Assembly: GCA_010365135.1 (NCBI GenBank)
Contig: JAAFGY010000003.1
Location: forward strand, 1-64,000
Direction: 5' to 3'
DNA: 64,000 bases
Source of the DNA: Flavobacterium sp.
Lineage (GTDB): Bacteria > Bacteroidota > Bacteroidia > Flavobacteriales > Flavobacteriaceae
Positions 1-64,000 of the stretch are shown here, piece after piece; position 1 is the stretch's first letter, and the number at the start of each line of letters is the position of its first letter. The notes under the pieces are model-generated. The model made no database searches, was not told the DNA's origin, and saw only the letters and a program-made list of their open reading frames with translations. The translations under genes were made by a program, and so were the position numbers.

Positions 1-115
1 GCTTTAACTTTGGTTCAATATATCAATAAATTTATCTTTGATAGACCCATAAATAATATCAAAAATCAAATAATTTAATTACACCCAACGGGTTTAAATT
101 ATTATAACGAGCTTT

Positions 116-1165
116 TTAGATAATTAACATTGCATCACCGTAAGAATAGAATTTATATTGCTCTTTAATCGCTTCGTCGTAAGCTCTTTTCATTAAATCG
201 TGACCGCAAAAAGCAGAAATCATCATTAATAAAGTTGATTTTGGCGTGTGAAAATTGGTAATCATACAAGTTGCCAAACTGAAATCGTGAGGAGGAAAAA
301 CGAATTTATTAGTCCAACCTTCAAAAGGATTGAGCGTTCTCTGTGATGAAACTGAGCTTTCGATGGCGCGCATAGAAGTAGTTCCAACGGCACAAATACG
401 TTTTTTGTTTGCTTTTGCATTGTTCACAATATCACAAGCTTCCTGAGTAATTTTCAATTCTTCGGAATCCATTTTGTGTTTCGATAAATCTTCTACCTCA
501 ACTGGATTGAAGGTTCCCAAACCTACGTGAAGTGTGACTTCGGCAAATTTTATTCCTTTTATTTCCAATTTTTTCAACAAATGTTTAGAAAAGTGCAAAC
601 CGGCAGTTGGTGCAGCAACAGCTCCTTCTTCTTTAGCATAAATGGTTTGGTAACGCTCCGCATCTTCTGGAGTTACGTCCCTGCTAATGTATTTTGGAAT
701 TGGAGTTTCACCAAGTTCTGTCAATTTATTTCTAAATTCTTCGTACGAACCATCGTAGAGAAAACGCAACGTTCTTCCGCGTGACGTTGTATTATCGATC
801 ACTTCAGCAACTAATGAATCGTCATTGCCAAAATATAATTTATTTCCGATACGGATTTTTCGAGCTGGATCGACCAAAACATCCCAAAGGCGTTGTTCCG
901 CATTTAGTTCTCTAAGCAAAAAAACTTCGATTCTTGCTCCTGTTTTTTCTTTGTTTCCGTACAAACGCGCAGGAAAAACTTTAGTATTATTCAAAATAAG
1001 AACATCACCTTCGTCGAAATAATTGATCACATCTTTGAACGTTTTGTGTTCAATAGTTTGTTTTTTTCGGTCGATAACCATAAGACGGGATTCGTCTCTG
1101 TTTTCGGCTGGATATTCGGCAAGAAGTTCTTTTGGTAAATGGAATTGAAAATGTGATAATTTCAT
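116..1165 (-). CDS. queA: S-adenosylmethionine:tRNA ribosyltransferase-isomerase
   Basis: 349 aa; [30 protein letters not shown] and [13 protein letters not shown] motifs typical of QueA. Confidence 0.97.
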
Positions 1166-1316
1166 CTTTAAGATTTTAGATTTTAGATTTTAGATTTTAG
1201 AATTGCAAAGTTCTAAAAAATAAATCGTGTGCAAATATACGATTGCGAGATAGGCGTTGTCAAGTGTTTCGATGTTTATTTTTGTTTTCCTCACAACGAC
1301 GCCAAGTCACAAAGTT

Positions 1317-2564
1317 TTAAATTTCAGAAATAGTAAAACCAATATTTTTTAAATCCTCCCAAAAATCAGGATAGGATTTTGAAACTACTTCGGCATTTTC
1401 GATAATTATAGGCACTCTCAAAGCCAAAGGCGCAAATGCCATTGCCATTCTGTGATCGTTATAAGTGGCAATTTTTACACTCGAATTGATTTCTTTTGTT
1501 GCAACCAAAGTCAAACTATCATTGGTTACAGAAATGTTTGCTCCGAGTTTTGTCAATTCAATTCGAAGTGCTTCCAATCTATCAGTTTCTTTAATTTTTA
1601 AGGTGTGAAGTCCCGTCAAATGGCAACCAATTCCTAAACCAAGACACGTTACTACAATAGTTTGCGCAATATCTGGTGAAGAATTCAGATTACAGAGTAG
1701 AGATGGCAGATTAGAGATTGCGTGTTTCCGCAAAACAATGCAGTTATTTTCAAAAACCGTTTCTACTCCAAGATTTTTATAAATTTCAACCAACGAACTA
1801 TCGCCTTGCAAACTATTTTGTTTGTAACTTGATAATTTAATTTCTGTTCCGATTTCAGATAAAGCCACTATACTAAAAAAGTAAGAGGCCGAACTCCAAT
1901 CGGATTCCACGGTCATTACTTTCGAATCTACTTCCTGTTTTGGGGAAATTATAATTACGTTGCCTTCAAAACTGGTTTGAATGTGTAAATCATTCAGCAA
2001 TGCCAAAGTCATTTTGATATAGGGAATGGAAGTAATTTCGCCCACCAAAGTCAATTCGAGTCCGTTTTGTAATTTAGGTGCAATTAACAACAAAGCCGAA
2101 ATATATTGACTGCTGACATTGGCAGGAATTGAAACTTTATTATTATTCGTAATTTTTTGTCCTTTGATTCGAATTGGTGGAAAACCATCTTCATTTTCAT
2201 AAGAGATTTGCGCTCCTAAATGTTGTAGGGCTTCGACCAAAACTTTTATGGGACGCTCTTTCATTCTTGGCGAACCGGTCAAAACCACTTCACGACCTTC
2301 GTTTACGGCAAAATAGGCGGTCAGAAAACGCATTGCTGTTCCTGCGTGATGAATGTCAACTAATTGTGAATTGTGAATTGTAAATTGTGAATTTTCCAAA
2401 GCTTTTGTCATTACTTCGCTATCATCAGAATTGGAAGTGTTTTCCAGGGTAATATTTGGAAACAAAGCCTGCAACAGCAATAATCGATTGGTTTCACTTT
2501 TGGAACCCGTTATGGAGATGGCAGATTTGAGATTAGAGATGGCAGAGTGTAGCTGTAAATTCAT
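1317..2564 (-). CDS. aroA: 3-phosphoshikimate 1-carboxyvinyltransferase (EPSP synthase)
   Basis: GSKSETNRLLLLQ, HHAGTAMRFLTAYFA and KETDRLEAL...YNDHRMAMAFAPLA motifs. Confidence 0.95.
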   Translation of the reverse strand: MNLQLHSAISNLKSAISITGSKSETNRLLLLQALFPNITLENTSNSDDSEVMTKALENSQFTIHNSQLVDIHHAGTAMRFLTAYFAVNEGREVVLTGSPRMKERPIKVLVEALQHLGAQISYENEDGFPPIRIKGQKITNNNKVSIPANVSSQYISALLLIAPKLQNGLELTLVGEITSIPYIKMTLALLNDLHIQTSFEGNVIIISPKQEVDSKVMTVESDWSSASYFFSIVALSEIGTEIKLSSYKQNSLQGDSSLVEIYKNLGVETVFENNCIVLRKHAISNLPSLLCNLNSSPDIAQTIVVTCLGLGIGCHLTGLHTLKIKETDRLEALRIELTKLGANISVTNDSLTLVATKEINSSVKIATYNDHRMAMAFAPLALRVPIIIENAEVVSKSYPDFWEDLKNIGFTISEI

Positions 2565-2675
2565 TTTATAATTAAGAGTTATGAGTTATCCGTTATGAGT
2601 TATAACTTGTAACCATATAATTTAGGTGCGCAATTTACCAATACTCATTCACAATTCATAATTCACAACTCATAA

Positions 2676-3026
2676 TTATTTCAGCTTATCATTGTTTTTA
2701 TGACGGTCTTTATCGCGAACCGATTTCAGTTCCATTTTTTTGTCGAAAGCGACTTGCAAATCGATTCCGGTTTGGTTTGCTAGGCATAAAACTACGAAAA
2801 CCACATCGGCTAGTTCTTCGCCAAGGTCTTTGTTTTTGTCACTTTCTTTCTCGGATTGTTCGCCATAACGACGGGCAATAATTCGGGCTACTTCGCCTAC
2901 CTCCTCGGTAAGTTGCGCCATATTTGTGAGTTCATTGAAGTAGCGAACGCCGTGTTCTTTGATCCAACTGTCTACTTCGAGTTGGGAGTTTTTTAGGTTC
3001 ATAGGATTTGTTTTTTGAAAACCCAA
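2676..3026 (-). CDS. MazG-like nucleotide pyrophosphohydrolase
   Basis: 116 aa; LTEEVGEVARIIARRYGE...LGEELADVVFVVLCLANQTGIDL is a MazG-type EExxE...ELADV motif. Confidence 0.85.
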   Translation of the reverse strand: MGFQKTNPMNLKNSQLEVDSWIKEHGVRYFNELTNMAQLTEEVGEVARIIARRYGEQSEKESDKNKDLGEELADVVFVVLCLANQTGIDLQVAFDKKMELKSVRDKDRHKNNDKLK

Positions 3027-3052
3027 AGATATTTATTCTACATTTCGATCCC

Positions 3053-5041
3053 TTAAATTTTCTTCAAAACAATTTTTTCGTTTAATTTATCAATCATTTG
3101 CTTATAAAAAAATTTTAAAGTGTCATAAAAAGCAGCTGAAACAACAACGCTCTTTATCTCTTTATTAACAACAACTTGAATCATATTATTGGTGGTAGAA
3201 ATATTAAAAGTAAACAAACCAACGTTTTCTCCAGTCATTAAATTTAGGGGTTTGGGCAGTATTTCCACTACATATCCCTCAGGTATTGCAATGTTAAGGT
3301 TGTATTTAAATTGGGTTGGATAGCCAAAACAAATAGGTAATTCCCTATTTTCCAAAACAAAAGGATTCTTTGTAGGCGTAAAAAAAAGTAGTGGATCTAG
3401 ATATATTTTATCTCCTATTATCTCCACTTGATTGTCGGCCGTGATGGTAAAATTTTCGACTATAGGTTTAGATAAATCTTTACTTTTCTCGACATTGTAT
3501 TCACTAATTTGCATTCCTGGAAGATCATCCTCTACTTTTTCTAGATAATTTTGCTGATTTACTTCCGCATACTTTTCTCTGAAAGAAAATGCTTCATAAT
3601 CGGTACTATTCACTCTATATTTACCAGACAATTTGCCTTTTTCATCAACAGAAACCATCATATTTAGTATTTTTTTGGATAAAAAAGCAGGCTGCAGATT
3701 GATTTCTTCTGATGTTCCATCCTCTCGCAACAATCGGCCTATCCAGTTCAATGTGTAGTTTGGTAAAATATTATTAGTTGTATATTTATTTGTTGCATCT
3801 AATAGAATTTGTTTTCCATCAATTTCGGCTGCAGCAATTACATAATTAAAAACAGTTCGGTTCGGAAATATTGGCACTCCATTATCCAATGTGCTTAATA
3901 ATACTGGATTTGTTGGTATTCCTGCATAATTTAGCATTGCCATAAGAATAAAATTGACTTCGGCCACATTCCCAGTCCCATCAATATAAGCTTGTTTCAC
4001 GCCTTTATCAGTATAATATCCTTTTTTATGATCCCAATTCATTTTATTTTGGACAAATTTAAAAATGACATCCAATCTTTCATTTTTAGAGGTTACATTT
4101 TTTAAAATTAGTGTCAAATCTTGGGCAATATAATCTCTTTCCTTGAGTTCTTTTCCAAAATCTTTATCTTCATAAATGGTTTTGGCCACACCTTCCCAAG
4201 TCTTCGAATAATCTTTTACAGGCTCTTGATAAAATTGTGTTTTCTCTAATTCATGGAAAATAGCCATTCGGTAATTTTGGATATTATCGACAAAAGGCTC
4301 TTCTTTTAAGGCTGCTATATTTTTGACAATATACTTGCTATTCACTTGAGCGAAAGTAACCGATTCCGTTCTTGTATGATCATATTGATTTGCAAAAGCA
4401 AGCGAACCGTTACCAATTTTAGACTCGGCGATAATTTTCGCACCGCCTTTTGTAACTGCCTTATATACAAAGAAACCTGGTATTTCCGTAACACATTCAG
4501 AATAATTTACTGGTATTTCATATTGAAAATTAAAGTCTGGGAATTCGACAATGTCTTCTGATTTTACACTATATTTAAACTCAATGATGGAACCCACTTT
4601 GACATTTGGCATGGCTATCGCGGCTTCCTTCCAGTATTTATTAACCGTTGTTTTAAAGATTCCCTCATTTTTTAATTTTGTTGCAACTACATTTCCATTT
4701 TCGAGATTATAGGTTACAGCGTCTGAAAATTCCACCCTATCACTGTTTAACTTTTCATATCCAATTCGGTATGGAAGTTTATAATTGCCCCACTTAAGTC
4801 CTTCTTTTTTATATATTTTTATTCTGAATGTAGTTTCGGTATTAATGCTAAATCCGTCTTTAATATCATAACTAAAAAAAGTTCGAGCTTTATTGTACAA
4901 AATCGCTGCTGCTGCCGTTGTATCTGCTGCATATACCTTTTCTTCTAATTCGGCAACAGAAACTTTTCCTAGTTTTAATGATTGTGCATTGGCGGTCAAA
5001 AAATTAAGAATAAAAAAAACTAAAAATAATCTGATTTTCAT
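3053..5041 (-). CDS. DUF3857/transglutaminase-like domain protein, secreted
   Basis: Signal peptide; paralogous to the next two genes; KLGKVSVAELEEKVYAADTTAAAAILY start block shared by the array. Confidence 0.85.
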   Translation of the reverse strand: MKIRLFLVFFILNFLTANAQSLKLGKVSVAELEEKVYAADTTAAAAILYNKARTFFSYDIKDGFSINTETTFRIKIYKKEGLKWGNYKLPYRIGYEKLNSDRVEFSDAVTYNLENGNVVATKLKNEGIFKTTVNKYWKEAAIAMPNVKVGSIIEFKYSVKSEDIVEFPDFNFQYEIPVNYSECVTEIPGFFVYKAVTKGGAKIIAESKIGNGSLAFANQYDHTRTESVTFAQVNSKYIVKNIAALKEEPFVDNIQNYRMAIFHELEKTQFYQEPVKDYSKTWEGVAKTIYEDKDFGKELKERDYIAQDLTLILKNVTSKNERLDVIFKFVQNKMNWDHKKGYYTDKGVKQAYIDGTGNVAEVNFILMAMLNYAGIPTNPVLLSTLDNGVPIFPNRTVFNYVIAAAEIDGKQILLDATNKYTTNNILPNYTLNWIGRLLREDGTSEEINLQPAFLSKKILNMMVSVDEKGKLSGKYRVNSTDYEAFSFREKYAEVNQQNYLEKVEDDLPGMQISEYNVEKSKDLSKPIVENFTITADNQVEIIGDKIYLDPLLFFTPTKNPFVLENRELPICFGYPTQFKYNLNIAIPEGYVVEILPKPLNLMTGENVGLFTFNISTTNNMIQVVVNKEIKSVVVSAAFYDTLKFFYKQMIDKLNEKIVLKKI

Positions 5042-5127
5042 ATATTACAGTATTGGTTTTTACATCGGTCATACTTGTCTGCCCACAGTGCTTTCGATCA
5101 ATTCTCGATTAAGCTCATTTCATATTA

Positions 5128-7149
5128 TTATATTTTCTTCAAAACAATTTTTTCGTTTTGTTTGTCCATCATTTGCTGATAGAAATCTTTCAAAACTGGA
5201 GAAAAATCTGGAGAAACAATAGCCGTAGCGATCGTTGAAGTAATCGCTGTTTGAATTCTACTGGCGGTATTGACCATCATAAATTTAAAAGCACCAATAT
5301 CATTTCCAGTAGCAATATTTATAGAAGCAGGCATTGACTCCACGACATATCCTTGGGGTATTTCAAAATTAATAACAAGTTTGTTTAGCATTGGATAACC
5401 AAAATCTACAGGATATTCTCTGGCTTATTGTTTGAATGGATTTTCTTTAGCCGTTAGAAATAACATTGGAGAAATGTAAATTTTGTCATTTATTACTTCA
5501 ATGCTTTTGGTGTCTTTAAACGAATAACTTTCAATTATAGGTTTCGACAAATCCAAGTCATTTTCTCTAACATAATCGCTAATCTCGATGTTGTTGTTGC
5601 TGTTTTCTAATTTGTCTAAATAAGTATCTTTGTTCGTGTCTGCGTTTTCCTTTCTAAACTCTAATGCATCGTAATCCGTGAGTTGTCTTCTTATTTTTCC
5701 CTCGGCAGAACCATCCGCTTTTACAACAACATTCATATTGGTAGCCTCTTTTGAAAGTGTTTTGGGCATTAAATCTACTTGGATCGATGTTCCGTCTTTA
5801 CGGATTAATCGTCCCACCCAGTTCAAATCTCGCAATGGTAAAATATTGGGTATAGCATATTTTTCGGTAGCGTCTAACAAAATCAATCCTTCGGGTGTTT
5901 CAACTGCTGCTATAACACAATTAAATGCAGTTCTACTGGGGAAAAAAGCAATTCCATTATCGCGAGTGCTTATTAAAACGGGATTTGCGTTGTATCCAGC
6001 AAAACGCAACATTGCTGTAAGCATCAAATTGATTTCGGCTGTATTTCCTGTTTTATCTTTATAGGCTTTTTTTACTCCGTCATTACACGAATACCCATTG
6101 TATTTATTCCATTTTACTGAATTTTTCACATAATTAAATACGGCTGCAATTCGTTCGTTTTGAACATCATTACCTGTCAATAATTTATTAATATCTTCTT
6201 CAAAATAGCCAGTTTTATTAAGTTCCGGTCCAAAATCATCATAATTAAAAATAGTTTTTACTACAGATTCCCAATCGGTTGAATAATATTTTGGAAGAGA
6301 ATTAGGGAAATTTACCAGAGATAATTCATGAGAAATACTAGAGGTATAGTTATCCATATTATTCACAAAAGCTTCTTTCTTCATTGCAGGCAAATCTTTA
6401 GCAGAATAAGTGGTCTGAGTCTCCAAGTAATCAATTTTTTCTTCTGAAAATTTGGTGTTAACAGCAGAAAAGCCTGGTCCTCCTGATCTTTCTTTATTAT
6501 GAAAAACGATGTCATTTGTCTTCTTTAAAACAGTCGTATTCAACATTACATATCCTTTTTGATTAGAATTAAAAGTGTAATATTCTGGAATATAGGTTTT
6601 GTATTCTGAAAAATTCACTGGAATACTGGATTGAAAATACCAATCTCGTAAAAAACTGATGTATCCAGTTTTAAGAGTATATTCAAATTCTATAACCGAA
6701 CCTTCTTTTACATTGGGCATTGTGATTTTTTTTCGTCCCCAATATTTATTGATCTTTTCAGTAAATTCTCCATCGCTTTTTAATTTTGTTTTTTCAATTT
6801 TACCTTCTACTAAATTATAAGTAATGGCGTCTGAAAAAGAAACTTTTTCATTTAAAGAACTTTCTAAATGATACGAAACTTCTTGATTTGCAAAATCATA
6901 TCCTTCTTTTTTATAAATTTTAATTCTGGTCTTTACAATTGTAACGGTTTCAAAACCATTAACTTCTGAATATTCGAATTTAACTTCTCCTTTTTTGAAT
7001 AATATGGCTGCTGCTGCCGAAGGATCTTTAGGATGTTGTTTTTCTTCTAATTCGGCTACCGAAACTTTTCCTAATTTGAATTCTTGGGCATTGATTTTCG
7101 AATTGAAAAAGGTAAAAAATAAAATTAATACTAGTAAGTAGGTTTTCAT
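5128..7149 (-). pseudogene. DUF3857/transglutaminase-like protein interrupted by a single in-frame TAA (ORFs 5425..7149 and 5128..5391)
   Basis: After PFKQ the minus strand reads TAA GCC AGA GAA TAT CCT GTA GAT TTT GGT TAT CCA ATG (PFKQ*AREYPVDFGYPM), in frame with the downstream ORF; the adjacent paralog reads PFKQEVREYPVDFGYPF. Confidence 0.85.
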
Positions 7150-7152
7150 TAT

Positions 7153-9171
7153 TTATTGGTTCTTGGTTAGTATAATTTTTTCATTTTCCTTAGTAATCAT
7201 TCCTTGATAAAACTCTTTTATAACATCGTAAAAATCTGCGGAAACGATGGCCGTATTGATAGTTGTTGTGATTATCATTTTGATTTTGTCGTCTGTATTT
7301 TCGATAACATAACTAAAAGCTCCAATATTGTCACCAGTTAACAAATTAGCAGCTTTAGGCAAAAATTCTACTTTATATCCTTGTGGAATATCAATATTGA
7401 TATAAATTTTGGACTCAAAAGGATAGCCAAAATCGACAGGATATTCTCTTACTTCCTGCTTGAAAGGGTTCTCTTTATCCGTTAAGAAAAGCAGTGGCGA
7501 CAAATAGATTTTCTCATTGATAATTTCTACATCTTTGTTCGATTTGAACGAATAGGTTTCCATCACTGGTTTTGATAAATCAAGCTCATTGGCTCTTACA
7601 TATTCTCCTATTTCGATACCATTATTGTCGTTTTCTAATTTTTTTAAATAAGATTCTTGCTTGGCATCCAAATTATTTTTTCTGAATTTTAATGCTTCGT
7701 GGTTGGTGTATTGCCTTCTGATCTTACCGTCAATTGTTCCATCTGCATTCATGACAACATACATTGTTGAAGTTTCCTTTGAAATCATGGTTGGAGTCAA
7801 ACTTATTTGAGTTGAAGTTCCATCTTTTCGAATCAAACGACCAAACCAGTTCAAATCTCTTAAAGGAAGTATATTTGGACCCGAAAACATTTCAGTTGCA
7901 TCAAGTAGCATAAGCCCTTCTGGAGTTTCTACTGCAGAAATAACATAATTGAAAGCGTTTAAACTCGGAAATAACGCGATTCCGTTGGCTCGGGTACTTA
8001 TGATTACGGGATTGGCATCGAATCCTGCATAACGCAACATTGCTGTAAGCATCAGGTTTATTTCGGCTACATTACCCGTCTTGTTTTTGTAGGCTGTTTT
8101 TACACCATCATTGCAGAAAAAATTGTTGCGCTCATTCCATTTTATATTCGATTTTACATAATTGAAAATTGCTCCAATAGTTTCTCCTCTGGATTTTGCT
8201 CCACTTATAATTGTTTTTAAATCTTCTTCAAAATAACCGTTTTTACTAAGTTCAAGCCCAAAATCTTCAAACTCATAAATTGTTTTGGTTACCGATTCCC
8301 AATCTGTCGAAAAAATTTTTGTGGGACGATTATTAAACTTTGTCATAGCAAGCTCATGCGATATACTTGAGGTGTAATTTTCGATATTATTTACAAATGC
8401 CTCGTCTTTCATCGCTGGCAAATTTTCGGCTAAATAAGTGGTTTGGGTTTCTTGATAGGCAAATTCATCTTGATTTATAGTTGTTGCGATACTAAGTATA
8501 CCTTGATTTCTTTCTTTACTTTTTAAACTTATTGATTTAAAATTTCCTTTTGTGGTTACTTTCGGAAAAATAAACCCTTTTTTATTGGTGTTGAAAACAA
8601 AAAATTCGGGAATATAAGTGATCAATTCTGAATGATTCACCGGAATGCTAGATTGAAAATCCCAATCTCTCATCGAGCCAATAGCCTTTTTTTTGATAGA
8701 ATATTGAAATTCTATAACCGAACCTTCTTTTATATTGGGTAAAGTTATCTTTTTTCGACCCCAATATTTATTGATGTTTTCGTCGAATTCGCCTTCGGTC
8801 TTTAATTTTGTTTTTTCAATTTTTCCATCAACCAAATTATAAGTCACAGCATCCGAAACCGAAATAATTTCTTTAGAATTACCTGATAAATAATACCTGA
8901 TATTTTGATTTGCCCAATCATATCCTTCTTTTTTATATATCTTAATACGGGTTTTAACATCGGTAAACATTGCAAATCCTTCAGTTTGTGAGTATTCAAA
9001 TCGAACTTCTCCTTTTTTGAATAATATGGCTGCTGCTGCCGAAGGATCTTTGGGATGCTCTTTTTCTTGAAGTTCAGCGATTGAAACTTTTCCTAATTTG
9101 AATTCTTGGGCATTGATTTTCGAATTGAAAAAGGCAAAAAATAAAATTAATACTAGACAGTAGGTTTTCAT
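7153..9171 (-). CDS. DUF3857/transglutaminase-like protein
   Basis: 672 aa, intact paralog of the preceding pseudogene; near-identical signal peptide MKTYCLVLILFFAFFNSKINAQEFKLGKVS. Confidence 0.88.
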   Translation of the reverse strand: MKTYCLVLILFFAFFNSKINAQEFKLGKVSIAELQEKEHPKDPSAAAAILFKKGEVRFEYSQTEGFAMFTDVKTRIKIYKKEGYDWANQNIRYYLSGNSKEIISVSDAVTYNLVDGKIEKTKLKTEGEFDENINKYWGRKKITLPNIKEGSVIEFQYSIKKKAIGSMRDWDFQSSIPVNHSELITYIPEFFVFNTNKKGFIFPKVTTKGNFKSISLKSKERNQGILSIATTINQDEFAYQETQTTYLAENLPAMKDEAFVNNIENYTSSISHELAMTKFNNRPTKIFSTDWESVTKTIYEFEDFGLELSKNGYFEEDLKTIISGAKSRGETIGAIFNYVKSNIKWNERNNFFCNDGVKTAYKNKTGNVAEINLMLTAMLRYAGFDANPVIISTRANGIALFPSLNAFNYVISAVETPEGLMLLDATEMFSGPNILPLRDLNWFGRLIRKDGTSTQISLTPTMISKETSTMYVVMNADGTIDGKIRRQYTNHEALKFRKNNLDAKQESYLKKLENDNNGIEIGEYVRANELDLSKPVMETYSFKSNKDVEIINEKIYLSPLLFLTDKENPFKQEVREYPVDFGYPFESKIYINIDIPQGYKVEFLPKAANLLTGDNIGAFSYVIENTDDKIKMIITTTINTAIVSADFYDVIKEFYQGMITKENEKIILTKNQ

Positions 9172-9174
9172 TAT

Positions 9175-11082
9175 TTATTGGTTTTTTGTTAAAATCATTT
9201 TGGCATTATCATTTTTCGAAATTTGCTCCATAAAAAGACGGTAATCGTCGTACTCGGTGTTTTTATACAATCCTTTTTTGATTAAAATCGAACGTTTATA
9301 AGTCAAAGTAGTGGCGTCTCTTTTTATAATTTCTGTTTTGTATTCGCCGAATTTGGTATTCAATTCAAAATTATTTGGCATTGATTCTATAGAAAATCCT
9401 GTGGGTAAAGCAATAGCAATTTCGTCGTTATCATAGTATCCTCTTTGAATCTCGAATGGGTTTTTGCGGTTTCGAATTCTTTTTACACCTCCAGAACTTT
9501 GGTTGAATGCATCTAAAATAAAAATCATTTTATTGTTTGAAATGGTGCCATAATTCACTGCACTAATTTCCGCGTTTTCTGTAAAACTCACTTTTTCTTT
9601 TTCGTTTAAAAAAGTGATTTTATCAATTTTCAAATTGTTGATATTGTCCCAATATTCTTTATATTTTTTCTCTCTTTCGGTTGGCTGAGTGTTTTCTAAA
9701 CGATACTTCTGACCATACTGCGACCCTTGAGAGACAATTGCAATTTTTCCATAAAATTCTCCGTTATCATCTATCGAGTAGTTGCCTTTGCTAATTTGAG
9801 CATTGTCTTTATTTTCATAATTTTTTGTTTTAACAATCTCACCACCATCGGGTTTAATGATTAAAACATTTCTGTCATCAGTAAAATTTGCTTGATATCC
9901 AAAAGGAACATCTTGACTTGTACATTCTAAAAAAACGTAATCATCACCGTTTGGAATCGACAATATCATATGATTTCCTTGCATTGAGACAAAATCCGAT
10001 TGAATATCGTGTTTGTTTCTATCTCCAAATAACAGTGTGTTATAGGAAGGAACGTCAACCGCTTTTAACAATGCTCTCGTGTAATTTGACAACGCTTTGC
10101 AATCGCCATACCCTAAACGATCTACATCGTTGGCGAGCATTGGTTTCCAACCACCAATTCCAACTTGGATGCTAACATATCTTGATTTTTCCTGTAAATA
10201 TTTATAAACAATTGCTGCTTTTTTGATAGGATCTTTTTCGTCACCAACAAGATTTTTGATTTTTGTTTTGGTTTCCTCGGGCAATTCAATAGTTCCTGTT
10301 AAAATTTTATCCGAATACCATTGTCCATATTCTTTCCAACTTTTAGCATTGCCATCAACGCCTTCAAGATGAAAAAGTTCTAAGCCCATCATCACTTTTG
10401 GAAAAACGGAATATGCTGGACTATAATCTTCTTGTTTTTGAGCTAGAATATTGGTTGCCACATAAGAAAGCTGTGTTGAAGTATCGATCGTTTTATTAAT
10501 TTTAAAATTGGAAAAATTGAATTCCATTTTCTTAAAACCAAGACCTTCTGGATAATTCACGTTCAAAATACTTTTTTCAACGCTTACTTGATATTCGTTT
10601 AAAGGGAGCCATTGCGGAATAAAAGCCGTTGTAGAAGTTTCAATTTCGCTATCATATACTATAGTAAATGGATATTGTATAGGAGTATAATCCAAAAAAA
10701 ACAACCTGCTGTCCGAGAAGACCGTACCACCATCCGCGACACATTGATCTCTAAAGTCTTTTCTTTTAATTTTCTTTATTTCATTTCCAAAAGCGTCAAA
10801 AACGGTTGCTTGAATGTTTGCTACAGTTGTTTTCTTGTTGTAATATTCGTAGGCATTGATAGCTTCTTGCCCTTTTTCGTTCAGAACAGTAACAATTCTT
10901 TTCTGTTTGATATTCATATTTCGTTGAGTAGAAATGTTAATATCAGTTTGGTCTAAACGCACGACGGCATTGGCATTTTGCTTTAAACTGTCGGAAATTA
11001 ATAAGCTAGTGTATTCGGATTTTTGGGCGGCAATTGTAGTGGTAACCAAAAAAGCAATCAATAGAGAAGAAAGAAATTTCAT
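9175..11082 (-). CDS. DUF3857/transglutaminase-like protein (more divergent member)
   Basis: 635 aa; KYLQEKSRYVSIQVGIGGWKPMLANDVDRLGYGDCKALSNYTRALLKAV transglutaminase-like core. Confidence 0.88.
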   Translation of the reverse strand: MKFLSSLLIAFLVTTTIAAQKSEYTSLLISDSLKQNANAVVRLDQTDINISTQRNMNIKQKRIVTVLNEKGQEAINAYEYYNKKTTVANIQATVFDAFGNEIKKIKRKDFRDQCVADGGTVFSDSRLFFLDYTPIQYPFTIVYDSEIETSTTAFIPQWLPLNEYQVSVEKSILNVNYPEGLGFKKMEFNFSNFKINKTIDTSTQLSYVATNILAQKQEDYSPAYSVFPKVMMGLELFHLEGVDGNAKSWKEYGQWYSDKILTGTIELPEETKTKIKNLVGDEKDPIKKAAIVYKYLQEKSRYVSIQVGIGGWKPMLANDVDRLGYGDCKALSNYTRALLKAVDVPSYNTLLFGDRNKHDIQSDFVSMQGNHMILSIPNGDDYVFLECTSQDVPFGYQANFTDDRNVLIIKPDGGEIVKTKNYENKDNAQISKGNYSIDDNGEFYGKIAIVSQGSQYGQKYRLENTQPTEREKKYKEYWDNINNLKIDKITFLNEKEKVSFTENAEISAVNYGTISNNKMIFILDAFNQSSGGVKRIRNRKNPFEIQRGYYDNDEIAIALPTGFSIESMPNNFELNTKFGEYKTEIIKRDATTLTYKRSILIKKGLYKNTEYDDYRLFMEQISKNDNAKMILTKNQ

Positions 11083-11132
11083 AAAAAATGTTTTACCAAA
11101 TTTATGAAAACTTTCTTAAGATTAATCCTAAA

Positions 11133-11585
11133 TTACTCTTTATTTTTTGAATCGATTAAAATGGTTACGGGGCCATCATTTAGGAGCAAAACTTTCATAT
11201 CGGCTCCAAAAATTCCGGTTTGAACTTTTTTGCCTAATTCATTTTCTAATTGTTGAACGAAGTTTTCATACATTGGAATAGCAATTTCGGGTTTTGCCGC
11301 TTTAATATAAGAAGGGCGATTGCCTTTTTTTGTTGAAGCTTGAAGAGTAAATTGAGAAACAACAATTATTTCCCCATCAATATCTTTTACCGAAAGGTTC
11401 ATCACGGCGTTTGCATCTCCAAAAATGCGAAGATTAGCAATTTTTTGGCAAATCCAATTCGTGTCTTCTTGAGTATCGGCATCTTCGATTCCAACTAAAA
11501 CCAATATCCCGTTTTGAATTTCGGCCACAATTTTAGAATCGATGGTTACGGAGGCGGAGGAAACTCTCTGGATTACTGTTTTCAA
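11133..11585 (-). CDS. dtd: D-aminoacyl-tRNA deacylase; start probably TTG at 11585 (ORF track begins at a TTG at 11606)
   Basis: KTVIQRVSSASVTIDSK...VVSQFTLQASTKKGNRPS...GIFGADMKVLLLNDGPVTI. Confidence 0.93.
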   Translation of the reverse strand: MKTVIQRVSSASVTIDSKIVAEIQNGILVLVGIEDADTQEDTNWICQKIANLRIFGDANAVMNLSVKDIDGEIIVVSQFTLQASTKKGNRPSYIKAAKPEIAIPMYENFVQQLENELGKKVQTGIFGADMKVLLLNDGPVTILIDSKNKE

Positions 11586-11603
11586 AATAATGGTGCTTTT
11601 TAA

Positions 11604-11637
11604 CAACCCTATCAGGGTTTAAAACCCTGATAGGGTT
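11604..11637. repeat. REP-like palindrome AACCCTATCAGGGTTTAAAACCCTGATAGGGTT between rsgA and dtd
   Basis: Near-perfect inverted repeat, each half itself palindromic; related copy at 23974..24006. Confidence 0.85.
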
Positions 11638-11651
11638 AGGATCTAAAATAA

Positions 11652-12629
11652 TTATTTCCGCGTTTCATCACTGGCTTTTCGATCTTCATCGAAGGAATCG
11701 GTGCGATAATTTTCGTCATCACCTTCCAATATTTTAATGTAGCTATTGTAGCGTGACCAAGCGATTTCGTCTTTTTCTAAAGCTGTTTTTATGGCGCATT
11801 GCGGTTCGTCTTTGTGCAAACAATTATTGAATTTGCATTGGTCTTTCAACTTGAAAAACTCTGGAAAATAACCACTAATCTCCTCTTTTTCCATATCCAC
11901 AATTCCAAAACCTTTGATTCCCGGCGTGTCTATTATTCGAGCATCAAAAGACAAATCATACATTTCAGCAAAAGTCGTTGTGTGCTGTCCTTGTTTACTG
12001 GCTTCGGAAATGGTTTTAGTTTTTAGATTCAAAGTGGGTTCCATAGCATTGACCAAAGTCGATTTTCCAACACCAGAATGTCCCGAAAACATACTTACTT
12101 TGCCAATCATCATGGCCTTTAACTCCTCTATTCCTTTACTTTCTATGGCAGAAACACGAAGGCATTTATAGCCAATAGCCGAATAAATATGCTCCAAATA
12201 CAATTGTTCGTCCAAGGTTGCTTCGTCGAAAGTGTCAATTTTGTTGAAAACCAAAACCGTTTCAATTCCATAAGCTTCGGCAGTTACAAGAAAACGGTCG
12301 ATAAAATTAGGCGTTGTTGGCGGATTGTTGATGGTAACCAAAAGGAAAACGCGATCAATATTCGACGCAATAATGTGCATTTGATGTGACAGATTCACCG
12401 ATTTTCGAACAATATAATTCTTTCTTTCGTGGATTTTATGAATGGTTCCTGTAACGGTATCCGAAGTTTCTTCGAGTTCATAATCTACAACATCGCCTAC
12501 AGCAATTGGGTTCGTGCTTTTGATACCTTTGATTCGGAATTTCCCTTTCATACGGCATTCGATAAAAGCGCCTTGATCGGATTTTACGGTGTACCAACTT
12601 CCTGTAGATTTATAAACGGTTCCTGTCAT
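11652..12629 (-). CDS. rsgA: Ribosome small subunit-dependent GTPase A
   Basis: FNKID, GHSGVGKSTLVN, DTPGIKGFG and CKFNNCLHKDEPQCAI zinc motif. Confidence 0.96.
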   Translation of the reverse strand: MTGTVYKSTGSWYTVKSDQGAFIECRMKGKFRIKGIKSTNPIAVGDVVDYELEETSDTVTGTIHKIHERKNYIVRKSVNLSHQMHIIASNIDRVFLLVTINNPPTTPNFIDRFLVTAEAYGIETVLVFNKIDTFDEATLDEQLYLEHIYSAIGYKCLRVSAIESKGIEELKAMMIGKVSMFSGHSGVGKSTLVNAMEPTLNLKTKTISEASKQGQHTTTFAEMYDLSFDARIIDTPGIKGFGIVDMEKEEISGYFPEFFKLKDQCKFNNCLHKDEPQCAIKTALEKDEIAWSRYNSYIKILEGDDENYRTDSFDEDRKASDETRK

Positions 12630-12724
12630 TACAATTTTAGATTTCTGAATTCAGATTTTAGATTTCAATGTTTGCAAAGATAAAAGATTTATGGAGGATT
12701 TAGATTTTTGAATACTCTAATAAA

Positions 12725-12757
12725 CAAAAATCCCAAAACAATTAGCCTTGGGATTTT
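12725..12757 (-). terminator. Intrinsic terminator downstream of the DAHP synthase/chorismate mutase gene
   Basis: Minus strand AAAATCCCAAGGCTAATTGTTTTGGGATTTTTGTTT. Confidence 0.8.
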
Positions 12758-12824
12758 ATAAATTTCAATGTTCAATTACCGAAATCTTCAATCAAAAATC
12801 GTTAATCTGCAATCTTAAATCATC

Positions 12825-13904
12825 TTATGAATTCAATATTTTCTCTTGGTGACCAATACTTTCTTGGTGAATATCTCTGAATAACCTAACAATAAATTCT
12901 TCGGTTAACCCTTTTTTCGCACCTGCAGCGATCATTTTTACTTGGATTTCGTTCCAACGATTGTTTTGCAAAACAGCCACGTTATTTTCTTTTTTCACTT
13001 GACCAATTTCGTCAGCAACTTTCATACGCTTGCCTAAAAGCTCTAATAAATTGGCATCTAAAACATCGATATTGGCTCTTAATTTGGTCATTTTATTTTC
13101 AAAATCTGAATCTCCACTCACTTTTCTGATTTTCAAATCTTTGAAAATTTGTTTTAAAGCGGCAGGCGTCACTTGTTGCGCAGCATCACTCCACGCATTG
13201 TCTGGGTCATTATGCGTTTCGATAATCATACCGTCATAGTTCAAGTCCAAAGCTTCCTGAGTCACTTCAAGAATCATATCACGGTTTCCTGTAATGTGCG
13301 ATGGATCGATGATTAAAGGCAAATCAGGGAATTTATTTTGCAGTTCGATAGCAATTTGCCATTCTGGAATGTTTCTGTATTTTGTTTTTTCGTAAGTAGA
13401 AAAACCTCTATGAATTACTCCTAAATTTTTGATTCCAGCAGCATACAAACGCTCTACACCACCCAACCACAAAGCCATATCTGGATTTACAGGGTTTTTA
13501 ATCAATACAATTTTGTCAGTTCCTTTTAATGTATCGGCAATTTCCTGAACCGCAAACGGATTTGCAGTAGTTCGAGCACCAATCCATAGAACGTCAATGT
13601 CATTTTCTAAAGCCAATTTACAGTGTGCAGCTGTGGCAACTTCAGTTCCCATTAGCAAACCTGTTTCTGCTTTTGCTTTTTTCAACCATTTCAAACCTAT
13701 TTCACCAACACCTTCAAATCCTCCTGGACGAGTTCTTGGTTTCCAGATTCCTGCTCTAAAAACGCTTACATCTGAATCTTTCAATTCGTGCGCAATTTTC
13801 AAAACTTGTTCTTCTGTTTCAGCACTACAAGGTCCTGCAATTACGAATGGGTGAGTCAAATTGAATTCGTTCAACCAATTTCTCATTTCTTTCTTGTTTT
13901 CCAT
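12825..13904 (-). CDS. Bifunctional 3-deoxy-7-phosphoheptulonate synthase/chorismate mutase
   Basis: FVIAGPCSAETEEQVL...FRAGIWKPRTRPGGFEG plus C-terminal chorismate mutase (LRANIDVLDANLLELLGKRMKVADEIGQVKKENNVAVLQ). Confidence 0.95.
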   Translation of the reverse strand: MENKKEMRNWLNEFNLTHPFVIAGPCSAETEEQVLKIAHELKDSDVSVFRAGIWKPRTRPGGFEGVGEIGLKWLKKAKAETGLLMGTEVATAAHCKLALENDIDVLWIGARTTANPFAVQEIADTLKGTDKIVLIKNPVNPDMALWLGGVERLYAAGIKNLGVIHRGFSTYEKTKYRNIPEWQIAIELQNKFPDLPLIIDPSHITGNRDMILEVTQEALDLNYDGMIIETHNDPDNAWSDAAQQVTPAALKQIFKDLKIRKVSGDSDFENKMTKLRANIDVLDANLLELLGKRMKVADEIGQVKKENNVAVLQNNRWNEIQVKMIAAGAKKGLTEEFIVRLFRDIHQESIGHQEKILNS

Positions 13905-13945
13905 CTTTTCTAACTATTTATTTTTTGTTGTGTTTTATTTTAATA

Positions 13946-14803
13946 CTATTTTTTACTATTCATTCCGTTTAAAATTTCTCTTATGCGGTTTACGCCTTGC
14001 ATTTCATTGAAAATCGCATCATAATCGTCATTCTCTAGCAACTCTTTGAACTTGGATAAATTAGAAATGTATTCTTCCAATGTTTTTACAACTTGCTTTT
14101 TATTCTGTTTGAAAATTGGTGTCCACATTGCTGGTGAACTTTTGGCCAAACGAACTGTGCTTTCAAACCCAGAACCCGCCATATCAAATATATCTTGCTC
14201 GTCTTTTTCTTTGTTTATCACCGTTTTTCCGAGCATAAACGAACTAATGTGCGACAAATGCGAAACATAAGCAATGTGTTTATCGTGTGATTTTGGATCC
14301 ATATATCGAATTCTCATTCCCATACTTTTGAACAAATCCAATGCTTTTTCCTGTAACTTGAAAGTCGTCTTTTCCACTTCGCAAATGATATTTGTTTTGC
14401 CTTGAAACAATCCTTTTATCGCCGCCGATGGCCCAGAAAACTCCGTTCCTGCAATGGGATGCGCTGCTATAAAATTCCTTCTTTTAGGATGATTTCTTAC
14501 CGCCTCACAAATTGGAGTCTTGGTAGAACCAACATCAAAAACTGTCGATGTATCTGGAATTATATCCAAAACTTTTGGCAAAAACATAAGAGCGACATCA
14601 ACAGGAACCGAAAGAATTACGTAATCGGCTTGGACTAAATCTTCGAAAACCGCAACCTCATCAATAATTCCCAGCGACATTGCCTCTTTCAAATGATTTT
14701 CATTACTGTCGATCCCATAAATTCTGGCATCTTCAAAAAATTCTTTAGCTCCTAATGCTAATGAGCCTCCTATTAATCCTGTTCCTATTACGAATATTTT
14801 CAT
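13946..14803 (-). CDS. tyrA: Prephenate dehydrogenase; start taken at MKIFVIGTGLIGGSLALG
   Basis: NAD-binding GTGLIGGSLALG; HPIAGTEFSGPSAA; SHLSHISSFML. Confidence 0.9.
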   Translation of the reverse strand: MKIFVIGTGLIGGSLALGAKEFFEDARIYGIDSNENHLKEAMSLGIIDEVAVFEDLVQADYVILSVPVDVALMFLPKVLDIIPDTSTVFDVGSTKTPICEAVRNHPKRRNFIAAHPIAGTEFSGPSAAIKGLFQGKTNIICEVEKTTFKLQEKALDLFKSMGMRIRYMDPKSHDKHIAYVSHLSHISSFMLGKTVINKEKDEQDIFDMAGSGFESTVRLAKSSPAMWTPIFKQNKKQVVKTLEEYISNLSKFKELLENDDYDAIFNEMQGVNRIREILNGMNSKK

Positions 14804-14869
14804 TTTTATTATGCTTTTGGCTTTTGGCTTTTGGCTTTTGGTAGCTGACAAATTGCCAACTGCTAAAAG

Positions 14870-16027
14870 CTACAAGCCAATTGCAAATCTATCAATTGCT
14901 TCTTGAATTTTTTCCTCTTTTACACACAATGCAAATCGAATATATCCTTCGCCATTGGAACCAAAAATAGTTCCTGGTGTAATGAATATCGATTTTTCGT
15001 ATAATATTTTATCAATAAAATCTTCTGAAGATGCGATTCCTGCTGGTAATTTTGCCCAAACAAATAATCCAACACCTTCTTTGTAAACTTCGCAACCTAG
15101 CTTTTGAGCCAACTGTTCAGTCAAAACTCTTCTTTTCTTGTAAACCGCATTCATCGAATCAAACCAAGATTTTTCGCTTTTTAATGCTTCAATCGCTCCT
15201 TTTTGGATTCCGAAGAACATTCCGCTGTCCATATTGCTTTTTACTTTCAAAACTGCATCAATGCAAGCCGCATTTCCTAAAACCATTCCCACTCGCCAAC
15301 CTGCCATATTGAAAGTTTTTGATAAAGAATTTAATTCTAATGCTACGTCTTTTGCGCCTTCGACTTGCAACAAACTCATTGGATTATCGTTCAAAACAAA
15401 ACTGTACGGATTGTCATTGATTAATAAAATATTGTGCTTTTTGGCGAAAGCCACTAATTTTTCGAACAATTCCAAACTTCCTCTCGCTCCTGTTGGCATA
15501 TGCGGATAACCCAACCACATCAATTTTACTTTGGATAAATCTAATTTTTCTAAAGCTTCGAAATCAGGTTCCCAATAATTTTTTTCCTGCAAATCATAAT
15601 AAACCGGAACCGCTCCAACCAAATTCGTAACGGAAGAATACGTTGGGTAACCTGGATTTGGAATTAAAACTTGGTCTCCCTCATTCAAAAAAGCTAGCGA
15701 AATATGCATAATTCCTTCTTTGGAACCCATTAAAGGTAAAATTTCAGTATTCGAATCTAAAGCAACTCCGTAATTATTTTCATAAAAATCAGCCATTCCT
15801 TTTCTCAATTCCGGCAATCCTTGGTAACTTTGATATTGATGCGCATTTTCTTCTTGCATCGCCAAATTTACGGCCTCAATAACCGCTTGTGACGGACGCA
15901 AATCTGGGCTTCCAATTCCCATATTGATAATGGGTTTTCCTTCAGAAGCCAATTGTCTTACCTCTCTCAATTTTGAAGAGAAATAGTATTCTTCAACTAT
16001 GTCTAAACGTTTAGCGGTTGTAATCAT
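14870..16027 (-). CDS. Class I/II pyridoxal-phosphate aminotransferase
   Basis: NPGYPTYSS, LNSLSKTFNMAGWRVGMVLGN, FALCVKEEKIQEAIDR. Confidence 0.93.
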   Translation of the reverse strand: MITTAKRLDIVEEYYFSSKLREVRQLASEGKPIINMGIGSPDLRPSQAVIEAVNLAMQEENAHQYQSYQGLPELRKGMADFYENNYGVALDSNTEILPLMGSKEGIMHISLAFLNEGDQVLIPNPGYPTYSSVTNLVGAVPVYYDLQEKNYWEPDFEALEKLDLSKVKLMWLGYPHMPTGARGSLELFEKLVAFAKKHNILLINDNPYSFVLNDNPMSLLQVEGAKDVALELNSLSKTFNMAGWRVGMVLGNAACIDAVLKVKSNMDSGMFFGIQKGAIEALKSEKSWFDSMNAVYKKRRVLTEQLAQKLGCEVYKEGVGLFVWAKLPAGIASSEDFIDKILYEKSIFITPGTIFGSNGEGYIRFALCVKEEKIQEAIDRFAIGL

Positions 16028-16038
16028 TTTCTTTTTTT

Positions 16039-16088
16039 TCCTCCCCCAACCCCCTCCAAAAGGAAGGGGAGCCGAAATCGAAAAGGGG
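16039..16088. repeat. GC-rich intergenic repeat between pheA and the aminotransferase
   Basis: CCTCCCCCAACCCCCTCCAAAAGGAAGGGGAGCCGAAATCGAAAAGGGG in otherwise AT-rich spacer. Confidence 0.65.
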
Positions 16089-16194
16089 ATTTTTATTTAT
16101 TATTTTCTGTTTTATCTTTAAAATTTTGAATTGTGATTTCTGAAATCTGCATTATATATTCTGCCTTCTGAAATCTAAAATCTGCAATCTTGAA

Positions 16195-17079
16195 CTACGG
16201 TTTTGTGTTTTTATATTCTCCTAAAACTTTGAAATATTCTGCCATAATTTCCAATAAAGATTTTGCTTTCGCGTAATCTTGGTACTTTTCAAAAGTTACG
16301 TCCACAAAAAACGAATATTTCCAAGGTGTTTCTATTTTTGGCAAGGATTGAATCTTGGTTAAATTCAGTTTGCAATCGCTCATTACATTCAAAACGGCGG
16401 CCAAACTTCCGCGTTTGTGATCCAATTCGAATTTTATAGAGGCGCGATTAATTTCGTTTTTTGAAACAAATGAATTTTCCCGTTTTACAATAACAAAACG
16501 CGTCATATTATTGTTAATCGTTTGGATTTCTGGAGCCAAAATTTCTAAATCATACATTTCCGCTGCCGTTTTACTGGCAATTGCAGCAATTCCTAAAAGT
16601 TGCTTTTTCTGAATTCTACGTGCTGTTTCGGCCGTATCTTTATCTTCGACTAATTTAATTTTTGGATATTTTTTCAAGAATTCCATACATTGCAACAACG
16701 CCATTGGATGCGAATGAACTTCAAGAATATCTTTAATATTCTGCCCTTTTAGCGCCATTAAATTTTGATGAATGTCTAAATAATGCTCGCCAATAATGTG
16801 CAAATTATTCTTGTCAATCAACGCATAATTCGGAATAATTGGACCCGCAATAGAATTTTCTATCGCCATAACTGCCTGATCTGATTTTCCCGAAAGCAAA
16901 CTGTCTACTAATTTATCGAATGACAAACATTCATCCACTTCGACCTCATTGCCAAAATATTCTTGCGCCACCTGATGGTGAAAAGAGCCTTTTATACCTT
17001 GTATTGCAATCCTCTCCCCGACCCTCAACAAACGAGAGGGAGAATCGGTGGAAGTAGTTTGCTTATTTGTAGTGTTCAT
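16195..17079 (-). CDS. pheA: Prephenate dehydratase with ACT domain
   Basis: IAIQGIKGSFHHQVAQEYFG; AIENSIAGPIIPNY; ELDHKRGSLAAVLNVMSDCKLNLTKIQSLP. Confidence 0.95.
   Translation of the reverse strand: MNTTNKQTTSTDSPSRLLRVGERIAIQGIKGSFHHQVAQEYFGNEVEVDECLSFDKLVDSLLSGKSDQAVMAIENSIAGPIIPNYALIDKNNLHIIGEHYLDIHQNLMALKGQNIKDILEVHSHPMALLQCMEFLKKYPKIKLVEDKDTAETARRIQKKQLLGIAAIASKTAAEMYDLEILAPEIQTINNNMTRFVIVKRENSFVSKNEINRASIKFELDHKRGSLAAVLNVMSDCKLNLTKIQSLPKIETPWKYSFFVDVTFEKYQDYAKAKSLLEIMAEYFKVLGEYKNTKP
17011..17048. repeat. GC-rich intergenic-type repeat inside the pheA 5' coding region
   Basis: CCTCTCCCCGACCCTCAACAAACGAGAGGGAGAATCGG resembles the intergenic copy at 16041..16088 (CCTCCCCCAACCCCCTCCAAAAGGAAGGGGAGCCGAAATCG). 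Confidence 0.65.
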
Positions 17080-17087
17080 AAATATTC

Positions 17088-17116
17088 AAAAAAAAATCCT
17101 GATTTTCATCAGGATT
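17088..17116 (-). terminator. Attenuator terminator of the pheA leader
   Basis: Minus strand ATCCTGATGAAAATCAGGATTTTTTTTT, about 10 nt before the pheA ATG. Confidence 0.9.
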
Positions 17117-17167
17117 GTATATTAGTTTTATTTGTTTCTTAATCGTTCAAATAACCATAGACAATCC

Positions 17168-17224
17168 TTACTTCCTAAAGAAGAAATAGTAAGTATTGCT
17201 AAAATAAAACTGGTTAGTTGACAT
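17168..17224 (-). CDS. Phe/Tyr-rich leader peptide MSTNQFYFSNTYYFFFRK
   Basis: 19-codon ORF upstream of pheA; 8 of 18 residues are Phe or Tyr; the FFF codons lie inside hairpin CTTACT...AGTAAG. Confidence 0.85.
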   Translation of the reverse strand: MSTNQFYFSNTYYFFFRK

Positions 17225-17276
17225 TTTGTTTCGTATTTTTAGTAAAATTCTCTGCGAATGTATAAATTATTTTTTG

Positions 17277-17342
17277 CTAACCAAAAGAAAACGCCGATTT
17301 TATTGAACAAAAAAAGAATTCTCGATAAAACTGGTTTTTCAT
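17277..17342 (-). CDS. Second upstream Phe-rich leader peptide MKNQFYREFFFCSIKSAFSFG
   Basis: 22-codon ORF; 6 Phe and 1 Tyr; shares AACCAGTTTTAT (NQFY) with the proximal leader. Confidence 0.75.
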   Translation of the reverse strand: MKNQFYREFFFCSIKSAFSFG

Positions 17343-17383
17343 TAGGTAATAATCAAAAATGAAGATTTTAAATTGCAATTAGA

Positions 17384-17391
17384 CAAATATA
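17384..17391 (-). promoter_or_regulatory. Candidate Bacteroidetes -7 element TATATTTG for the pheA leader transcript
   Basis: Matches TAnnTTTG about 40 nt upstream of the first leader ATG; -33 element not clear. Confidence 0.5.
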
Positions 17392-17446
17392 CTTACTACC
17401 CATTCATTATTGATAAACATTGAAATATGATGAACTATTTTCAACA

Positions 17447-17479
17447 AAAAAGCATCCGTAAAAAACGAATGCTTTTTGT
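17447..17479 (-). terminator. Intrinsic terminator of the outer-membrane protein gene
   Basis: Minus strand CAAAAAGCATTCGTTTTTTACGGATGCTTTTTTG. Confidence 0.75.
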
Positions 17480-17501
17480 AAAACTTTTGAAAGTTTAAAT
17501 A

Positions 17502-18092
17502 TTAAAAGTTTTTAGAAATCCCAACGCTAAAAGCTTGACCAAAACTGAAATTAAAACTTTTGGTATCAGTACCATTATTAGTTGTGTTATTTAAGGTGTC
17601 ATATCCTAAACCTCCAATATTAAAATTCAATCCAAAATTTTTCTTCAAATTAAGATATATTGCAGGAGTTATACCAATATAATAACCATTTTCTTTTGTT
17701 TTTGATAAAGTACTATTATCTCCAGTTATATTCCAATATTTTACATATTGGTATCCAACTCCCAAATCTGCATAAACGGAGAAAATTTCGCTTAAGGTTT
17801 TTGAATACCTTAAAAAACCACCTACCAAAAATTTGTTATTATTTAGTTCTTGACTATTTTCATATCCATATTTATATGAATTAACGGAAGATTCGACCCC
17901 CAAAGTCCAATTATCATTGTATTGATAACCCATTTTTGGAGAAAAATTAAAATTTTTAATTTGTGAAGAACTTCCCGAATCACCTGATTTTTGAGAGTTA
18001 TAACTTATATTTCCAGAAACTAAAATTGTTCCTTTTTGAGCATTTGCAAAGCTAAACATAGACAATGCAAGAATTAGTAATAATTTTTTCAT
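17502..18092 (-). CDS. Outer-membrane beta-barrel protein
   Basis: Signal peptide MKKLLLILALSMFSFANAQ; alternating beta-strand pattern; C-terminal ...FSVGISKNF. Confidence 0.75.
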   Translation of the reverse strand: MKKLLLILALSMFSFANAQKGTILVSGNISYNSQKSGDSGSSSQIKNFNFSPKMGYQYNDNWTLGVESSVNSYKYGYENSQELNNNKFLVGGFLRYSKTLSEIFSVYADLGVGYQYVKYWNITGDNSTLSKTKENGYYIGITPAIYLNLKKNFGLNFNIGGLGYDTLNNTTNNGTDTKSFNFSFGQAFSVGISKNF

Positions 18093-18277
18093 TTTTAAAG
18101 TGTTTTAAATTTAATATAGTTTTAACAAGAACAATGCCATATTTTCTATAAATTTCTTCGATAATTATTATCAAGTTTTAGTCTAAATAAAAATGTTTAT
18201 AAGAAAGAAAAACAAAATCTATAATTTCATTTAACACTCCATTATTTTCTGTTTACTTTTGCAACAAATAAAACACA

Positions 18278-19174
18278 ATGTCAATAGAAGTAAATAACAT
18301 ATCCAAAAGTTATGGTGCGCAAAAAGCACTGGACAACATTTCGTTTTCTGTTCACAAGGGCGAAATCGTAGGTTTTTTAGGGCCAAATGGTGCCGGAAAA
18401 TCAACTTTGATGAAAATATTGACCACTTATATTGCTGCCGACGTAGGCGCTGCTTCGGTCAATGGATTTGATGTCGATTCGCAAGCAAAATCTGTACAAC
18501 AATCTATTGGGTACTTGCCGGAACACAATCCTTTATACTTGGATTTGTATGTTCGAGAATACTTAGCCTTCAATGCCGATGTTTATAAAATAGCCAAATC
18601 CCGAATCGAAGAAGTGATTCAATTAACAGGTTTATCCAATGAAAGTCACAAGAAAATAGGACAATTATCTAAAGGTTTTCGCCAGCGTGTGGGATTGGCC
18701 AATGCTTTGTTGCACAATCCCGATGTATTGATTCTAGACGAACCAACAACCGGTTTAGACCCAAATCAATTGGTCGAAATTAGAAATGTGATAAAAAACG
18801 TAGGCAAAGACAAAACTGTTTTTCTGTCGACGCATATTATGCAGGAAGTAGAAGCGATTTGCGACCGAGTGATTATTATTGACAAAGGGAAAATTGTAGC
18901 TGATAAAAAATTAGACAACCTTATTTCAGCTGACAACGAACAAGTTATCGAAGTAGAATTCGATTATAAAGTTGAGGAACAATTGATTGCCAAAATCGAG
19001 AATCTGACTTCCTTCAAAAACACCCACGATATGATTTGGGAATTGACCTTCCTCGCCGATAAAGATATGCGCCCTGCGGTTTTTGATTTTGCCAATGCCA
19101 ATGGTTTAAAAACACTACAACTCAATCAAAAAAATAAAAATTTAGAAGCCATTTTTAGGGAAATTACGAAGTAA
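18278..19174 (+). CDS. gldA: Gliding-motility-associated ABC transporter ATP-binding protein
   Basis: FLGPNGAGKSTLMKILTTYI, LSKGFRQRVGLANALLHNPDVLILDEPTTGLDPNQL; GldA-like length and sequence. Confidence 0.88.
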   Translation: MSIEVNNISKSYGAQKALDNISFSVHKGEIVGFLGPNGAGKSTLMKILTTYIAADVGAASVNGFDVDSQAKSVQQSIGYLPEHNPLYLDLYVREYLAFNADVYKIAKSRIEEVIQLTGLSNESHKKIGQLSKGFRQRVGLANALLHNPDVLILDEPTTGLDPNQLVEIRNVIKNVGKDKTVFLSTHIMQEVEAICDRVIIIDKGKIVADKKLDNLISADNEQVIEVEFDYKVEEQLIAKIENLTSFKNTHDMIWELTFLADKDMRPAVFDFANANGLKTLQLNQKNKNLEAIFREITK

Positions 19175-19188
19175 GTTATAAAAGCGGA

Positions 19189-19236
19189 AAGCTTCCAGTC
19201 ATTGAAAGGCTGGAAGCTTTAAAAGGCTGGAAACTT
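19189..19236. repeat. Palindromic repeat AAAGCTTCCAG...CTGGAAGCTTT plus third partial arm, between convergent genes
   Basis: AAAGCTTCCAGTCATTGAAAGGCTGGAAGCTTTAAAAGGCTGGAAACTTT. Confidence 0.7.
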
Positions 19237-20192
19237 TAAAAAACCTTACTCGCTATTTGTCTAATATTTTCTGATTTTCCCATCGAATAATAATGCAAAA
19301 CAGGAACGCCCGCTGCTTTTAATTCTAAAGATTGCTGAATGGCCCACTCTACTCCTACTTGTTTAATATCTGCTGGAGATTTACATTGGTCGATAGCGTG
19401 AATTAAATCTTCTGGCAAGTCGATTCGGAAAATTTGGGGTAGAATTTGTAAATGCCTTTTAACCGCTATTGGTTTGATTCCGGGAATAATTGGAACCATG
19501 ATGCCAATTGCTCTAGCTTTTTTTACAAAATCAAAATATTTTGCATTGTCAAAAAACATTTGGGTAACCACATAATCTGCTCCTGCATCTACTTTTTCTT
19601 TTAACCTTTTCAAATCCGAAATCAAGGAGGGAGATTCCAAATGTTTCTCTGGATAACCTGCAACTCCAATACAAAAATCGGCTTTATTGTCAATATGCAT
19701 TACATCGTGTAAGTATTTCCCTTGATTCAGTTGGTGAATTTGTTTTACCAAGTCAACAGCATAATTATTACCGCCTTCTTTTGCCACAAAAGATTGTTCC
19801 TCTTTCATCGCATCGCCACGTAAAGCCATCACATTATTAATTTCTAAATAATGACAATCGACCAATAAATACTCAGTTTCTTCTTTTGTAAAACCTCCGC
19901 AAAGCACGTGAGGAACAGTATCAACAGCATATTTATGCTTAATGGAAGCACAAATACCCAAAGTTCCTGGACGCATTCTGGTTAGTTTTTTGTCCAACAG
20001 TCCGTTGCCTTTATCCACATAAATATATTCTTCACGCGAAGTTGTCACGTCTATAAAAGGCGGTTTGAATTCCATCAAGGGATCAATATTATCGTATAAC
20101 TCCTGAATACTTTTGCCTTTTTGTGGTGGAATAATTTCGAAAGAAAACAATGTTTTTCCTTGTGCGTTTTCAATATGTTCAGTTACTTTCAT
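19236..20192 (-). CDS. metF: Methylenetetrahydrofolate reductase
   Basis: FSFEIIPPQKGKS, DVTTSREEY, YVVTQMFFDNAKYFDFV, IPGIKPI. Confidence 0.96.
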   Translation of the reverse strand: MKVTEHIENAQGKTLFSFEIIPPQKGKSIQELYDNIDPLMEFKPPFIDVTTSREEYIYVDKGNGLLDKKLTRMRPGTLGICASIKHKYAVDTVPHVLCGGFTKEETEYLLVDCHYLEINNVMALRGDAMKEEQSFVAKEGGNNYAVDLVKQIHQLNQGKYLHDVMHIDNKADFCIGVAGYPEKHLESPSLISDLKRLKEKVDAGADYVVTQMFFDNAKYFDFVKKARAIGIMVPIIPGIKPIAVKRHLQILPQIFRIDLPEDLIHAIDQCKSPADIKQVGVEWAIQQSLELKAAGVPVLHYYSMGKSENIRQIASKVF

Positions 20193-20270
20193 TTAAGTCT
20201 TAAAGTTTGAATGTCGAATGTCGAAAGTCAGCCCTTTGGACTTTATGACTTTGGACTTTATGACTATTTT

Positions 20271-22949
20271 TTAATCTGCTATATTTGGATTCAACCATTT
20301 CGCGGCTGTTTCCGTTGGAATATTTCTTCGTTTGGCGTAATCTACAACTTGGTCTTCTTTTATTTTTCCGAGTCCAAAATACTTGCTTTCCGGATTTCCA
20401 AAATAATATCCAGACACCGAAGAAGCTGGCCACATTGCCATACTTTCGGTCAAAGTCACTCCAATTTCTTCAGCAACATTTAACAATTTCCAAATCGTAG
20501 GTTTTTCTAAATGGTCGGGACAAGCTGGATAACCCGGCGCAGGACGGATTCCTTTGTAGATTTCTTCAATTAAAGCTTCGGTTGAGAAAACTTCATCAGC
20601 GGCGTAACCCCAAATTTCTTTACGGACTTTTTCGTGCAAATATTCGGCGAATGCTTCTGCAAAACGATCCGCCAAAGCTTTGACCATAATCGAATTATAA
20701 TCATCCAAATCCCTTTCAAATTCCGCTGCCCATTCGTCAACACCAAAACCGGTTGTGACACAAAACGCACCCATATAATCGGTTTTTCCGCTTTCTTTTG
20801 GAGCAATAAAATCCGCTAAAGCAATGTTTGGAGCACCTTTTGTTTTCTGCGCTTGCTGACGCAAAGTCAAGAATTTCTCCAATAATTTTCCGCTTTCATC
20901 ACGCAATTCTATATCGTCATCATTGATTTGATTCGCTGGAAAAATACCGTAAATTCCTTTGGCTGTCAATTTCTTTTCTTTCAAAATTACTTTCAGCATT
21001 TCTTGAGCATCATGAAAAACGGAGTGTGCTTGTTCGCCCACAACCGCATCGGTCAAAATCGCAGGATATTTTCCAAACAATTCCCAAGTTCTGAAAAACG
21101 GTGTCCAGTCAATATACGGAACCAACACATCCAAGTCAACTTCTATAGTTTTTGTTCCAATAAAGTTGGGTTTCTTTGGGGTATAAGTTTCCCAATCTAA
21201 TTTTAATTTATTGACACGCGCTTGCTCAATCGTCAAGAAATTCTTGTCTCGCGAACGGTTCAAAAACGTTTCTCTGAAAGCATCATATTCGGCTCGAATA
21301 TCGCTTGCATATATTTTTCGATTGTGATCCAATAAATTTCCTGCCACCGTTACGGCTCTTGAAGCATCGTTTACGTGAATCACGGTTTCTCTATATTGAG
21401 GGGCAATTTTCACGGCTGTGTGCGCTCTTGAAGTTGTCGCACCGCCAATCATTATAGGGATTTTGACGTTTTGCTTGTCTAATTCTTTGGCTAAATAAAC
21501 CATTTCATCCAAGGATGGCGTAATTAATCCGCTTAAACCAATAATATCTACATTGTGTTCAATGGCAGCAGCAATAATTTTTTCAGGCGGAACCATCACG
21601 CCAAGGTCAATGATTTCGTAATTATTGCAAGCCAAAACGACGGAAACAATATTTTTTCCGATGTCGTGAACATCGCCTTTTACGGTTGCCATCAGGATTT
21701 TTCCGTTTCCTTGCTTGTCTCCAACTTGTTTAGAAGCTTCAATAAATGGAAGTAAATAAGCCACAGCCTTTTTCATTACCCTTGCTGATTTTACCACTTG
21801 GGGCAAAAACATTTTTCCCGAACCAAATAAATCTCCAACGACATTCATTCCTGTCATCAAATTGATTTCGATAACTTCAATTGGTTTTGAAGCTGCTTGT
21901 CGCGCCTCTTCAATATCTAATTCTATAAATTCGTCGATTCCTCTTACCAAAGAATGCGTTAATCGTTCTTGAATAGTTCCCGAACGCCATTCTTGAACTG
22001 CTTTTTCGTTAACTTTTACTTCGTCTTTTACATTTTCGGCGAAGTCCAATAATCGTTCCGTGGCATCTTCTCTGCGGTTTAACAAAACATCTTCGACGTG
22101 TTCTAATAAATTTTTTGGAATTTCATCATAAATAGACAACATTTCAGGATTGACGATTCCCATTGTCATTCCGTTTTTGATCGCGTGGTACAAGAAAGCC
22201 GAATGCATTGCTTCGCGCACCGTATCATTTCCTCTAAAAGAGAACGAAACATTGCTCACACCGCCACTTACATGCGCATAAGGAAGATTTTCTTTAATCC
22301 ATTTTGTGGCTCGGAAGAAATCTAAAGCGTTCAATTTATGTTCATCCATTCCCGTTGCAACAGGGAAAATATTAGGGTCAAAAATGATGTCTTCGGCTGG
22401 AAAACGCACTTTATTCACCAAAATATCATAGGACCGTTTGCAAATTTCGATACGTCTCTCGTAGTTATCAGCTTGCCCTTTTTCGTCGAAAGCCATAACA
22501 ATTACAGCCGCTCCGTAGCGTTTTACCAATTTGGCGTGATGAATAAATTGTTCTTCACCTTCCTTTAAAGAAATCGAATTGACCACACTTTTGCCTTGAG
22601 CGACTTTCAAACCTGCTTCGATAATTTCCCATTTCGAACTATCAATCATCAAAGGAACACGAGAAATATCGGGTTCAGATGCAATTAAATTCAAGAAAGT
22701 GGTCATTGCATAAACGCCGTCGAGCATTCCTTCATCCATATTAATATCGATGATTTGTGCGCCGCCTTCTACTTGATCACGAGCCACAGCAAGTGCTTCG
22801 GCGTATTTTTCCTCTTTTATAAGACGCAAAAATTTTCGGGAGCCGGTTACATTCGTTCGTTCTCCAATGTTTACAAAGTTGGTTTCAGGCGTAATGGTTA
22901 ATGGTTCAAGACCTGATAATTTTAAATATTTATGTTTTGCTTCTTCCAT
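20271..22949 (-). CDS. metH: Methionine synthase, pterin-binding, B12-binding and activation domains
   Basis: [40 protein letters not shown] and activation-domain [15 protein letters not shown]; start at [10 protein letters not shown] overlaps the upstream stop as TAATG. Confidence 0.95.
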
Positions 22950-23950
22950 TATATCGTTTCTGTAATTTTTCTCGGTTTGTAATCCTTCGCCACTTCCGCA
23001 ATCAATCGAATATGGTCTGGATTTGTACCGCAACAACCGCCAATAATATTGATTAAATTTTCGTCTAAATATTCCTTGATTTGCGTTTGCATTTCTTGTG
23101 GTGTTTCGTCGTATTGTCCAAAAGCATTTGGCAATCCAGCATTAGGATGTGCCGAAATATTGAAGGACGTATTTTGTGACAATTGTTTCAAATACGGTTT
23201 CAGTTGGTGCGCTCCAAGAGCACAATTGAAACCTACGCTCAACAATGGAATGTGCGAAATCGAAATCAAGAAAGCTTCCACCGTTTGACCAGAAAGCGTC
23301 CTTCCAGAAGCATCGGTAATCGTTCCTGAAACCATTATTGGAATATCTATGTGGCGTTCGTCTTTAACTTCTTCGATGGCGAAAAGTGCTGCTTTGGCAT
23401 TTAAAGTATCGAAAATCGTTTCCACCAAAAGCAAATCAACGCCGCCATCAATTAACGCTTCGACTTGTTGTTTGTAAGCAATACGCAAATCATCGAAAGT
23501 TACGGCTCTATAACCTGGATCGTTCACGTCTGGCGACATACTTGCTGTTCTGTTTGTTGGCCCAATTGAACCGGCAACAAAACGTGGTTTTTCAGGATTT
23601 TTTGCGGTGAATTCATCAGCAACTTCGCGAGCTAGTTTTGCCGATTGAAAGTTTAATTCGTAAACAATATCTTCGAGATGATAATCGGCCATACCAATTG
23701 TGGTTCCTGAGAACGTATTGGTTTCGACAATATCAGCGCCAGCTTCAAAATACAAAGCGTGGACGTCCTTTATGGCTTGCGGTTGGGTTAAAGACAACAA
23801 ATCGTTGTTTCCTTTTAAGGAATACGGAAAGTCTTTGAAACGTTCTCCTCGAAAATCTTCTTCGGAAAAATTATAGCGTTGCAACATTGTTCCCATTGCT
23901 CCGTCGAGTACGAGAATTCGTTTTTGAATTTCTTCTTGAATGTTTGGCAT
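22949..23950 (-). CDS. metH: Methionine synthase, homocysteine S-methyltransferase domain
   Basis: [37 protein letters not shown]. Confidence 0.95.
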
Positions 23951-23973
23951 TTTTCAGTATATTTAAACTAACC

Positions 23974-24006
23974 AACCCTGTCAGGGTTTTGAACCCTGAC
24001 AGGGTT
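23974..24006. repeat. REP-like palindrome AACCCTGTCAGGGTTTTGAACCCTGACAGGGTT between the SAM-I aptamer and metH
   Basis: Same family as 11604..11637. Confidence 0.85.
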
Positions 24007-24049
24007 GTAAAATTATATTTGTTATGTGGAAAGGGAGAATTTTCGCGTG

Positions 24050-24156
24050 GTTATCTTTTCCCGATAAATCGAGATAGAATGTAGCACCTTTTTCGCTGAA
24101 AAGGAATAGGTTGCTAAGCTTTCGTCGGGTCTATTCCCTCTGGCTTTCGTGATAAC
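24050..24156 (-). ncRNA. SAM-I riboswitch upstream of metH
   Basis: GTTATCACGAAAGCCAGAGGGAATAGACCCGACGAAAGCTTAGCAACCTATTCC...GGTGCTACATTCTATC...GGGAAAAGATAAC; conserved AGGGA/GACCC.GA/GCAACC/GGTGCTA core and a P1 of GUUAUC/GAUAAC. Confidence 0.93.
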
Positions 24157-24226
24157 AATCAATAAATGTAGGAACGCTGCAAAGTACGTACATAGCGCGA
24201 TTAATTGCAAGTATTCAAGGTATATT

Positions 24227-24820
24227 TTATTTTTTTCCCTTCAAGGATTGGGTTATTTCATTCATTTTATCCACTTTTTCCTGAAAATCGCCTTTTAGGG
24301 TTTTGCGGTATTCGTTCAGGTTTTCGACCATTTTATTGATGTCGTCTGGGATTATTTCTTCGAAGAATTCTCGCAATCTTTTGGCCGTTGTTGGTGATTT
24401 TCCGTTGGTTGAAATAGCGATTTTCACGTTTCCTTTGGTCACAATTCCGCCCAAATAAAAATCACAGAATTCAGGTGTGTCGGCGATATTTGCCAATAAA
24501 TTTCGTTTTTTTGATAATTCATAAACTCTTTTATTGACTTTCAAATTGTCAGTGCAAGCAATAACCAAATGCCGTTTTTTGAGCATTTTTTTCTTGAACT
24601 TTGAATGGGTAATTATTACATTATGTTTTTCGGCCAACGCCAAAAGTTCTGGCAAAAAATGCATTGCCACCACCTCAATATTGGCGTTTGGACTAGACTT
24701 TAGCATAAACGAAAGTTTTTCTAAACCCACGTTTCCTCCGCCCACAATTAGCACATTGAGTTGGTTTAATTTTAGGAAAATTGGGTATAGTTCGTTCCTT
24801 TCCATTATTCTCGGGCGCAA
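24227..24820 (-). CDS. Precorrin-2 dehydrogenase (siroheme synthase N-terminal type)
   Basis: NVLIVGGGNVGLEKLSFML; ISTNGKSPTTAKRLREFFEEIIP. Confidence 0.88.
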   Translation of the reverse strand: MRPRIMERNELYPIFLKLNQLNVLIVGGGNVGLEKLSFMLKSSPNANIEVVAMHFLPELLALAEKHNVIITHSKFKKKMLKKRHLVIACTDNLKVNKRVYELSKKRNLLANIADTPEFCDFYLGGIVTKGNVKIAISTNGKSPTTAKRLREFFEEIIPDDINKMVENLNEYRKTLKGDFQEKVDKMNEITQSLKGKK

Positions 24821-25587
24821 ACTTTATTAGATATATATTCCTTGTAAAATCCCTTTAATTTATTGCGTTCTTTTACCACTTCGCCAATGACGATTATGGC
24901 TGGCGAACTCAAATTATTGTCTTTTACTACTTTCGAAATCGTATCAATAGTGCCAAAACCTACTTTTTCGTCGGGCATTGTTCCGTTTTGAATAATCGCA
25001 ACGGGAGTTTCTCCTTTGGATTCGTTTTGAAAAAGTGCTATAATTTGTTCCAATTTACTCATTCCCATTAAAATTACAACAGTTGCCGTAGATTTTGCCG
25101 CCAAAGCCACATCTTTTGATAAATTTCGATCCGAAGTTGTGCCTGTGATCACCCAAAAGCTTTCGGAAACACCTCTTTTTGTTAATGAAATTCCCTGATT
25201 TGCAGGAACGGCAATCGAGGAGGAAATTCCAGGAACGACAAACGTTGGAATTCCAAAACTTTCAATGTATTCAATTTCTTCGCTTCCACGACCAAAAATG
25301 AAGGGATCACCCCCTTTTAGTCGAACGACATTTCCGTAAGTCAGTGCATTATCAACAATTAATTGATTGATTTGATCTTGGGAATAGGCGTGACAGCCTT
25401 TTCTTTTTCCAACAAATATTTTGATGGATTTTTTTGGAGCATATGCCAATATTTCTTCGTTAGCCAAAGCATCATACAAAACCACATTGGCATCAGCAAG
25501 TGCTTTTACGCCTTTGATAGTCAGCAAATCTGGATCGCCTGGGCCCGCTCCAACTAAAGTTACTTTTGGTTTTACGATTTTATTCAT
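24805..25587 (-). CDS. cobA: Uroporphyrinogen-III C-methyltransferase
   Basis: VTLVGAGPGDPDLLTIKGVKAL; VVRLKGGDPFIFGRGSEE; VPGISSSIAVPANQGI. Confidence 0.96.
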   Translation of the reverse strand: MNKIVKPKVTLVGAGPGDPDLLTIKGVKALADANVVLYDALANEEILAYAPKKSIKIFVGKRKGCHAYSQDQINQLIVDNALTYGNVVRLKGGDPFIFGRGSEEIEYIESFGIPTFVVPGISSSIAVPANQGISLTKRGVSESFWVITGTTSDRNLSKDVALAAKSTATVVILMGMSKLEQIIALFQNESKGETPVAIIQNGTMPDEKVGFGTIDTISKVVKDNNLSSPAIIVIGEVVKERNKLKGFYKEYISNKVCARE

Positions 25588-27670
25588 TTGCTAAATCTTT
25601 TGTTCTATAATTCTCAATATTTTCAAAAAAAGCAATTCCTTCTTGAATGTATTTTTTGGCAAATTCCTCTGAAGGTTCATTTTGATTAATTTGGTAAACC
25701 AAATCTTTGAAAGAAGAATTCAACACAATTTTATTCGTTTCTACAAAAACGGTATCAAATAAATCGATGATTCCTGCATGATGATTTGTCTTTTGGTTTT
25801 CGGAAAGCAACAACGCTTTGGCACCATTTACAAAACCTGCGTAGGCTAAATAAATAGCATCAGACCATTTTTTTTCTTCGAAAGCTTCGTTTGCAAAAGT
25901 TATTTTGTCTTTGGCTTCGAAAATTAATGTGGCCACTAAATCGATTACAACTCCAGCACATTCGCCCACTCCAATCGCTTTTACATAATTATCGGCATTC
26001 CCCCAATCAACAAAATCCTCTTGAGTTAGAGTATCAATTTCCGAAAGTGGCTTTAATAATTCGAAGAAATAAGTTTCGCCTTTGGCATCATAATACTCTA
26101 AAAATTTAAGATATTTGGCATTAGCTTCGAAATCATTCAAAATAGAACGCAAGGCTTCAGGCCCACGACGACTCGGAATTTTGATTACTTTATCGGCAAA
26201 TCTTCCTTGACCATTTCCTAAGTTTCCTCCACCCAACAACACTTGAAGTGCTGGCGCGACTAATTTTCCGGAATTAATTGACATCCCTTGAAAACCAATT
26301 TGAGCCATATTGTGTTGCCCGCAAGCATTCATACAGCCACTAATTTTTATGGTTATTTCCTTGTTCTCGCTATATTGTGGATATTCCGCAGCCAAAACTC
26401 GCTCTAGTTCTGTGGCGATTCCTGTACTGCTTGCAATACCCAAATTACAAGTATCAGTTCCTGGACAAGCGGTAATATCGGCAGTAGAATTATATCCTAA
26501 TTCTACCAAATTTAATTTGGCTAATTCTTGGTAAAAAAAGACCAAATTGTCTTCTTTTATGTGACGAATAAGAATGTCTTGTCTTAGTGACAAACGCAAC
26601 TCATTCGCTCCATAATTTTTGATCAAATCGGCCAATAATCGAGCTTTATCTGTATAAAAATCTCCCAAAAGAACTTTAATTCCAATGGCAAAATATCCTG
26701 CTTGTTTTTGTTGAATTACATTCGACTTTTTCCAAACTTCGAAAGCAGCAACATCTGCGATTTCTACTTTTGGAGCAATCAATAAAGGTTCTGGAATTGA
26801 GCCATCAAATGCGGTTGTATCTATTTCGAAAGATTTGCAAGACAAGGCTTTTTTCTCTTCTTCGACCAGTTTTAACAACGCTTCAGCACCCAAATCTTTG
26901 ATTAAGAATTTCATACGTGCTTTCAAACGTTTGGATCTTTCGCCAAAACGGTCAAATACTCTAAGAATTCCTTCGGTTGTTGGGATAATTTGATCCACAG
27001 GCACAAATTCCGACAACAATTCGGCGTGAAGAGGCTGAGATCCTAATCCGCCACCCAACATTATTTTGAATCCTCGTTCCCCATTGACAATTTTTGGAAT
27101 AAATCCTAAATCGTGCAAATAACTCAAAGCGGTATCTTCATCCGAAGATGAAAAAGATATTTTGAATTTACGTCCCATTTCCTGACAAACCGGATTTCTC
27201 AGTAGAAACTGAAACAAGGCGTGCGCATAAGGCGACACATCGAAAGGTTCATCGACATCGATTCCGGCAGTTTCGCTGGCTGTTATATTACGAACTGTGT
27301 TTCCACAAGCTTCACGAAGTGTAACATCATCTTTCTCCAATTCGGCCCAAAGTTCAGGTGTTCTGTCTAAACTCACAAAGTGAATTTGGATGTCTTGACG
27401 CGTTGTGATGTGCAAACGACCTCTTGAATATTCGTCAGAAACTTTTGAAATTCGTAACAATTGTTCGCTTGTAACTTTCCCAAAAGGCAGTTTAATACGA
27501 ATCATTTGAACGCCTTCCTGACGTTGACCATAAATTCCACGCGCTAAACGAAGACTGCGAAAACGCTCGTCATCAATTTTTCCGTCACGGAATAAAGTAA
27601 TTTTTCTTTCTAAATCGATGATGTCTTTTTGAACAATCGGATCTTCTATTTCGGTTCTAAAACTTTGCAT
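25580..27670 (-). CDS. Nitrite/sulfite reductase with C-terminal HEPN-like extension
   Basis: RLHITTRQDIQIHFV; TACPGTDTCNLGIASSTG; ISGCMNACGQHNMAQIGFQG (siroheme/4Fe-4S Cys motifs). Confidence 0.92.
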   Translation of the reverse strand: MQSFRTEIEDPIVQKDIIDLERKITLFRDGKIDDERFRSLRLARGIYGQRQEGVQMIRIKLPFGKVTSEQLLRISKVSDEYSRGRLHITTRQDIQIHFVSLDRTPELWAELEKDDVTLREACGNTVRNITASETAGIDVDEPFDVSPYAHALFQFLLRNPVCQEMGRKFKISFSSSDEDTALSYLHDLGFIPKIVNGERGFKIMLGGGLGSQPLHAELLSEFVPVDQIIPTTEGILRVFDRFGERSKRLKARMKFLIKDLGAEALLKLVEEEKKALSCKSFEIDTTAFDGSIPEPLLIAPKVEIADVAAFEVWKKSNVIQQKQAGYFAIGIKVLLGDFYTDKARLLADLIKNYGANELRLSLRQDILIRHIKEDNLVFFYQELAKLNLVELGYNSTADITACPGTDTCNLGIASSTGIATELERVLAAEYPQYSENKEITIKISGCMNACGQHNMAQIGFQGMSINSGKLVAPALQVLLGGGNLGNGQGRFADKVIKIPSRRGPEALRSILNDFEANAKYLKFLEYYDAKGETYFFELLKPLSEIDTLTQEDFVDWGNADNYVKAIGVGECAGVVIDLVATLIFEAKDKITFANEAFEEKKWSDAIYLAYAGFVNGAKALLLSENQKTNHHAGIIDLFDTVFVETNKIVLNSSFKDLVYQINQNEPSEEFAKKYIQEGIAFFENIENYRTKDLANE

Positions 27671-27772
27671 AATTATAAGGCTTTGGGCTATTAGCTTTTG
27701 GCTATTAGCTTGTGATATTTAATTCTATTTTTTTTTGCTAAAGGCTAAAAGCCAATTGCTAAAAGCTGAAAA

Positions 27773-29017
27773 TTATTTAATAAATCCAACTCCTGCGGTT
27801 GTATTAGTCGCTACATCAATCAGGATAAATGCCCCATTTGATTTGTTTTCGCTGTAGGCGTCAAAATATAATGGCTTGCTCAATTTTATTTGAACTTCTC
27901 CAATTTCATTAATTGCCAGTTGAGTAGCTTCATTTGTTCCAGAATAATCAGTAGAAATGGTGTTTTTTACTGCATCAATTTTTGCCAAAACTCTATTCGT
28001 ATTATGCTGAACGATATATTTTGTACCTGCAACCAATTTTTTACTGTCCATCCAGCAAATTGTCGTATTAATTTCTTTTTCAATTCTTGGCAATTCACCT
28101 GATTTTACAATCATATCGCCCCGAGTCACGTTGATGTCATTTTCCAATTCCAAAACTACCGAAGAACCTGCTGTGGCTTCCTCAAATTGTTGGTCGAAAA
28201 AGTGAATTTTCGAGACTTTAGATTCGGTCAATGAAGGAAGCACCGTTACAGCATCGCCCACTTTGATATTGTTCCCGTATAATTTTCCAGCATATCCTCT
28301 AAAATCGTGGTATTCTTCGGTTTTGGGGCGAATCACGGTTTGCACTGGGAAACGAACTTTTCCTTTTTCGAAAACATCTGTAGGCTCTAAAGCTTCTAGG
28401 TGTTGCAAGATAGTTTGTCCAGTGTACCAAGGCATTTTTCCTAATGTTTCTACCACATTATCACCTGTCAAAGCACTCAACGGAATGTAACTTACGACTT
28501 GTTCTTTGAACGTGCTTTTGGCATTCAAGGCTTGAAAATCGGCTTTGATTTTGTTATAAACTTCTTCTGAATAGTCAACCAAATCCATTTTGTTTACGGC
28601 AACAATCACTTCTTTGACACGCAATAAATTATTGATAAAAAAGTGACGATACGTTTGCTCAATAACGCCTTTTCGAGCGTCAATCAAAATGATAGAAACT
28701 TGCGAAGTCGAAGCTCCAGTAACCATATTTCTGGTATATTCTACGTGTCCTGGCGTATCGGCAATGATGTAACTTTTCTTGGCAGTCGAAAAATAAATGT
28801 GTGCTACATCTATCGTAATTCCTTGTTCACGCTCGGCAACTAAACCATCCGTAGCCAATGAAAAATCGAGGTAATCGTATCCTTTTTGCTTGCTGCTTTT
28901 TTCTATTGCTTCAATTTTATCGGTGGTCAATGATTTTGTATCGTACAATAATCTTCCAATTAATGTACTTTTTCCGTCATCTACACTTCCTGCTGTTGCT
29001 ATTTTTAAAACTTCCAT
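27773..29017 (-). CDS. cysN: Sulfate adenylyltransferase subunit 1 (GTPase)
   Basis: GSVDDGKSTLIGRLLYD; ADTPGHVEYTRNM; no C-terminal APS kinase domain at 414 aa. Confidence 0.96.
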   Translation of the reverse strand: MEVLKIATAGSVDDGKSTLIGRLLYDTKSLTTDKIEAIEKSSKQKGYDYLDFSLATDGLVAEREQGITIDVAHIYFSTAKKSYIIADTPGHVEYTRNMVTGASTSQVSIILIDARKGVIEQTYRHFFINNLLRVKEVIVAVNKMDLVDYSEEVYNKIKADFQALNAKSTFKEQVVSYIPLSALTGDNVVETLGKMPWYTGQTILQHLEALEPTDVFEKGKVRFPVQTVIRPKTEEYHDFRGYAGKLYGNNIKVGDAVTVLPSLTESKVSKIHFFDQQFEEATAGSSVVLELENDINVTRGDMIVKSGELPRIEKEINTTICWMDSKKLVAGTKYIVQHNTNRVLAKIDAVKNTISTDYSGTNEATQLAINEIGEVQIKLSKPLYFDAYSENKSNGAFILIDVATNTTAGVGFIK

Positions 29018-29111
29018 TTTATAATTTGTTTAAAGTTTAAGGTTTAAAGTGTTTAACTTCCTTCCTAAATCTTTTAATTTTTAAATCCTTAAATCTTTCA
29101 ATCGATATTTT

Positions 29112-30011
29112 CTAAAAGTACCCTTGTTGTTTTCTTTTTTCCATTGCGGCTTCCGAACGTTTATCATCGATTCTGGCGCCTCTTTCAGAAATTGTTGAAG
29201 TTCTGATTTCGCCCACAACTTGTGCAATTGTCGCAGCATACGAATCAACAGCTGCGGTGCAACTCATATCGCCGACGGTTCTAAAACGAACAACTCTTTC
29301 TTCAATTTCTTCATCTTCTTCTTGGTAAACAAAAGGAGAATGTGACCAAATCATACCGTCTCTTAAGAAAACCTTTCTTTTATGTGAAAAATAAATCGAC
29401 GGAATTTCGATTTGCTCTTGCTCGATATAACTCCAAACATCCAATTCTGTCCAGTTTGAAATTGGGAAAACACGAACGTTTTGACCATTTTCGATTTTTC
29501 CGTTCAGCAAATCGAATAATTCTGGGCGTTGATTTTTTTCGTCCCATTGTCCAAAATCATCACGAACTGAGAAAATACGTTCTTTAGCTCTTGCTTTTTC
29601 TTCGTCACGACGGGCGCCACCGATGCAAGCATCAAATTTGAATTCTTCAATGGCATCCAAAAGTGTAGTCGTTTGCAACATATTTCGACTTGAATAACGT
29701 CCTGTTTCTTCAATTACTTTTCCTTCGTCGATTGAATCTTGCACATTTCTGACAATTAATTCTAATCCTAATTCAGCCACCAATCTATCTCTAAATTCGA
29801 TAGTTTCTGGGAAATTATGTCCCGTGTCAACGTGCAATAATGGAAAAGGAATTTTGGCAGGAAAAAATGCTTTTTGTGCCAAACGCACCAATGTAATCGA
29901 ATCTTTTCCGCCCGAAAAAAGCAAAACTGGTTTGTCAAATTGAGAAATTACTTCTCTAAAAATGTAAATCGCTTCGCTTTCTAAAGCATTTGTTTTTAAT
30001 ATTGAACTCAT
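29112..30011 (-). CDS. cysD: Sulfate adenylyltransferase subunit 2
   Basis: LLFSGGKDSITLVRLAQKAF; GGARRDEEKARAKERIFS. Confidence 0.96.
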   Translation of the reverse strand: MSSILKTNALESEAIYIFREVISQFDKPVLLFSGGKDSITLVRLAQKAFFPAKIPFPLLHVDTGHNFPETIEFRDRLVAELGLELIVRNVQDSIDEGKVIEETGRYSSRNMLQTTTLLDAIEEFKFDACIGGARRDEEKARAKERIFSVRDDFGQWDEKNQRPELFDLLNGKIENGQNVRVFPISNWTELDVWSYIEQEQIEIPSIYFSHKRKVFLRDGMIWSHSPFVYQEEDEEIEERVVRFRTVGDMSCTAAVDSYAATIAQVVGEIRTSTISERGARIDDKRSEAAMEKRKQQGYF

Positions 30012-30123
30012 TATTTTTAGTTTAAAGGTTTAAAAGTTTAAAGTTTAAGGTTATTGTAACCTCCGCTAAAACTCATAAACTATTACTATTGATTTTATTC
30101 TCTTTATTCTGCAATCTGAAATA

Positions 30124-30825
30124 TTATTTCTGGTGCAAACCACATTCTTTATGACTCGATTCCCACCACCATCTTCCCGCTCTAATATCTTCGCCAGCTG
30201 AAATTGCTCTGGTACAAGGCGCGCAACCTATGCTGACAAATCCTTGTTTGTGCAAAGCGTTTTGTGGTACATTATTATCGTCAATGTATTTTTGAACGTC
30301 TTCTAAAGTCCATTTTAGCAGTGGATTGAATTTGATAATGTCAAAATGAGCATCGTATTCAAACAAATCTAAACTATTTCTGTTTTCTGATTGTTCGGCT
30401 CTTAGACCTGTAATCCAAATGGCATTTCCTTTCAAAGCTTTGGTCAAAGGCATTACTTTTCGAATAAAACAACATTCTTTTCTATTCTCGACCGATTCGT
30501 AGAAACTGTTTGGTCCTTTGGTTTCCAATAATTTTTCTATTGCTGAAGCTTCAGGAAAATACACTTTAATCTCTTTTTGGTATTTTTTCAAGGTTTTATG
30601 AAAAACATCATACGTTTCTTGAAATAATCTGCCTGTGTCCAAAGTAAAAATAGTTATTGGCAAATCGTTTGTGGCGATTAAAGCCGTAATTACTTGGTCT
30701 TCCTGTCCGAAAGAAGTAGAAAAAACTACTTTTCCTTCATATTCAGTAGCCAAAAAAGCTAACGTGTGCTCGATGGAAAAATCTTTGGTTTTTTCTAATA
30801 AAGTAGTAACTATTGATAAACTCAT
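30124..30825 (-). CDS. cysH: Assimilatory adenylylsulfate/phosphoadenylylsulfate reductase
   Basis: FSTSFGQEDQVI; KECCFIRKVMPL; SIGCAPCTRAISAGEDIRAGRWWWE...KECGLH. Confidence 0.93.
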   Translation of the reverse strand: MSLSIVTTLLEKTKDFSIEHTLAFLATEYEGKVVFSTSFGQEDQVITALIATNDLPITIFTLDTGRLFQETYDVFHKTLKKYQKEIKVYFPEASAIEKLLETKGPNSFYESVENRKECCFIRKVMPLTKALKGNAIWITGLRAEQSENRNSLDLFEYDAHFDIIKFNPLLKWTLEDVQKYIDDNNVPQNALHKQGFVSIGCAPCTRAISAGEDIRAGRWWWESSHKECGLHQK

Positions 30826-31736
30826 TATAATAATTTTGATAAGGTTCTTAAACTTAAAATAATAATCAAGATTCCAACAGCAATCATCATTGGTTTTCTT
30901 TGAATTTTATTCACCAAAAAAGCAGCAAGAGGAGCAGCTATCACGCCTCCCAAAATCAACCCTATGATTACTTGCCATCCGCTTATTCCTCCGAAAATCA
31001 TAAAGGTAACTCCACTGGCAAAAGATACTGCAAACTCCGCTGCATTTACTGAACCAATGGTATAGCGCGGATTTCTACCACGTCCTAGCAAAGTAGAAGT
31101 CACGATGGGACCCCAACCTCCACCACCAACAGAATCCATAAAACCACCGAAAGAGGCTAAAATATCTAATCTTTTTGTTTTCTTTTTTACGATATTCTTT
31201 ACCAATGCTTTTTTGATAATGATAACAGCCAACACAATCATATAAACTGCTATAAAAGGCTTAATTACATCTCCATCAATTACATCTGAAAGTAGATAAG
31301 CACCCGTAATGGAACCTAAAACTCCCGGAATTAAAAGATGTTTTACCAGTTTTTTATTGATATTTCCAAATTTATGATGAGAAACCGCAGAGGCTCCAGT
31401 TGTAAACATTTCGGCCACGTGAACCCCAGTACTACTAACTGCCGGCGGAATTCCATAAGCCAACAAAAATGAAGTAGAAGTCGCACCATAACCCATTCCT
31501 AAAGTCCCATCGACCAATTGGGCAAAAATACCGATGGCAAAAAACACTAAAAACTCTTTGTTAAATCCACCGACGAAATTACTCCAAGTAAAATCTGCAT
31601 AATGATTGTAGATCAAAACGGTCAATAAAACCACAATCAAAAAAACGGGAACAAAAACCCAAAGCCTCTTAGCAAAAGAGCTATTCTGCATTACTCCTAC
31701 CGAGTCATTAAAATTTTTTACAAATCTCTTAATCAT
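30825..31736 (-). CDS. TauE/SafE-family sulfite exporter-like membrane protein
   Basis: Multi-TM; FFAIGIFAQLVDGTLGMGYGATSTSFLLAYGIPPAVSSTGVHVAEMFTTGASAVSHHKFGN. Confidence 0.88.
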   Translation of the reverse strand: MIKRFVKNFNDSVGVMQNSSFAKRLWVFVPVFLIVVLLTVLIYNHYADFTWSNFVGGFNKEFLVFFAIGIFAQLVDGTLGMGYGATSTSFLLAYGIPPAVSSTGVHVAEMFTTGASAVSHHKFGNINKKLVKHLLIPGVLGSITGAYLLSDVIDGDVIKPFIAVYMIVLAVIIIKKALVKNIVKKKTKRLDILASFGGFMDSVGGGGWGPIVTSTLLGRGRNPRYTIGSVNAAEFAVSFASGVTFMIFGGISGWQVIIGLILGGVIAAPLAAFLVNKIQRKPMMIAVGILIIILSLRTLSKLL

Positions 31737-31933
31737 TGTTTCGTTTTTGTTGAATCTATAAATCTATTACCCCATCGGAATAGTAGATTAAGTTTGCAAA
31801 AATACTATTTATTTTAGAAGTACAAAATTTATTCCTACTGAATTCCAAGATTTTTATTTTTTTTAATCCCAAAGATATTTTAGTATGTCATTTCTCCTAC
31901 TAAGAAATGGAATATATTTGGGAAAATTTGCGC

Positions 31934-32344
31934 CTAAAATGAGATATCTGCCAAAGAATTATTTTCCAATATCATCAAAGTATTATCCCGAACTTCGGTC
32001 ATCAATTTATGCACGGAACATTTGGCTTCATCGACACAATCGTCGCATTTTTCGTAGAAATTATGACTCACGCAAGGCAATAAAGCTATTGGTCCTTCGA
32101 GAATGCGATAGACTTTGGCCATATTGATGTCCTTTGGGTCTTTTATTAAATAGTAACCGCCACCTTTTCCTTTTTTGGCACCCAAAAAACCGGAATGGCG
32201 CAAAAGCAACAGAATGCTTTCCAGAAATTTTATCGAAATATGTTCTGCTTTTGCAATATCAGCAATAGCAACTGGTGTTTGATCTTCTTGGCGAGCCAAA
32301 AAGGTCAACGCTTTGATTCCGTATTTTGTTTTTTTTGAGAGCAT
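31934..32344 (-). CDS. Rrf2-family transcriptional regulator
   Basis: MLSKKTKYGIKALTFLARQ...FLESILLLLRHSGFLGAKKGKGGGYYL; C-terminal cysteines CVSHNFYEKCDDCVDEAKCSVH. Confidence 0.92.
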   Translation of the reverse strand: MLSKKTKYGIKALTFLARQEDQTPVAIADIAKAEHISIKFLESILLLLRHSGFLGAKKGKGGGYYLIKDPKDINMAKVYRILEGPIALLPCVSHNFYEKCDDCVDEAKCSVHKLMTEVRDNTLMILENNSLADISF

Positions 32345-32677
32345 TTTTTTTAATTACGAATTAGAAATTACGAATTACGAATAGTGGTTGATATAAATTT
32401 AATGGTATAGATTTCACTCCATAATGTCCGGACTTTTTTCTCTTCAAATCATTTTATTTCATTTGGCTTTTCCATTGTTTTATAGTGTTAATTCCGAAAG
32501 TTTTCTTTATAATTGGCAAGTCTAGGTTTTGATTTTCTATTTTGCTTAATTAACTCTCTTTTCAAATCCCCAACTGTTTTTCATAAGAATGTAAGATAAA
32601 AACCAAATTTACAACATTCAAAAATCAAAAACTAAATTATATTTTGATGAATTAACAATACTATTTTAACCACAAAA

Positions 32678-32697
32678 CCCACGGTTGAAACCGTGGG
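32678..32697. repeat. Palindrome CCCACGGTTGAAACCGTGGG
   Basis: Nearly identical to 42983..43002; both at gene 3' ends. Confidence 0.8.
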
Positions 32698-32728
32698 CAA
32701 TTATATAGGAATTAATAATAATAAATTT

Positions 32729-33901
32729 TCACGCCAAAGCCTGCTCCAAATCAGCAATTACATCTTTCACGGTTTCCAATCCTACCGAAACACGTACCAA
32801 ACCATCGGTAATACTTACTGCCAAACGCTCTTCGACAGACAATTTACTGTGTGTTGTTGAGGCTGGATGTGTTACAATAGTTCTCGTATCGCCTAAATTG
32901 GGCGACAACGAGCACATTTTTATTTTATCCAAAAAGGCTCTTCCTGCTTCAATTCCGCCTTTGATTTCGAAAGCTACAATATTACCGCCTAATTTCATTT
33001 GTTTTTGAGCGATTTCGTACTGAGGATGCGATTTCAAGAACGGATATTTTACTTTATTTACTTTCGGATGCTGCTCTAAAAACTCGGCTACTTTCAAAGC
33101 GTTTTCACAATGTCTATCTAATCGAATCGCTAAAGTTTCTAAACTTTTAGACAATACCCAAGCATTAAACGGAGATAAAGCAGGCCCTGTCAATCGAGAA
33201 AATAGATAGATTTTTTGCATCAATTCAGCATTACCAACAGTGATTCCGCCCAAAACACGTCCTTGACCGTCGATTAGTTTGGTCGCCGAATGGATGACCA
33301 AATCAGCTCCCCATTTTATAGGTTGCTGCAAATAAGGCGTTGCGAAACAATTGTCGATGATTAAAATTAGATTGTGCTTTTTGGCAATAGTACCAAGCAA
33401 TTCCAAATCGATAATATCGACCGCTGGATTTGTAGGTGATTCAGCAAAAATAATTTTAGTAGTTGGTTTGATAAAACTTTCAATAGTATCAGGTTTGTCA
33501 ATATCAAAATACGAAGTTTCTATTCCCCATTTCGGAAAATAGTTGATAAACAAAGAATGTGTTGCGCCAAAAACACTGCCCGCCGAAACAATATGATCGC
33601 CAGAATTCAACAAAGCGGCTAATGTAGAAAAGACTGCTGCCATACCAGAAGCAAAAGCAAAACCTGCCGCTGCGCCTTCCATTTTACACACTTTATCCAC
33701 AAACTCGTTGGTATTCGGATTGCTATAGCGGCTATAAATATTTCTATCTTTCTCATCAGCAAAGGAAGCACGCATATCTTCGGCATCTTCGAATACAAAA
33801 CTAGAAGTCAAATACAAAGGCACGGAATGTTCTAAATATTGGGTGCGCTCTAATTGGGTGCGTATGGCTTGGGTTTCAAACCCGAATTCTTCTTCGTTCA
33901 T
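32729..33901 (-). CDS. O-succinylhomoserine sulfhydrylase/cystathionine gamma-synthase-like PLP enzyme
   Basis: Cys/Met metabolism PLP family: YSRYSNPNTNEFVDKVCKMEGAAAGFAFASGMAA; HSATKLIDGQGRVLGG. Confidence 0.9.
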   Translation of the reverse strand: MNEEEFGFETQAIRTQLERTQYLEHSVPLYLTSSFVFEDAEDMRASFADEKDRNIYSRYSNPNTNEFVDKVCKMEGAAAGFAFASGMAAVFSTLAALLNSGDHIVSAGSVFGATHSLFINYFPKWGIETSYFDIDKPDTIESFIKPTTKIIFAESPTNPAVDIIDLELLGTIAKKHNLILIIDNCFATPYLQQPIKWGADLVIHSATKLIDGQGRVLGGITVGNAELMQKIYLFSRLTGPALSPFNAWVLSKSLETLAIRLDRHCENALKVAEFLEQHPKVNKVKYPFLKSHPQYEIAQKQMKLGGNIVAFEIKGGIEAGRAFLDKIKMCSLSPNLGDTRTIVTHPASTTHSKLSVEERLAVSITDGLVRVSVGLETVKDVIADLEQALA

Positions 33902-33960
33902 AATTTTTAGCTTTTGGCAATTAGCTTTTAGCTTTTGGCTAATCACTAATAGTTTTAAAT

Positions 33961-34395
33961 TTATATTTTGGCTAACTCTACCCCATTCAAAACTACTTTA
34001 TAATGTATCGTTGCTGTTGGTTCAACTGTTTTGGCCACCGAGCAATATTTTTCGAATGATAATTGGGCCGCTTTTAAAGCTTTATCTTCTTTGATGTTTC
34101 CTTCCAAATAAAAAACAACATAAATATTTTTGAATGGCTTTGCATCGCCAACTTGTTCCCGCTCCCCTTCTACCTCAGCTTTAAAAGAGGTGATTTCCTG
34201 ACGCTGTTTTTTCAAAATCGAAATCATATCAATTCCACTGCATCCTGCCACTCCCATCAAAATTAATTCCATTGGACTTGGCCCCATATCATTACCCCCA
34301 AAATCAGGACGTGCATCAACATTTACAATGTGTCCACGTTCGTTTTTTAATTCGAAGTGGAAGTTTTCGTTTACTCTATTTAATGTAACTTTCAT
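33961..34395 (-). CDS. OsmC family protein
   Basis: DFGGNDMGPSPMELILMGVAGCSGIDMISIL. Confidence 0.9.
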   Translation of the reverse strand: MKVTLNRVNENFHFELKNERGHIVNVDARPDFGGNDMGPSPMELILMGVAGCSGIDMISILKKQRQEITSFKAEVEGEREQVGDAKPFKNIYVVFYLEGNIKEDKALKAAQLSFEKYCSVAKTVEPTATIHYKVVLNGVELAKI

Positions 34396-34444
34396 TGTTT
34401 TATTGTTTGGTGTAATGCAGATGAAAAAGATTTCAAATGCGAAT

Positions 34445-35581
34445 TCAATTCATATCCTTATCTTCTGACATAATAGTTACCCATCTTTTACTTGTTGAAG
34501 AATATTTATAAACACTTTCTCTTTCTCTACAACAACCAATAATAATATTAGTTTTAATTGTTTTACTAATATTATTTACTTCATACGGAAGGTACCTAAC
34601 TTCATTTGTTAAAAAACTATCTAGTTCATAACCATTCCCTCTTTTAATATAAAATCCATAAAGGGGTCCGCTATTATTTCCACTTTGTATTTTTATTGCA
34701 AAATCTTCGTTATTATCAAAATTAAAATCTCCAACAATAAAATCCCCTTCATCCAGATCATAAGGTTTTTTATCAACATTATGTCCTGTTATAAAAGAAC
34801 GGACTAAATTGCAATTAGTAAATGTGGAATCAAAATAATCATTACTCACACCATCAATATCAATTAAAGATATATCTTTTTCCAAAATTTCTTTCGTTGT
34901 TTTATTTCTAATTTGAACAATTATTTTATCAATTTTTTGATTAACATCTTTTTTTAAAAATATTGTGTAATCATATTCATATGAGAGATCTTTATGATCA
35001 CAATATTCAACACCATTTTTTACATCCTTATAATAATCTATAAAATCATTTTTATTTGACAAATAATCCTCCTCCCTAATTTTATCTCCAATATCATTGT
35101 TTTCAGAAGGGACTTCATTAGCAATAACATCTTGCGCAGGGTCAAAAAGCTTTTTCCCTTCGTTATAAACAACTGTATCTTTCTTAATTTCTAAAAGTTC
35201 TTTATTTGTCTCATTTTTTTTCTGAAATATATAAATCGTAGAAAAAATACTAATTATAATTATAAAAAAAATAGAAAAACCACTAAAACTACTTTTAGAT
35301 TTTTGTTTATTCTTTTCTATTTTTTCTTTTACCTTTTTATCAACAACTTGGTAATTAAATTCCTCTTTTTTTACTTCAACCTTTTTCTCTTCATATCCAA
35401 TTGAGAAAAAATAAGCTATGAACATTGTAATAAACTGAAGTACAGCCAACTTAAAAGTAAAAACTTCAATAATTGTAAATAAACATATAATTATAGTCAC
35501 AACATTCCTGGCCTTTTTTCCAAAAGCACCAGCTGCTAATATTAATATTACTATAACGATTTGATAAATGAGAACTTCCAT
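34445..35581 (-). CDS. Hypothetical membrane protein
   Basis: Long ORF with several N-terminal hydrophobic segments and a Lys-rich loop; family not recognised. Confidence 0.65.
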   Translation of the reverse strand: MEVLIYQIVIVILILAAGAFGKKARNVVTIIICLFTIIEVFTFKLAVLQFITMFIAYFFSIGYEEKKVEVKKEEFNYQVVDKKVKEKIEKNKQKSKSSFSGFSIFFIIIISIFSTIYIFQKKNETNKELLEIKKDTVVYNEGKKLFDPAQDVIANEVPSENNDIGDKIREEDYLSNKNDFIDYYKDVKNGVEYCDHKDLSYEYDYTIFLKKDVNQKIDKIIVQIRNKTTKEILEKDISLIDIDGVSNDYFDSTFTNCNLVRSFITGHNVDKKPYDLDEGDFIVGDFNFDNNEDFAIKIQSGNNSGPLYGFYIKRGNGYELDSFLTNEVRYLPYEVNNISKTIKTNIIIGCCRERESVYKYSSTSKRWVTIMSEDKDMN

Positions 35582-35660
35582 CTTTTAGTGTGAAATTAAT
35601 ATTGAACAATCCTATTTTTCTTTTTAAATCTAAAATCGTTAACCTGCAATCTTAAATCCT

Positions 35661-38600
35661 TTACCCTTTATCCGACAATCGCAACAAATCACCAAAAACT
35701 CCTCTTGCTGTTACTGCCGAACCTGCTCCTGCTCCTTGAATCACAATTGGTCTGTCTCCATAGGATTCCGTGTAAATTTCAAAGAAAGAATCCGAACCTT
35801 TCAATCCGCCCAAAGCGGTATCTGAAAGCACAGAAACCAATTTTACTTCCAAGTTTCCCTTGTCATTTTGCAAATCTCCCGATAATTCTCCGATGTATCT
35901 CAAGACATGATTTGGTTCTTGTTCTTCTTTTATTTTAGTGTAAATAGGATCAAATTCTTTTAATTTGGTCAAGAAATCAGTAACATTTCCTTCACGCAAA
36001 TGTTCTGGAATTAAATTTTGAATGTTGATTTCATCAAATTCGTTTTGCAAATCCAATTCTCTTGCCAAAATTAGTAATTTTCTGCCCACATCATTCCCGC
36101 ATAAATCTTCTCTTGGATCGGGTTCGGTGTAACCGTTATCTATTGCTTCTTTCAGAATTTCGCTAAAAGGAACGTCTTTGGCCGAAAAATTATTGAATAA
36201 ATAACTCAAAGTCCCCGAGAAAACGCCTTTTATTTTGGTGATATTTTCGCCTGAAAGATGCAATAATTTTATGGTATCAATTAATGGTAAACCTGCACCA
36301 ACATTGGTTTCATACAAATAATTCTTTTGATTTTCTGCCAATACTTTTCGCAAGTCTTTGTAAAATTTATAACTCAAAGTATTAGCGACTTTATTGGAAG
36401 AAATCAAGTCGAAACTATTCTCGGCTAAAGTCACGTAATTTTCGACAAATTCAGCACTCGCCGTGTTGTCAATAGCAATTAAATTTTCCAAATTATTTTC
36501 ATTGGCAAAAGCAATTACATCATCAATTGTATATGAGAAACCATTGGTTTGAATTTCGTTTTTCCAATTCGGAGAAACGCCGTTTTTGTTTAAAAGCAAG
36601 TTTTTAGAATTGGCAATCGCAAAAACATTCAATTTAATGTCTTTCCTTTTTTCGATAGCTGCAGCCGATTCTAAAATTTGATTAATCAAAGTTCCGCCCA
36701 CCAATCCGTGACCGAAAATAGCAATATTTATTTTCTTCGAAACTCCAAAAATCTCTCCGTGAATTACGTTCAAAGCCTTGCTCAATTGGGATTTTTTCAC
36801 CACCAAACTCACGTTTTTCCCAGTTACAGTATTATTGAAAAGAATTGGCACAACTTTGTTTTTTATCAACGAAGTGTAAGGTTTGTGGAAAGTACTCAAA
36901 TCCTGACCAATGATGGAAATCACGGAAACATCATCGGTAATCGAGATTTTGTTCACGTCTTTCGAATAGAAATCATTTTCGAATTCTTTCTCCAATTCAA
37001 TCATCGCTTTTGTCGCTTGATTGGAGTTGACCACGAGCCCAATTCCTCTTTCTGAGGAACCTTGAGAAATGATGCTTACGCTGATGTCATTGTCGCCCAT
37101 TACTCTAAAAATTCGAGCATCGACACCTGTTTTTCCTAGCAATCCTCTTCCTTCAAGATTTACCAAAGCGACATTTTCAAGAACCGAAAGTGTTTTAATT
37201 CCTTCCTTATTCGATTTTGAAGTGATTAATGTTCCTTGGTTTTCGTGATTGAAAGTGTTCAAAATTCGAAGCGGAATATTTTTTTCCAACAACGGAATAA
37301 TTGTTTTGGCGTGTAAAATTGTAGTTCCAAAATTGGCAATTTCGTTCGCTTCATTAAAAGACAAACGGTCAATTTTTTTAGCATCTGGCACTAAATCAGG
37401 GTTGGCAGTATAAATTCCGTCAACGTGCGTGTAATTTTGTAATTCCTCGGCATCGACATAATTTGCGATTAAAGAAGCCGTATAATTGCTGCCATTTCTG
37501 CCTAAAGTCGTCGTGTCGCCAAGATTGTTCGAACCAATAAAACCAGTAATAACATTTATTATATCACTATTTTCTTTGAAATAACTGATTATATTTTTCT
37601 TGGAAATTTGTTCCAAAGGTTGTGCATCTCCAAAATTAGAATCTGTTTTTAATAATTCGCGTGTGTCTGCAAAACGAGCCGCAATTCCTTTGTCTTGCAA
37701 GACTGCGGTGATCAATTTCGCCGAAAGTATTTCGCCTTGAGCTAATACTTGGTCTTTTATTTTTTCGCTATAATCGCCAATCAAACTTACGCCTTCAAAA
37801 AGTTTGTCTAATAATGCAAATTCTTTGGACAAATCTACATTATAACCGTCTTGCTGATAGCTTTTGAAACTTTCTACTAAGGGTTTATAATTGCCATTTT
37901 TAGCGGCAATGGTCAAAATATCTTCCAATTCATCTGTTGCATTTCCTCTTGCCGAAACCACAACTGCTATGTTTTCGTTTTTGCTTTTTTTATCGGTAAT
38001 AATATCCAAAACTTTGTTTATTCCTTCTCCGTTGGCCAATGATTTTCCGCCAAATTTTAATATTTTCATTTTATTTTTTTTATTTTTAAAAACAACATCC
38101 AATAAATTGTTCAATTGATCGTATTCCATTAAAAAAGCGTCGTGTCCGTGTTGCGATTCGATTTCGCTATAAAAAACATTGTGCTTGAATTTTTTAATTT
38201 CGTGGTAAGTTTCGCGATTTTCATTCGCCGTAAAAAACAAATCAGAATTGATTCCGATGATATAAATATTGGCATCAACTTCAGAAATTATATTTTCGAA
38301 AGTAGTTCTTCCTCTAGTGATATCAATGGTTTTCAGCAATTGATTCATCATTTTGTAAGCCGAAAGTTGGAATCGTTTTTGCAATTGCTCACCGTGATGA
38401 TTCAGCCAGCTTTCTACTTGAAAAGACTCGAAAGATTCCGTTGAATTTCTTTGAAATTTTTCTTTAAAAGATTCGGGTGTTCTGTAACACAACATCGCAT
38501 GAATTCGAGCGTCTTCAATCGGTTTAGACGAATTACATAGAATTTTTTCTTGCAAATAACAATTGGCTATCAACCAATCTGTCGATTTCCAATCGGAAGC

Positions 38601-39047
38601 AATCGGAAAAAAATTATGGGCTAATTTTGGTTCCAAAGCCACCATTTCCCAAGCAATTCCGCCGCCTACAGAACCTCCAATTATGGCGAATAATTCTTTG
38701 ACTTTTAGAAATCGAATCCCTTCCAAGAATAGTCTGGCGATGTCACGAGCTGTAAAATCCAAATAATTTTCGATGTAAGTCTTATCGAATCCATTTCCGG
38801 GAACGTTGAAAGCCAAGATGGTGTATTTATTGGTGTCAATGGTTTTATTGTCGCCAATAAGATTATTCCACCAACCGTTTTCACCAATAACTTGGGAATT
38901 TCCGGTCAATGCGTGATTTACCAAAACGATAGGAGCTGCATTCAAAACTTGCCCAAAAACTTGATAACTTAAGTTTATGGAAGGAATGAGCACGCCACTT
39001 TCGGTGGTGAAATTTTGTAATTTAATTGATGTTGGTTTATTTTCCAA
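35661..39047 (-). CDS. thrA: Fusion of homoserine O-acetyltransferase-like alpha/beta hydrolase (MetX) with bifunctional aspartate kinase/homoserine dehydrogenase (ThrA)
   Basis: N-terminal VLVNHALTGNSQV...GGSVGGGIAWEMV, then MKILKFGGKSLANGEG (aspartokinase) and NIAIFGHGLVGGTLINQIL...YEPDPREDLCGNDVGRKLLILAREL (HSD). Confidence 0.93.
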   Translation of the reverse strand: MENKPTSIKLQNFTTESGVLIPSINLSYQVFGQVLNAAPIVLVNHALTGNSQVIGENGWWNNLIGDNKTIDTNKYTILAFNVPGNGFDKTYIENYLDFTARDIARLFLEGIRFLKVKELFAIIGGSVGGGIAWEMVALEPKLAHNFFPIASDWKSTDWLIANCYLQEKILCNSSKPIEDARIHAMLCYRTPESFKEKFQRNSTESFESFQVESWLNHHGEQLQKRFQLSAYKMMNQLLKTIDITRGRTTFENIISEVDANIYIIGINSDLFFTANENRETYHEIKKFKHNVFYSEIESQHGHDAFLMEYDQLNNLLDVVFKNKKNKMKILKFGGKSLANGEGINKVLDIITDKKSKNENIAVVVSARGNATDELEDILTIAAKNGNYKPLVESFKSYQQDGYNVDLSKEFALLDKLFEGVSLIGDYSEKIKDQVLAQGEILSAKLITAVLQDKGIAARFADTRELLKTDSNFGDAQPLEQISKKNIISYFKENSDIINVITGFIGSNNLGDTTTLGRNGSNYTASLIANYVDAEELQNYTHVDGIYTANPDLVPDAKKIDRLSFNEANEIANFGTTILHAKTIIPLLEKNIPLRILNTFNHENQGTLITSKSNKEGIKTLSVLENVALVNLEGRGLLGKTGVDARIFRVMGDNDISVSIISQGSSERGIGLVVNSNQATKAMIELEKEFENDFYSKDVNKISITDDVSVISIIGQDLSTFHKPYTSLIKNKVVPILFNNTVTGKNVSLVVKKSQLSKALNVIHGEIFGVSKKINIAIFGHGLVGGTLINQILESAAAIEKRKDIKLNVFAIANSKNLLLNKNGVSPNWKNEIQTNGFSYTIDDVIAFANENNLENLIAIDNTASAEFVENYVTLAENSFDLISSNKVANTLSYKFYKDLRKVLAENQKNYLYETNVGAGLPLIDTIKLLHLSGENITKIKGVFSGTLSYLFNNFSAKDVPFSEILKEAIDNGYTEPDPREDLCGNDVGRKLLILARELDLQNEFDEINIQNLIPEHLREGNVTDFLTKLKEFDPIYTKIKEEQEPNHVLRYIGELSGDLQNDKGNLEVKLVSVLSDTALGGLKGSDSFFEIYTESYGDRPIVIQGAGAGSAVTARGVFGDLLRLSDKG

Positions 39048-39126
39048 TTTTCAAATCTTTAAGATTTTTTGATTTGTGTCTGGAAATATTAGAAAGAAAA
39101 CTAGAAGTACGCTAGGCCATTTCTTG

Positions 39127-39232
39127 TTGTTATCTTTTCCCAATTAATCGGGATAGAATGTAGCACCTTCTTCTTTTGCAAAGGGTTGCTAAGCTTTCAT
39201 TGGGTCTATTCCCTCGAGCTTTCTTTATAACA
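39127..39232 (-). ncRNA. SAM-I riboswitch upstream of metX-thrA
   Basis: TGTTATAAAGAAAGCTCGAGGGAATAGACCCAATGAAAGCTTAGCAACCC...AAGGTGCTACATTCTATCCCGATTAATTGGGAAAAGATAACA; same core as 24050..24156. Confidence 0.92.
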
Positions 39233-39400
39233 TTTCAGTACGTTTGTGAACTTATTGGGGCAAATTAACTACTATTTTTTTAAACAACCAAATTTTAGGC
39301 TGTTTGGTTTTTTGCTGAAATTAAAAAAGCATTGGCAAAAGCCTACTTAAAGACTCTCGCCGTTGCTAGTTTTACATCCACGTTTTTATTCTAACTTTCA

Positions 39401-39613
39401 TTAGATAAAAAGCGTTTCGTTTTCTTCAGAATACATTTGGTGAAACAAAGAATTTGGAACTTTGCCTTTAGCAGAAGTTTGTTTTAAATTCACACCAAAT
39501 TTGGTATGCGTGAATTCAAAATGATCTGAATTACCTGTATTCGTTTTTGATTTTATATTCAAACTTTTGAAAAAGTGAATTATTGTGATTAAAATATATT
39601 TTAGAGTTTTCAT
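39401..39613 (-). CDS. Small hypothetical protein
   Basis: 70 aa ORF; no known motif. Confidence 0.35.
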   Translation of the reverse strand: MKTLKYILITIIHFFKSLNIKSKTNTGNSDHFEFTHTKFGVNLKQTSAKGKVPNSLFHQMYSEENETLFI

Positions 39614-39693
39614 AATGTCTTATTTTTTGATTATATTATTTTATTTTAAAACATATTGAATCCAGTTTTCCTAAAGTTCAAATATGTTACTTT

Positions 39694-40974
39694 TTATACT
39701 TTTAAATTTTCGAAAACCGCTTTTAAATCGGCCTTCAAATCTTCGATGTCTTCTAATCCCACCGAGAGTCGGATTAAATCCTTGGTGACTCCTGTTGCGA
39801 CCTGTTCGGCATCTGACAACTGCTGATGCGTGGTACTTGCTGGATGAATAATCAAAGATTTTGTGTCTCCAATATTGGCCAAAAGCGAAAATAGCTTGGT
39901 TTCATCGGCTACTTTCTTGGCGGCTTCAAATCCTCCTTTAAGGCCGAAAGTTAGCAATCCGTTTTGTCCTTTAGGTAAATATTGTGTTGCCAAATCGTAA
40001 TATTTACTGGACTTTAAACCCGGATAATTCACCCAAGCCACTTGATCTTGACTTTCTAACCATTGTGCTAATTCCAATCCATTTTCACTGTGCTTCTGGA
40101 CGCGAATTGGCAAAGTTTCTAATCCCTGAATAATCTGGAACGCGTTAAACGGACTTAAAGCTGCTCCGTAATCCCGCAAACCTTCAATTCGAACTTTGGC
40201 AATAAAAGCTGCATTTCCAAGAGCTTCATGATAAACTAATCCGTGATAACTGCCCGAGGGTTCGGTAAATTCAGGAAATTTTCCGCTGCTCCAATCAAAT
40301 GTTCCCGCATCGATAACAGCTCCACCAAGTGAAGTTCCGTTTCCTGCAATATACTTGGTCAAGGAATGAATTACAATATTCGCTCCGTGCTCGATTGGGT
40401 TCAACAAATAAGGAGATGGAACCGTATTATCGACAATAAATGGCACTTTAAGCGCTTTGGCCGCAGCCGAAATCGCTTTCAAATCCAAGACATCTAATTT
40501 TGGATTTCCTAAACTTTCTGCAAAGAATACTTTGGTATTTTCGTTGGCTGCTTTCGTAAAATTGCTGGCATCCGATGGATCTACAAACGTGGTTGTGATT
40601 CCTAATCTTGGCAAAGTGTTGCTAAACAAATTGTATGTACCACCGTACAAACTATTAGAGGCTACTATGTGATCTCCGGTCTTTAGTAAAACCAACAATG
40701 AAGTGGCGATGGCTGCCGTTCCTGATGCGGTAACTACTGCTGCAATTCCTCCTTCGAGAGCTGCTAAACGTTGTTCTAGTATATCGTTTGTTGGATTATT
40801 TAATCTGGTATATATAAATCCCGCTTCGGCAAGTCCAAATAAATTGGCCGCATGATCCGAATTATCAAATACATAAGAACTAGTTTGATAAATGGGCACC
40901 GCTCTGGTTCCTGCTGTTTTAGTGACGTCATGACCTGCGTGTAATGCGTTTGTTGCGAATTTTGGAGTACTCAT
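39694..40974 (-). CDS. metY: O-acetylhomoserine aminocarboxypropyltransferase/cysteine synthase
   Basis: FATNALHAGHDVTKTAGTRAVPIYQTSSYVFDNSDHAANLFGL; HSLTKYIAGNGTSLGG. Confidence 0.95.
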   Translation of the reverse strand: MSTPKFATNALHAGHDVTKTAGTRAVPIYQTSSYVFDNSDHAANLFGLAEAGFIYTRLNNPTNDILEQRLAALEGGIAAVVTASGTAAIATSLLVLLKTGDHIVASNSLYGGTYNLFSNTLPRLGITTTFVDPSDASNFTKAANENTKVFFAESLGNPKLDVLDLKAISAAAKALKVPFIVDNTVPSPYLLNPIEHGANIVIHSLTKYIAGNGTSLGGAVIDAGTFDWSSGKFPEFTEPSGSYHGLVYHEALGNAAFIAKVRIEGLRDYGAALSPFNAFQIIQGLETLPIRVQKHSENGLELAQWLESQDQVAWVNYPGLKSSKYYDLATQYLPKGQNGLLTFGLKGGFEAAKKVADETKLFSLLANIGDTKSLIIHPASTTHQQLSDAEQVATGVTKDLIRLSVGLEDIEDLKADLKAVFENLKV

Positions 40975-41030
40975 AATTTTTAATTTTAGATTGATTTTAA
41001 ATTTGTGATATTCGGTTGCTTTGAAAAATC

Positions 41031-41065
41031 AAAAACCCTTTTAGAAAAATGTCCAAAAGGGTTTT
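41031..41065 (-). terminator. Intrinsic terminator between the proximal Met/Cys leader peptide and metY
   Basis: Minus strand AAAACCCTTTTGGACATTTTTCTAAAAGGGTTTTTGATTTTT. Confidence 0.88.
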
Positions 41066-41094
41066 AAGTTTTATCTTAACTTTTACTTTCGGAA

Positions 41095-41184
41095 TCAACA
41101 GACACAAACAGACATCATGGATTTTGCACAAATCATCGATTTGACATTGCAGGTGTTCATTTGTTTTTGCGGTAAAATGTTCAT
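41095..41184 (-). CDS. Met/Cys-rich leader peptide MNILPQKQMNTCNVKSMICAKSMMSVCVC
   Basis: 30-codon ORF upstream of metY; 5 Met and 4 Cys in 29 aa; followed by a terminator. Confidence 0.82.
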   Translation of the reverse strand: MNILPQKQMNTCNVKSMICAKSMMSVCVC

Positions 41185-41212
41185 TGTATTTATAGTTTGT
41201 GATTAATGATAT

Positions 41213-41251
41213 TCAAAAAAAAAGCCTCCCGTTTTGTGGGAAGCTTTTTGC
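41213..41251 (-). terminator. Intrinsic terminator after the distal Met/Cys leader peptide
   Basis: Minus strand AAAAAGCTTCCCACAAAACGGGAGGCTTTTTTTTT. Confidence 0.88.
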
Positions 41252-41272
41252 TATGTAATTTTGATTTAAAAT

Positions 41273-41341
41273 CTAAGCAATAAACGACCCACAGGATTTT
41301 TCCTGCATCGATTTTGAAATATTGCAAACATTAAAATTCAT
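41273..41341 (-). CDS. Distal leader peptide MNFNVCNISKSMQEKSCGSFIA
   Basis: 23-codon ORF related in sequence to the proximal leader (TGCAAT..CAAA.TCGATG...AAATCC); contains internal hairpin CAGGA-AAAA-TCCTG. Confidence 0.7.
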   Translation of the reverse strand: MNFNVCNISKSMQEKSCGSFIA

Positions 41342-41495
41342 TTTTCTTTCTTTTGTTTGACAAATGTCTAAACTTTTATTTAGAAATCCAAATAAATTTT
41401 AAAAAAAATTATATAAGTTAACAAATCTTCAAACAATCAACAAATACATACTATGCTCTTTTTAATTTTTAACCTCAAAAAAAAGTTAAGATTAA

Positions 41496-41525
41496 TTTGC
41501 AATTCGATTTGGTTTCATACATTTG
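41496..41525 (+). promoter_or_regulatory. Candidate Bacteroidetes promoter for metK (TTTG-N18-TACATTTG)
   Basis: TTTG at 41496 and TACATTTG at 41518..41525, just upstream of the SAM-II element. Confidence 0.65.
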
Positions 41526-41538
41526 CACTCGAAATATT

Positions 41539-41590
41539 AGAGGAAAAATTTGAACTGATTGCAACCTCGTTAAAAAAATGCTAAAGCAGC
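41539..41590 (+). ncRNA. SAM-II riboswitch upstream of metK
   Basis: AGAGGAAAAATTTGAACTGATTGCAACCTCGTTAAAAAAATGCTAAAGCAGC: P1 GAGG/CCTC, loop AUUU...AUUGCA, 3' GUUAAA...GCUAAAG and CUG/CAG pseudoknot potential. Confidence 0.85.
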
Positions 41591-41656
41591 AACTCTCCTT
41601 TAGTGTTTCCCCCGCAATCCATTTTTTTCTCGCTTAATTTAAAAAATTATATTATT

Positions 41657-42907
41657 ATGGCTTATTTATTTACGTCAGAATCAGTGAGTGAAGGACATCC
41701 TGACAAAGTAGCTGATCAAATTTCAGACGCATTAATTGATAATTTCTTAGCATTTGACCCCGAGTCGAAAGTAGCTTGTGAAACTTTAGTAACAACTGGA
41801 CAGGTTATCCTTGCTGGTGAAGTGAAATCGAACACTTATTTAGACGTTCAAACTATTGCGAGAGATGTCATCAAAAAAATTGGATACACCAAAAGCGAAT
41901 ATATGTTTGAAGCCAATTCTTGTGGCGTTCTTTCGGCTATTCACGAACAATCTGCCGACATCAATCAAGGTGTTGAAAGAGCAAATCCAGAGGATCAAGG
42001 TGCTGGTGACCAAGGAATGATGTTTGGTTATGCCACGAATGAAACTGAAAATCTTATGCCTTTGGCTTTGGATATTGCACATGCTTTATTGATTGAATTG
42101 GCCAATATTAGAAGAGAAAATTCTGAAATTACCTATTTACGTCCGGATGCTAAATCGCAAGTAACTTTAGAATATTCTGACGATAACAAACCGCAACGAA
42201 TTGATGCGATTGTCATTTCGACGCAACACGATGATTTTGCTCCAGAAGTGGAAATGTTGGCCAAAATTAAAAGTGATTTGATCTCGGTTTTGATTCCTCG
42301 AATTAAAGCCAAATATCCTCAATATGTGCATTTCTTCAATGATAAAATCACGTATCACATCAATCCAACGGGGAAATTTGTTATTGGTGGACCTCACGGA
42401 GATACTGGATTGACAGGAAGAAAAATTATTGTAGATACTTATGGTGGAAAAGGAGCTCACGGTGGTGGAGCTTTCTCCGGAAAAGATCCAAGTAAAGTAG
42501 ATAGAAGTGCCGCTTATGCCACTCGTCATATTGCCAAAAACCTTGTTGCAGCCGGTGTTGCCGATGAGATTTTGGTTCAAGTTTCATATGCTATTGGCGT
42601 TGCACAACCTATGGGGATTTTTGTGGACACTTACGGAACTTCGAAAGTAAATTTGACCAATGGTGAAATTGCTAAAAAAGTGGAAGCTATTTTTGATATG
42701 CGTCCTTATTTTATCGAGCAACGTTTGAAATTGAGAAATCCTATTTATAGCGAAACTGCGGCTTATGGCCACATGGGACGTAAACCCGAAACGGTAACAA
42801 AAACTTTTTCTGCTCCAGGTGGGATTGAAAAAACAGTAACCGTTGAATTGTTTACTTGGGAGAAATTGGATTTTGTAGACGAAGTGAAAGCTGCTTTTGG
42901 ATTGTAA
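41657..42907 (+). CDS. metK: S-adenosylmethionine synthetase
   Basis: [62 protein letters not shown]. Confidence 0.97.
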
Positions 42908-42936
42908 AAAAATTCAAAATTTTATAGTACAAAAAA

Positions 42937-42973
42937 CCGCAATGTCTTTTTAGGATTGCGGTTTTTTGGTATT
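42937..42973 (+). terminator. Intrinsic terminator of metK
   Basis: AAAAAACCGCAATGTCTTTTTAGGATTGCGGTTTTTT. Confidence 0.85.
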
Positions 42974-42982
42974 AAACAAAAG

Positions 42983-43002
42983 CCCACGGTTTAAACCGTG
43001 GG
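42983..43002. repeat. Palindrome CCCACGGTTTAAACCGTGGG
   Basis: Perfect inverted repeat; second copy at 32678..32697. Confidence 0.85.
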
Positions 43003-43011
43003 TAACAATTA

Positions 43012-45714
43012 TTAAATATTATACTTCAAAGAAAAAATCAAATAGCGTGGTTGAACGGTATATTGCGAAGTTCTTGTAGAGAATTGCGAGAAACTATCGT
43101 CGTTAATGGATTTAGTGTTCAAGAGATTCGTTCCGCTAATTTTATATTCGAATTTGCTGTCTTTCTTTTGATAAATTAGGCTGGCGCTAAGAAAATCGTA
43201 CTGATTGTTTACCGTTTTTTCGGTGTTGTAATAGTGATAAAACTCGTATTCGGCAGTGAATGAAAAGCTATTTAGAAAATAATAATCTAATCTCGCAAAG
43301 GGTTTGTCCGTGTAAAAAATACTATTATCGTAATTATTTATTACAACATTGTAGCCAATTTCTAAATTGGGCATATCTTTATAATTGGTCGAAGTTTTCA
43401 GCGTATAACTTTGGGTGAAACTTTCCTTGGACGTTAGAATAGTGTTTTGAATATTATTGAACCGCGACCAATTGATAGTTGCCGCAACAGAAGCTTTATA
43501 ATTTTTCAAAAAAGAACGTCCATACGATCCACTCCCTGAAAGCGATTCGTCGGCAAAGTCTGAATTATAGGGAACCGAAGATTGGTTTACTCCATCGAAA
43601 AGGGCTTTTGTTTTTACGGCATTTATTCGTTTTGAATAGGTCAAAAATGCAGCAATATTTTCTAAATTAAACATATTGTATTTAAAATACCGCAATGAAT
43701 GTTGGCGTGCCGTTGCGTTTTCAAGCGTTCTACTTCCTTTTCGCAAACTATTATAATTGGAAAACACAAAACCTTCAGCCAACTGACTAATGTCGCTAAA
43801 ATTATTGGTGTACGAAAAATTATAGGTCAAGGATTGGGCTTTCTTAATTTGGTAAATGGCAAAAAAATCGGGTAATATTCTAGAGAAATTTTGGTTGTCA
43901 TTTGTTCCTAATTGTTCGTTTGACATGGTGTAACGATGCAAACTAACGCCAGGTGTAAACGTAAATTTACCCGTTAAAATCTTGTAATGCAATCCCAAAA
44001 AAGCATCATTAAATCTATAATTTACATCATTCACATTGACTTTGTTGACTAATTCATTGACTTGATGATTGTCTAGAATTTGATACATACTCGAATCAAA
44101 ATTTTGATTAGAATATGTATTTCCGACCGTAACATTGATATTACTTTTGGCTGTAAGCATATAATAATAATCCATTTTAGCATCGAATTTACTAGTCGTT
44201 ACAAAACGATTCTGACTGATGTCATTCCTATTTTGTCCAGGAATATATCCTACCAAATTAAAAGGTTGGGACTTTAGATTTGCATTATAAAATGGATCTT
44301 CTTCCTGATACAAATGTTGCATTTCGACAGCGAAAATATTTTTTTCGTTCATGGTATAAAACAAACTCAGGTTTTGATTGAGTGAAACAGGTTTTTGTCT
44401 TTTTGAAGTAGTAATCGTTTCGATTGTTGAAGCAGTATTCACAATCGATTCACGTAACAAAGGCGCGTCTTCCTGCTGTTTTGAAATCTTGGTCAAAACA
44501 TCATAATCAAACTGAAAATTGGTCGACGGTTTGTAAGTCGAACTCAACTTGAACATTCCCAAATTACTTTTTTGATGCGACAATTCTTCCCGGTTTTCGG
44601 TAGACTGAATCGCTGATGAATTAGGAGCTAAATAATTAATTTTCGATACCGTTTCTGTATCAGTAAGGGACGAAGAGATAATTCCAAAACCACTCAAACT
44701 CCAAGCTTTATTAACATTGTAAGAAAAATTCGCGGCTCCAAATTGAGTTTCAATCTCTTTCGCTCGATTGTTTCTTAAAAGTGAGATTCCAAGATCATTT
44801 GATGAAACATCAAAACTTGAACCTCCTTTTTTCATCATACTTTTAAATCCTCCTGTTAATTTAAAATAATCTTGGACTGTCATTGGCAATTCTCCAATAT
44901 TATTAAAATTGGTAATCAGATTGAGGCTGTATTTGGGACTGTAATAAAACAATTTTGGATTAATCAAATACCGGCTATCCATCATTCCAACTCCTATTCC
45001 TGCTGTCATATCACCAAACCAGAAATTCTTTTTCCCTGATTTCAATTTGATATTCATTGCCACATTGTCTTGATTGTTTTCAACACTTTTCAATATCGAG
45101 TTTTCGTTATAATTTCGAAGTACCTGAATTTTATCAATAGCATCGGCAGGAATGTTTTTGACACCTAGTTTGGTGTCGCCATCAAAAAAATCTTTGCCTT
45201 CGACCATCAATTTGGTAACTTTTTTGCCTTCCACTTCTATTTCACCATCAGCGTTAACTTCGACTCCGGGTAATTTTTTGAGGACATCCTCCAACTTTCT
45301 TTCAGTTCCAGATTTGAATGAATCGGCGTTGTAAACTATAGTATCTCCTTTGATAGAAACTGGCATTTCACGAATAATTTCAACCCCATTTAATTCATAG
45401 GCTCCTTCTTTCAAAGAAATATTTTTGTTGATATTCGCCGTAGAAGTCACAATTTCAACTTCTTTGCTTTCCATTCCGAGAAAACTTATTTTGATGATGT
45501 AGTTCGAATTGGGTTTCAAATTGAGGACATATTTTCCTTTGTCATTTGTTATTGCATAGGAATCCATCGCTTTTGTGCCTTGGTTTACCGCCATAACATT
45601 GGCCATTTCGACAGGAAGTGCTTTAGAGTCTGAAATTATTCCATCGAGTTTAATGGTTTGGGCAAAAGAGAAAAAACTGAAGCAGAAAAAAGCAACTATA
45701 ATTATGTATTTCAT
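43012..45714 (-). CDS. Outer-membrane beta-barrel protein with carboxypeptidase-like regulatory domain (TonB-receptor-like)
   Basis: IKLDGIISDSKALPVEMANVMAVNQG; PGVEVNADGEIEVEGKKVTKLMVEGKDFFDGDTKLGVKNIPADAIDKIQVLRNY. Confidence 0.88.
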   Translation of the reverse strand: MKYIIIVAFFCFSFFSFAQTIKLDGIISDSKALPVEMANVMAVNQGTKAMDSYAITNDKGKYVLNLKPNSNYIIKISFLGMESKEVEIVTSTANINKNISLKEGAYELNGVEIIREMPVSIKGDTIVYNADSFKSGTERKLEDVLKKLPGVEVNADGEIEVEGKKVTKLMVEGKDFFDGDTKLGVKNIPADAIDKIQVLRNYNENSILKSVENNQDNVAMNIKLKSGKKNFWFGDMTAGIGVGMMDSRYLINPKLFYYSPKYSLNLITNFNNIGELPMTVQDYFKLTGGFKSMMKKGGSSFDVSSNDLGISLLRNNRAKEIETQFGAANFSYNVNKAWSLSGFGIISSSLTDTETVSKINYLAPNSSAIQSTENREELSHQKSNLGMFKLSSTYKPSTNFQFDYDVLTKISKQQEDAPLLRESIVNTASTIETITTSKRQKPVSLNQNLSLFYTMNEKNIFAVEMQHLYQEEDPFYNANLKSQPFNLVGYIPGQNRNDISQNRFVTTSKFDAKMDYYYMLTAKSNINVTVGNTYSNQNFDSSMYQILDNHQVNELVNKVNVNDVNYRFNDAFLGLHYKILTGKFTFTPGVSLHRYTMSNEQLGTNDNQNFSRILPDFFAIYQIKKAQSLTYNFSYTNNFSDISQLAEGFVFSNYNSLRKGSRTLENATARQHSLRYFKYNMFNLENIAAFLTYSKRINAVKTKALFDGVNQSSVPYNSDFADESLSGSGSYGRSFLKNYKASVAATINWSRFNNIQNTILTSKESFTQSYTLKTSTNYKDMPNLEIGYNVVINNYDNSIFYTDKPFARLDYYFLNSFSFTAEYEFYHYYNTEKTVNNQYDFLSASLIYQKKDSKFEYKISGTNLLNTKSINDDSFSQFSTRTSQYTVQPRYLIFSLKYNI

Positions 45715-45765
45715 TAGGGTAATAATGTGATTTAGATTAATTTGAAAAATAACTTTGATTTAATC

Positions 45766-46671
45766 TTAATTACCTCCTCCCATTCGAATTTGTATTCCGC
45801 CATTGCCTCCACGACCTCGATTCATATCGCGAAATTCTTCCATTTTTTTAACTACTATTTCATCATATTCAGTTTGCGAAACCACTTTTCCTTTGGTAGT
45901 AGCCTTAATTGCTACTTTTTCTTTTGGATTTAGAACAATTTTAGAACATAAAATGACTGTTTTGCCATCGTTAATTTCTAAAATTAATCCTGGCAAGCCC
46001 CAATAATTTTCTGGACCTTGGCTTACAGGAATTTCTGGAGTGTACCACGCAGTTACTACAACCTCTTTAGGCATGTCGATTCCGCTCATAAAATCTGTTT
46101 TCTTATCATCCGTTTTCGCCTTAACTGCTACATCATCCTCTTTTTTGGGTCTGAAATTCCGAAAATCTGTCTTGCTTACTGGCCGAACGGCAGTCGCTTT
46201 GAAACAATTAAAACCCCCAATTACGCGCGTCTCCGCTTCCATTTTCCATTTTAAATTGGGTAATGAATCTTTTACTAAAAACTCTTTTCCCATAAATTCT
46301 TTGTCTACCGTAAACGATTTATCCTTTGTGTTTTTATAAAACGTTCCTCCGCCTCCCATCATAGAGCCCATCATACGCATACCGCCACCAACACCACCAC
46401 CTTGAGTAGGAGCATCGAGTTTTTCTTCCTCTTTATAAATGGAGGCCGACTTATCAAAATTGAGAATGAAAGTCTTTTCGAACATTGTTTTCATCCGATC
46501 CTCTATGGTTTTTTGCATTTCTGGAGTAATGTCTCTATTACCTTGCATTCGGTTTTTAAAATCAGCGGTACTTGTTTTAGTCTCGTACACTGCCATCCCT
46601 TGAAATTCCTGAGCCATAAGTCCTAAATGAACTGCGAGCATAAATGCTAATGTGAAAATAATTTTATTCAT
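45766..46671 (-). CDS. GLPGLI family protein
   Basis: AWYTPEIPVSQGPENYWGLPGLILEINDGKTVI. Confidence 0.92.
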   Translation of the reverse strand: MNKIIFTLAFMLAVHLGLMAQEFQGMAVYETKTSTADFKNRMQGNRDITPEMQKTIEDRMKTMFEKTFILNFDKSASIYKEEEKLDAPTQGGGVGGGMRMMGSMMGGGGTFYKNTKDKSFTVDKEFMGKEFLVKDSLPNLKWKMEAETRVIGGFNCFKATAVRPVSKTDFRNFRPKKEDDVAVKAKTDDKKTDFMSGIDMPKEVVVTAWYTPEIPVSQGPENYWGLPGLILEINDGKTVILCSKIVLNPKEKVAIKATTKGKVVSQTEYDEIVVKKMEEFRDMNRGRGGNGGIQIRMGGGN

Positions 46672-46939
46672 AACTTTAGATTTAAATTTTGTGTAACAAA
46701 TATGACCATTTAAAAGTAATTTTGTTACATTCTATTTGTTAAGAATATTATAATTAAGACTAAGTAAGTCGAAAGTTTTAAAGTCGTAAAGTCAAAAGGA
46801 TCAATAGTTACAACATTTCAAAATGCGACATTTTAACTTTTTTATTACTTATCTCAATTCTAAAAGGTTTATTGTAATTTAGCGTCTATTTAAAACCAAT
46901 AATTTAATTGCTAAATTCAGAAAAATAACACCTGAAATT

Positions 46940-47734
46940 ATGTGTAAAAAAATAATACTTCTTTTTTTTGTTTTCCACCTTACTGATATGATTGCACAAG
47001 AACAAAACGGAAAGGCGAAACTCATCTCAACACAAAATACAGACATTGATGCTTTTGTGGGCTTTGATGTGATGGAAAATCTATATTACATCAAAAATAA
47101 TGTTTTATACAAGAAAAGTGAGGACGAATTATGGCAGTATAAAAATGTTTCTTTGGGGAAAATAACCAAAATAGATCTTCAAAATCAATTGAAAATTATG
47201 TTGTTTTATGAAAATTTCAACACAATTATACTATTAGACAATCAGTTGAGCGAAACTCAAAAAATCAATTTTTCTGAAAATGAGATTCCAATTATCGTTG
47301 CTGCTGCTGGAATTGCTTCCCAAAATAGAGTATGGATTTACAATAGTTTGACTCAACAAATTGGTCTTTTCGACTATTTAAAAAATACATTTCAACCGAT
47401 AACCCATTCATTTAAAGGAAGTTTAAAGTATTATACTTCGGATTTTAATAGTTTTCAATGGATTGACGACAAATTCAATTGGTATTCGTGCGATGTCTTT
47501 GGGAAAATTACAACTTTGGGAAAAGTGGCTGAGTTTGACCAAATACAAGTTCTTGCAAATCAAATTGTTCTTTTTTCGAAAGATGGCAAATTATTTCTAC
47601 AGAACTTAAAGACAAATAGTATTTTCCCAATTGAAAATGTGGAAAAATCATTTAAGAATTTCTATTACAAAGACCAAATTTTGTCTATTTTTACAAACCA
47701 AGAAATTACAAATTATAAAATCACAATACCATAA
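46940..47734 (+). CDS. Secreted hypothetical protein
   Basis: Signal peptide-like N-terminus; directly abuts the dNK gene. Confidence 0.7.
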   Translation: MCKKIILLFFVFHLTDMIAQEQNGKAKLISTQNTDIDAFVGFDVMENLYYIKNNVLYKKSEDELWQYKNVSLGKITKIDLQNQLKIMLFYENFNTIILLDNQLSETQKINFSENEIPIIVAAAGIASQNRVWIYNSLTQQIGLFDYLKNTFQPITHSFKGSLKYYTSDFNSFQWIDDKFNWYSCDVFGKITTLGKVAEFDQIQVLANQIVLFSKDGKLFLQNLKTNSIFPIENVEKSFKNFYYKDQILSIFTNQEITNYKITIP

Positions 47735-48348
47735 TGCACATAGCAATAGCAGGAAATATAGGCGCAGGGAAAACAACTTTGACACGTTTACTAGCAAAAC
47801 ATTTCAAATGGGAACCCCATTTTGAAGACGTGGTTGACAATCCATATTTGGACGATTTTTATCATCAAATGGAACGTTGGTCGTTCAATTTACAAATTTA
47901 TTTCTTGAACAGTCGTTTTCGTCAAGTGCTGCAAATTCGCGAAAGCGGAAAAAAAATCATTCAAGACCGAACCATTTATGAAGATGCACACATTTTTGCA
48001 CCCAATCTTCACGCTATGGGATTGATGACGAATCGTGATTTTCAAAACTATTCTTCTCTATTTGAATTAATGGAATCTAAGGTCGAAGCGCCAGATATGC
48101 TTATTTATTTGCGCAGTTCAATCCCCAATTTAGTAAGCCAAATTCACAAGCGCGGTCGCGAATACGAAAACACCATTTCTATTGATTACCTCAACCGATT
48201 GAACGAACGTTATGAAGCTTGGATTCAGACTTATACCAAAGGAAGATTGTTGATAATTGATGTGGACAACATTAATTTTGTGGATAATCCCGAAGATTTA
48301 GGAATGATTATCAATAAAATTGACGCGGAATTGAATGGGTTGTTTTAG
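47734..48348 (+). CDS. Deoxynucleoside kinase
   Basis: MHIAIAGNIGAGKTTLTRLLAKHF; IIQDRTIYEDAHIFAPNLH; LRSSIPNLVSQIHKRGREYE. Confidence 0.93.
   Translation: MHIAIAGNIGAGKTTLTRLLAKHFKWEPHFEDVVDNPYLDDFYHQMERWSFNLQIYFLNSRFRQVLQIRESGKKIIQDRTIYEDAHIFAPNLHAMGLMTNRDFQNYSSLFELMESKVEAPDMLIYLRSSIPNLVSQIHKRGREYENTISIDYLNRLNERYEAWIQTYTKGRLLIIDVDNINFVDNPEDLGMIINKIDAELNGLF
48295..48348 (+). repeat. Direct repeat, copy 1 (3' end of the dNK gene)
   Basis: GATTTAGGAATGATTATCAATAAAATTGACGCGGAATTGAATGGGTTGTTTTAG. Confidence 0.85.
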
Positions 48349-48407
48349 TATTTACCGCAGCACTTTTCAAAGATGAGTTAAAAATTTCAATCAAAAAAAC
48401 TCATAAT

Positions 48408-48803
48408 ATGTATTTAAAAAAAAAGTTGGTTTGTGGGTCTTTAATTTTTGTTTTTCTGCTTCAAAGCTGTACTGTTTATCAAAAAACTTCCGTTACCATC
48501 TCGGAAGCAGCAGCAGCAAAAAATAAAGTTGTAATTACTAGAACTGACAATACAAAGCATAAATATAGAAAAATTGAACAAATCGATGGGCAGTATTTTG
48601 GAATTATAAAATCTAATGGAAATCTGGTTAATGTTCCATTGACAGAAAGCGAAATTAAATCGATTCTTCCTTTAAGCAAGACAGGTTCTACTTGGGCAAC
48701 AATTGGAATTATTTCAGGAACTGTAATTATTATATTGAGTATAATTGGAATTAATGCAGCAAATAATGCGGCTAAGGAAATTACTTTTCCATCCATTCCA
48801 TAA
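48408..48803 (+). CDS. Small hypothetical lipoprotein
   Basis: 131 aa; lipobox-like LIFVFLLQSC; C-terminal TM. Confidence 0.7.
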   Translation: MYLKKKLVCGSLIFVFLLQSCTVYQKTSVTISEAAAAKNKVVITRTDNTKHKYRKIEQIDGQYFGIIKSNGNLVNVPLTESEIKSILPLSKTGSTWATIGIISGTVIIILSIIGINAANNAAKEITFPSIP

Positions 48804-48819
48804 TTGCGACGAAGTATTT

Positions 48820-48867
48820 GATTTAGGAATGATTAAAATTGATGCGGAATTGAATGGGTTGTTTTAG
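48820..48867 (+). repeat. Direct repeat, copy 2 (duplicated dNK 3' end)
   Basis: GATTTAGGAATGATTAAAATTGATGCGGAATTGAATGGGTTGTTTTAG; 6-bp deletion and one substitution versus copy 1. Confidence 0.85.
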
Positions 48868-48895
48868 CACACCAATTTTAGCAATTAAATAAAAC

Positions 48896-48929
48896 AAAAA
48901 TGTCCCGAAAATTTTCGGGACATTTTTAT
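48896..48929. terminator. Bidirectional intrinsic terminator between convergent genes
   Basis: AAAAATGTCCCGAAAATTTTCGGGACATTTTTAT. Confidence 0.85.
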
Positions 48930-48950
48930 ACAATCTAGGAACTATACTTA

Positions 48951-51512
48951 TTATTTCAAAGCTTCCACTTTAGCTTTAACATCTTCTAATGAACCCTCAA
49001 AAACCTGAACATTTTCACTTCCATTTTCAGAAGTGGTTACCGTGGCTTTTGCTTTTCCGTCATTGTTAATCATTTCAACTTTAATGTTTTTCTCTAACGC
49101 TCCATTTGTAGAACAACACCCTTTTTGTCCATCGCTCGCAATGAACTTTCCATTCGCATCATAATGTGACATACACATTGCTTTTTGCTCTGCTGTACAT
49201 CCTTTTTCGTCACACATTTTGGCACATTCTTCTTTGGTCATTGTAGCACATTTAGACATATCACAATTGCCCATCATTCCTCCGGATCTCATTTCCATCG
49301 CACTAGTACTCTTGTTTTGCGACGCACTTCCATTTCCTAAAATCGGAGCAATTACTAATCCAATCAAACACGTTAATTTAATCAAGATGTTCATTGATGG
49401 TCCAGAAGTATCTTTGAAAGGATCTCCAACAGTATCTCCAGTTACGGCTGCTTTATGCGCATCAGACCCTTTGTAACTCATTAATCCATCCACTAAAACT
49501 CCAGCCTCGAATGATTTTTTGGCGTTGTCCCAAGCTCCACCCGCATTGTTTTGGAAAATTGCCCAAACGACACCAGAAACAGTAACTCCGGCCATATATC
49601 CACCTAGCATTTCGGCTACCATAGAATTTGCAGAGGCATCACCCATATACACCAATTTTCCTAAAAGTACAATTCCAATTGGGAAACCAATGGTCAAAAT
49701 TCCCGGCAACATCATTTCGTGCAAAGCGGCTTTTGTAGAAATATCAACACATTTTGCATATTCTGGTTTTCCGGTTCCTTCCATTATTCCCGGAATTTCT
49801 TTGAACTGACGACGAACTTCATTCACCATATCCATTGCAGCTTTTCCAACAGAATTCATTACCAATGCAGAAAAAACAACTGGTATCATTGCCCCAACGA
49901 ATAACATTGATAAAACGGGAGCTTTGAAAATATTGATTCCGTCGATTCCTGTAAAAGTTACATAAGCAGCAAATAATCCCAAAGATGTCATTGCGGCCGA
50001 AGCGATTGCAAATCCTTTTCCAGTTGCAGCAGTAGTATTTCCAACTGAATCTAAAATATCAGTTCTGGTACGAACTTCTTTTGGTAATTCACTCATTTCG
50101 GCAATTCCACCAGCATTATCTGAAATGGGTCCAAAAGCATCAATGGCTAATTGCATCGCCGTTGTCGCCATCATTGCCGAAGCAGCAAGCGCCACGCCGT
50201 AGAAACCTGCAAAGGAATACGAAATCCAAATGGCTGCAGCCAAAACTAATACTTTTGGAAAAGTAGAAATCATTCCCGTAGATAAACCTGCAATAATATT
50301 TGTTCCTGCTCCAGTTGAAGATTTTTCGACAATTGCTAGAACTGGTTTCATTCCCAAACCAGTGTAATATTCTGTAACCGATGAGATTATTGCTCCAACT
50401 ACCAACCCTACGATTGAAGCATAGAAAACTCTTATTGATGAAATTTCTTTTAATCCTTCGCCAAAGAAATTCATTTTCATTGTCGCAGGCAACATATACT
50501 GAACCAAGAAGAAACAAGCAATAGCGGTTAGTATAATAGAAGCCCAGTTTCCAATGTTAAAAGCTCTTTGTACTTGTGCTTCTTTTGCGTTATTATCGGT
50601 AATCTTAACCAACATCGTTCCAACGATTGAAAATAATATCCCAAAACCAGCAATAGCCATTGGCAATAAAATAGGCCCAATTCCGCCAAAAGCATCTTGA
50701 ATATTTCCACCCATATCTTTAATTACATAGTTCCCAAGAACCATAGCTGCAAGAACAGTTGCTACATAAGACCCGAATAAATCCGCTCCCATTCCAGCAA
50801 CATCACCTACATTATCTCCAACATTGTCTGCAATTGTGGCTGGATTTCTAGGATCATCTTCAGGGATTCCAGCTTCAACTTTTCCAACAATATCCGCTCC
50901 AACATCGGCGGCTTTTGTATAAATACCACCTCCAACACGGGCAAACAAAGCGATAGATTCTGCTCCAAGAGAGAAACCTGCTAATGTTTCTAAAACAATT
51001 GTCATATCTTCGGTTGAAGTCCAAACTCCACCCATATATACATTGAAAAGAATAATAAAAAATCCTGTAAGTCCTAAAACAGCCAATCCTGCAACACCTA
51101 ATCCCATTACTGTTCCTCCGCCAAAAGCGACTTTCAATGCCTGTGGCAAACTGGAACGAGCTGCTTGAGTGGTTCTAACATTTGTCTTTGTTGCTATTTT
51201 CATTCCCATATTTCCCGCCAATGCCGAGAAAAATGCGCCAAAAATAAAAGCAACTACTATTAATAAGTGCGTCGAAGTTCCTGGTAAAAATGTAATCCCT
51301 GCCAAAACAATACTTGCAATTATTACAAACATCGTCAATAATCTGTATTCTGCATTCAGGAAAGCTAAGGCACCTTCGTGGATGTATTCTGAAATTTCTT
51401 TCATTTTACCATCTCCAGCATCTTGTTTTAATACCCAAGATCTTTTTGCCCACATAAAAAGCAGACCCACAAACGCCATAACTATTGGCACATAAATTAT
51501 CATCGATTCCAT
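48951..51512 (-). CDS. hppA: Membrane-bound ion-translocating pyrophosphatase with Cys-rich C-terminal extension
   Basis: [56 protein letters not shown]; tail [42 protein letters not shown]...GCCSTN. Confidence 0.95.
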
Positions 51513-51646
51513 AAAAATATTTTTGGTTATAAAATTCAGTTCAAAAACTTATTAAGTTTGGGTGCAAACGTACTATATTGAAATTAATAAAGCAATAATC
51601 GAATGAACGAATATTGCTTTAAAAAAAAGTTTTACGTGAAAAATTA

Positions 51647-52213
51647 TTAAATGCTAAATAAATCTTCTGGTTTATTCTCAATCTCATTAAAACGTTCGGT
51701 GCATTCATCAATGATAACTAACGCTTCACTAAGATCTCCCCAACCTCCTACATCGACAACTTTGTTCTCAAGATCTTTATAAACTTGAAAGAAATGTTCG
51801 ATTTCTTTCAATAAATGGGGATTAATATCAGATAAATCCGTCAAAGAATTCCAAATTGGATCGGAAACGGGAACGCATATTATTTTTTCATCGGGACCTT
51901 TGTCATCGGCCATATGGAAAACACCAATTGGTTTTACCTCCATAACACATCCAGGAAATGTGGGCTCATTTATTAAAACCAAAACATCTAGTGGATCTCC
52001 GTCTAAGGCTAATGTTTGGGGAATAAAACCATAATCTGCAGGATACATCATTGAAGAAAACAGCATCCTGTCAAATCGAATTCTTTTCAATTTGAAATCA
52101 TATTCATATTTATTTCTACTTCCTCTTGGTATTTCTATGAGCACATCAAAAGTTTTGTATTTTTCTACAGCCATTTTAGTTTCTATTTTTATTTTGCAAA
52201 AATAAGCAAACAA
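51647..52213 (-). CDS. ppa: Inorganic pyrophosphatase (soluble)
   Basis: EIPRGSRNKYEYD; DYGFIPQTLALDGDPLDVLVL. Confidence 0.95.
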   Translation of the reverse strand: MFAYFCKIKIETKMAVEKYKTFDVLIEIPRGSRNKYEYDFKLKRIRFDRMLFSSMMYPADYGFIPQTLALDGDPLDVLVLINEPTFPGCVMEVKPIGVFHMADDKGPDEKIICVPVSDPIWNSLTDLSDINPHLLKEIEHFFQVYKDLENKVVDVGGWGDLSEALVIIDECTERFNEIENKPEDLFSI

Positions 52214-52260
52214 TATTTTTTTTACACTATAAAAAAAGATTTATGCTCAAAATCTGCGAA

Positions 52261-52860
52261 TTAATAAACAATTTTCCGGTTTCTTTTCTTCAAATAATAA
52301 TGCCATAAAAGAAAAGTTGCAACAGATCGATGAGGACTCCAATTTGAAACATAAGTTTCCATTTCTAGTTTGTCGTGAATATCAAGCAGCTCCTTTATTG
52401 TGTTTATGACTGCAATATCTCCAAGCGGAATTACATCGGGAGCTTGTAGCGAAAACATTAAATACACATCGATGGTCCAATTGCCAATGCCTTTGATTTT
52501 GATTAATTCCTCTCGAACTTGTTGGGACGATTTGCTTGCCAGACTTTCTATATTTATGTGATTATTAAGTATCGAATGGGACAATGCTTTGATATATGAT
52601 GTTTTTTGTCGGCTTACGCCAAGGTTTCGGTACTCTTTGTCCGAAATATAAAGCAGGGATTCTGGTTGAAATTCTGCTTTGGCTTTGAGTTTTAGAAAAG
52701 TAGCTTTGGCCGAATCTATGGAAACTTGTTGTTCGAGAATTAATAATACTAAGGTTTCAAATCCTTGTGGTCGTATAGGAATTGTGGGCAAACCATATTT
52801 TTCAATAATATGATTGAAAATGGGGTCTTTTTCTGAAAGATATTGAATGGCTTCTTGCAT
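52261..52860 (-). CDS. DNA-3-methyladenine glycosylase (AlkA-like HhH-GPD)
   Basis: EELIKIKGIGNWTIDVYLMFSLQAPDVIPLGDIAV HhH-GPD motif. Confidence 0.9.
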   Translation of the reverse strand: MQEAIQYLSEKDPIFNHIIEKYGLPTIPIRPQGFETLVLLILEQQVSIDSAKATFLKLKAKAEFQPESLLYISDKEYRNLGVSRQKTSYIKALSHSILNNHINIESLASKSSQQVREELIKIKGIGNWTIDVYLMFSLQAPDVIPLGDIAVINTIKELLDIHDKLEMETYVSNWSPHRSVATFLLWHYYLKKRNRKIVY

Positions 52861-52873
52861 AATTTCGTTTTTT

Positions 52874-53016
52874 AGCCCTGATGGAAATGGAAAGCCTTTT
52901 GAAAAAAACGGCTAATTTTTGTGGAGCAATAAAAGCGACCGCAGGAAGCTCTTTAGGGCTCTTACAAAAATAGCCGTTTTTGAAAAAGCTTGCAATGTAC
53001 AGCAGGATTGGCTTCT
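52874..53016 (+). ncRNA. Structured intergenic element, possibly a Flavo-1-like RNA
   Basis: AGCCCTGATGGAAATGGAAAGCC...AAAAACGGCTAATTTTTGT-GGAGCAATAAAAGCGACCGCAGGAAGCTC...ACAAAAATAGCCGTTTTT...GCAATGTACAGCAGGATTGGCTT; long inverted repeat around a GC-richer core; family assignment from memory. Confidence 0.5.
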
Positions 53017-55522
53017 AAAAATAAAATCCAAAGGAGATTTTAGTGGCAAATTTAGTGGCATCGGGCATATTCAAATAATTGCCTCTCCAGGAAAAATCTA
53101 TTCGCAAACATTTGAGAATATTGCCTATTCCTGCACTATATTCCCAGTAGACCTTTTCGGGTGCGTTGTACACTAATCCCGAAGCATTTATAATTCTATT
53201 GTCATTAGAAACCGTTCCATAAACCGATTTTACCCCAATATTTTCGCGCCAATTTAGTTTTCGCATAAACGGAATTCTAGCAAAAAATCGTCCGTGAAAG
53301 TCGTGATCCCATTTCAAAGTGACATATTGGTCCGTAACGAACTCATAGTATTTAAGATTGCTAAACGTATTCGAAATATCGAAAAGCGATTGATTTCCAG
53401 GCACCACACTCATCAATCCCAAAGGAATAAAACCGAATGTTTTCCCCATTTCGACCGTAATATTTGATCTTCCTAATGGCCCAATAATGATGGGTTGCTT
53501 ATAATACAATTGCAGTTTTTTATAATTAAAATCGCTAGAAAACAATCCTTTGAATCCCTGACTGTAGGTTAAAAAAAGACTGGTGAATGGACTATCGGTA
53601 TTGTATCTTTCGACCCCAAAAGCTATTGGTTTTCTGTTGGGCGTATATTCAACTTGGAGATTTATTTCTGATTGTTTTACTTGACTTTTTATGGCTGTTT
53701 GAGATAAATCGGTGTAATAATCCAAACTAAATGTTGGCGAAGCTGATGCTAAGGTTCGATAAGAAATCCCAGTTCCAAAGGTTAGGTTTTTTATGGGTTC
53801 TATTTGTAGTTCAATATTACTTAAATTGACGTTGGTCAGTTTATCATTCGCACCAAAGGTCAAAAGTCCTGACGAAGCATAATTTCGAACCACTATCTCA
53901 TTGGTGCTGGTTAGAGAAGCTCCAATTTGCTCAATATCTCTACGATTTCCTGCTGATATAATTATTCTTTTTTTGGGTTCAATCATCCATTTTCCGGTAA
54001 TTCCATATTTGAATTTATTGTCCTTAAATCCGTAGGCGACATACGATTGCAAACGCCAAGGATCGTTTGGACTAGAATATGTTCTTACACCCGCTCGCAA
54101 TCGCAAACCTTCGACTGAATTTTGCCCAATTACGGAATAAATAGGACCATAATCCAGATCGCCTAAATGTATGAAACCACTATCTACTATTTCGACCAAA
54201 CTGTACAATCGCTGAAATTTTTTGACGGTTTGCAAGGTGTCAAGCATTTTATAAACGCCTTTTTCGTCTTTGGTCAGATTTTCAAAACGATTTTTATCCC
54301 AATATTCTTCGGGTTTATTATAAATGTCTTTGTCTAAAAAATTGATATCTTCTTTGTAAAATTTCTCGGGTTTTTCGTCGTTAAATTTATGATCTCTATA
54401 AAAAGTGGTTCGTTTTCCATAAACGCCTTTGGATTTGTCTTTTTTGTTTAAGGCAAAATCGGTCATCATATAATCCTTGGTCAACAGAAAAACAGAATCA
54501 TTCATTACTTCAAATTCTTGTTCGATATAAATATCCTTTACCCAGTTAATATTGGCGCTTTTGGTGGCTGCCATACTAATATTTTTAATGGCATAAGTCG
54601 TATCACTTACCCAAAAATCACCTTTAAAAGTCAATTCGTTTTGACGTCTAGGATAAAACACAATATTATAACACCATTTTTTATCCATGAAAGTACTATC
54701 TCTTAAAATATAATTATAGACGTCTATTCCAGTTGTTGATAAAGGACTTGTGAAACTTTTGTCAAAAAAAGTGATGTGATTGTCATAGATATCAAAATCC
54801 GTATACAAATCGTTTACAAAAGACAAAATTTGCTGATTTCCGTTGAATCCAGAGGTTTTGTTGGCTTTTGTTTTTACTTTAACTTTCTTTAATTTATTGT
54901 CGCCATAAACATCTGATAAGGCTTCATTTACAAAAATAGGCAAATAGGTTTTCCCAGTTATTTTGGAAGTATCCACATGTTTGAAAATAAATTCCATCCC
55001 CTTGAAAAGCTTCTTTTTCATATAAGCACTATCAATAGTATTCATATCAAATTCGATTTTTTCATATTTTTCCATTTGGTACTTTGCAAATAAATGCAGC
55101 CCATTTTGGCGTCTTTTTTCCCAAATTTTTCTAAGAATATCTAATGCAGGATTGTTCTTCTTTGACGTTTTACCTCTATAAACAACAACTTCATTTAGCG
55201 TTTCAATTTCATTCAATCGAATTTTTAAATTATAATTAACCGCTTTTTCCAGTTCCAATTCCTTATCCGAATAGCCAACGGAAGTAATAACGATTGTTGT
55301 ATAAATTTTTGGAGATTCTAAATAAAAGGCACCGTCCTCATTAGCGACAATACCCTCGCTTGAATTTTTGAAAGCCACATTGGCAAAGGGAATTGGATGG
55401 TTTTGTTTGTCCATCACCACACCGCTTACTTTTGTTTGAGCAAAAACAGCACTTGCAAACGCAAATAAAAAAGACAAATTAATTAAAATCTTGTTTTTCA
55501 TAATAAAAAAAAACTTCATCAA
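53015..55522 (-). CDS. DUF5686/carboxypeptidase-regulatory-like domain outer-membrane protein
   Basis: KVSGVVMDKQNHPIPFANVAFKNSSEGIVANEDGAFYLESP; large C-terminal beta-barrel-like region. Confidence 0.85.
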   Translation of the reverse strand: MMKFFFIMKNKILINLSFLFAFASAVFAQTKVSGVVMDKQNHPIPFANVAFKNSSEGIVANEDGAFYLESPKIYTTIVITSVGYSDKELELEKAVNYNLKIRLNEIETLNEVVVYRGKTSKKNNPALDILRKIWEKRRQNGLHLFAKYQMEKYEKIEFDMNTIDSAYMKKKLFKGMEFIFKHVDTSKITGKTYLPIFVNEALSDVYGDNKLKKVKVKTKANKTSGFNGNQQILSFVNDLYTDFDIYDNHITFFDKSFTSPLSTTGIDVYNYILRDSTFMDKKWCYNIVFYPRRQNELTFKGDFWVSDTTYAIKNISMAATKSANINWVKDIYIEQEFEVMNDSVFLLTKDYMMTDFALNKKDKSKGVYGKRTTFYRDHKFNDEKPEKFYKEDINFLDKDIYNKPEEYWDKNRFENLTKDEKGVYKMLDTLQTVKKFQRLYSLVEIVDSGFIHLGDLDYGPIYSVIGQNSVEGLRLRAGVRTYSSPNDPWRLQSYVAYGFKDNKFKYGITGKWMIEPKKRIIISAGNRRDIEQIGASLTSTNEIVVRNYASSGLLTFGANDKLTNVNLSNIELQIEPIKNLTFGTGISYRTLASASPTFSLDYYTDLSQTAIKSQVKQSEINLQVEYTPNRKPIAFGVERYNTDSPFTSLFLTYSQGFKGLFSSDFNYKKLQLYYKQPIIIGPLGRSNITVEMGKTFGFIPLGLMSVVPGNQSLFDISNTFSNLKYYEFVTDQYVTLKWDHDFHGRFFARIPFMRKLNWRENIGVKSVYGTVSNDNRIINASGLVYNAPEKVYWEYSAGIGNILKCLRIDFSWRGNYLNMPDATKFATKISFGFYF

Positions 55523-55608
55523 ATATAGAATTCTGATGAAGTTTCAAATATAGTTAATTCCTTAAATTAGATTTTTTAATTCTCCAATATTCAGAAAAGT
55601 TTAACACC

Positions 55609-56595
55609 TTATTTATACATTACTTTTTTTACTGCTTTGACAACATCCTCAGCATTTGGCAACCATTCTTTCAGTAAAACAGGCGAATATGGCGCTGGAG
55701 TATCAGCAGTTGTAATACGTTGAATTGGAGCATCAAGAAAATCAAAAGCACGTTCCTGAACAATATACGCAATTTCCGAAGAAACACTTGCAAATGGCCA
55801 AGCTTCTTCAAGAATTACTAATCTATTTGTTTTTCGAACCGAAGTCAGAATCGTTTCGTGATCCATAGGACGAACCGTTCTTAAATCGATGATTTCACAA
55901 GAAATTCCTTCTTTCTCTAATGCATCGGCAGCAACAAAAGCTTCTTTAATTATTTTTCCAAAAGATACAATCGTAACATCAGTTCCCACTCTTTTTACAT
56001 CGGCAAGACCAATTGGGATGGTATATTCTCCTTCTGGAACTTCTCCTTTGTCACCATACATTTGCTCTGATTCCATAAAAATTACAGGATCATTATCACG
56101 AATCGCAGATTTTAAAAGCCCTTTCGCATCATAAACATTCGATGGAACGACTACTTTTAGACCTGGAGTATTGGCAAACCAATTTTCTAAAGCTTGTGAG
56201 TGTGTTGCTCCAAGTTGTCCAGCCGAAGCTGTTGGCCCACGAAAAACGATAGGAACATCAAATTGTCCGCCAGTCATTTGACGCATTTTGGCAGCATTAC
56301 TAATAATCTGGTCAATCCCAACTAAACAGAAATTGAAAGTCATATATTCAACGATAGGTCTACAACCATTCATTGCCGAACCTACTGCAATCCCAGTAAA
56401 ACCAAGTTCTGCAATGGGCGTGTCGATAACTCTTTTTTCTCCAAATTCGGCAAGCATCCCTTTTGATGCTTTGTATGCACCATTGTATTCAGCTACTTCC
56501 TCACCCATTAAGTATACCGACTCGTCGCGACGCATTTCTTCGCTCATTGCTTCGCAAATGGCCTCTCTAAATTGTATCGTTCTCATTTTTTTCAT
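55609..56595 (-). CDS. pdhB: Pyruvate dehydrogenase E1 component beta subunit
   Basis: QFREAICEAMSEEMRRDESVYLMGEEVAEYNGAYKASKGM; RPIVEYMTFNF; EEAWPFASVSSEIA. Confidence 0.94.
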   Translation of the reverse strand: MKKMRTIQFREAICEAMSEEMRRDESVYLMGEEVAEYNGAYKASKGMLAEFGEKRVIDTPIAELGFTGIAVGSAMNGCRPIVEYMTFNFCLVGIDQIISNAAKMRQMTGGQFDVPIVFRGPTASAGQLGATHSQALENWFANTPGLKVVVPSNVYDAKGLLKSAIRDNDPVIFMESEQMYGDKGEVPEGEYTIPIGLADVKRVGTDVTIVSFGKIIKEAFVAADALEKEGISCEIIDLRTVRPMDHETILTSVRKTNRLVILEEAWPFASVSSEIAYIVQERAFDFLDAPIQRITTADTPAPYSPVLLKEWLPNAEDVVKAVKKVMYK

Positions 56596-56882
56596 TATTA
56601 GTCTAATTTTCGAATGGCAAAAATAAATATTTTAAATCACTTTAAGCATAATTTATGTTTAAAATAACAGCGAGTTAATCCCAACCTAAGCTCTATTCTG
56701 CCCAAGAACGTGGGACGTCGGTACAAACATTATATACTGAGGGTAGAAAAAATACAAGTGAAGTAACGTAATTTTGACAGCGAAATCGATGTAATACCGA
56801 AAAATATTATGCATGCATAAGAAAATATTCAAAATAATAGTATAGTTTTGTGAAAGAAATTTTGAAAATAAAATCTACATCT

Positions 56883-57629
56883 ATGAAAATATTAGTTTGC
56901 ATCAGTCACGTTCCTGATACTACTTCAAAAATTAATTTCACTAATGACGACTCCCAATTTGATGCTAATGGCGTTCAATTTGTGATAAATCCCAATGATG
57001 AATATGGTTTAACGCGTGCCGTCTGGTTTCAAGAACAACAAGGAGCAACCATAACAGTTGCCACTGTTGGCGGACCAGAAACAGAGCCCACTTTAAGAAA
57101 AGCATTGGCCATTGGCGCCAATGATGCGATTCGCGTAAACGCAATCCCAACTGACAGCTTTTTTGTTGCCAAACAACTTGCCGAAGTGATAAAAAATGGT
57201 GCTTACGACATCGTAATTGCAGGAAAAGAATCCTTGGATTATAATGGAGGAATGGTTCCAGGAATGATCGCCGGCATTCTTGGATATAATTTTCTAAATT
57301 CATGTACCGATTTAATTGTGGACGGAAATAATGTAAAAGCCATTCGCGAAATTGATGGTGGAAGAGAAACTGTTTCAACCATGTTGCCTTTAATCATTGG
57401 CGGTCAAAAAGGATTGGTCGAAGAAAAAGATTTGCGCATTCCGAATATGAGAGGAATTATGACTGCCAGAACAAAAACATTAACTGTTGTAGAATCAGTT
57501 GATGCTGCGGTAAATACGAAAGCTATAAAATTTGAAAAACCTGCGCCAAAATCAGCGGTAAAATTAGTTGCCGCCGATAACTTGGACGAATTAATCAACT
57601 TACTACACAACGAAGCTAAAGTAATTTAA
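56883..57629 (+). CDS. etfB: Electron transfer flavoprotein beta subunit
   Basis: MKILVCISHVPDTTSKI; AGKESLDYNGGMVPGMIAGILGY. Confidence 0.94.
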   Translation: MKILVCISHVPDTTSKINFTNDDSQFDANGVQFVINPNDEYGLTRAVWFQEQQGATITVATVGGPETEPTLRKALAIGANDAIRVNAIPTDSFFVAKQLAEVIKNGAYDIVIAGKESLDYNGGMVPGMIAGILGYNFLNSCTDLIVDGNNVKAIREIDGGRETVSTMLPLIIGGQKGLVEEKDLRIPNMRGIMTARTKTLTVVESVDAAVNTKAIKFEKPAPKSAVKLVAADNLDELINLLHNEAKVI

Positions 57630-57751
57630 GAATTGGATTGTTGATTGAAGATTAACGATTTTTGATTGCAGATTGCAAAAAAAATCCAAACTCTTTAATC
57701 TAATTTTAAAATCTAAAATCACAAGTCTAAAATCTAAAATCTAAAATCATT

Positions 57752-58717
57752 ATGTCAATATTAATATATGCAGAATCCGCAGAAGGAAAATTCAGAAAAG
57801 TAGCTTTCGAATTGGCGTCATATGCAAAAAAAGTTGCCGAATCATTAGGAACAACCGTTACAGCTGTAACCATAAATACAGCAGACGTGTCGGAATTATC
57901 AAAATATGGAGTCGATAAAGTCTTGAAAGTATCGAACGATAAATTAGTTGGTTTTTCGGCCAAAGCGTATGCAGATGTCATCAAACAAGCTGCTCAAAAA
58001 GAAGGTATAAAACTAATTTTACTTTCATCAACTACAGACAGCATTTATCTTTCGCCATTGGTGGCCGTTTCTTTGGACGCAGGTTTTGCTTCAAATGTCG
58101 TGGGATTACCCGTGCGTACTTCGCCTTTTCAGGTTCGAAGAAATGCATTTTCTACAAAAGCATTCAATATTACCGAAATTGCTACCGATATAAAAGTTCT
58201 AGGTCTTGCCAAAAATTCTTACGGTATTTTTGAAAACGCATCGAATTTGACAACCGAAGATTTTAATCCAAGTATTGGAGAAAATGATTTTGGTATAAAA
58301 GTAGAAAAAGTAGAAAAAGTTACCGGAAAAGTCTCCATCGCCGACGCTGATATTGTGGTTTCTGGAGGTCGTGGATTAAAAGGCCCTGAACATTGGGGAA
58401 TGATCGAAGATTTAGCCGAAGTTCTAGGCGCTGCAACGGCTTGTTCTAAACCAGTTTCCGATTTGGATTGGAGACCTCATTCAGAACATGTAGGACAAAC
58501 CGGAAAACCTGTTGCCGCGAATTTGTATATTGCCATAGGAATTTCGGGAGCGATTCAACACATTGCCGGAATTAATGCTTCAAAGGTAAAAGTGGTCATA
58601 AATAGTGATCCAGAAGCCCCATTTTTCAAAGTAGCCGACTACGGAATTGTAGGAGATGCCTTTGATATTGTTCCAAGATTAACCGCAAAATTGAAAGCTT
58701 TTAAAGCACAGCATTAA
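57752..58717 (+). CDS. etfA: Electron transfer flavoprotein alpha subunit
   Basis: VSGGRGLKGPEHWGMIEDLAEVLGAATACSKPVSD...VGQTGKPVAANLYIAIGISGAIQHIAGI. Confidence 0.95.
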   Translation: MSILIYAESAEGKFRKVAFELASYAKKVAESLGTTVTAVTINTADVSELSKYGVDKVLKVSNDKLVGFSAKAYADVIKQAAQKEGIKLILLSSTTDSIYLSPLVAVSLDAGFASNVVGLPVRTSPFQVRRNAFSTKAFNITEIATDIKVLGLAKNSYGIFENASNLTTEDFNPSIGENDFGIKVEKVEKVTGKVSIADADIVVSGGRGLKGPEHWGMIEDLAEVLGAATACSKPVSDLDWRPHSEHVGQTGKPVAANLYIAIGISGAIQHIAGINASKVKVVINSDPEAPFFKVADYGIVGDAFDIVPRLTAKLKAFKAQH

Positions 58718-58747
58718 TAATTTTTTTAATTCTCGTCCCAAAACTAG

Positions 58748-58794
58748 CTACCTACAATCAAGATATTCGTATCTTTGTTTTAGGTAGCTTTTTT
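58748..58794 (+). terminator. Intrinsic terminator downstream of etfA
   Basis: AGCTACCTACAATC-AGATATTCGTATCT-...TTAGGTAGCTTTTTT. Confidence 0.7.
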
Positions 58795-58882
58795 GTTCAA
58801 TATATTTTGATTAGAATTGCATCTTATTTTTCGTCGAAAAAAATTCATAAATAAAGCAGTCGTTGCTTTTCATATAAAAAAA

Positions 58883-59506
58883 ATGAGCTTAGTTAAATTA
58901 TCGATAAAAGGAATTTCATACAGTCAAACCCAAAACGGCGCTTATGCTCTGATTTTGAACGAAGTAGATGGAGAGCGAAAATTACCAATCGTCATTGGTG
59001 CTTTCGAGGCTCAATCTATAGCCATTGCTTTGGAAAAAGAAATCAAACCACCTCGTCCGTTGACTCACGATTTATTCAAAAATTTTGCCGACCGTTTCGA
59101 TATTGTAGTCAAACAAGTTATAATTCACAAACTGGTTGATGGTGTTTTTTATTCGAGTATTATTTGTGAAAGAGATAAAATTGAAGAAATTATAGACGCT
59201 AGAACTTCGGATGCCATTGCCTTAGCCTTGCGATTTAATGCTCCCATTTTCACTTACAAAAACATTTTGGACAAAGCTGGAATTTACCTTAAAACAAATC
59301 CATTGGATACCAATAAAGACGCTCAAGAAATAGAAGATGTGCTTTCAAATCCAGAAAGTTTCCGACAGGGAGAAGAAAGCAATCAATCTGGCGAAACGTA
59401 TTCGAAACATAGTTTGCAGGAATTAAATGAATTACTCGACCAAGCTGTAGAACACGAAGATTATGAAAAAGCCGCTAAGATCCGAGACGAAATTTCAAAA
59501 AGATAG
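58883..59506 (+). CDS. Bifunctional nuclease family protein (DUF151) with C-terminal UvrB/C motif
   Basis: LPIVIGAFEAQSIAIALE...DARTSDAIALALRFNAPIF; C-terminal ELNELLDQAVEHEDYEKAAKIRDEIS. Confidence 0.9.
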   Translation: MSLVKLSIKGISYSQTQNGAYALILNEVDGERKLPIVIGAFEAQSIAIALEKEIKPPRPLTHDLFKNFADRFDIVVKQVIIHKLVDGVFYSSIICERDKIEEIIDARTSDAIALALRFNAPIFTYKNILDKAGIYLKTNPLDTNKDAQEIEDVLSNPESFRQGEESNQSGETYSKHSLQELNELLDQAVEHEDYEKAAKIRDEISKR

Positions 59507-59596
59507 TTTCTTAGATAGCAGATTTAAGTTGGCAGATTTAAGAAAAAAACAATACAAACTTTAAAACGAACAGATTGCTTCGTTCCGCGCAATGAC

Positions 59597-60421
59597 ATGA
59601 AACAATACCTCGATTTAGTAAAACACGTTTTAGATAACGGAAATCAAAAAGGAGACCGAACAGGAACGGGAACAAAAAGTGTTTTTGGATACCAAATGCG
59701 TTTTGATTTAGCAGCAGGTTTCCCGATGGTAACTACCAAAAAATTACACCTGAAATCCATCATCTTTGAATTGCTGTGGTTCCTAAAAGGAGACACCAAC
59801 ATTGAATATCTTCAAGAAAATGGCGTAAAAATATGGAATGCTTGGGCTGATGAAAACGGCAATTTAGGCCCAGTTTACGGCCATCAATGGCGCAACTGGA
59901 ACAGCGAAGAAATTGACCAAATCGCTGACCTTATCCAAGAACTTAAAACCAATCCAAACAGCAGAAGAATGTTGGTTTCTGCCTGGAATCCTAGCGTTTT
60001 GCCTGATAATTCGAAATCATTTTCTGAGAATGTAGCCAATAATAAAGCAGCATTGCCTCCTTGTCACGCTTTCTTCCAATTTTATGTTTCCGACGGAAAA
60101 TTATCTTGCCAATTGTATCAACGAAGTGCTGATATATTTCTAGGAGTTCCTTTCAACATTGCGTCTTATGCCTTGCTGACGATGATGATTGCGCAAGTTT
60201 GCAACTTAGAAGTGGGCGAATTCATTCACACTTTTGGCGATGCACACATTTACAACAACCATTTTGAGCAAGTCGAATTGCAATTGTCACGCGAACCAAA
60301 ACCATTGCCAAAAATGATTTTGAATCCAGCCATAAACGATATTTTCGATTTTACTTTTGAAGATTTTACATTAATAGGATACGAACATCACAACGCAATA
60401 AAAGGAAGTGTGGCTGTCTAA
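59597..60421 (+). CDS. thyA: Thymidylate synthase
   Basis: [54 protein letters not shown]. Confidence 0.97.
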
Positions 60422-60490
60422 ACTATTCCTTAAAAATAATTTTGCTCTCAAAAAAAAAGTCTTTTTTAATTAATTTCAATACTATAAAAA

Positions 60491-60916
60491 ATGCCAACCC
60501 CAATTTCAGAATGTTTGTATTGTCAAAACAACGAAACTTTACACCATTTGATGATAAAAATCTGTGATTTAGAAGTATCACAATTATTCTTGTTTAAAGA
60601 GCAATCCTATTTGGGTCGCTGCAATGTAGTTTACAAAGACCACGGAATTGAGTTTCACGAATTGAGCGACGACCAACGAAATGCCTTTATGCGCGATGTC
60701 GCAAGAGTTGGAAAAGCAATTGCAGCAGCCTATAATCCTACCAAAATTAATTATGGCGCTTATGCTGACACTATATCACACCTCCACATGCACATTGTGC
60801 CAAAATACAAAGATGGCTATGGTTTTGGTGGTGTTTTTGAAATGAACCCACAAAAAACCATACTATCCGATGCAGAATATGGTGTGATCATAGAAAAAAT
60901 AAAAGCGGAATTATAA
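60491..60916 (+). CDS. HIT family protein
   Basis: ISHLHMHIVPKY histidine triad. Confidence 0.9.
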   Translation: MPTPISECLYCQNNETLHHLMIKICDLEVSQLFLFKEQSYLGRCNVVYKDHGIEFHELSDDQRNAFMRDVARVGKAIAAAYNPTKINYGAYADTISHLHMHIVPKYKDGYGFGGVFEMNPQKTILSDAEYGVIIEKIKAEL

Positions 60917-60945
60917 AATTCGCTTCTTGAATGCTGACATAAACT

Positions 60946-60974
60946 AAAAAATCTGCTTTTCAGCAGATTTTTTA
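60946..60974. terminator. Bidirectional intrinsic terminator
   Basis: AAAAAATCTGCTTTTCAGCAGATTTTTT between convergent genes. Confidence 0.85.
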
Positions 60975-60980
60975 CTATGT

Positions 60981-61277
60981 TTAAACTTCTAACACGCTGT
61001 TTTCAGCACCTGCAAATTCGTTCCATTTATAAGAATCCGCTTGCGCATCGTTAATGAAATCACCATCAATTACATACTTAAATTCATAAGCTGCATCTTT
61101 TGGAATATCAAAAACACCTTTGAAAGTACCATTTTTTAATTTTGACAAAGACCCTTGTGTTGGACTCCAATTGTTAAAATCTCCGACAACCGAAGCAACA
61201 GTGGCTTCTTTCGCTTCAACTGAAAAAGTAACTTTACAGACTGGTTTTGTTTTTATAAATTGTTTTTTTATTGACAT
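60981..61277 (-). CDS. Isoamylase early-set/CBM48-like glycogen-recognition protein
   Basis: VASVVGDFNNWSPTQGSLSKLKNGTFKGVFDIPKDAAYEFKYVIDG. Confidence 0.85.
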   Translation of the reverse strand: MSIKKQFIKTKPVCKVTFSVEAKEATVASVVGDFNNWSPTQGSLSKLKNGTFKGVFDIPKDAAYEFKYVIDGDFINDAQADSYKWNEFAGAENSVLEV

Positions 61278-61513
61278 AACTATTTCATTTTTAGAATTAT
61301 GGCACAAAGAAAACAAATTCTCTGGAACTTTCTCTATTCACGATAAAGTTTTATCAGTTTCATAAAAAGTCCTTTGAAAATTAGTTAAATTCTTAAATTT
61401 CGTCAAATAAATTGCTGTATTCTAAACCGATAACATTTTCTTATTAAATAATGTTAGTAGAAAATAATGAAATTTCAAAATAAATTTTATCTTTATAATC
61501 AAAATCAAACTTT

Positions 61514-61855
61514 ATGGAAACCGAACAACACGAACTATATGAATATGCCCGAAAAAGATTGAAACAAAAAAAAGGACTTTATTTTCACTTTGTCTTATTA
61601 ATTTTAGGAAGTATTTTTTTGTTTATAGCTAACCATTTTTTGATCTTTGGAATCACTTCAAATTGGTGCGTTTGGGTCATTACATTTTGGATTTTCCTGT
61701 TTATTTTGCATTTTATCAAAGTGTATATCACAGATCGCTTTATGAATAAAAATTGGGAAAGAGAACAAATTAACAGGCTTGTGGCCAAACAGCAAATAAA
61801 AATTGACCAACTGCAAACACAATTAGAGGAAGATTCTACTAAAAACCTACTTTAA
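61514..61855 (+). CDS. 2TM domain-containing protein
   Basis: Two TM helices; YEYARKRLKQKKGLYFHFVLLILGS. Confidence 0.8.
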   Translation: METEQHELYEYARKRLKQKKGLYFHFVLLILGSIFLFIANHFLIFGITSNWCVWVITFWIFLFILHFIKVYITDRFMNKNWEREQINRLVAKQQIKIDQLQTQLEEDSTKNLL

Positions 61856-61858
61856 AAA

Positions 61859-62344
61859 ATGATTGTTATAATTGCGGCAGTCGCCCACAACAATGCTTTG
61901 GGAAAAAACAATGATTTACTCTGGCATTTGCCCAAAGATTTTAAGCGTTTTAAGGAAATTACGTCTGGACATTACATTATAATGGGCCGAAAAACTTTTG
62001 AAAGCTTTCCAAAACCTTTGCCCAATAGAACTCACGTTGTTATATCACGTCAAAAAAACTACCATCCGGAAGGTTGTATTGTTGTTGAAAATTTAGAAAA
62101 AGCCATTGCTATTTGCCCAAAAGGGGAGGACGTATTTATTATTGGCGGCGGCGAAATTTACTCACAATCGATTCCATTAGCGGATCAGCTCGACATTACT
62201 CGTGTCCATCATTCGTTTGATGCCGATGTTTTTTTCCCGAAAATAGATCCTAAAATATGGGAATTATCCTCCGAAACATTAAATCCAAAAGACGAAAAAC
62301 ATCTTTTTGATTATACTTTTCAAACATTTGTTAGAAGAAAATAA
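61859..62344 (+). CDS. folA: Dihydrofolate reductase
   Basis: MIVIIAAVAHNNALGKNNDLLWHLPKDFKRFKEITSGHYIIMGRKTFES. Confidence 0.96.
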   Translation: MIVIIAAVAHNNALGKNNDLLWHLPKDFKRFKEITSGHYIIMGRKTFESFPKPLPNRTHVVISRQKNYHPEGCIVVENLEKAIAICPKGEDVFIIGGGEIYSQSIPLADQLDITRVHHSFDADVFFPKIDPKIWELSSETLNPKDEKHLFDYTFQTFVRRK

Positions 62345-62467
62345 AGACAACCAATTTAACCGCTGATTCACAGATTTATTGAAAATATTCAAAAAAAAAT
62401 CTGCGAATCTGCGGTTACTCACTTATTTTCCAAAAATCTAGTTTACCTTTGCTTCAAATTCTAAAAA

Positions 62468-63199
62468 ATGTCAAAAAACATAACTCCATATAAAGATTCT
62501 ACTTTGAGCAAAAAGGAACAAGTTGCTTCAATGTTCGACACCATTTCCGGAAATTATGATAATCTTAATCGGGTTATTTCCTTTGGAATTGATGTGAAAT
62601 GGCGCAAGAAAGTCTTGCAAATGGTAGCCAAAACCAATCCTAAAACTATTTTGGATATTGCAACAGGAACGGGCGACTTGGCTATTTTAATGGCGCAAAC
62701 TAAGGCCGAAAGAATTATTGGGTTGGATATTTCGGCTGGAATGCTCGAAGTGGGAAAGCAAAAAATCCAAGACAAAAACTTATCAAAAACAATAGAAATG
62801 ATTTTGGCGGATTCGGAGAATATGCCTTTTGAAGATAACTATTTTGATGCCATTACGGTAGCTTTTGGTGTTCGAAATTTCGAGAATTTAGAGAAAGGTT
62901 TGACAGAAATCTTACGGGTTTTAAAGCCAAATGGAATATTTGTTATCTTAGAAACTTCGGTTCCTGAGAAAACACCTTATAAACAAGGCTATACTTTTTA
63001 TAGTAGAAATATATTGCCTATTATTGGGAAATTATTTTCAAAAGACAATGTTGCCTACGGATATTTATCTGAATCGGCGGCGGCTTTTCCTTATGGTGAG
63101 GCTTTGAACAATATTTTGAAAAAAATTGGGTTTATAGATGTAGTTGCGTTGCCACAAACATTTGGCGTAGCAACAATTTATTCAGCTTCCAAGAAATAA
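62468..63199 (+). CDS. ubiE: Demethylmenaquinone methyltransferase
   Basis: [56 protein letters not shown]. Confidence 0.96.
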
Positions 63200-63200
63200 T

Positions 63201-63920
63201 ATGAAAAAAATAGTCGTTATAATTTTATTAGTCATAGCCGTAAAAGGACAGGCACAAAAAGCTAACAGACTATTTAGCAGAGATCCGATTATTAATCTTG
63301 AAAATTTCCAAAAGCAAAGGTTGTATTTTGGGTTTTACTTGGGTTTTAATTCCTATGATTTCAAAATAGATTATAAAGCGGTGAACGAGGATATTCAAGT
63401 CAAAACAAGTACTGGTTTCAATGTGGGACTCGTTGCTGATTTAAAACTTCAAGAATACATTCGTTTGCGATTTGAACCGGGATTGTATTATACCAAAAGA
63501 GATTTTCAATATCCCGCAAGTTATTTTCCGCCAACACCCACGCCTTCGGATATGCTTCGGGAAGTTAACAGTACCAATCTCCACTTTCCGATATTGCTTA
63601 AATTTTTATCGCTTCGAACCGGAAACGTTCGGCCTTATTTGCTGGGAGGAGTTTCGGCAACTTTAAATTTGTCTAGTAATGCAAAATCAATTGACGATAA
63701 TTATGAGAACCGTTTTAGAGTAAAACCTTGGACGACAAATTATGAAATTGGTTTTGGCATTGACGTTTTTTCGGAATATTTTATATTTTCGCCTTCAATA
63801 AGAGGTGTTTTTGGAATTAACGACGAATTAATTCGCGATAATAATCTTAATAGTCCTTGGACTGGCAATATAGAATCGATAAAATCTAGAGCGGTTTTTA
63901 TCAACTTTACGTTCCACTAA
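63201..63920 (+). CDS. porT: PorT-family outer-membrane protein (type IX secretion associated)
   Basis: 239 aa; signal peptide; QRLYFGFYLGFNSYDFKIDYK beta-barrel pattern; immediately follows ubiE. Confidence 0.8.
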   Translation: MKKIVVIILLVIAVKGQAQKANRLFSRDPIINLENFQKQRLYFGFYLGFNSYDFKIDYKAVNEDIQVKTSTGFNVGLVADLKLQEYIRLRFEPGLYYTKRDFQYPASYFPPTPTPSDMLREVNSTNLHFPILLKFLSLRTGNVRPYLLGGVSATLNLSSNAKSIDDNYENRFRVKPWTTNYEIGFGIDVFSEYFIFSPSIRGVFGINDELIRDNNLNSPWTGNIESIKSRAVFINFTFH

Positions 63921-64000
63921 AAAAGAGTCGTCAGTGTTCATAAATTTGGTATTCACTATTAAAACGAATACAAAATCATGCTCTGCGAAATTCACTCAAA

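Follow-up and report, generated by a model that had tools for sequence, protein, structure and literature searches.

The pheA operon of a Flavobacterium is preceded by a leader that is very probably (probability about 0.92) a classical ribosome-mediated transcription attenuator of the Phe/Tyr operon. This reading is drawn from sequence, including the predicted transcription start, the translation of the leader peptide, and the amino-acid-dependent readthrough. An earlier note on this DNA had proposed Phe/Tyr attenuation in which a stalled ribosome frees one RNA strand, here called strand 2, to pair with the 5' arm of the terminator. Conservation in the family and the class, covariation across three strands, the geometry of the ribosome on the leader, and masked folding all support that proposal. 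The locus lies on the minus strand of the window, by which we mean the whole 64,000-nucleotide stretch of DNA that was analysed. The operon 3' of the leader runs in the order pheA, aminotransferase, tyrA, and DAHP synthase/chorismate mutase; these are Phe/Tyr biosynthesis genes, which a sensor of Phe and Tyr would suit. The features, in order of transcription, are:

17277 to 17342, minus strand: 'distal leader ORF', not a leader, overlapping a conserved T-rich stretch 5' of the promoter
17255 to 17284, minus strand: leader promoter, with -33 TTG (17284-17282), a 19-nt spacer, and the -7 box TACATTCG (17262-17255)
17168 to 17224, minus strand: leader peptide ORF, MSTNQFYFSNTYYFFFRK followed by a stop codon, with 5 Phe and 3 Tyr codons among 18
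17188 to 17199, minus strand: strand 1, GCAATACTTACT, pairing with AGTAAGGATTGT (17172-17161) and formed in the ribosome-free fold
17161 to 17168, minus strand: strand 2, AGGATTGT, overlapping the leader stop codon
17148 to 17156, minus strand: switch segment GGTTATTTG, pairing with CAAATA (inner antiterminator helix) or, via GGTTA, with TAACC
17111 to 17118, minus strand: strand 3, ACAATCCT, shared by antiterminator and terminator
17088 to 17116, minus strand: intrinsic terminator AATCCTGAT-GAAA-ATCAGGATT with T-run (strands 3:4), hairpin of -11.1 kcal/mol
17079, minus strand: ATG of pheA
16195 to 17079, minus strand: pheA, prephenate dehydratase with ACT domain (Pfam PF00800, E 2e-57)
14870 to 16027, minus strand: class I/II aminotransferase gene (Pfam PF00155)
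13946 to 14803, minus strand: tyrA, prephenate dehydrogenase (NCBIfam NF006307, 394 bits against a cut-off of 295)
12825 to 13904, minus strand: DAHP synthase-chorismate mutase fusion gene (Pfam PF00793 and PF01817)

In the mechanism that we propose, RNA polymerase would start near 17250 and produce a leader of about 163 nt, on which a ribosome would translate the 18-codon peptide. When both Phe-tRNA and Tyr-tRNA are plentiful, the ribosome would proceed to the stop codon and hide strand 2, so that strand 3 would pair with strand 4 and transcription would end at about 17088. When either tRNA is short, the ribosome would stall on the FYF or the YYFFF codons and leave strand 2 free; strand 2 would then pair with strand 3, and the operon would be read. 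If no ribosome is present, the start of the leader and strand 1 could pair with GGTTA and strand 2, which would make termination the default.

Conservation of the leader peptide and terminator

We applied one automatic test to 80 Flavobacterium-level pheA loci (the 80 nearest in named genomes, nearly all from Flavobacterium), 88 loci from other Flavobacteriaceae (one per genus), and 26 loci from other families of the class. The test called for an ATG-initiated ORF of 10-45 codons with at least 6 aromatic residues and an aromatic share of at least 25%, and for an intrinsic terminator within 110 nt 3' of this ORF. Leader and terminator were found together upstream of pheA in 79/80 Flavobacterium loci, 81/88 other Flavobacteriaceae loci, and 12/26 loci from other families; none of the 1,940 dinucleotide-preserving shuffles had both. 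Since 2 to 11% of shuffles satisfy the leader part of the test by chance, the diagnostic feature is the combination of leader and terminator. The proximal ORF described in the earlier note is present (17224-17168, minus strand) and, taken with the antiterminator and terminator, lies far beyond chance. The earlier note had regarded orthologous leaders devoid of aromatic ORFs or alternative hairpins as the outcome that would speak against attenuation; we checked for this and found the opposite.

Five of the misses were inspected (L069, L015, L023, L115, and L119), and in these a terminator, whole or partial, lies beyond the stretch tested. Among the remaining misses, the stretches of L128 and L154 are too short to judge and L140 has no leader. 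The 14 of 26 other-family loci that failed comprise 12 without a leader and 2 without a terminator by the criteria used. As judged from these loci, the predicted switch is common to nearly all sampled Flavobacteriaceae genera and to some other families of the class.

The leader behaves as a coding sequence. Its ATG is kept in 81/81 aligned Flavobacterium loci, and in this genus the core of the peptide is NRFYFSN(T/S)(Y/F)YFF(F/W), with variation mostly at codon position 3. Between genera the nucleotide sequence of the leader varies greatly and the aromatic codons persist, so that a short ORF rich in codons for the operon's own product is kept across genera. Over 81 genera, the aromatic share in the frame of the ORF is 0.386, compared with 0.131 and 0.167 in the other two frames, and there are no in-frame stops within the ORF. 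The ORF has two endings among the Flavobacterium loci (L032-L111), with a stop either just before strand 2 (..FFFRK) or after reading through it (..SRSEDCAMVI), because small indels follow the aromatic run.

All 81 passing leaders of the family contain both Phe and Tyr codons, and 53/81 contain Trp codons too; within the genus Flavobacterium, Trp occurs in a minority of leaders (FFW in 20/79). Tentatively, and at somewhat less than even odds, the pheA leader may be a combined aromatic sensor of the class, reading Phe and Tyr codons and, in many genera, Trp codons as well. If so, a shortage of any aromatic tRNA would open an operon whose products include the common precursor enzyme.

Alternative pairing and ribosome position

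Strand 2 resembles strand 4, and its sequence is the complement of strand 3, which forms the 5' side of the terminator. The antiterminator of the earlier note, which pairs strand 2 (17168-17161) with strand 3 (17118-17111), is present, conserved, and covarying. In 41 aligned Flavobacterium leaders, 100% of cells are paired both in the core 2:3 helix (helix 1) and in the 3:4 helix, and the inner antiterminator helix is 92.7% paired. One position changes in concert in strands 2, 3, and 4, being A-T-A in most sequences and G-C-G in 11/41, as predicted for one segment that pairs alternately with two partners; within the genus this covariation is a single concerted change, which may reflect few evolutionary events. 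Antiterminator and terminator are mutually exclusive in that both use strand 3. The conserved terminator (17116-17088) lies between the leader ORF and the first gene, with its stem at 17115-17096 and its T-run reaching 17088, and the stem sequence occurs a single time in the genome.

Other genera likewise have strand 2 within or close to the end of the ORF, as a copy of strand 4; the sequences themselves differ (strand pairs such as CGAGAC/GTCTCG, ACGGGACT/AGTCCCGT, and GCGGGAC/GTCCCGC). Across the family, a leader's own strand 2/strand 3 pair outscores swapped and shuffled pairs (16.9, 14.8, and 12.3, respectively).

Conservation is weaker in the inner antiterminator helix and in strand 1 than in strands 2-4, and the pairing of strand 1 is kept only partly in relatives. 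The pairing of CTTACT (17193-17188) with AGTAAG (17172-17167) given in the earlier note is present, but strand 1 is longer than this and pairs as GCAATACTTACT:AGTAAGGATTGT. In the ribosome-free fold, TAACC near the start of the leader ORF also pairs with GGTTA just 3' of strand 2. Both segments are nearly invariant, with each pair kept in 38-41 of 41 sequences, and this pairing may explain the near-invariant early Asn-Arg codons of the leader.

The distance from the last aromatic run to the start of strand 2 has a median of 10 nt in Flavobacterium, 11 nt in the family, and 10.5 nt in the others, a spacing of the kind that masking by a ribosome requires. We modelled masking by holding the nucleotides under the ribosome unpaired during folding, assuming a footprint from 12 nt upstream of the P-site codon to 11 nt past the A-site codon. 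With strand 4 not yet made, the probability of the antiterminator was about 0.98 with the A-site on codons 3-15, 0.44 at codon 16, and at most 0.06 at codons 17-19; in silico, then, strand 2 is masked at the stop codon and free in a stall. In full-length equilibrium folds, the terminator was still favoured at stalls on codons 11-13 (p(3:4) about 0.86-0.89), and with strand 4 present the equilibrium was mixed or terminator-favouring at several stall positions. For the model to work, therefore, the antiterminator must form first, while the RNA is still being transcribed. The full-length leader without a ribosome folds into the strand 1:2 pairing together with the terminator, and it folds better than shuffled sequences (z -2.7).

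Promoter and rival explanations

A TA..TT[TC]G box lies 31-40 nt 5' of the leader ATG in 67/81 Flavobacterium loci, with TTG 19-21 nt upstream of the box in the loci displayed. The box of this leader, TACATTCG, agrees with TAnnTTTG, the -7 consensus (at -12 to -5) of the primary sigma factor (sigma-A) of F. psychrophilum (PMC9723704). A transcription start at about 17250, predicted from the position of the promoter, leaves an untranslated stretch of 26 nt 5' of the leader ATG, near the median of 24 nt reported for F. psychrophilum (PMC9723704). A highly conserved T-rich element, TTTTTTTGTT..ATAAAA......TTTTTTTTGG, occurs 5' of the leader promoter in Flavobacterium (window 17281-17315). We rejected a genome-wide role for this element, as the genome has one match to its pattern and 2 matches to a reversed control pattern.

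The promoter bears on a part of the earlier note that did not hold up, namely the tandem pair of leader peptides, of which the distal one would be a second sensor or a decaying duplicate. The distal ORF does contain aromatic codons, a TAnnTTTG box lies upstream of it, and the 12-nt stretch AACCAGTTTTAT is common to both ORFs as the note had reported. The start codon of the distal ORF is kept, however, in only 3/81 Flavobacterium loci, and the frame is open in 1/81, which is the window itself; all the other Flavobacterium loci examined have it in broken form, and no terminator accompanies it. The length of the shared stretch is not significant, with an equally long repeat in 55 of 1,000 shuffles (5.5%), and common ancestry of the two ORFs on this ground was rejected. 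Since the conserved promoter lies 3' of the distal ORF, where initiation would occur, the main transcript should not contain it. The candidate promoter that the note had placed further upstream, TATATTTG, is present (17391-17384) but poorly conserved, and we rejected it as the main promoter; an additional start there is conceivable. A second aromatic ORF that is conserved and inside the transcript is thus not what these loci contain, and we consider tandem leaders very improbable.

Similarly improbable is a constitutive partial terminator that limits the operon, with the ORF coupling translation to the terminator without sensing amino acids. Such a terminator would account for the strength and conservation of the hairpin, but would leave unexplained the F/Y(/W) codons that leaders in 81 genera contain, the copying of strand 4 by strand 2, and the fixed spacing of 10-11 nt. 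A slightly smaller chance still goes to a riboswitch aptamer or T-box that binds the amino acid or tRNA directly, the ORF being incidental. The genome does use riboswitches and the leader folds better than its shuffles, but aromatic coding content is conserved in frame between genera while the RNA sequence varies, and Rfam has no riboswitch or T-box match at the leader. For the T-box in particular, the window has no match at the gathering threshold, and at the leader even a limit of E 10 gave none.

Known attenuators and other regulatory RNAs

The E. coli pheL-pheA attenuator combines a Phe-rich leader peptide and alternative antiterminator and terminator hairpins with pheA as its target. The Flavobacterium leader is alike in the Phe-rich peptide, the alternative hairpins, and the target gene. 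It differs in having Tyr codons as well (plus Trp in many relatives), in an operon that adds tyrA and DAHP synthase, and in a promoter of the Bacteroidetes type. The best Rfam match at the leader is Phe_leader (RF01859), in a full-length alignment ending at 17088; at 24.6 bits it falls below the gathering score of 55, and with this sub-threshold match as the only one, we rejected the leader as a member of an Rfam family.

Within Bacteroidetes, leader-peptide attenuation is already known from the Bacteroid-trp leader (PMC2864571) and from F. psychrophilum (PMC9723704). Bacteroid-trp (RF01692) is a Bacteroidetes peptide leader RNA (Weinberg 2010, PMC2864571) that likewise precedes an aromatic amino acid operon; it differs in its Trp codons and in the trp operon that it precedes, and its model has no match at the pheA leader. 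A study of F. psychrophilum reports strong clues that leader-peptide attenuation acts 5' of operons for amino-acid biosynthesis (PMC9723704); the main text of that study does not mention phenylalanine, and pheA may be in its supplementary tables. Our literature search found no description of a pheA attenuator in Bacteroidota, though Lopatovskaya and colleagues surveyed attenuation in 2010 (cited in PMC4833913) and may have covered one. What is new, and well supported by the sequence comparisons, is a candidate pheA case of the known, classical ribosome-mediated attenuation.

The same genome carries other leaders of this kind. A Trp leader, MKTFLNNTWWWNNLRQSS, with a terminator lies before trpE (L201:1310-1429; G000:C212) and matches Bacteroid-trp at 62.9 bits. 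A His leader, MLSIQLHHHHSHYCSQAMC, with a terminator lies before hisG (L202:1181-1298; G000:C164), with a sub-threshold match to Rfam His_leader (37.1 of 49 bits). A Thr-rich ORF, MKNNSKTYHSSITTSVGVATAVTFTTTTTTTTL (L206 reverse strand 625-726; G000:C203), precedes the aspartokinase-homoserine dehydrogenase gene and is likely a Thr leader; a simple terminator scan found none between this ORF and the gene. No clear branched-chain leader was found upstream of the leuA/ilvD region. Taken together, the Trp, His, Thr, and Phe/Tyr leaders suggest that attenuation is a main mode of control for amino acids in this genome.

Other elements in the window include two SAM riboswitches (RF00162) on the minus strand at 24048-24158 and 39127-39233, a SAM-II long-loop riboswitch (RF01726) on the plus strand at 41534-41594, and a Flavo-1 RNA (RF01705) at 52870-53013. 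The start of pheA contains a G+C-rich imperfect palindrome (17011-17043). It falls within an N-terminal extension, about 22 residues long, that the matches of most relatives do not cover, and it is similar to a repeat near 16040-16070 in the stretch that separates pheA from the aminotransferase gene.

Bacteroidota have an unusual sigma factor and initiate translation without reliance on Shine-Dalgarno sequences (PMC9723704). The pheA leader offers a worked, testable case of classical Phe/Tyr attenuation in this phylum, and many unannotated small ORFs upstream of pheA could now be named.

Follow-up and report, generated by a model that had tools for sequence, protein, structure and literature searches.

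Putative Met/Cys leader-peptide attenuators in series upstream of metY in Flavobacterium

Amino acid attenuators of enteric bacteria (trp, his, leu, ilv, phe and thr; Rfam Phe_leader RF01859 and Thr_leader RF00506) comprise a short ORF carrying regulatory codons, helices 1:2, 2:3 and 3:4 that exclude one another, and an intrinsic terminator, all ahead of a biosynthetic gene. The leader upstream of metY in the Flavobacterium genome described here has the same organization, but it uses Met and Cys codons, contains two units in series and lies outside the Phe_leader and Thr_leader sequence families, which score 30.5 and 27.1 bits, respectively, against a gathering cut-off of 55. To our knowledge, methionine does not figure among the classically attenuated amino acids, perhaps because AUG serves as the start codon of every protein as well. 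Methionine genes are attenuated by S-box (SAM-I, RF00162) and Met T-box RNAs as well; these sense SAM or uncharged tRNA directly, and neither matches the metY leader here.

Within the Bacteroidetes, the Bacteroid-trp RNA (RF01692) is read as a trp leader; it belongs to a different gene and has no Rfam match in the DNA that we analysed. PMC2864571 lists it as a putative cis-regulatory RNA of Bacteroidetes. Cys-codon leader ORFs have been predicted before sulfur-assimilation genes in mycobacteria and Actinobacteria, where conserved terminator hairpins were not found (PMC1262725), and the polycysteine ORF of M. smegmatis is described as a case of translation attenuation (PMC13236596, citing Canestrari 2020). 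Unlike the metY leader, the mycobacterial polycysteine ORFs lack Met codons, and they belong to another phylum. A transcriptome of F. psychrophilum, a member of the same genus as our locus, gave clues to leader peptides, short peptides that precede operons for amino-acid biosynthesis; no met gene is mentioned in its main text (PMC9723704). Mg2+ transporters provide a known case of tandem attenuators (cited in PMC4974804). The original prediction for this locus knew of no described system of its type in Bacteroidetes. This needs narrowing, because leader-type RNA itself is known there (PMC2864571, PMC9723704), but in the main text of open-licence papers we found no attenuator with methionine codons and no serial pair of leader peptides. 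Amino-acid leader attenuation is already known; methionine specificity and two leaders in series appear to be the new elements.

The window, by which we mean the whole 64,000-nucleotide stretch of DNA analysed, carries two short ORFs on the minus strand of its metK-metY intergenic region. Each is followed by an intrinsic terminator, and metY then starts at 40974; position and letters are as originally predicted. The metY-distal ORF and terminator form unit A, and the proximal pair forms unit B. The features of the locus and the riboswitches around it are as follows.

41534-41594, plus strand: SAM-II riboswitch (long loop) before metK; Rfam match, RF01726
41361-41392, minus strand: candidate weak promoter-like pair TTTG-N20-GACATTTG, 20 nt ahead of ORF1; pattern match to the Bacteroidetes-type -33/-7 consensus
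41273-41341, minus strand: unit A leader ORF (ORF1), MNFNVCNISKSMQEKSCGSFIA, with Cys6, Met12 and Cys17; aligned with the 22-aa leaders of relatives
41301-41307, minus strand: unit A segment 1 (UGCAGGA); its 1:2 hairpin has a like ORF position in nearly all relatives
41288-41296, minus strand: unit A segment 2 (UCCUGUGGG), with UGUGGG as the antiterminator half; pairing tests across loci
41235-41240, minus strand: unit A segment 3 core (CCCACA) in the 5' arm of T1; 2:3 duplex energy
41219-41249, minus strand: terminator T1 of unit A, an intrinsic terminator hairpin; folding
41095-41184, minus strand: unit B leader ORF (ORF2), MNILPQKQMNTCNVKSMICAKSMMSVCVC, with four internal Met and four Cys; unit-B model matches at 61 of 80 metY loci
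41086-41093, minus strand: unit B segment 2 (UCCGAAAG), antiterminator half, immediately 3' of the stop codon; duplex computation
41052-41059, minus strand: unit B segment 3 (CUUUUGGA), 5' side of T2; duplex with unit B segment 2
41032-41065, minus strand: terminator T2 of unit B; folding, and helix covariation in relatives
39694-40974, minus strand: metY, O-acetylhomoserine sulfhydrylase, the gene under putative control; TIGR01326, 634.7 bits against a cut-off of 495.1
39127-39233 and 24048-24158, minus strand: SAM-I riboswitches before metX-thrA and upstream of metH; Rfam match, RF00162

T1 and T2 have hairpin folding energies of -16.1 and -16.6 kcal/mol, with z-scores of -5.3 and -5.0 against shuffles. 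Both strands of the window together contain 29 terminator-like hairpins, nine of which have an ATG ORF of 12-48 aa ending at most 60 nt upstream. When these nine pairs are ranked by Met plus Cys, units A and B are the top two and the other seven have at most two such residues each; no other ORF-plus-terminator unit in the 64 kb is Met/Cys-rich (at least three Met/Cys after the start). The gene downstream of these Met/Cys-coded leaders makes homocysteine. At the gathering score, no Rfam family matches the metY leader, SAM-I RF00162 and SAM-II RF01726 both being absent there, and no T-box was found in the window at that score or at E up to 5. The sulfur cluster of the window combines two SAM riboswitch classes, SAM-I and SAM-II.

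The two ORFs had also been described as sharing DNA-level similarity, indicative of a cassette duplication. The motifs TGCAAT and CAAA.TCGATG are indeed present, but 724 of 2000 dinucleotide shuffles align equally well. Because the similarity is at chance level, duplication of ORF1 into ORF2 inside the window was rejected.

Each unit has four segments. Arm 1 lies by the Met/Cys codons, and arm 2, at the ORF end, pairs with either arm 1 or the 5' side of the terminator; covariation backs both of these pairings. In unit A, the CAGGA-AAAA-TCCTG hairpin and the TGTGGG:CCCACA pairing that had been pointed out from the sequence are both real. The 1:2 pairing of this unit reaches 0.88, compared to 0.67 when arms are exchanged between loci (0/2000), and arm 1 starts at ORF nucleotide 33-40 in nearly all loci, straight after the Met/Cys codons. 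The 2:3 duplex of unit A has an energy of -11.1 kcal/mol, compared to -8.2 with the arms of other loci and -5.5 with shuffled arms. In both units, a locus's own arm gives a stronger 2:3 antiterminator than an arm swapped in from another locus (p = 3e-7 for unit A and 2e-6 for unit B).

In unit B, segment 1 lies at codons 3-6 (CAAUAGCAAA and variants) and its partner segment 2 near the ORF end (UUUGCUGUUG), with the Met/Cys run as the loop. Arms 1 and 2 flank the regulatory codons, with the end of arm 2 at or beside the stop codon. The leader helices of this unit have 6 pairs and 17 two-sided changed cells, whereas shuffles give 2.3 pairs and 2.9 such cells (0/500). Segment 3, made up of CUUUUGG and terminator-loop bases such as UAAUAGC, pairs with the end of segment 2 (CCAAAAG or variants, in part together with preceding bases). 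An antiterminator had not been obvious in the proximal unit; there is one, however, formed in the window by UCCGAAAG (41093-41086) and CUUUUGGA (41059-41052) with an energy of -9.8 kcal/mol. Across 52 relatives, 99.8% of the cells in the T2 helix are paired, with 36 two-sided changes (0/500 shuffles). The 1:2 pairing of the window's own unit B is weaker and its segment 1 less clear than in relatives, and the folds give a long imperfect hairpin. Given the size of a ribosome footprint, the predicted geometry of the units fits the classical model, in which a ribosome on the Met/Cys codons would mask segment 1 and a ribosome at the stop codon would mask segment 2.

The leader ORFs carry a codon signal of their own. 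Met plus Cys accounts for 25.6% (unit A) and 37.5% (unit B) of frame 0. The corresponding values are 10-11% and 3-6% for the two remaining frames and 4-6% for shuffled sequences. Frame 0 is free of stops in all leader ORFs examined; stops occur in the other two frames of 43/45 and 24/45 unit-A sequences and of 62/62 and 53/62 unit-B sequences. Past the Met/Cys codons of unit A, the RNA is conserved rather than the peptide: some species read the segment 2 RNA CCGCAGAG as ..S-A-E.. and others as ..P-Q-R.., and the preceding codons stay Met/Cys. Such strongly conserved RNA segments, in a locus whose neighbors metK and metX use SAM-II and SAM-I riboswitches, could also belong to an undescribed metabolite-binding riboswitch with the ORFs as mere by-products. 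We consider this very improbable, because the in-frame Met/Cys bias, the open frames, the frame-independent segment 2 and the pathway-matched codons elsewhere in the phylum are codon effects, and the metY leader has no Rfam riboswitch match. Met/Cys-rich peptides can bind copper, and the products of the ORFs could themselves act in metal (copper) sensing or in nascent-chain arrest through Met/Cys motifs. This, too, is very improbable, in that the Met/Cys spacing varies, the sequence past the codons changes frame and the downstream genes serve Met/Cys synthesis rather than metal handling.

We infer that two ribosome-mediated transcription attenuators in series very probably control metY by sensing the charging of Met (and Cys) tRNA. 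This reading is well supported because the units are conserved, the alternative pairings covary, related leaders stand at other sulfur genes and a His leader serves as a control. In each unit, the leader ORF would be translated at once as RNA polymerase makes the leader. Should charged tRNA-Met (and, in most leaders, tRNA-Cys) become scarce, the ribosome would stall on the Met/Cys codons and mask segment 1, so that segment 2 could pair with segment 3, no terminator would form and transcription would go on. With the tRNAs charged, the ribosome would reach the stop codon and cover segment 2, whereupon 3:4 would form and transcription would end. Transcription should likewise end if the ORF is not translated, through formation of 1:2 plus 3:4. 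Expression of metY would require passage of both T1 and T2, and the two units would therefore act as gates in series. Serial attenuation by Met-tRNA and/or Cys-tRNA charging had been the original reading, and the comparative data favor it with a refinement: because some relatives have Met-rich unit-A leaders without Cys (L096, MKLNTNIMSMMMWKVSARATIM; L105, MYRTINNMMRYMMMWRISAARSIA), Met appears to be the constant signal and Cys the variable one. Met is more likely than Cys to be the dominant tRNA signal.

The window's own unit A has few regulatory codons. Among the 22-residue unit-A leaders of relatives, 62-86% have Met or Cys at codons 8-12, and far richer leaders are typical (MNFTMCNMCMMMWNNPQRKPIA for unit A and MKTIAKRNMMCCEMMQMCIPICCCQK for unit B). 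At the conserved Met8, Cys9, Cys10 and Met11, the window's unit A has Ile, Ser, Lys and Ser instead. It retains Cys6 and Met12, the codon of the latter immediately preceding arm 1. Since it has just three Met/Cys codons beyond the start, and only about four bases are contested between its 1:2 and 2:3 helices, this unit may be a weak gate. The loss of most conserved codons would also suit a genome in which only unit B works as an attenuator, with unit A a degenerate copy that senses nothing and reduces expression through its terminator. In keeping with this, an early stop truncates the unit-A ORF in L012 and L017 (about 2640-2700), where the terminator and unit B are retained, an apparent decay of one gate. 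However, the 1:2 and 2:3 pairings of the window's unit A are intact, Cys6 and Met12 are still in place, and many relatives have unit A alone. We therefore judge decay of unit A to be unlikely and retain attenuation by both units as the preferred reading.

Conservation had been set beforehand as one point on which the prediction could fail. The ORFs, the Met/Cys codons, the stop position and the alternative hairpins are all kept across Flavobacterium and other Flavobacteriaceae genera. We fetched 80 loci with the closest MetY proteins blind to leader content, many of them from close relatives, and searched them with covariance models R2 (unit A) and R1 (unit B), whose structure E-values are rough. 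The models placed unit A before metY at 53 of the 80 loci, unit B at 61 and at least one unit at 78. At the remaining two (L080 and L081, from Aquimarina), a SAM-I riboswitch occupies the leader position before metY.

A family-wide sample of 251 genomes, mostly one per genus, gave a unit-A match at E < 1e-6 in 22 genomes; these adjoin metY or metX-thrA at every locus but one, which ends close to metK. Covariance-model matches that are weak (E about 1e-3) mostly represent chance terminators. At class level, two of four inspected matches (L161 and L162) had no Met/Cys leader. Leaders of metY occur in other families of the class (L163, L223 and L226). Distant metY genes mostly lack one, and among class-level loci outside the genus the leader was convincing only in L223 and L226.

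Related units stand ahead of other genes in other Flavobacteriia and Bacteroidia, namely metX, a Cys/Met PLP-enzyme gene (L165), cysH (L178 within the genus and L174 within the order) and a sulfite-reductase-like gene (L164, MINQNKMMCCCCKSTERWKW). Cys is more abundant in the leaders of some cys genes, with nine residues in the unit-B leader that precedes cysH in L174. Immediately upstream of hisG, the genome under study also has a leader rich in His, MLSIQLHHHHSHYCSQAMC, followed by a strong terminator (L084:1534-1660; G000:C164, about 31.25 kb). This leader serves as a natural positive control, and a unit match in another family of the phylum (L243) proved to be a His-rich leader before hisG, MTAKKLNTTHMHWHHIITFELAGG. 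The leader codons match the pathway, with Cys at some cys genes and His at his, and codon identity therefore follows the pathway. A leader directly before cysH was rejected as a general feature of Bacteroidia: 29 of 30 cysH loci of other Bacteroidia had no Met/Cys leader adjoining cysH, and the lone flagged locus (L208) looks like chance. cysH is frequently operon-internal, as it is in the window.

On the metX side, many Flavobacterium carry another A+B pair with a small conserved gene after it; in those scanned with Rfam, a SAM-I riboswitch lies before metX, 3' of this pair. Sequence identity and the tree both place the window's unit A closer to the metX-side type (84% to L014) than to the type common on the metY side, which suggests that A+B pairs have moved or been copied between metY and metX. 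Within the genus, the whole pair appears to have been duplicated between the two sides, with such short sequences giving the placement weak support. In the window, a conserved 65-70 aa protein with the C-terminus NSLLFLMYSKENETLFI or similar is encoded at 39401-39613 on the minus strand (also at L041:6233-6450). Its gene sits between the leaders or metY on one side and a SAM-I riboswitch on the other, and the protein has no Pfam or NCBIfam match.

Conserved Met-codon attenuators would place elongator Met-tRNA charging beside SAM sensing as a regulatory signal, and would provide a testable RNA regulon for Flavobacteriia, a group with few known promoters and regulators. They would also represent an evolutionary swap of a ligand-binding riboswitch and a translation-based sensor at one gene. 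For the broader reading, we see an even chance that Bacteroidota have a previously undescribed sulfur-amino-acid regulon of serial Met/Cys leader attenuators, duplicated between metY and metX, swapped with SAM-I riboswitches and, in many Flavobacterium, lying ahead of SAM-I at metX. If so, several RNA gates for Met-tRNA, Cys-tRNA and SAM would stand in series on one pathway.

Elsewhere in the window, a Flavo-1 RNA, a motif of unknown function that is common across Flavobacteriaceae, lies at 52870-53013 on the plus strand. An Rrf2-family regulator (CymR/IscR-like; 31937-32344, minus strand) is encoded first in a TSUP-cysH-cysD-cysN-sulfite reductase operon. The cys genes of the window thus seem to have a protein regulator (Rrf2) in place of the Met/Cys leaders found in some relatives.
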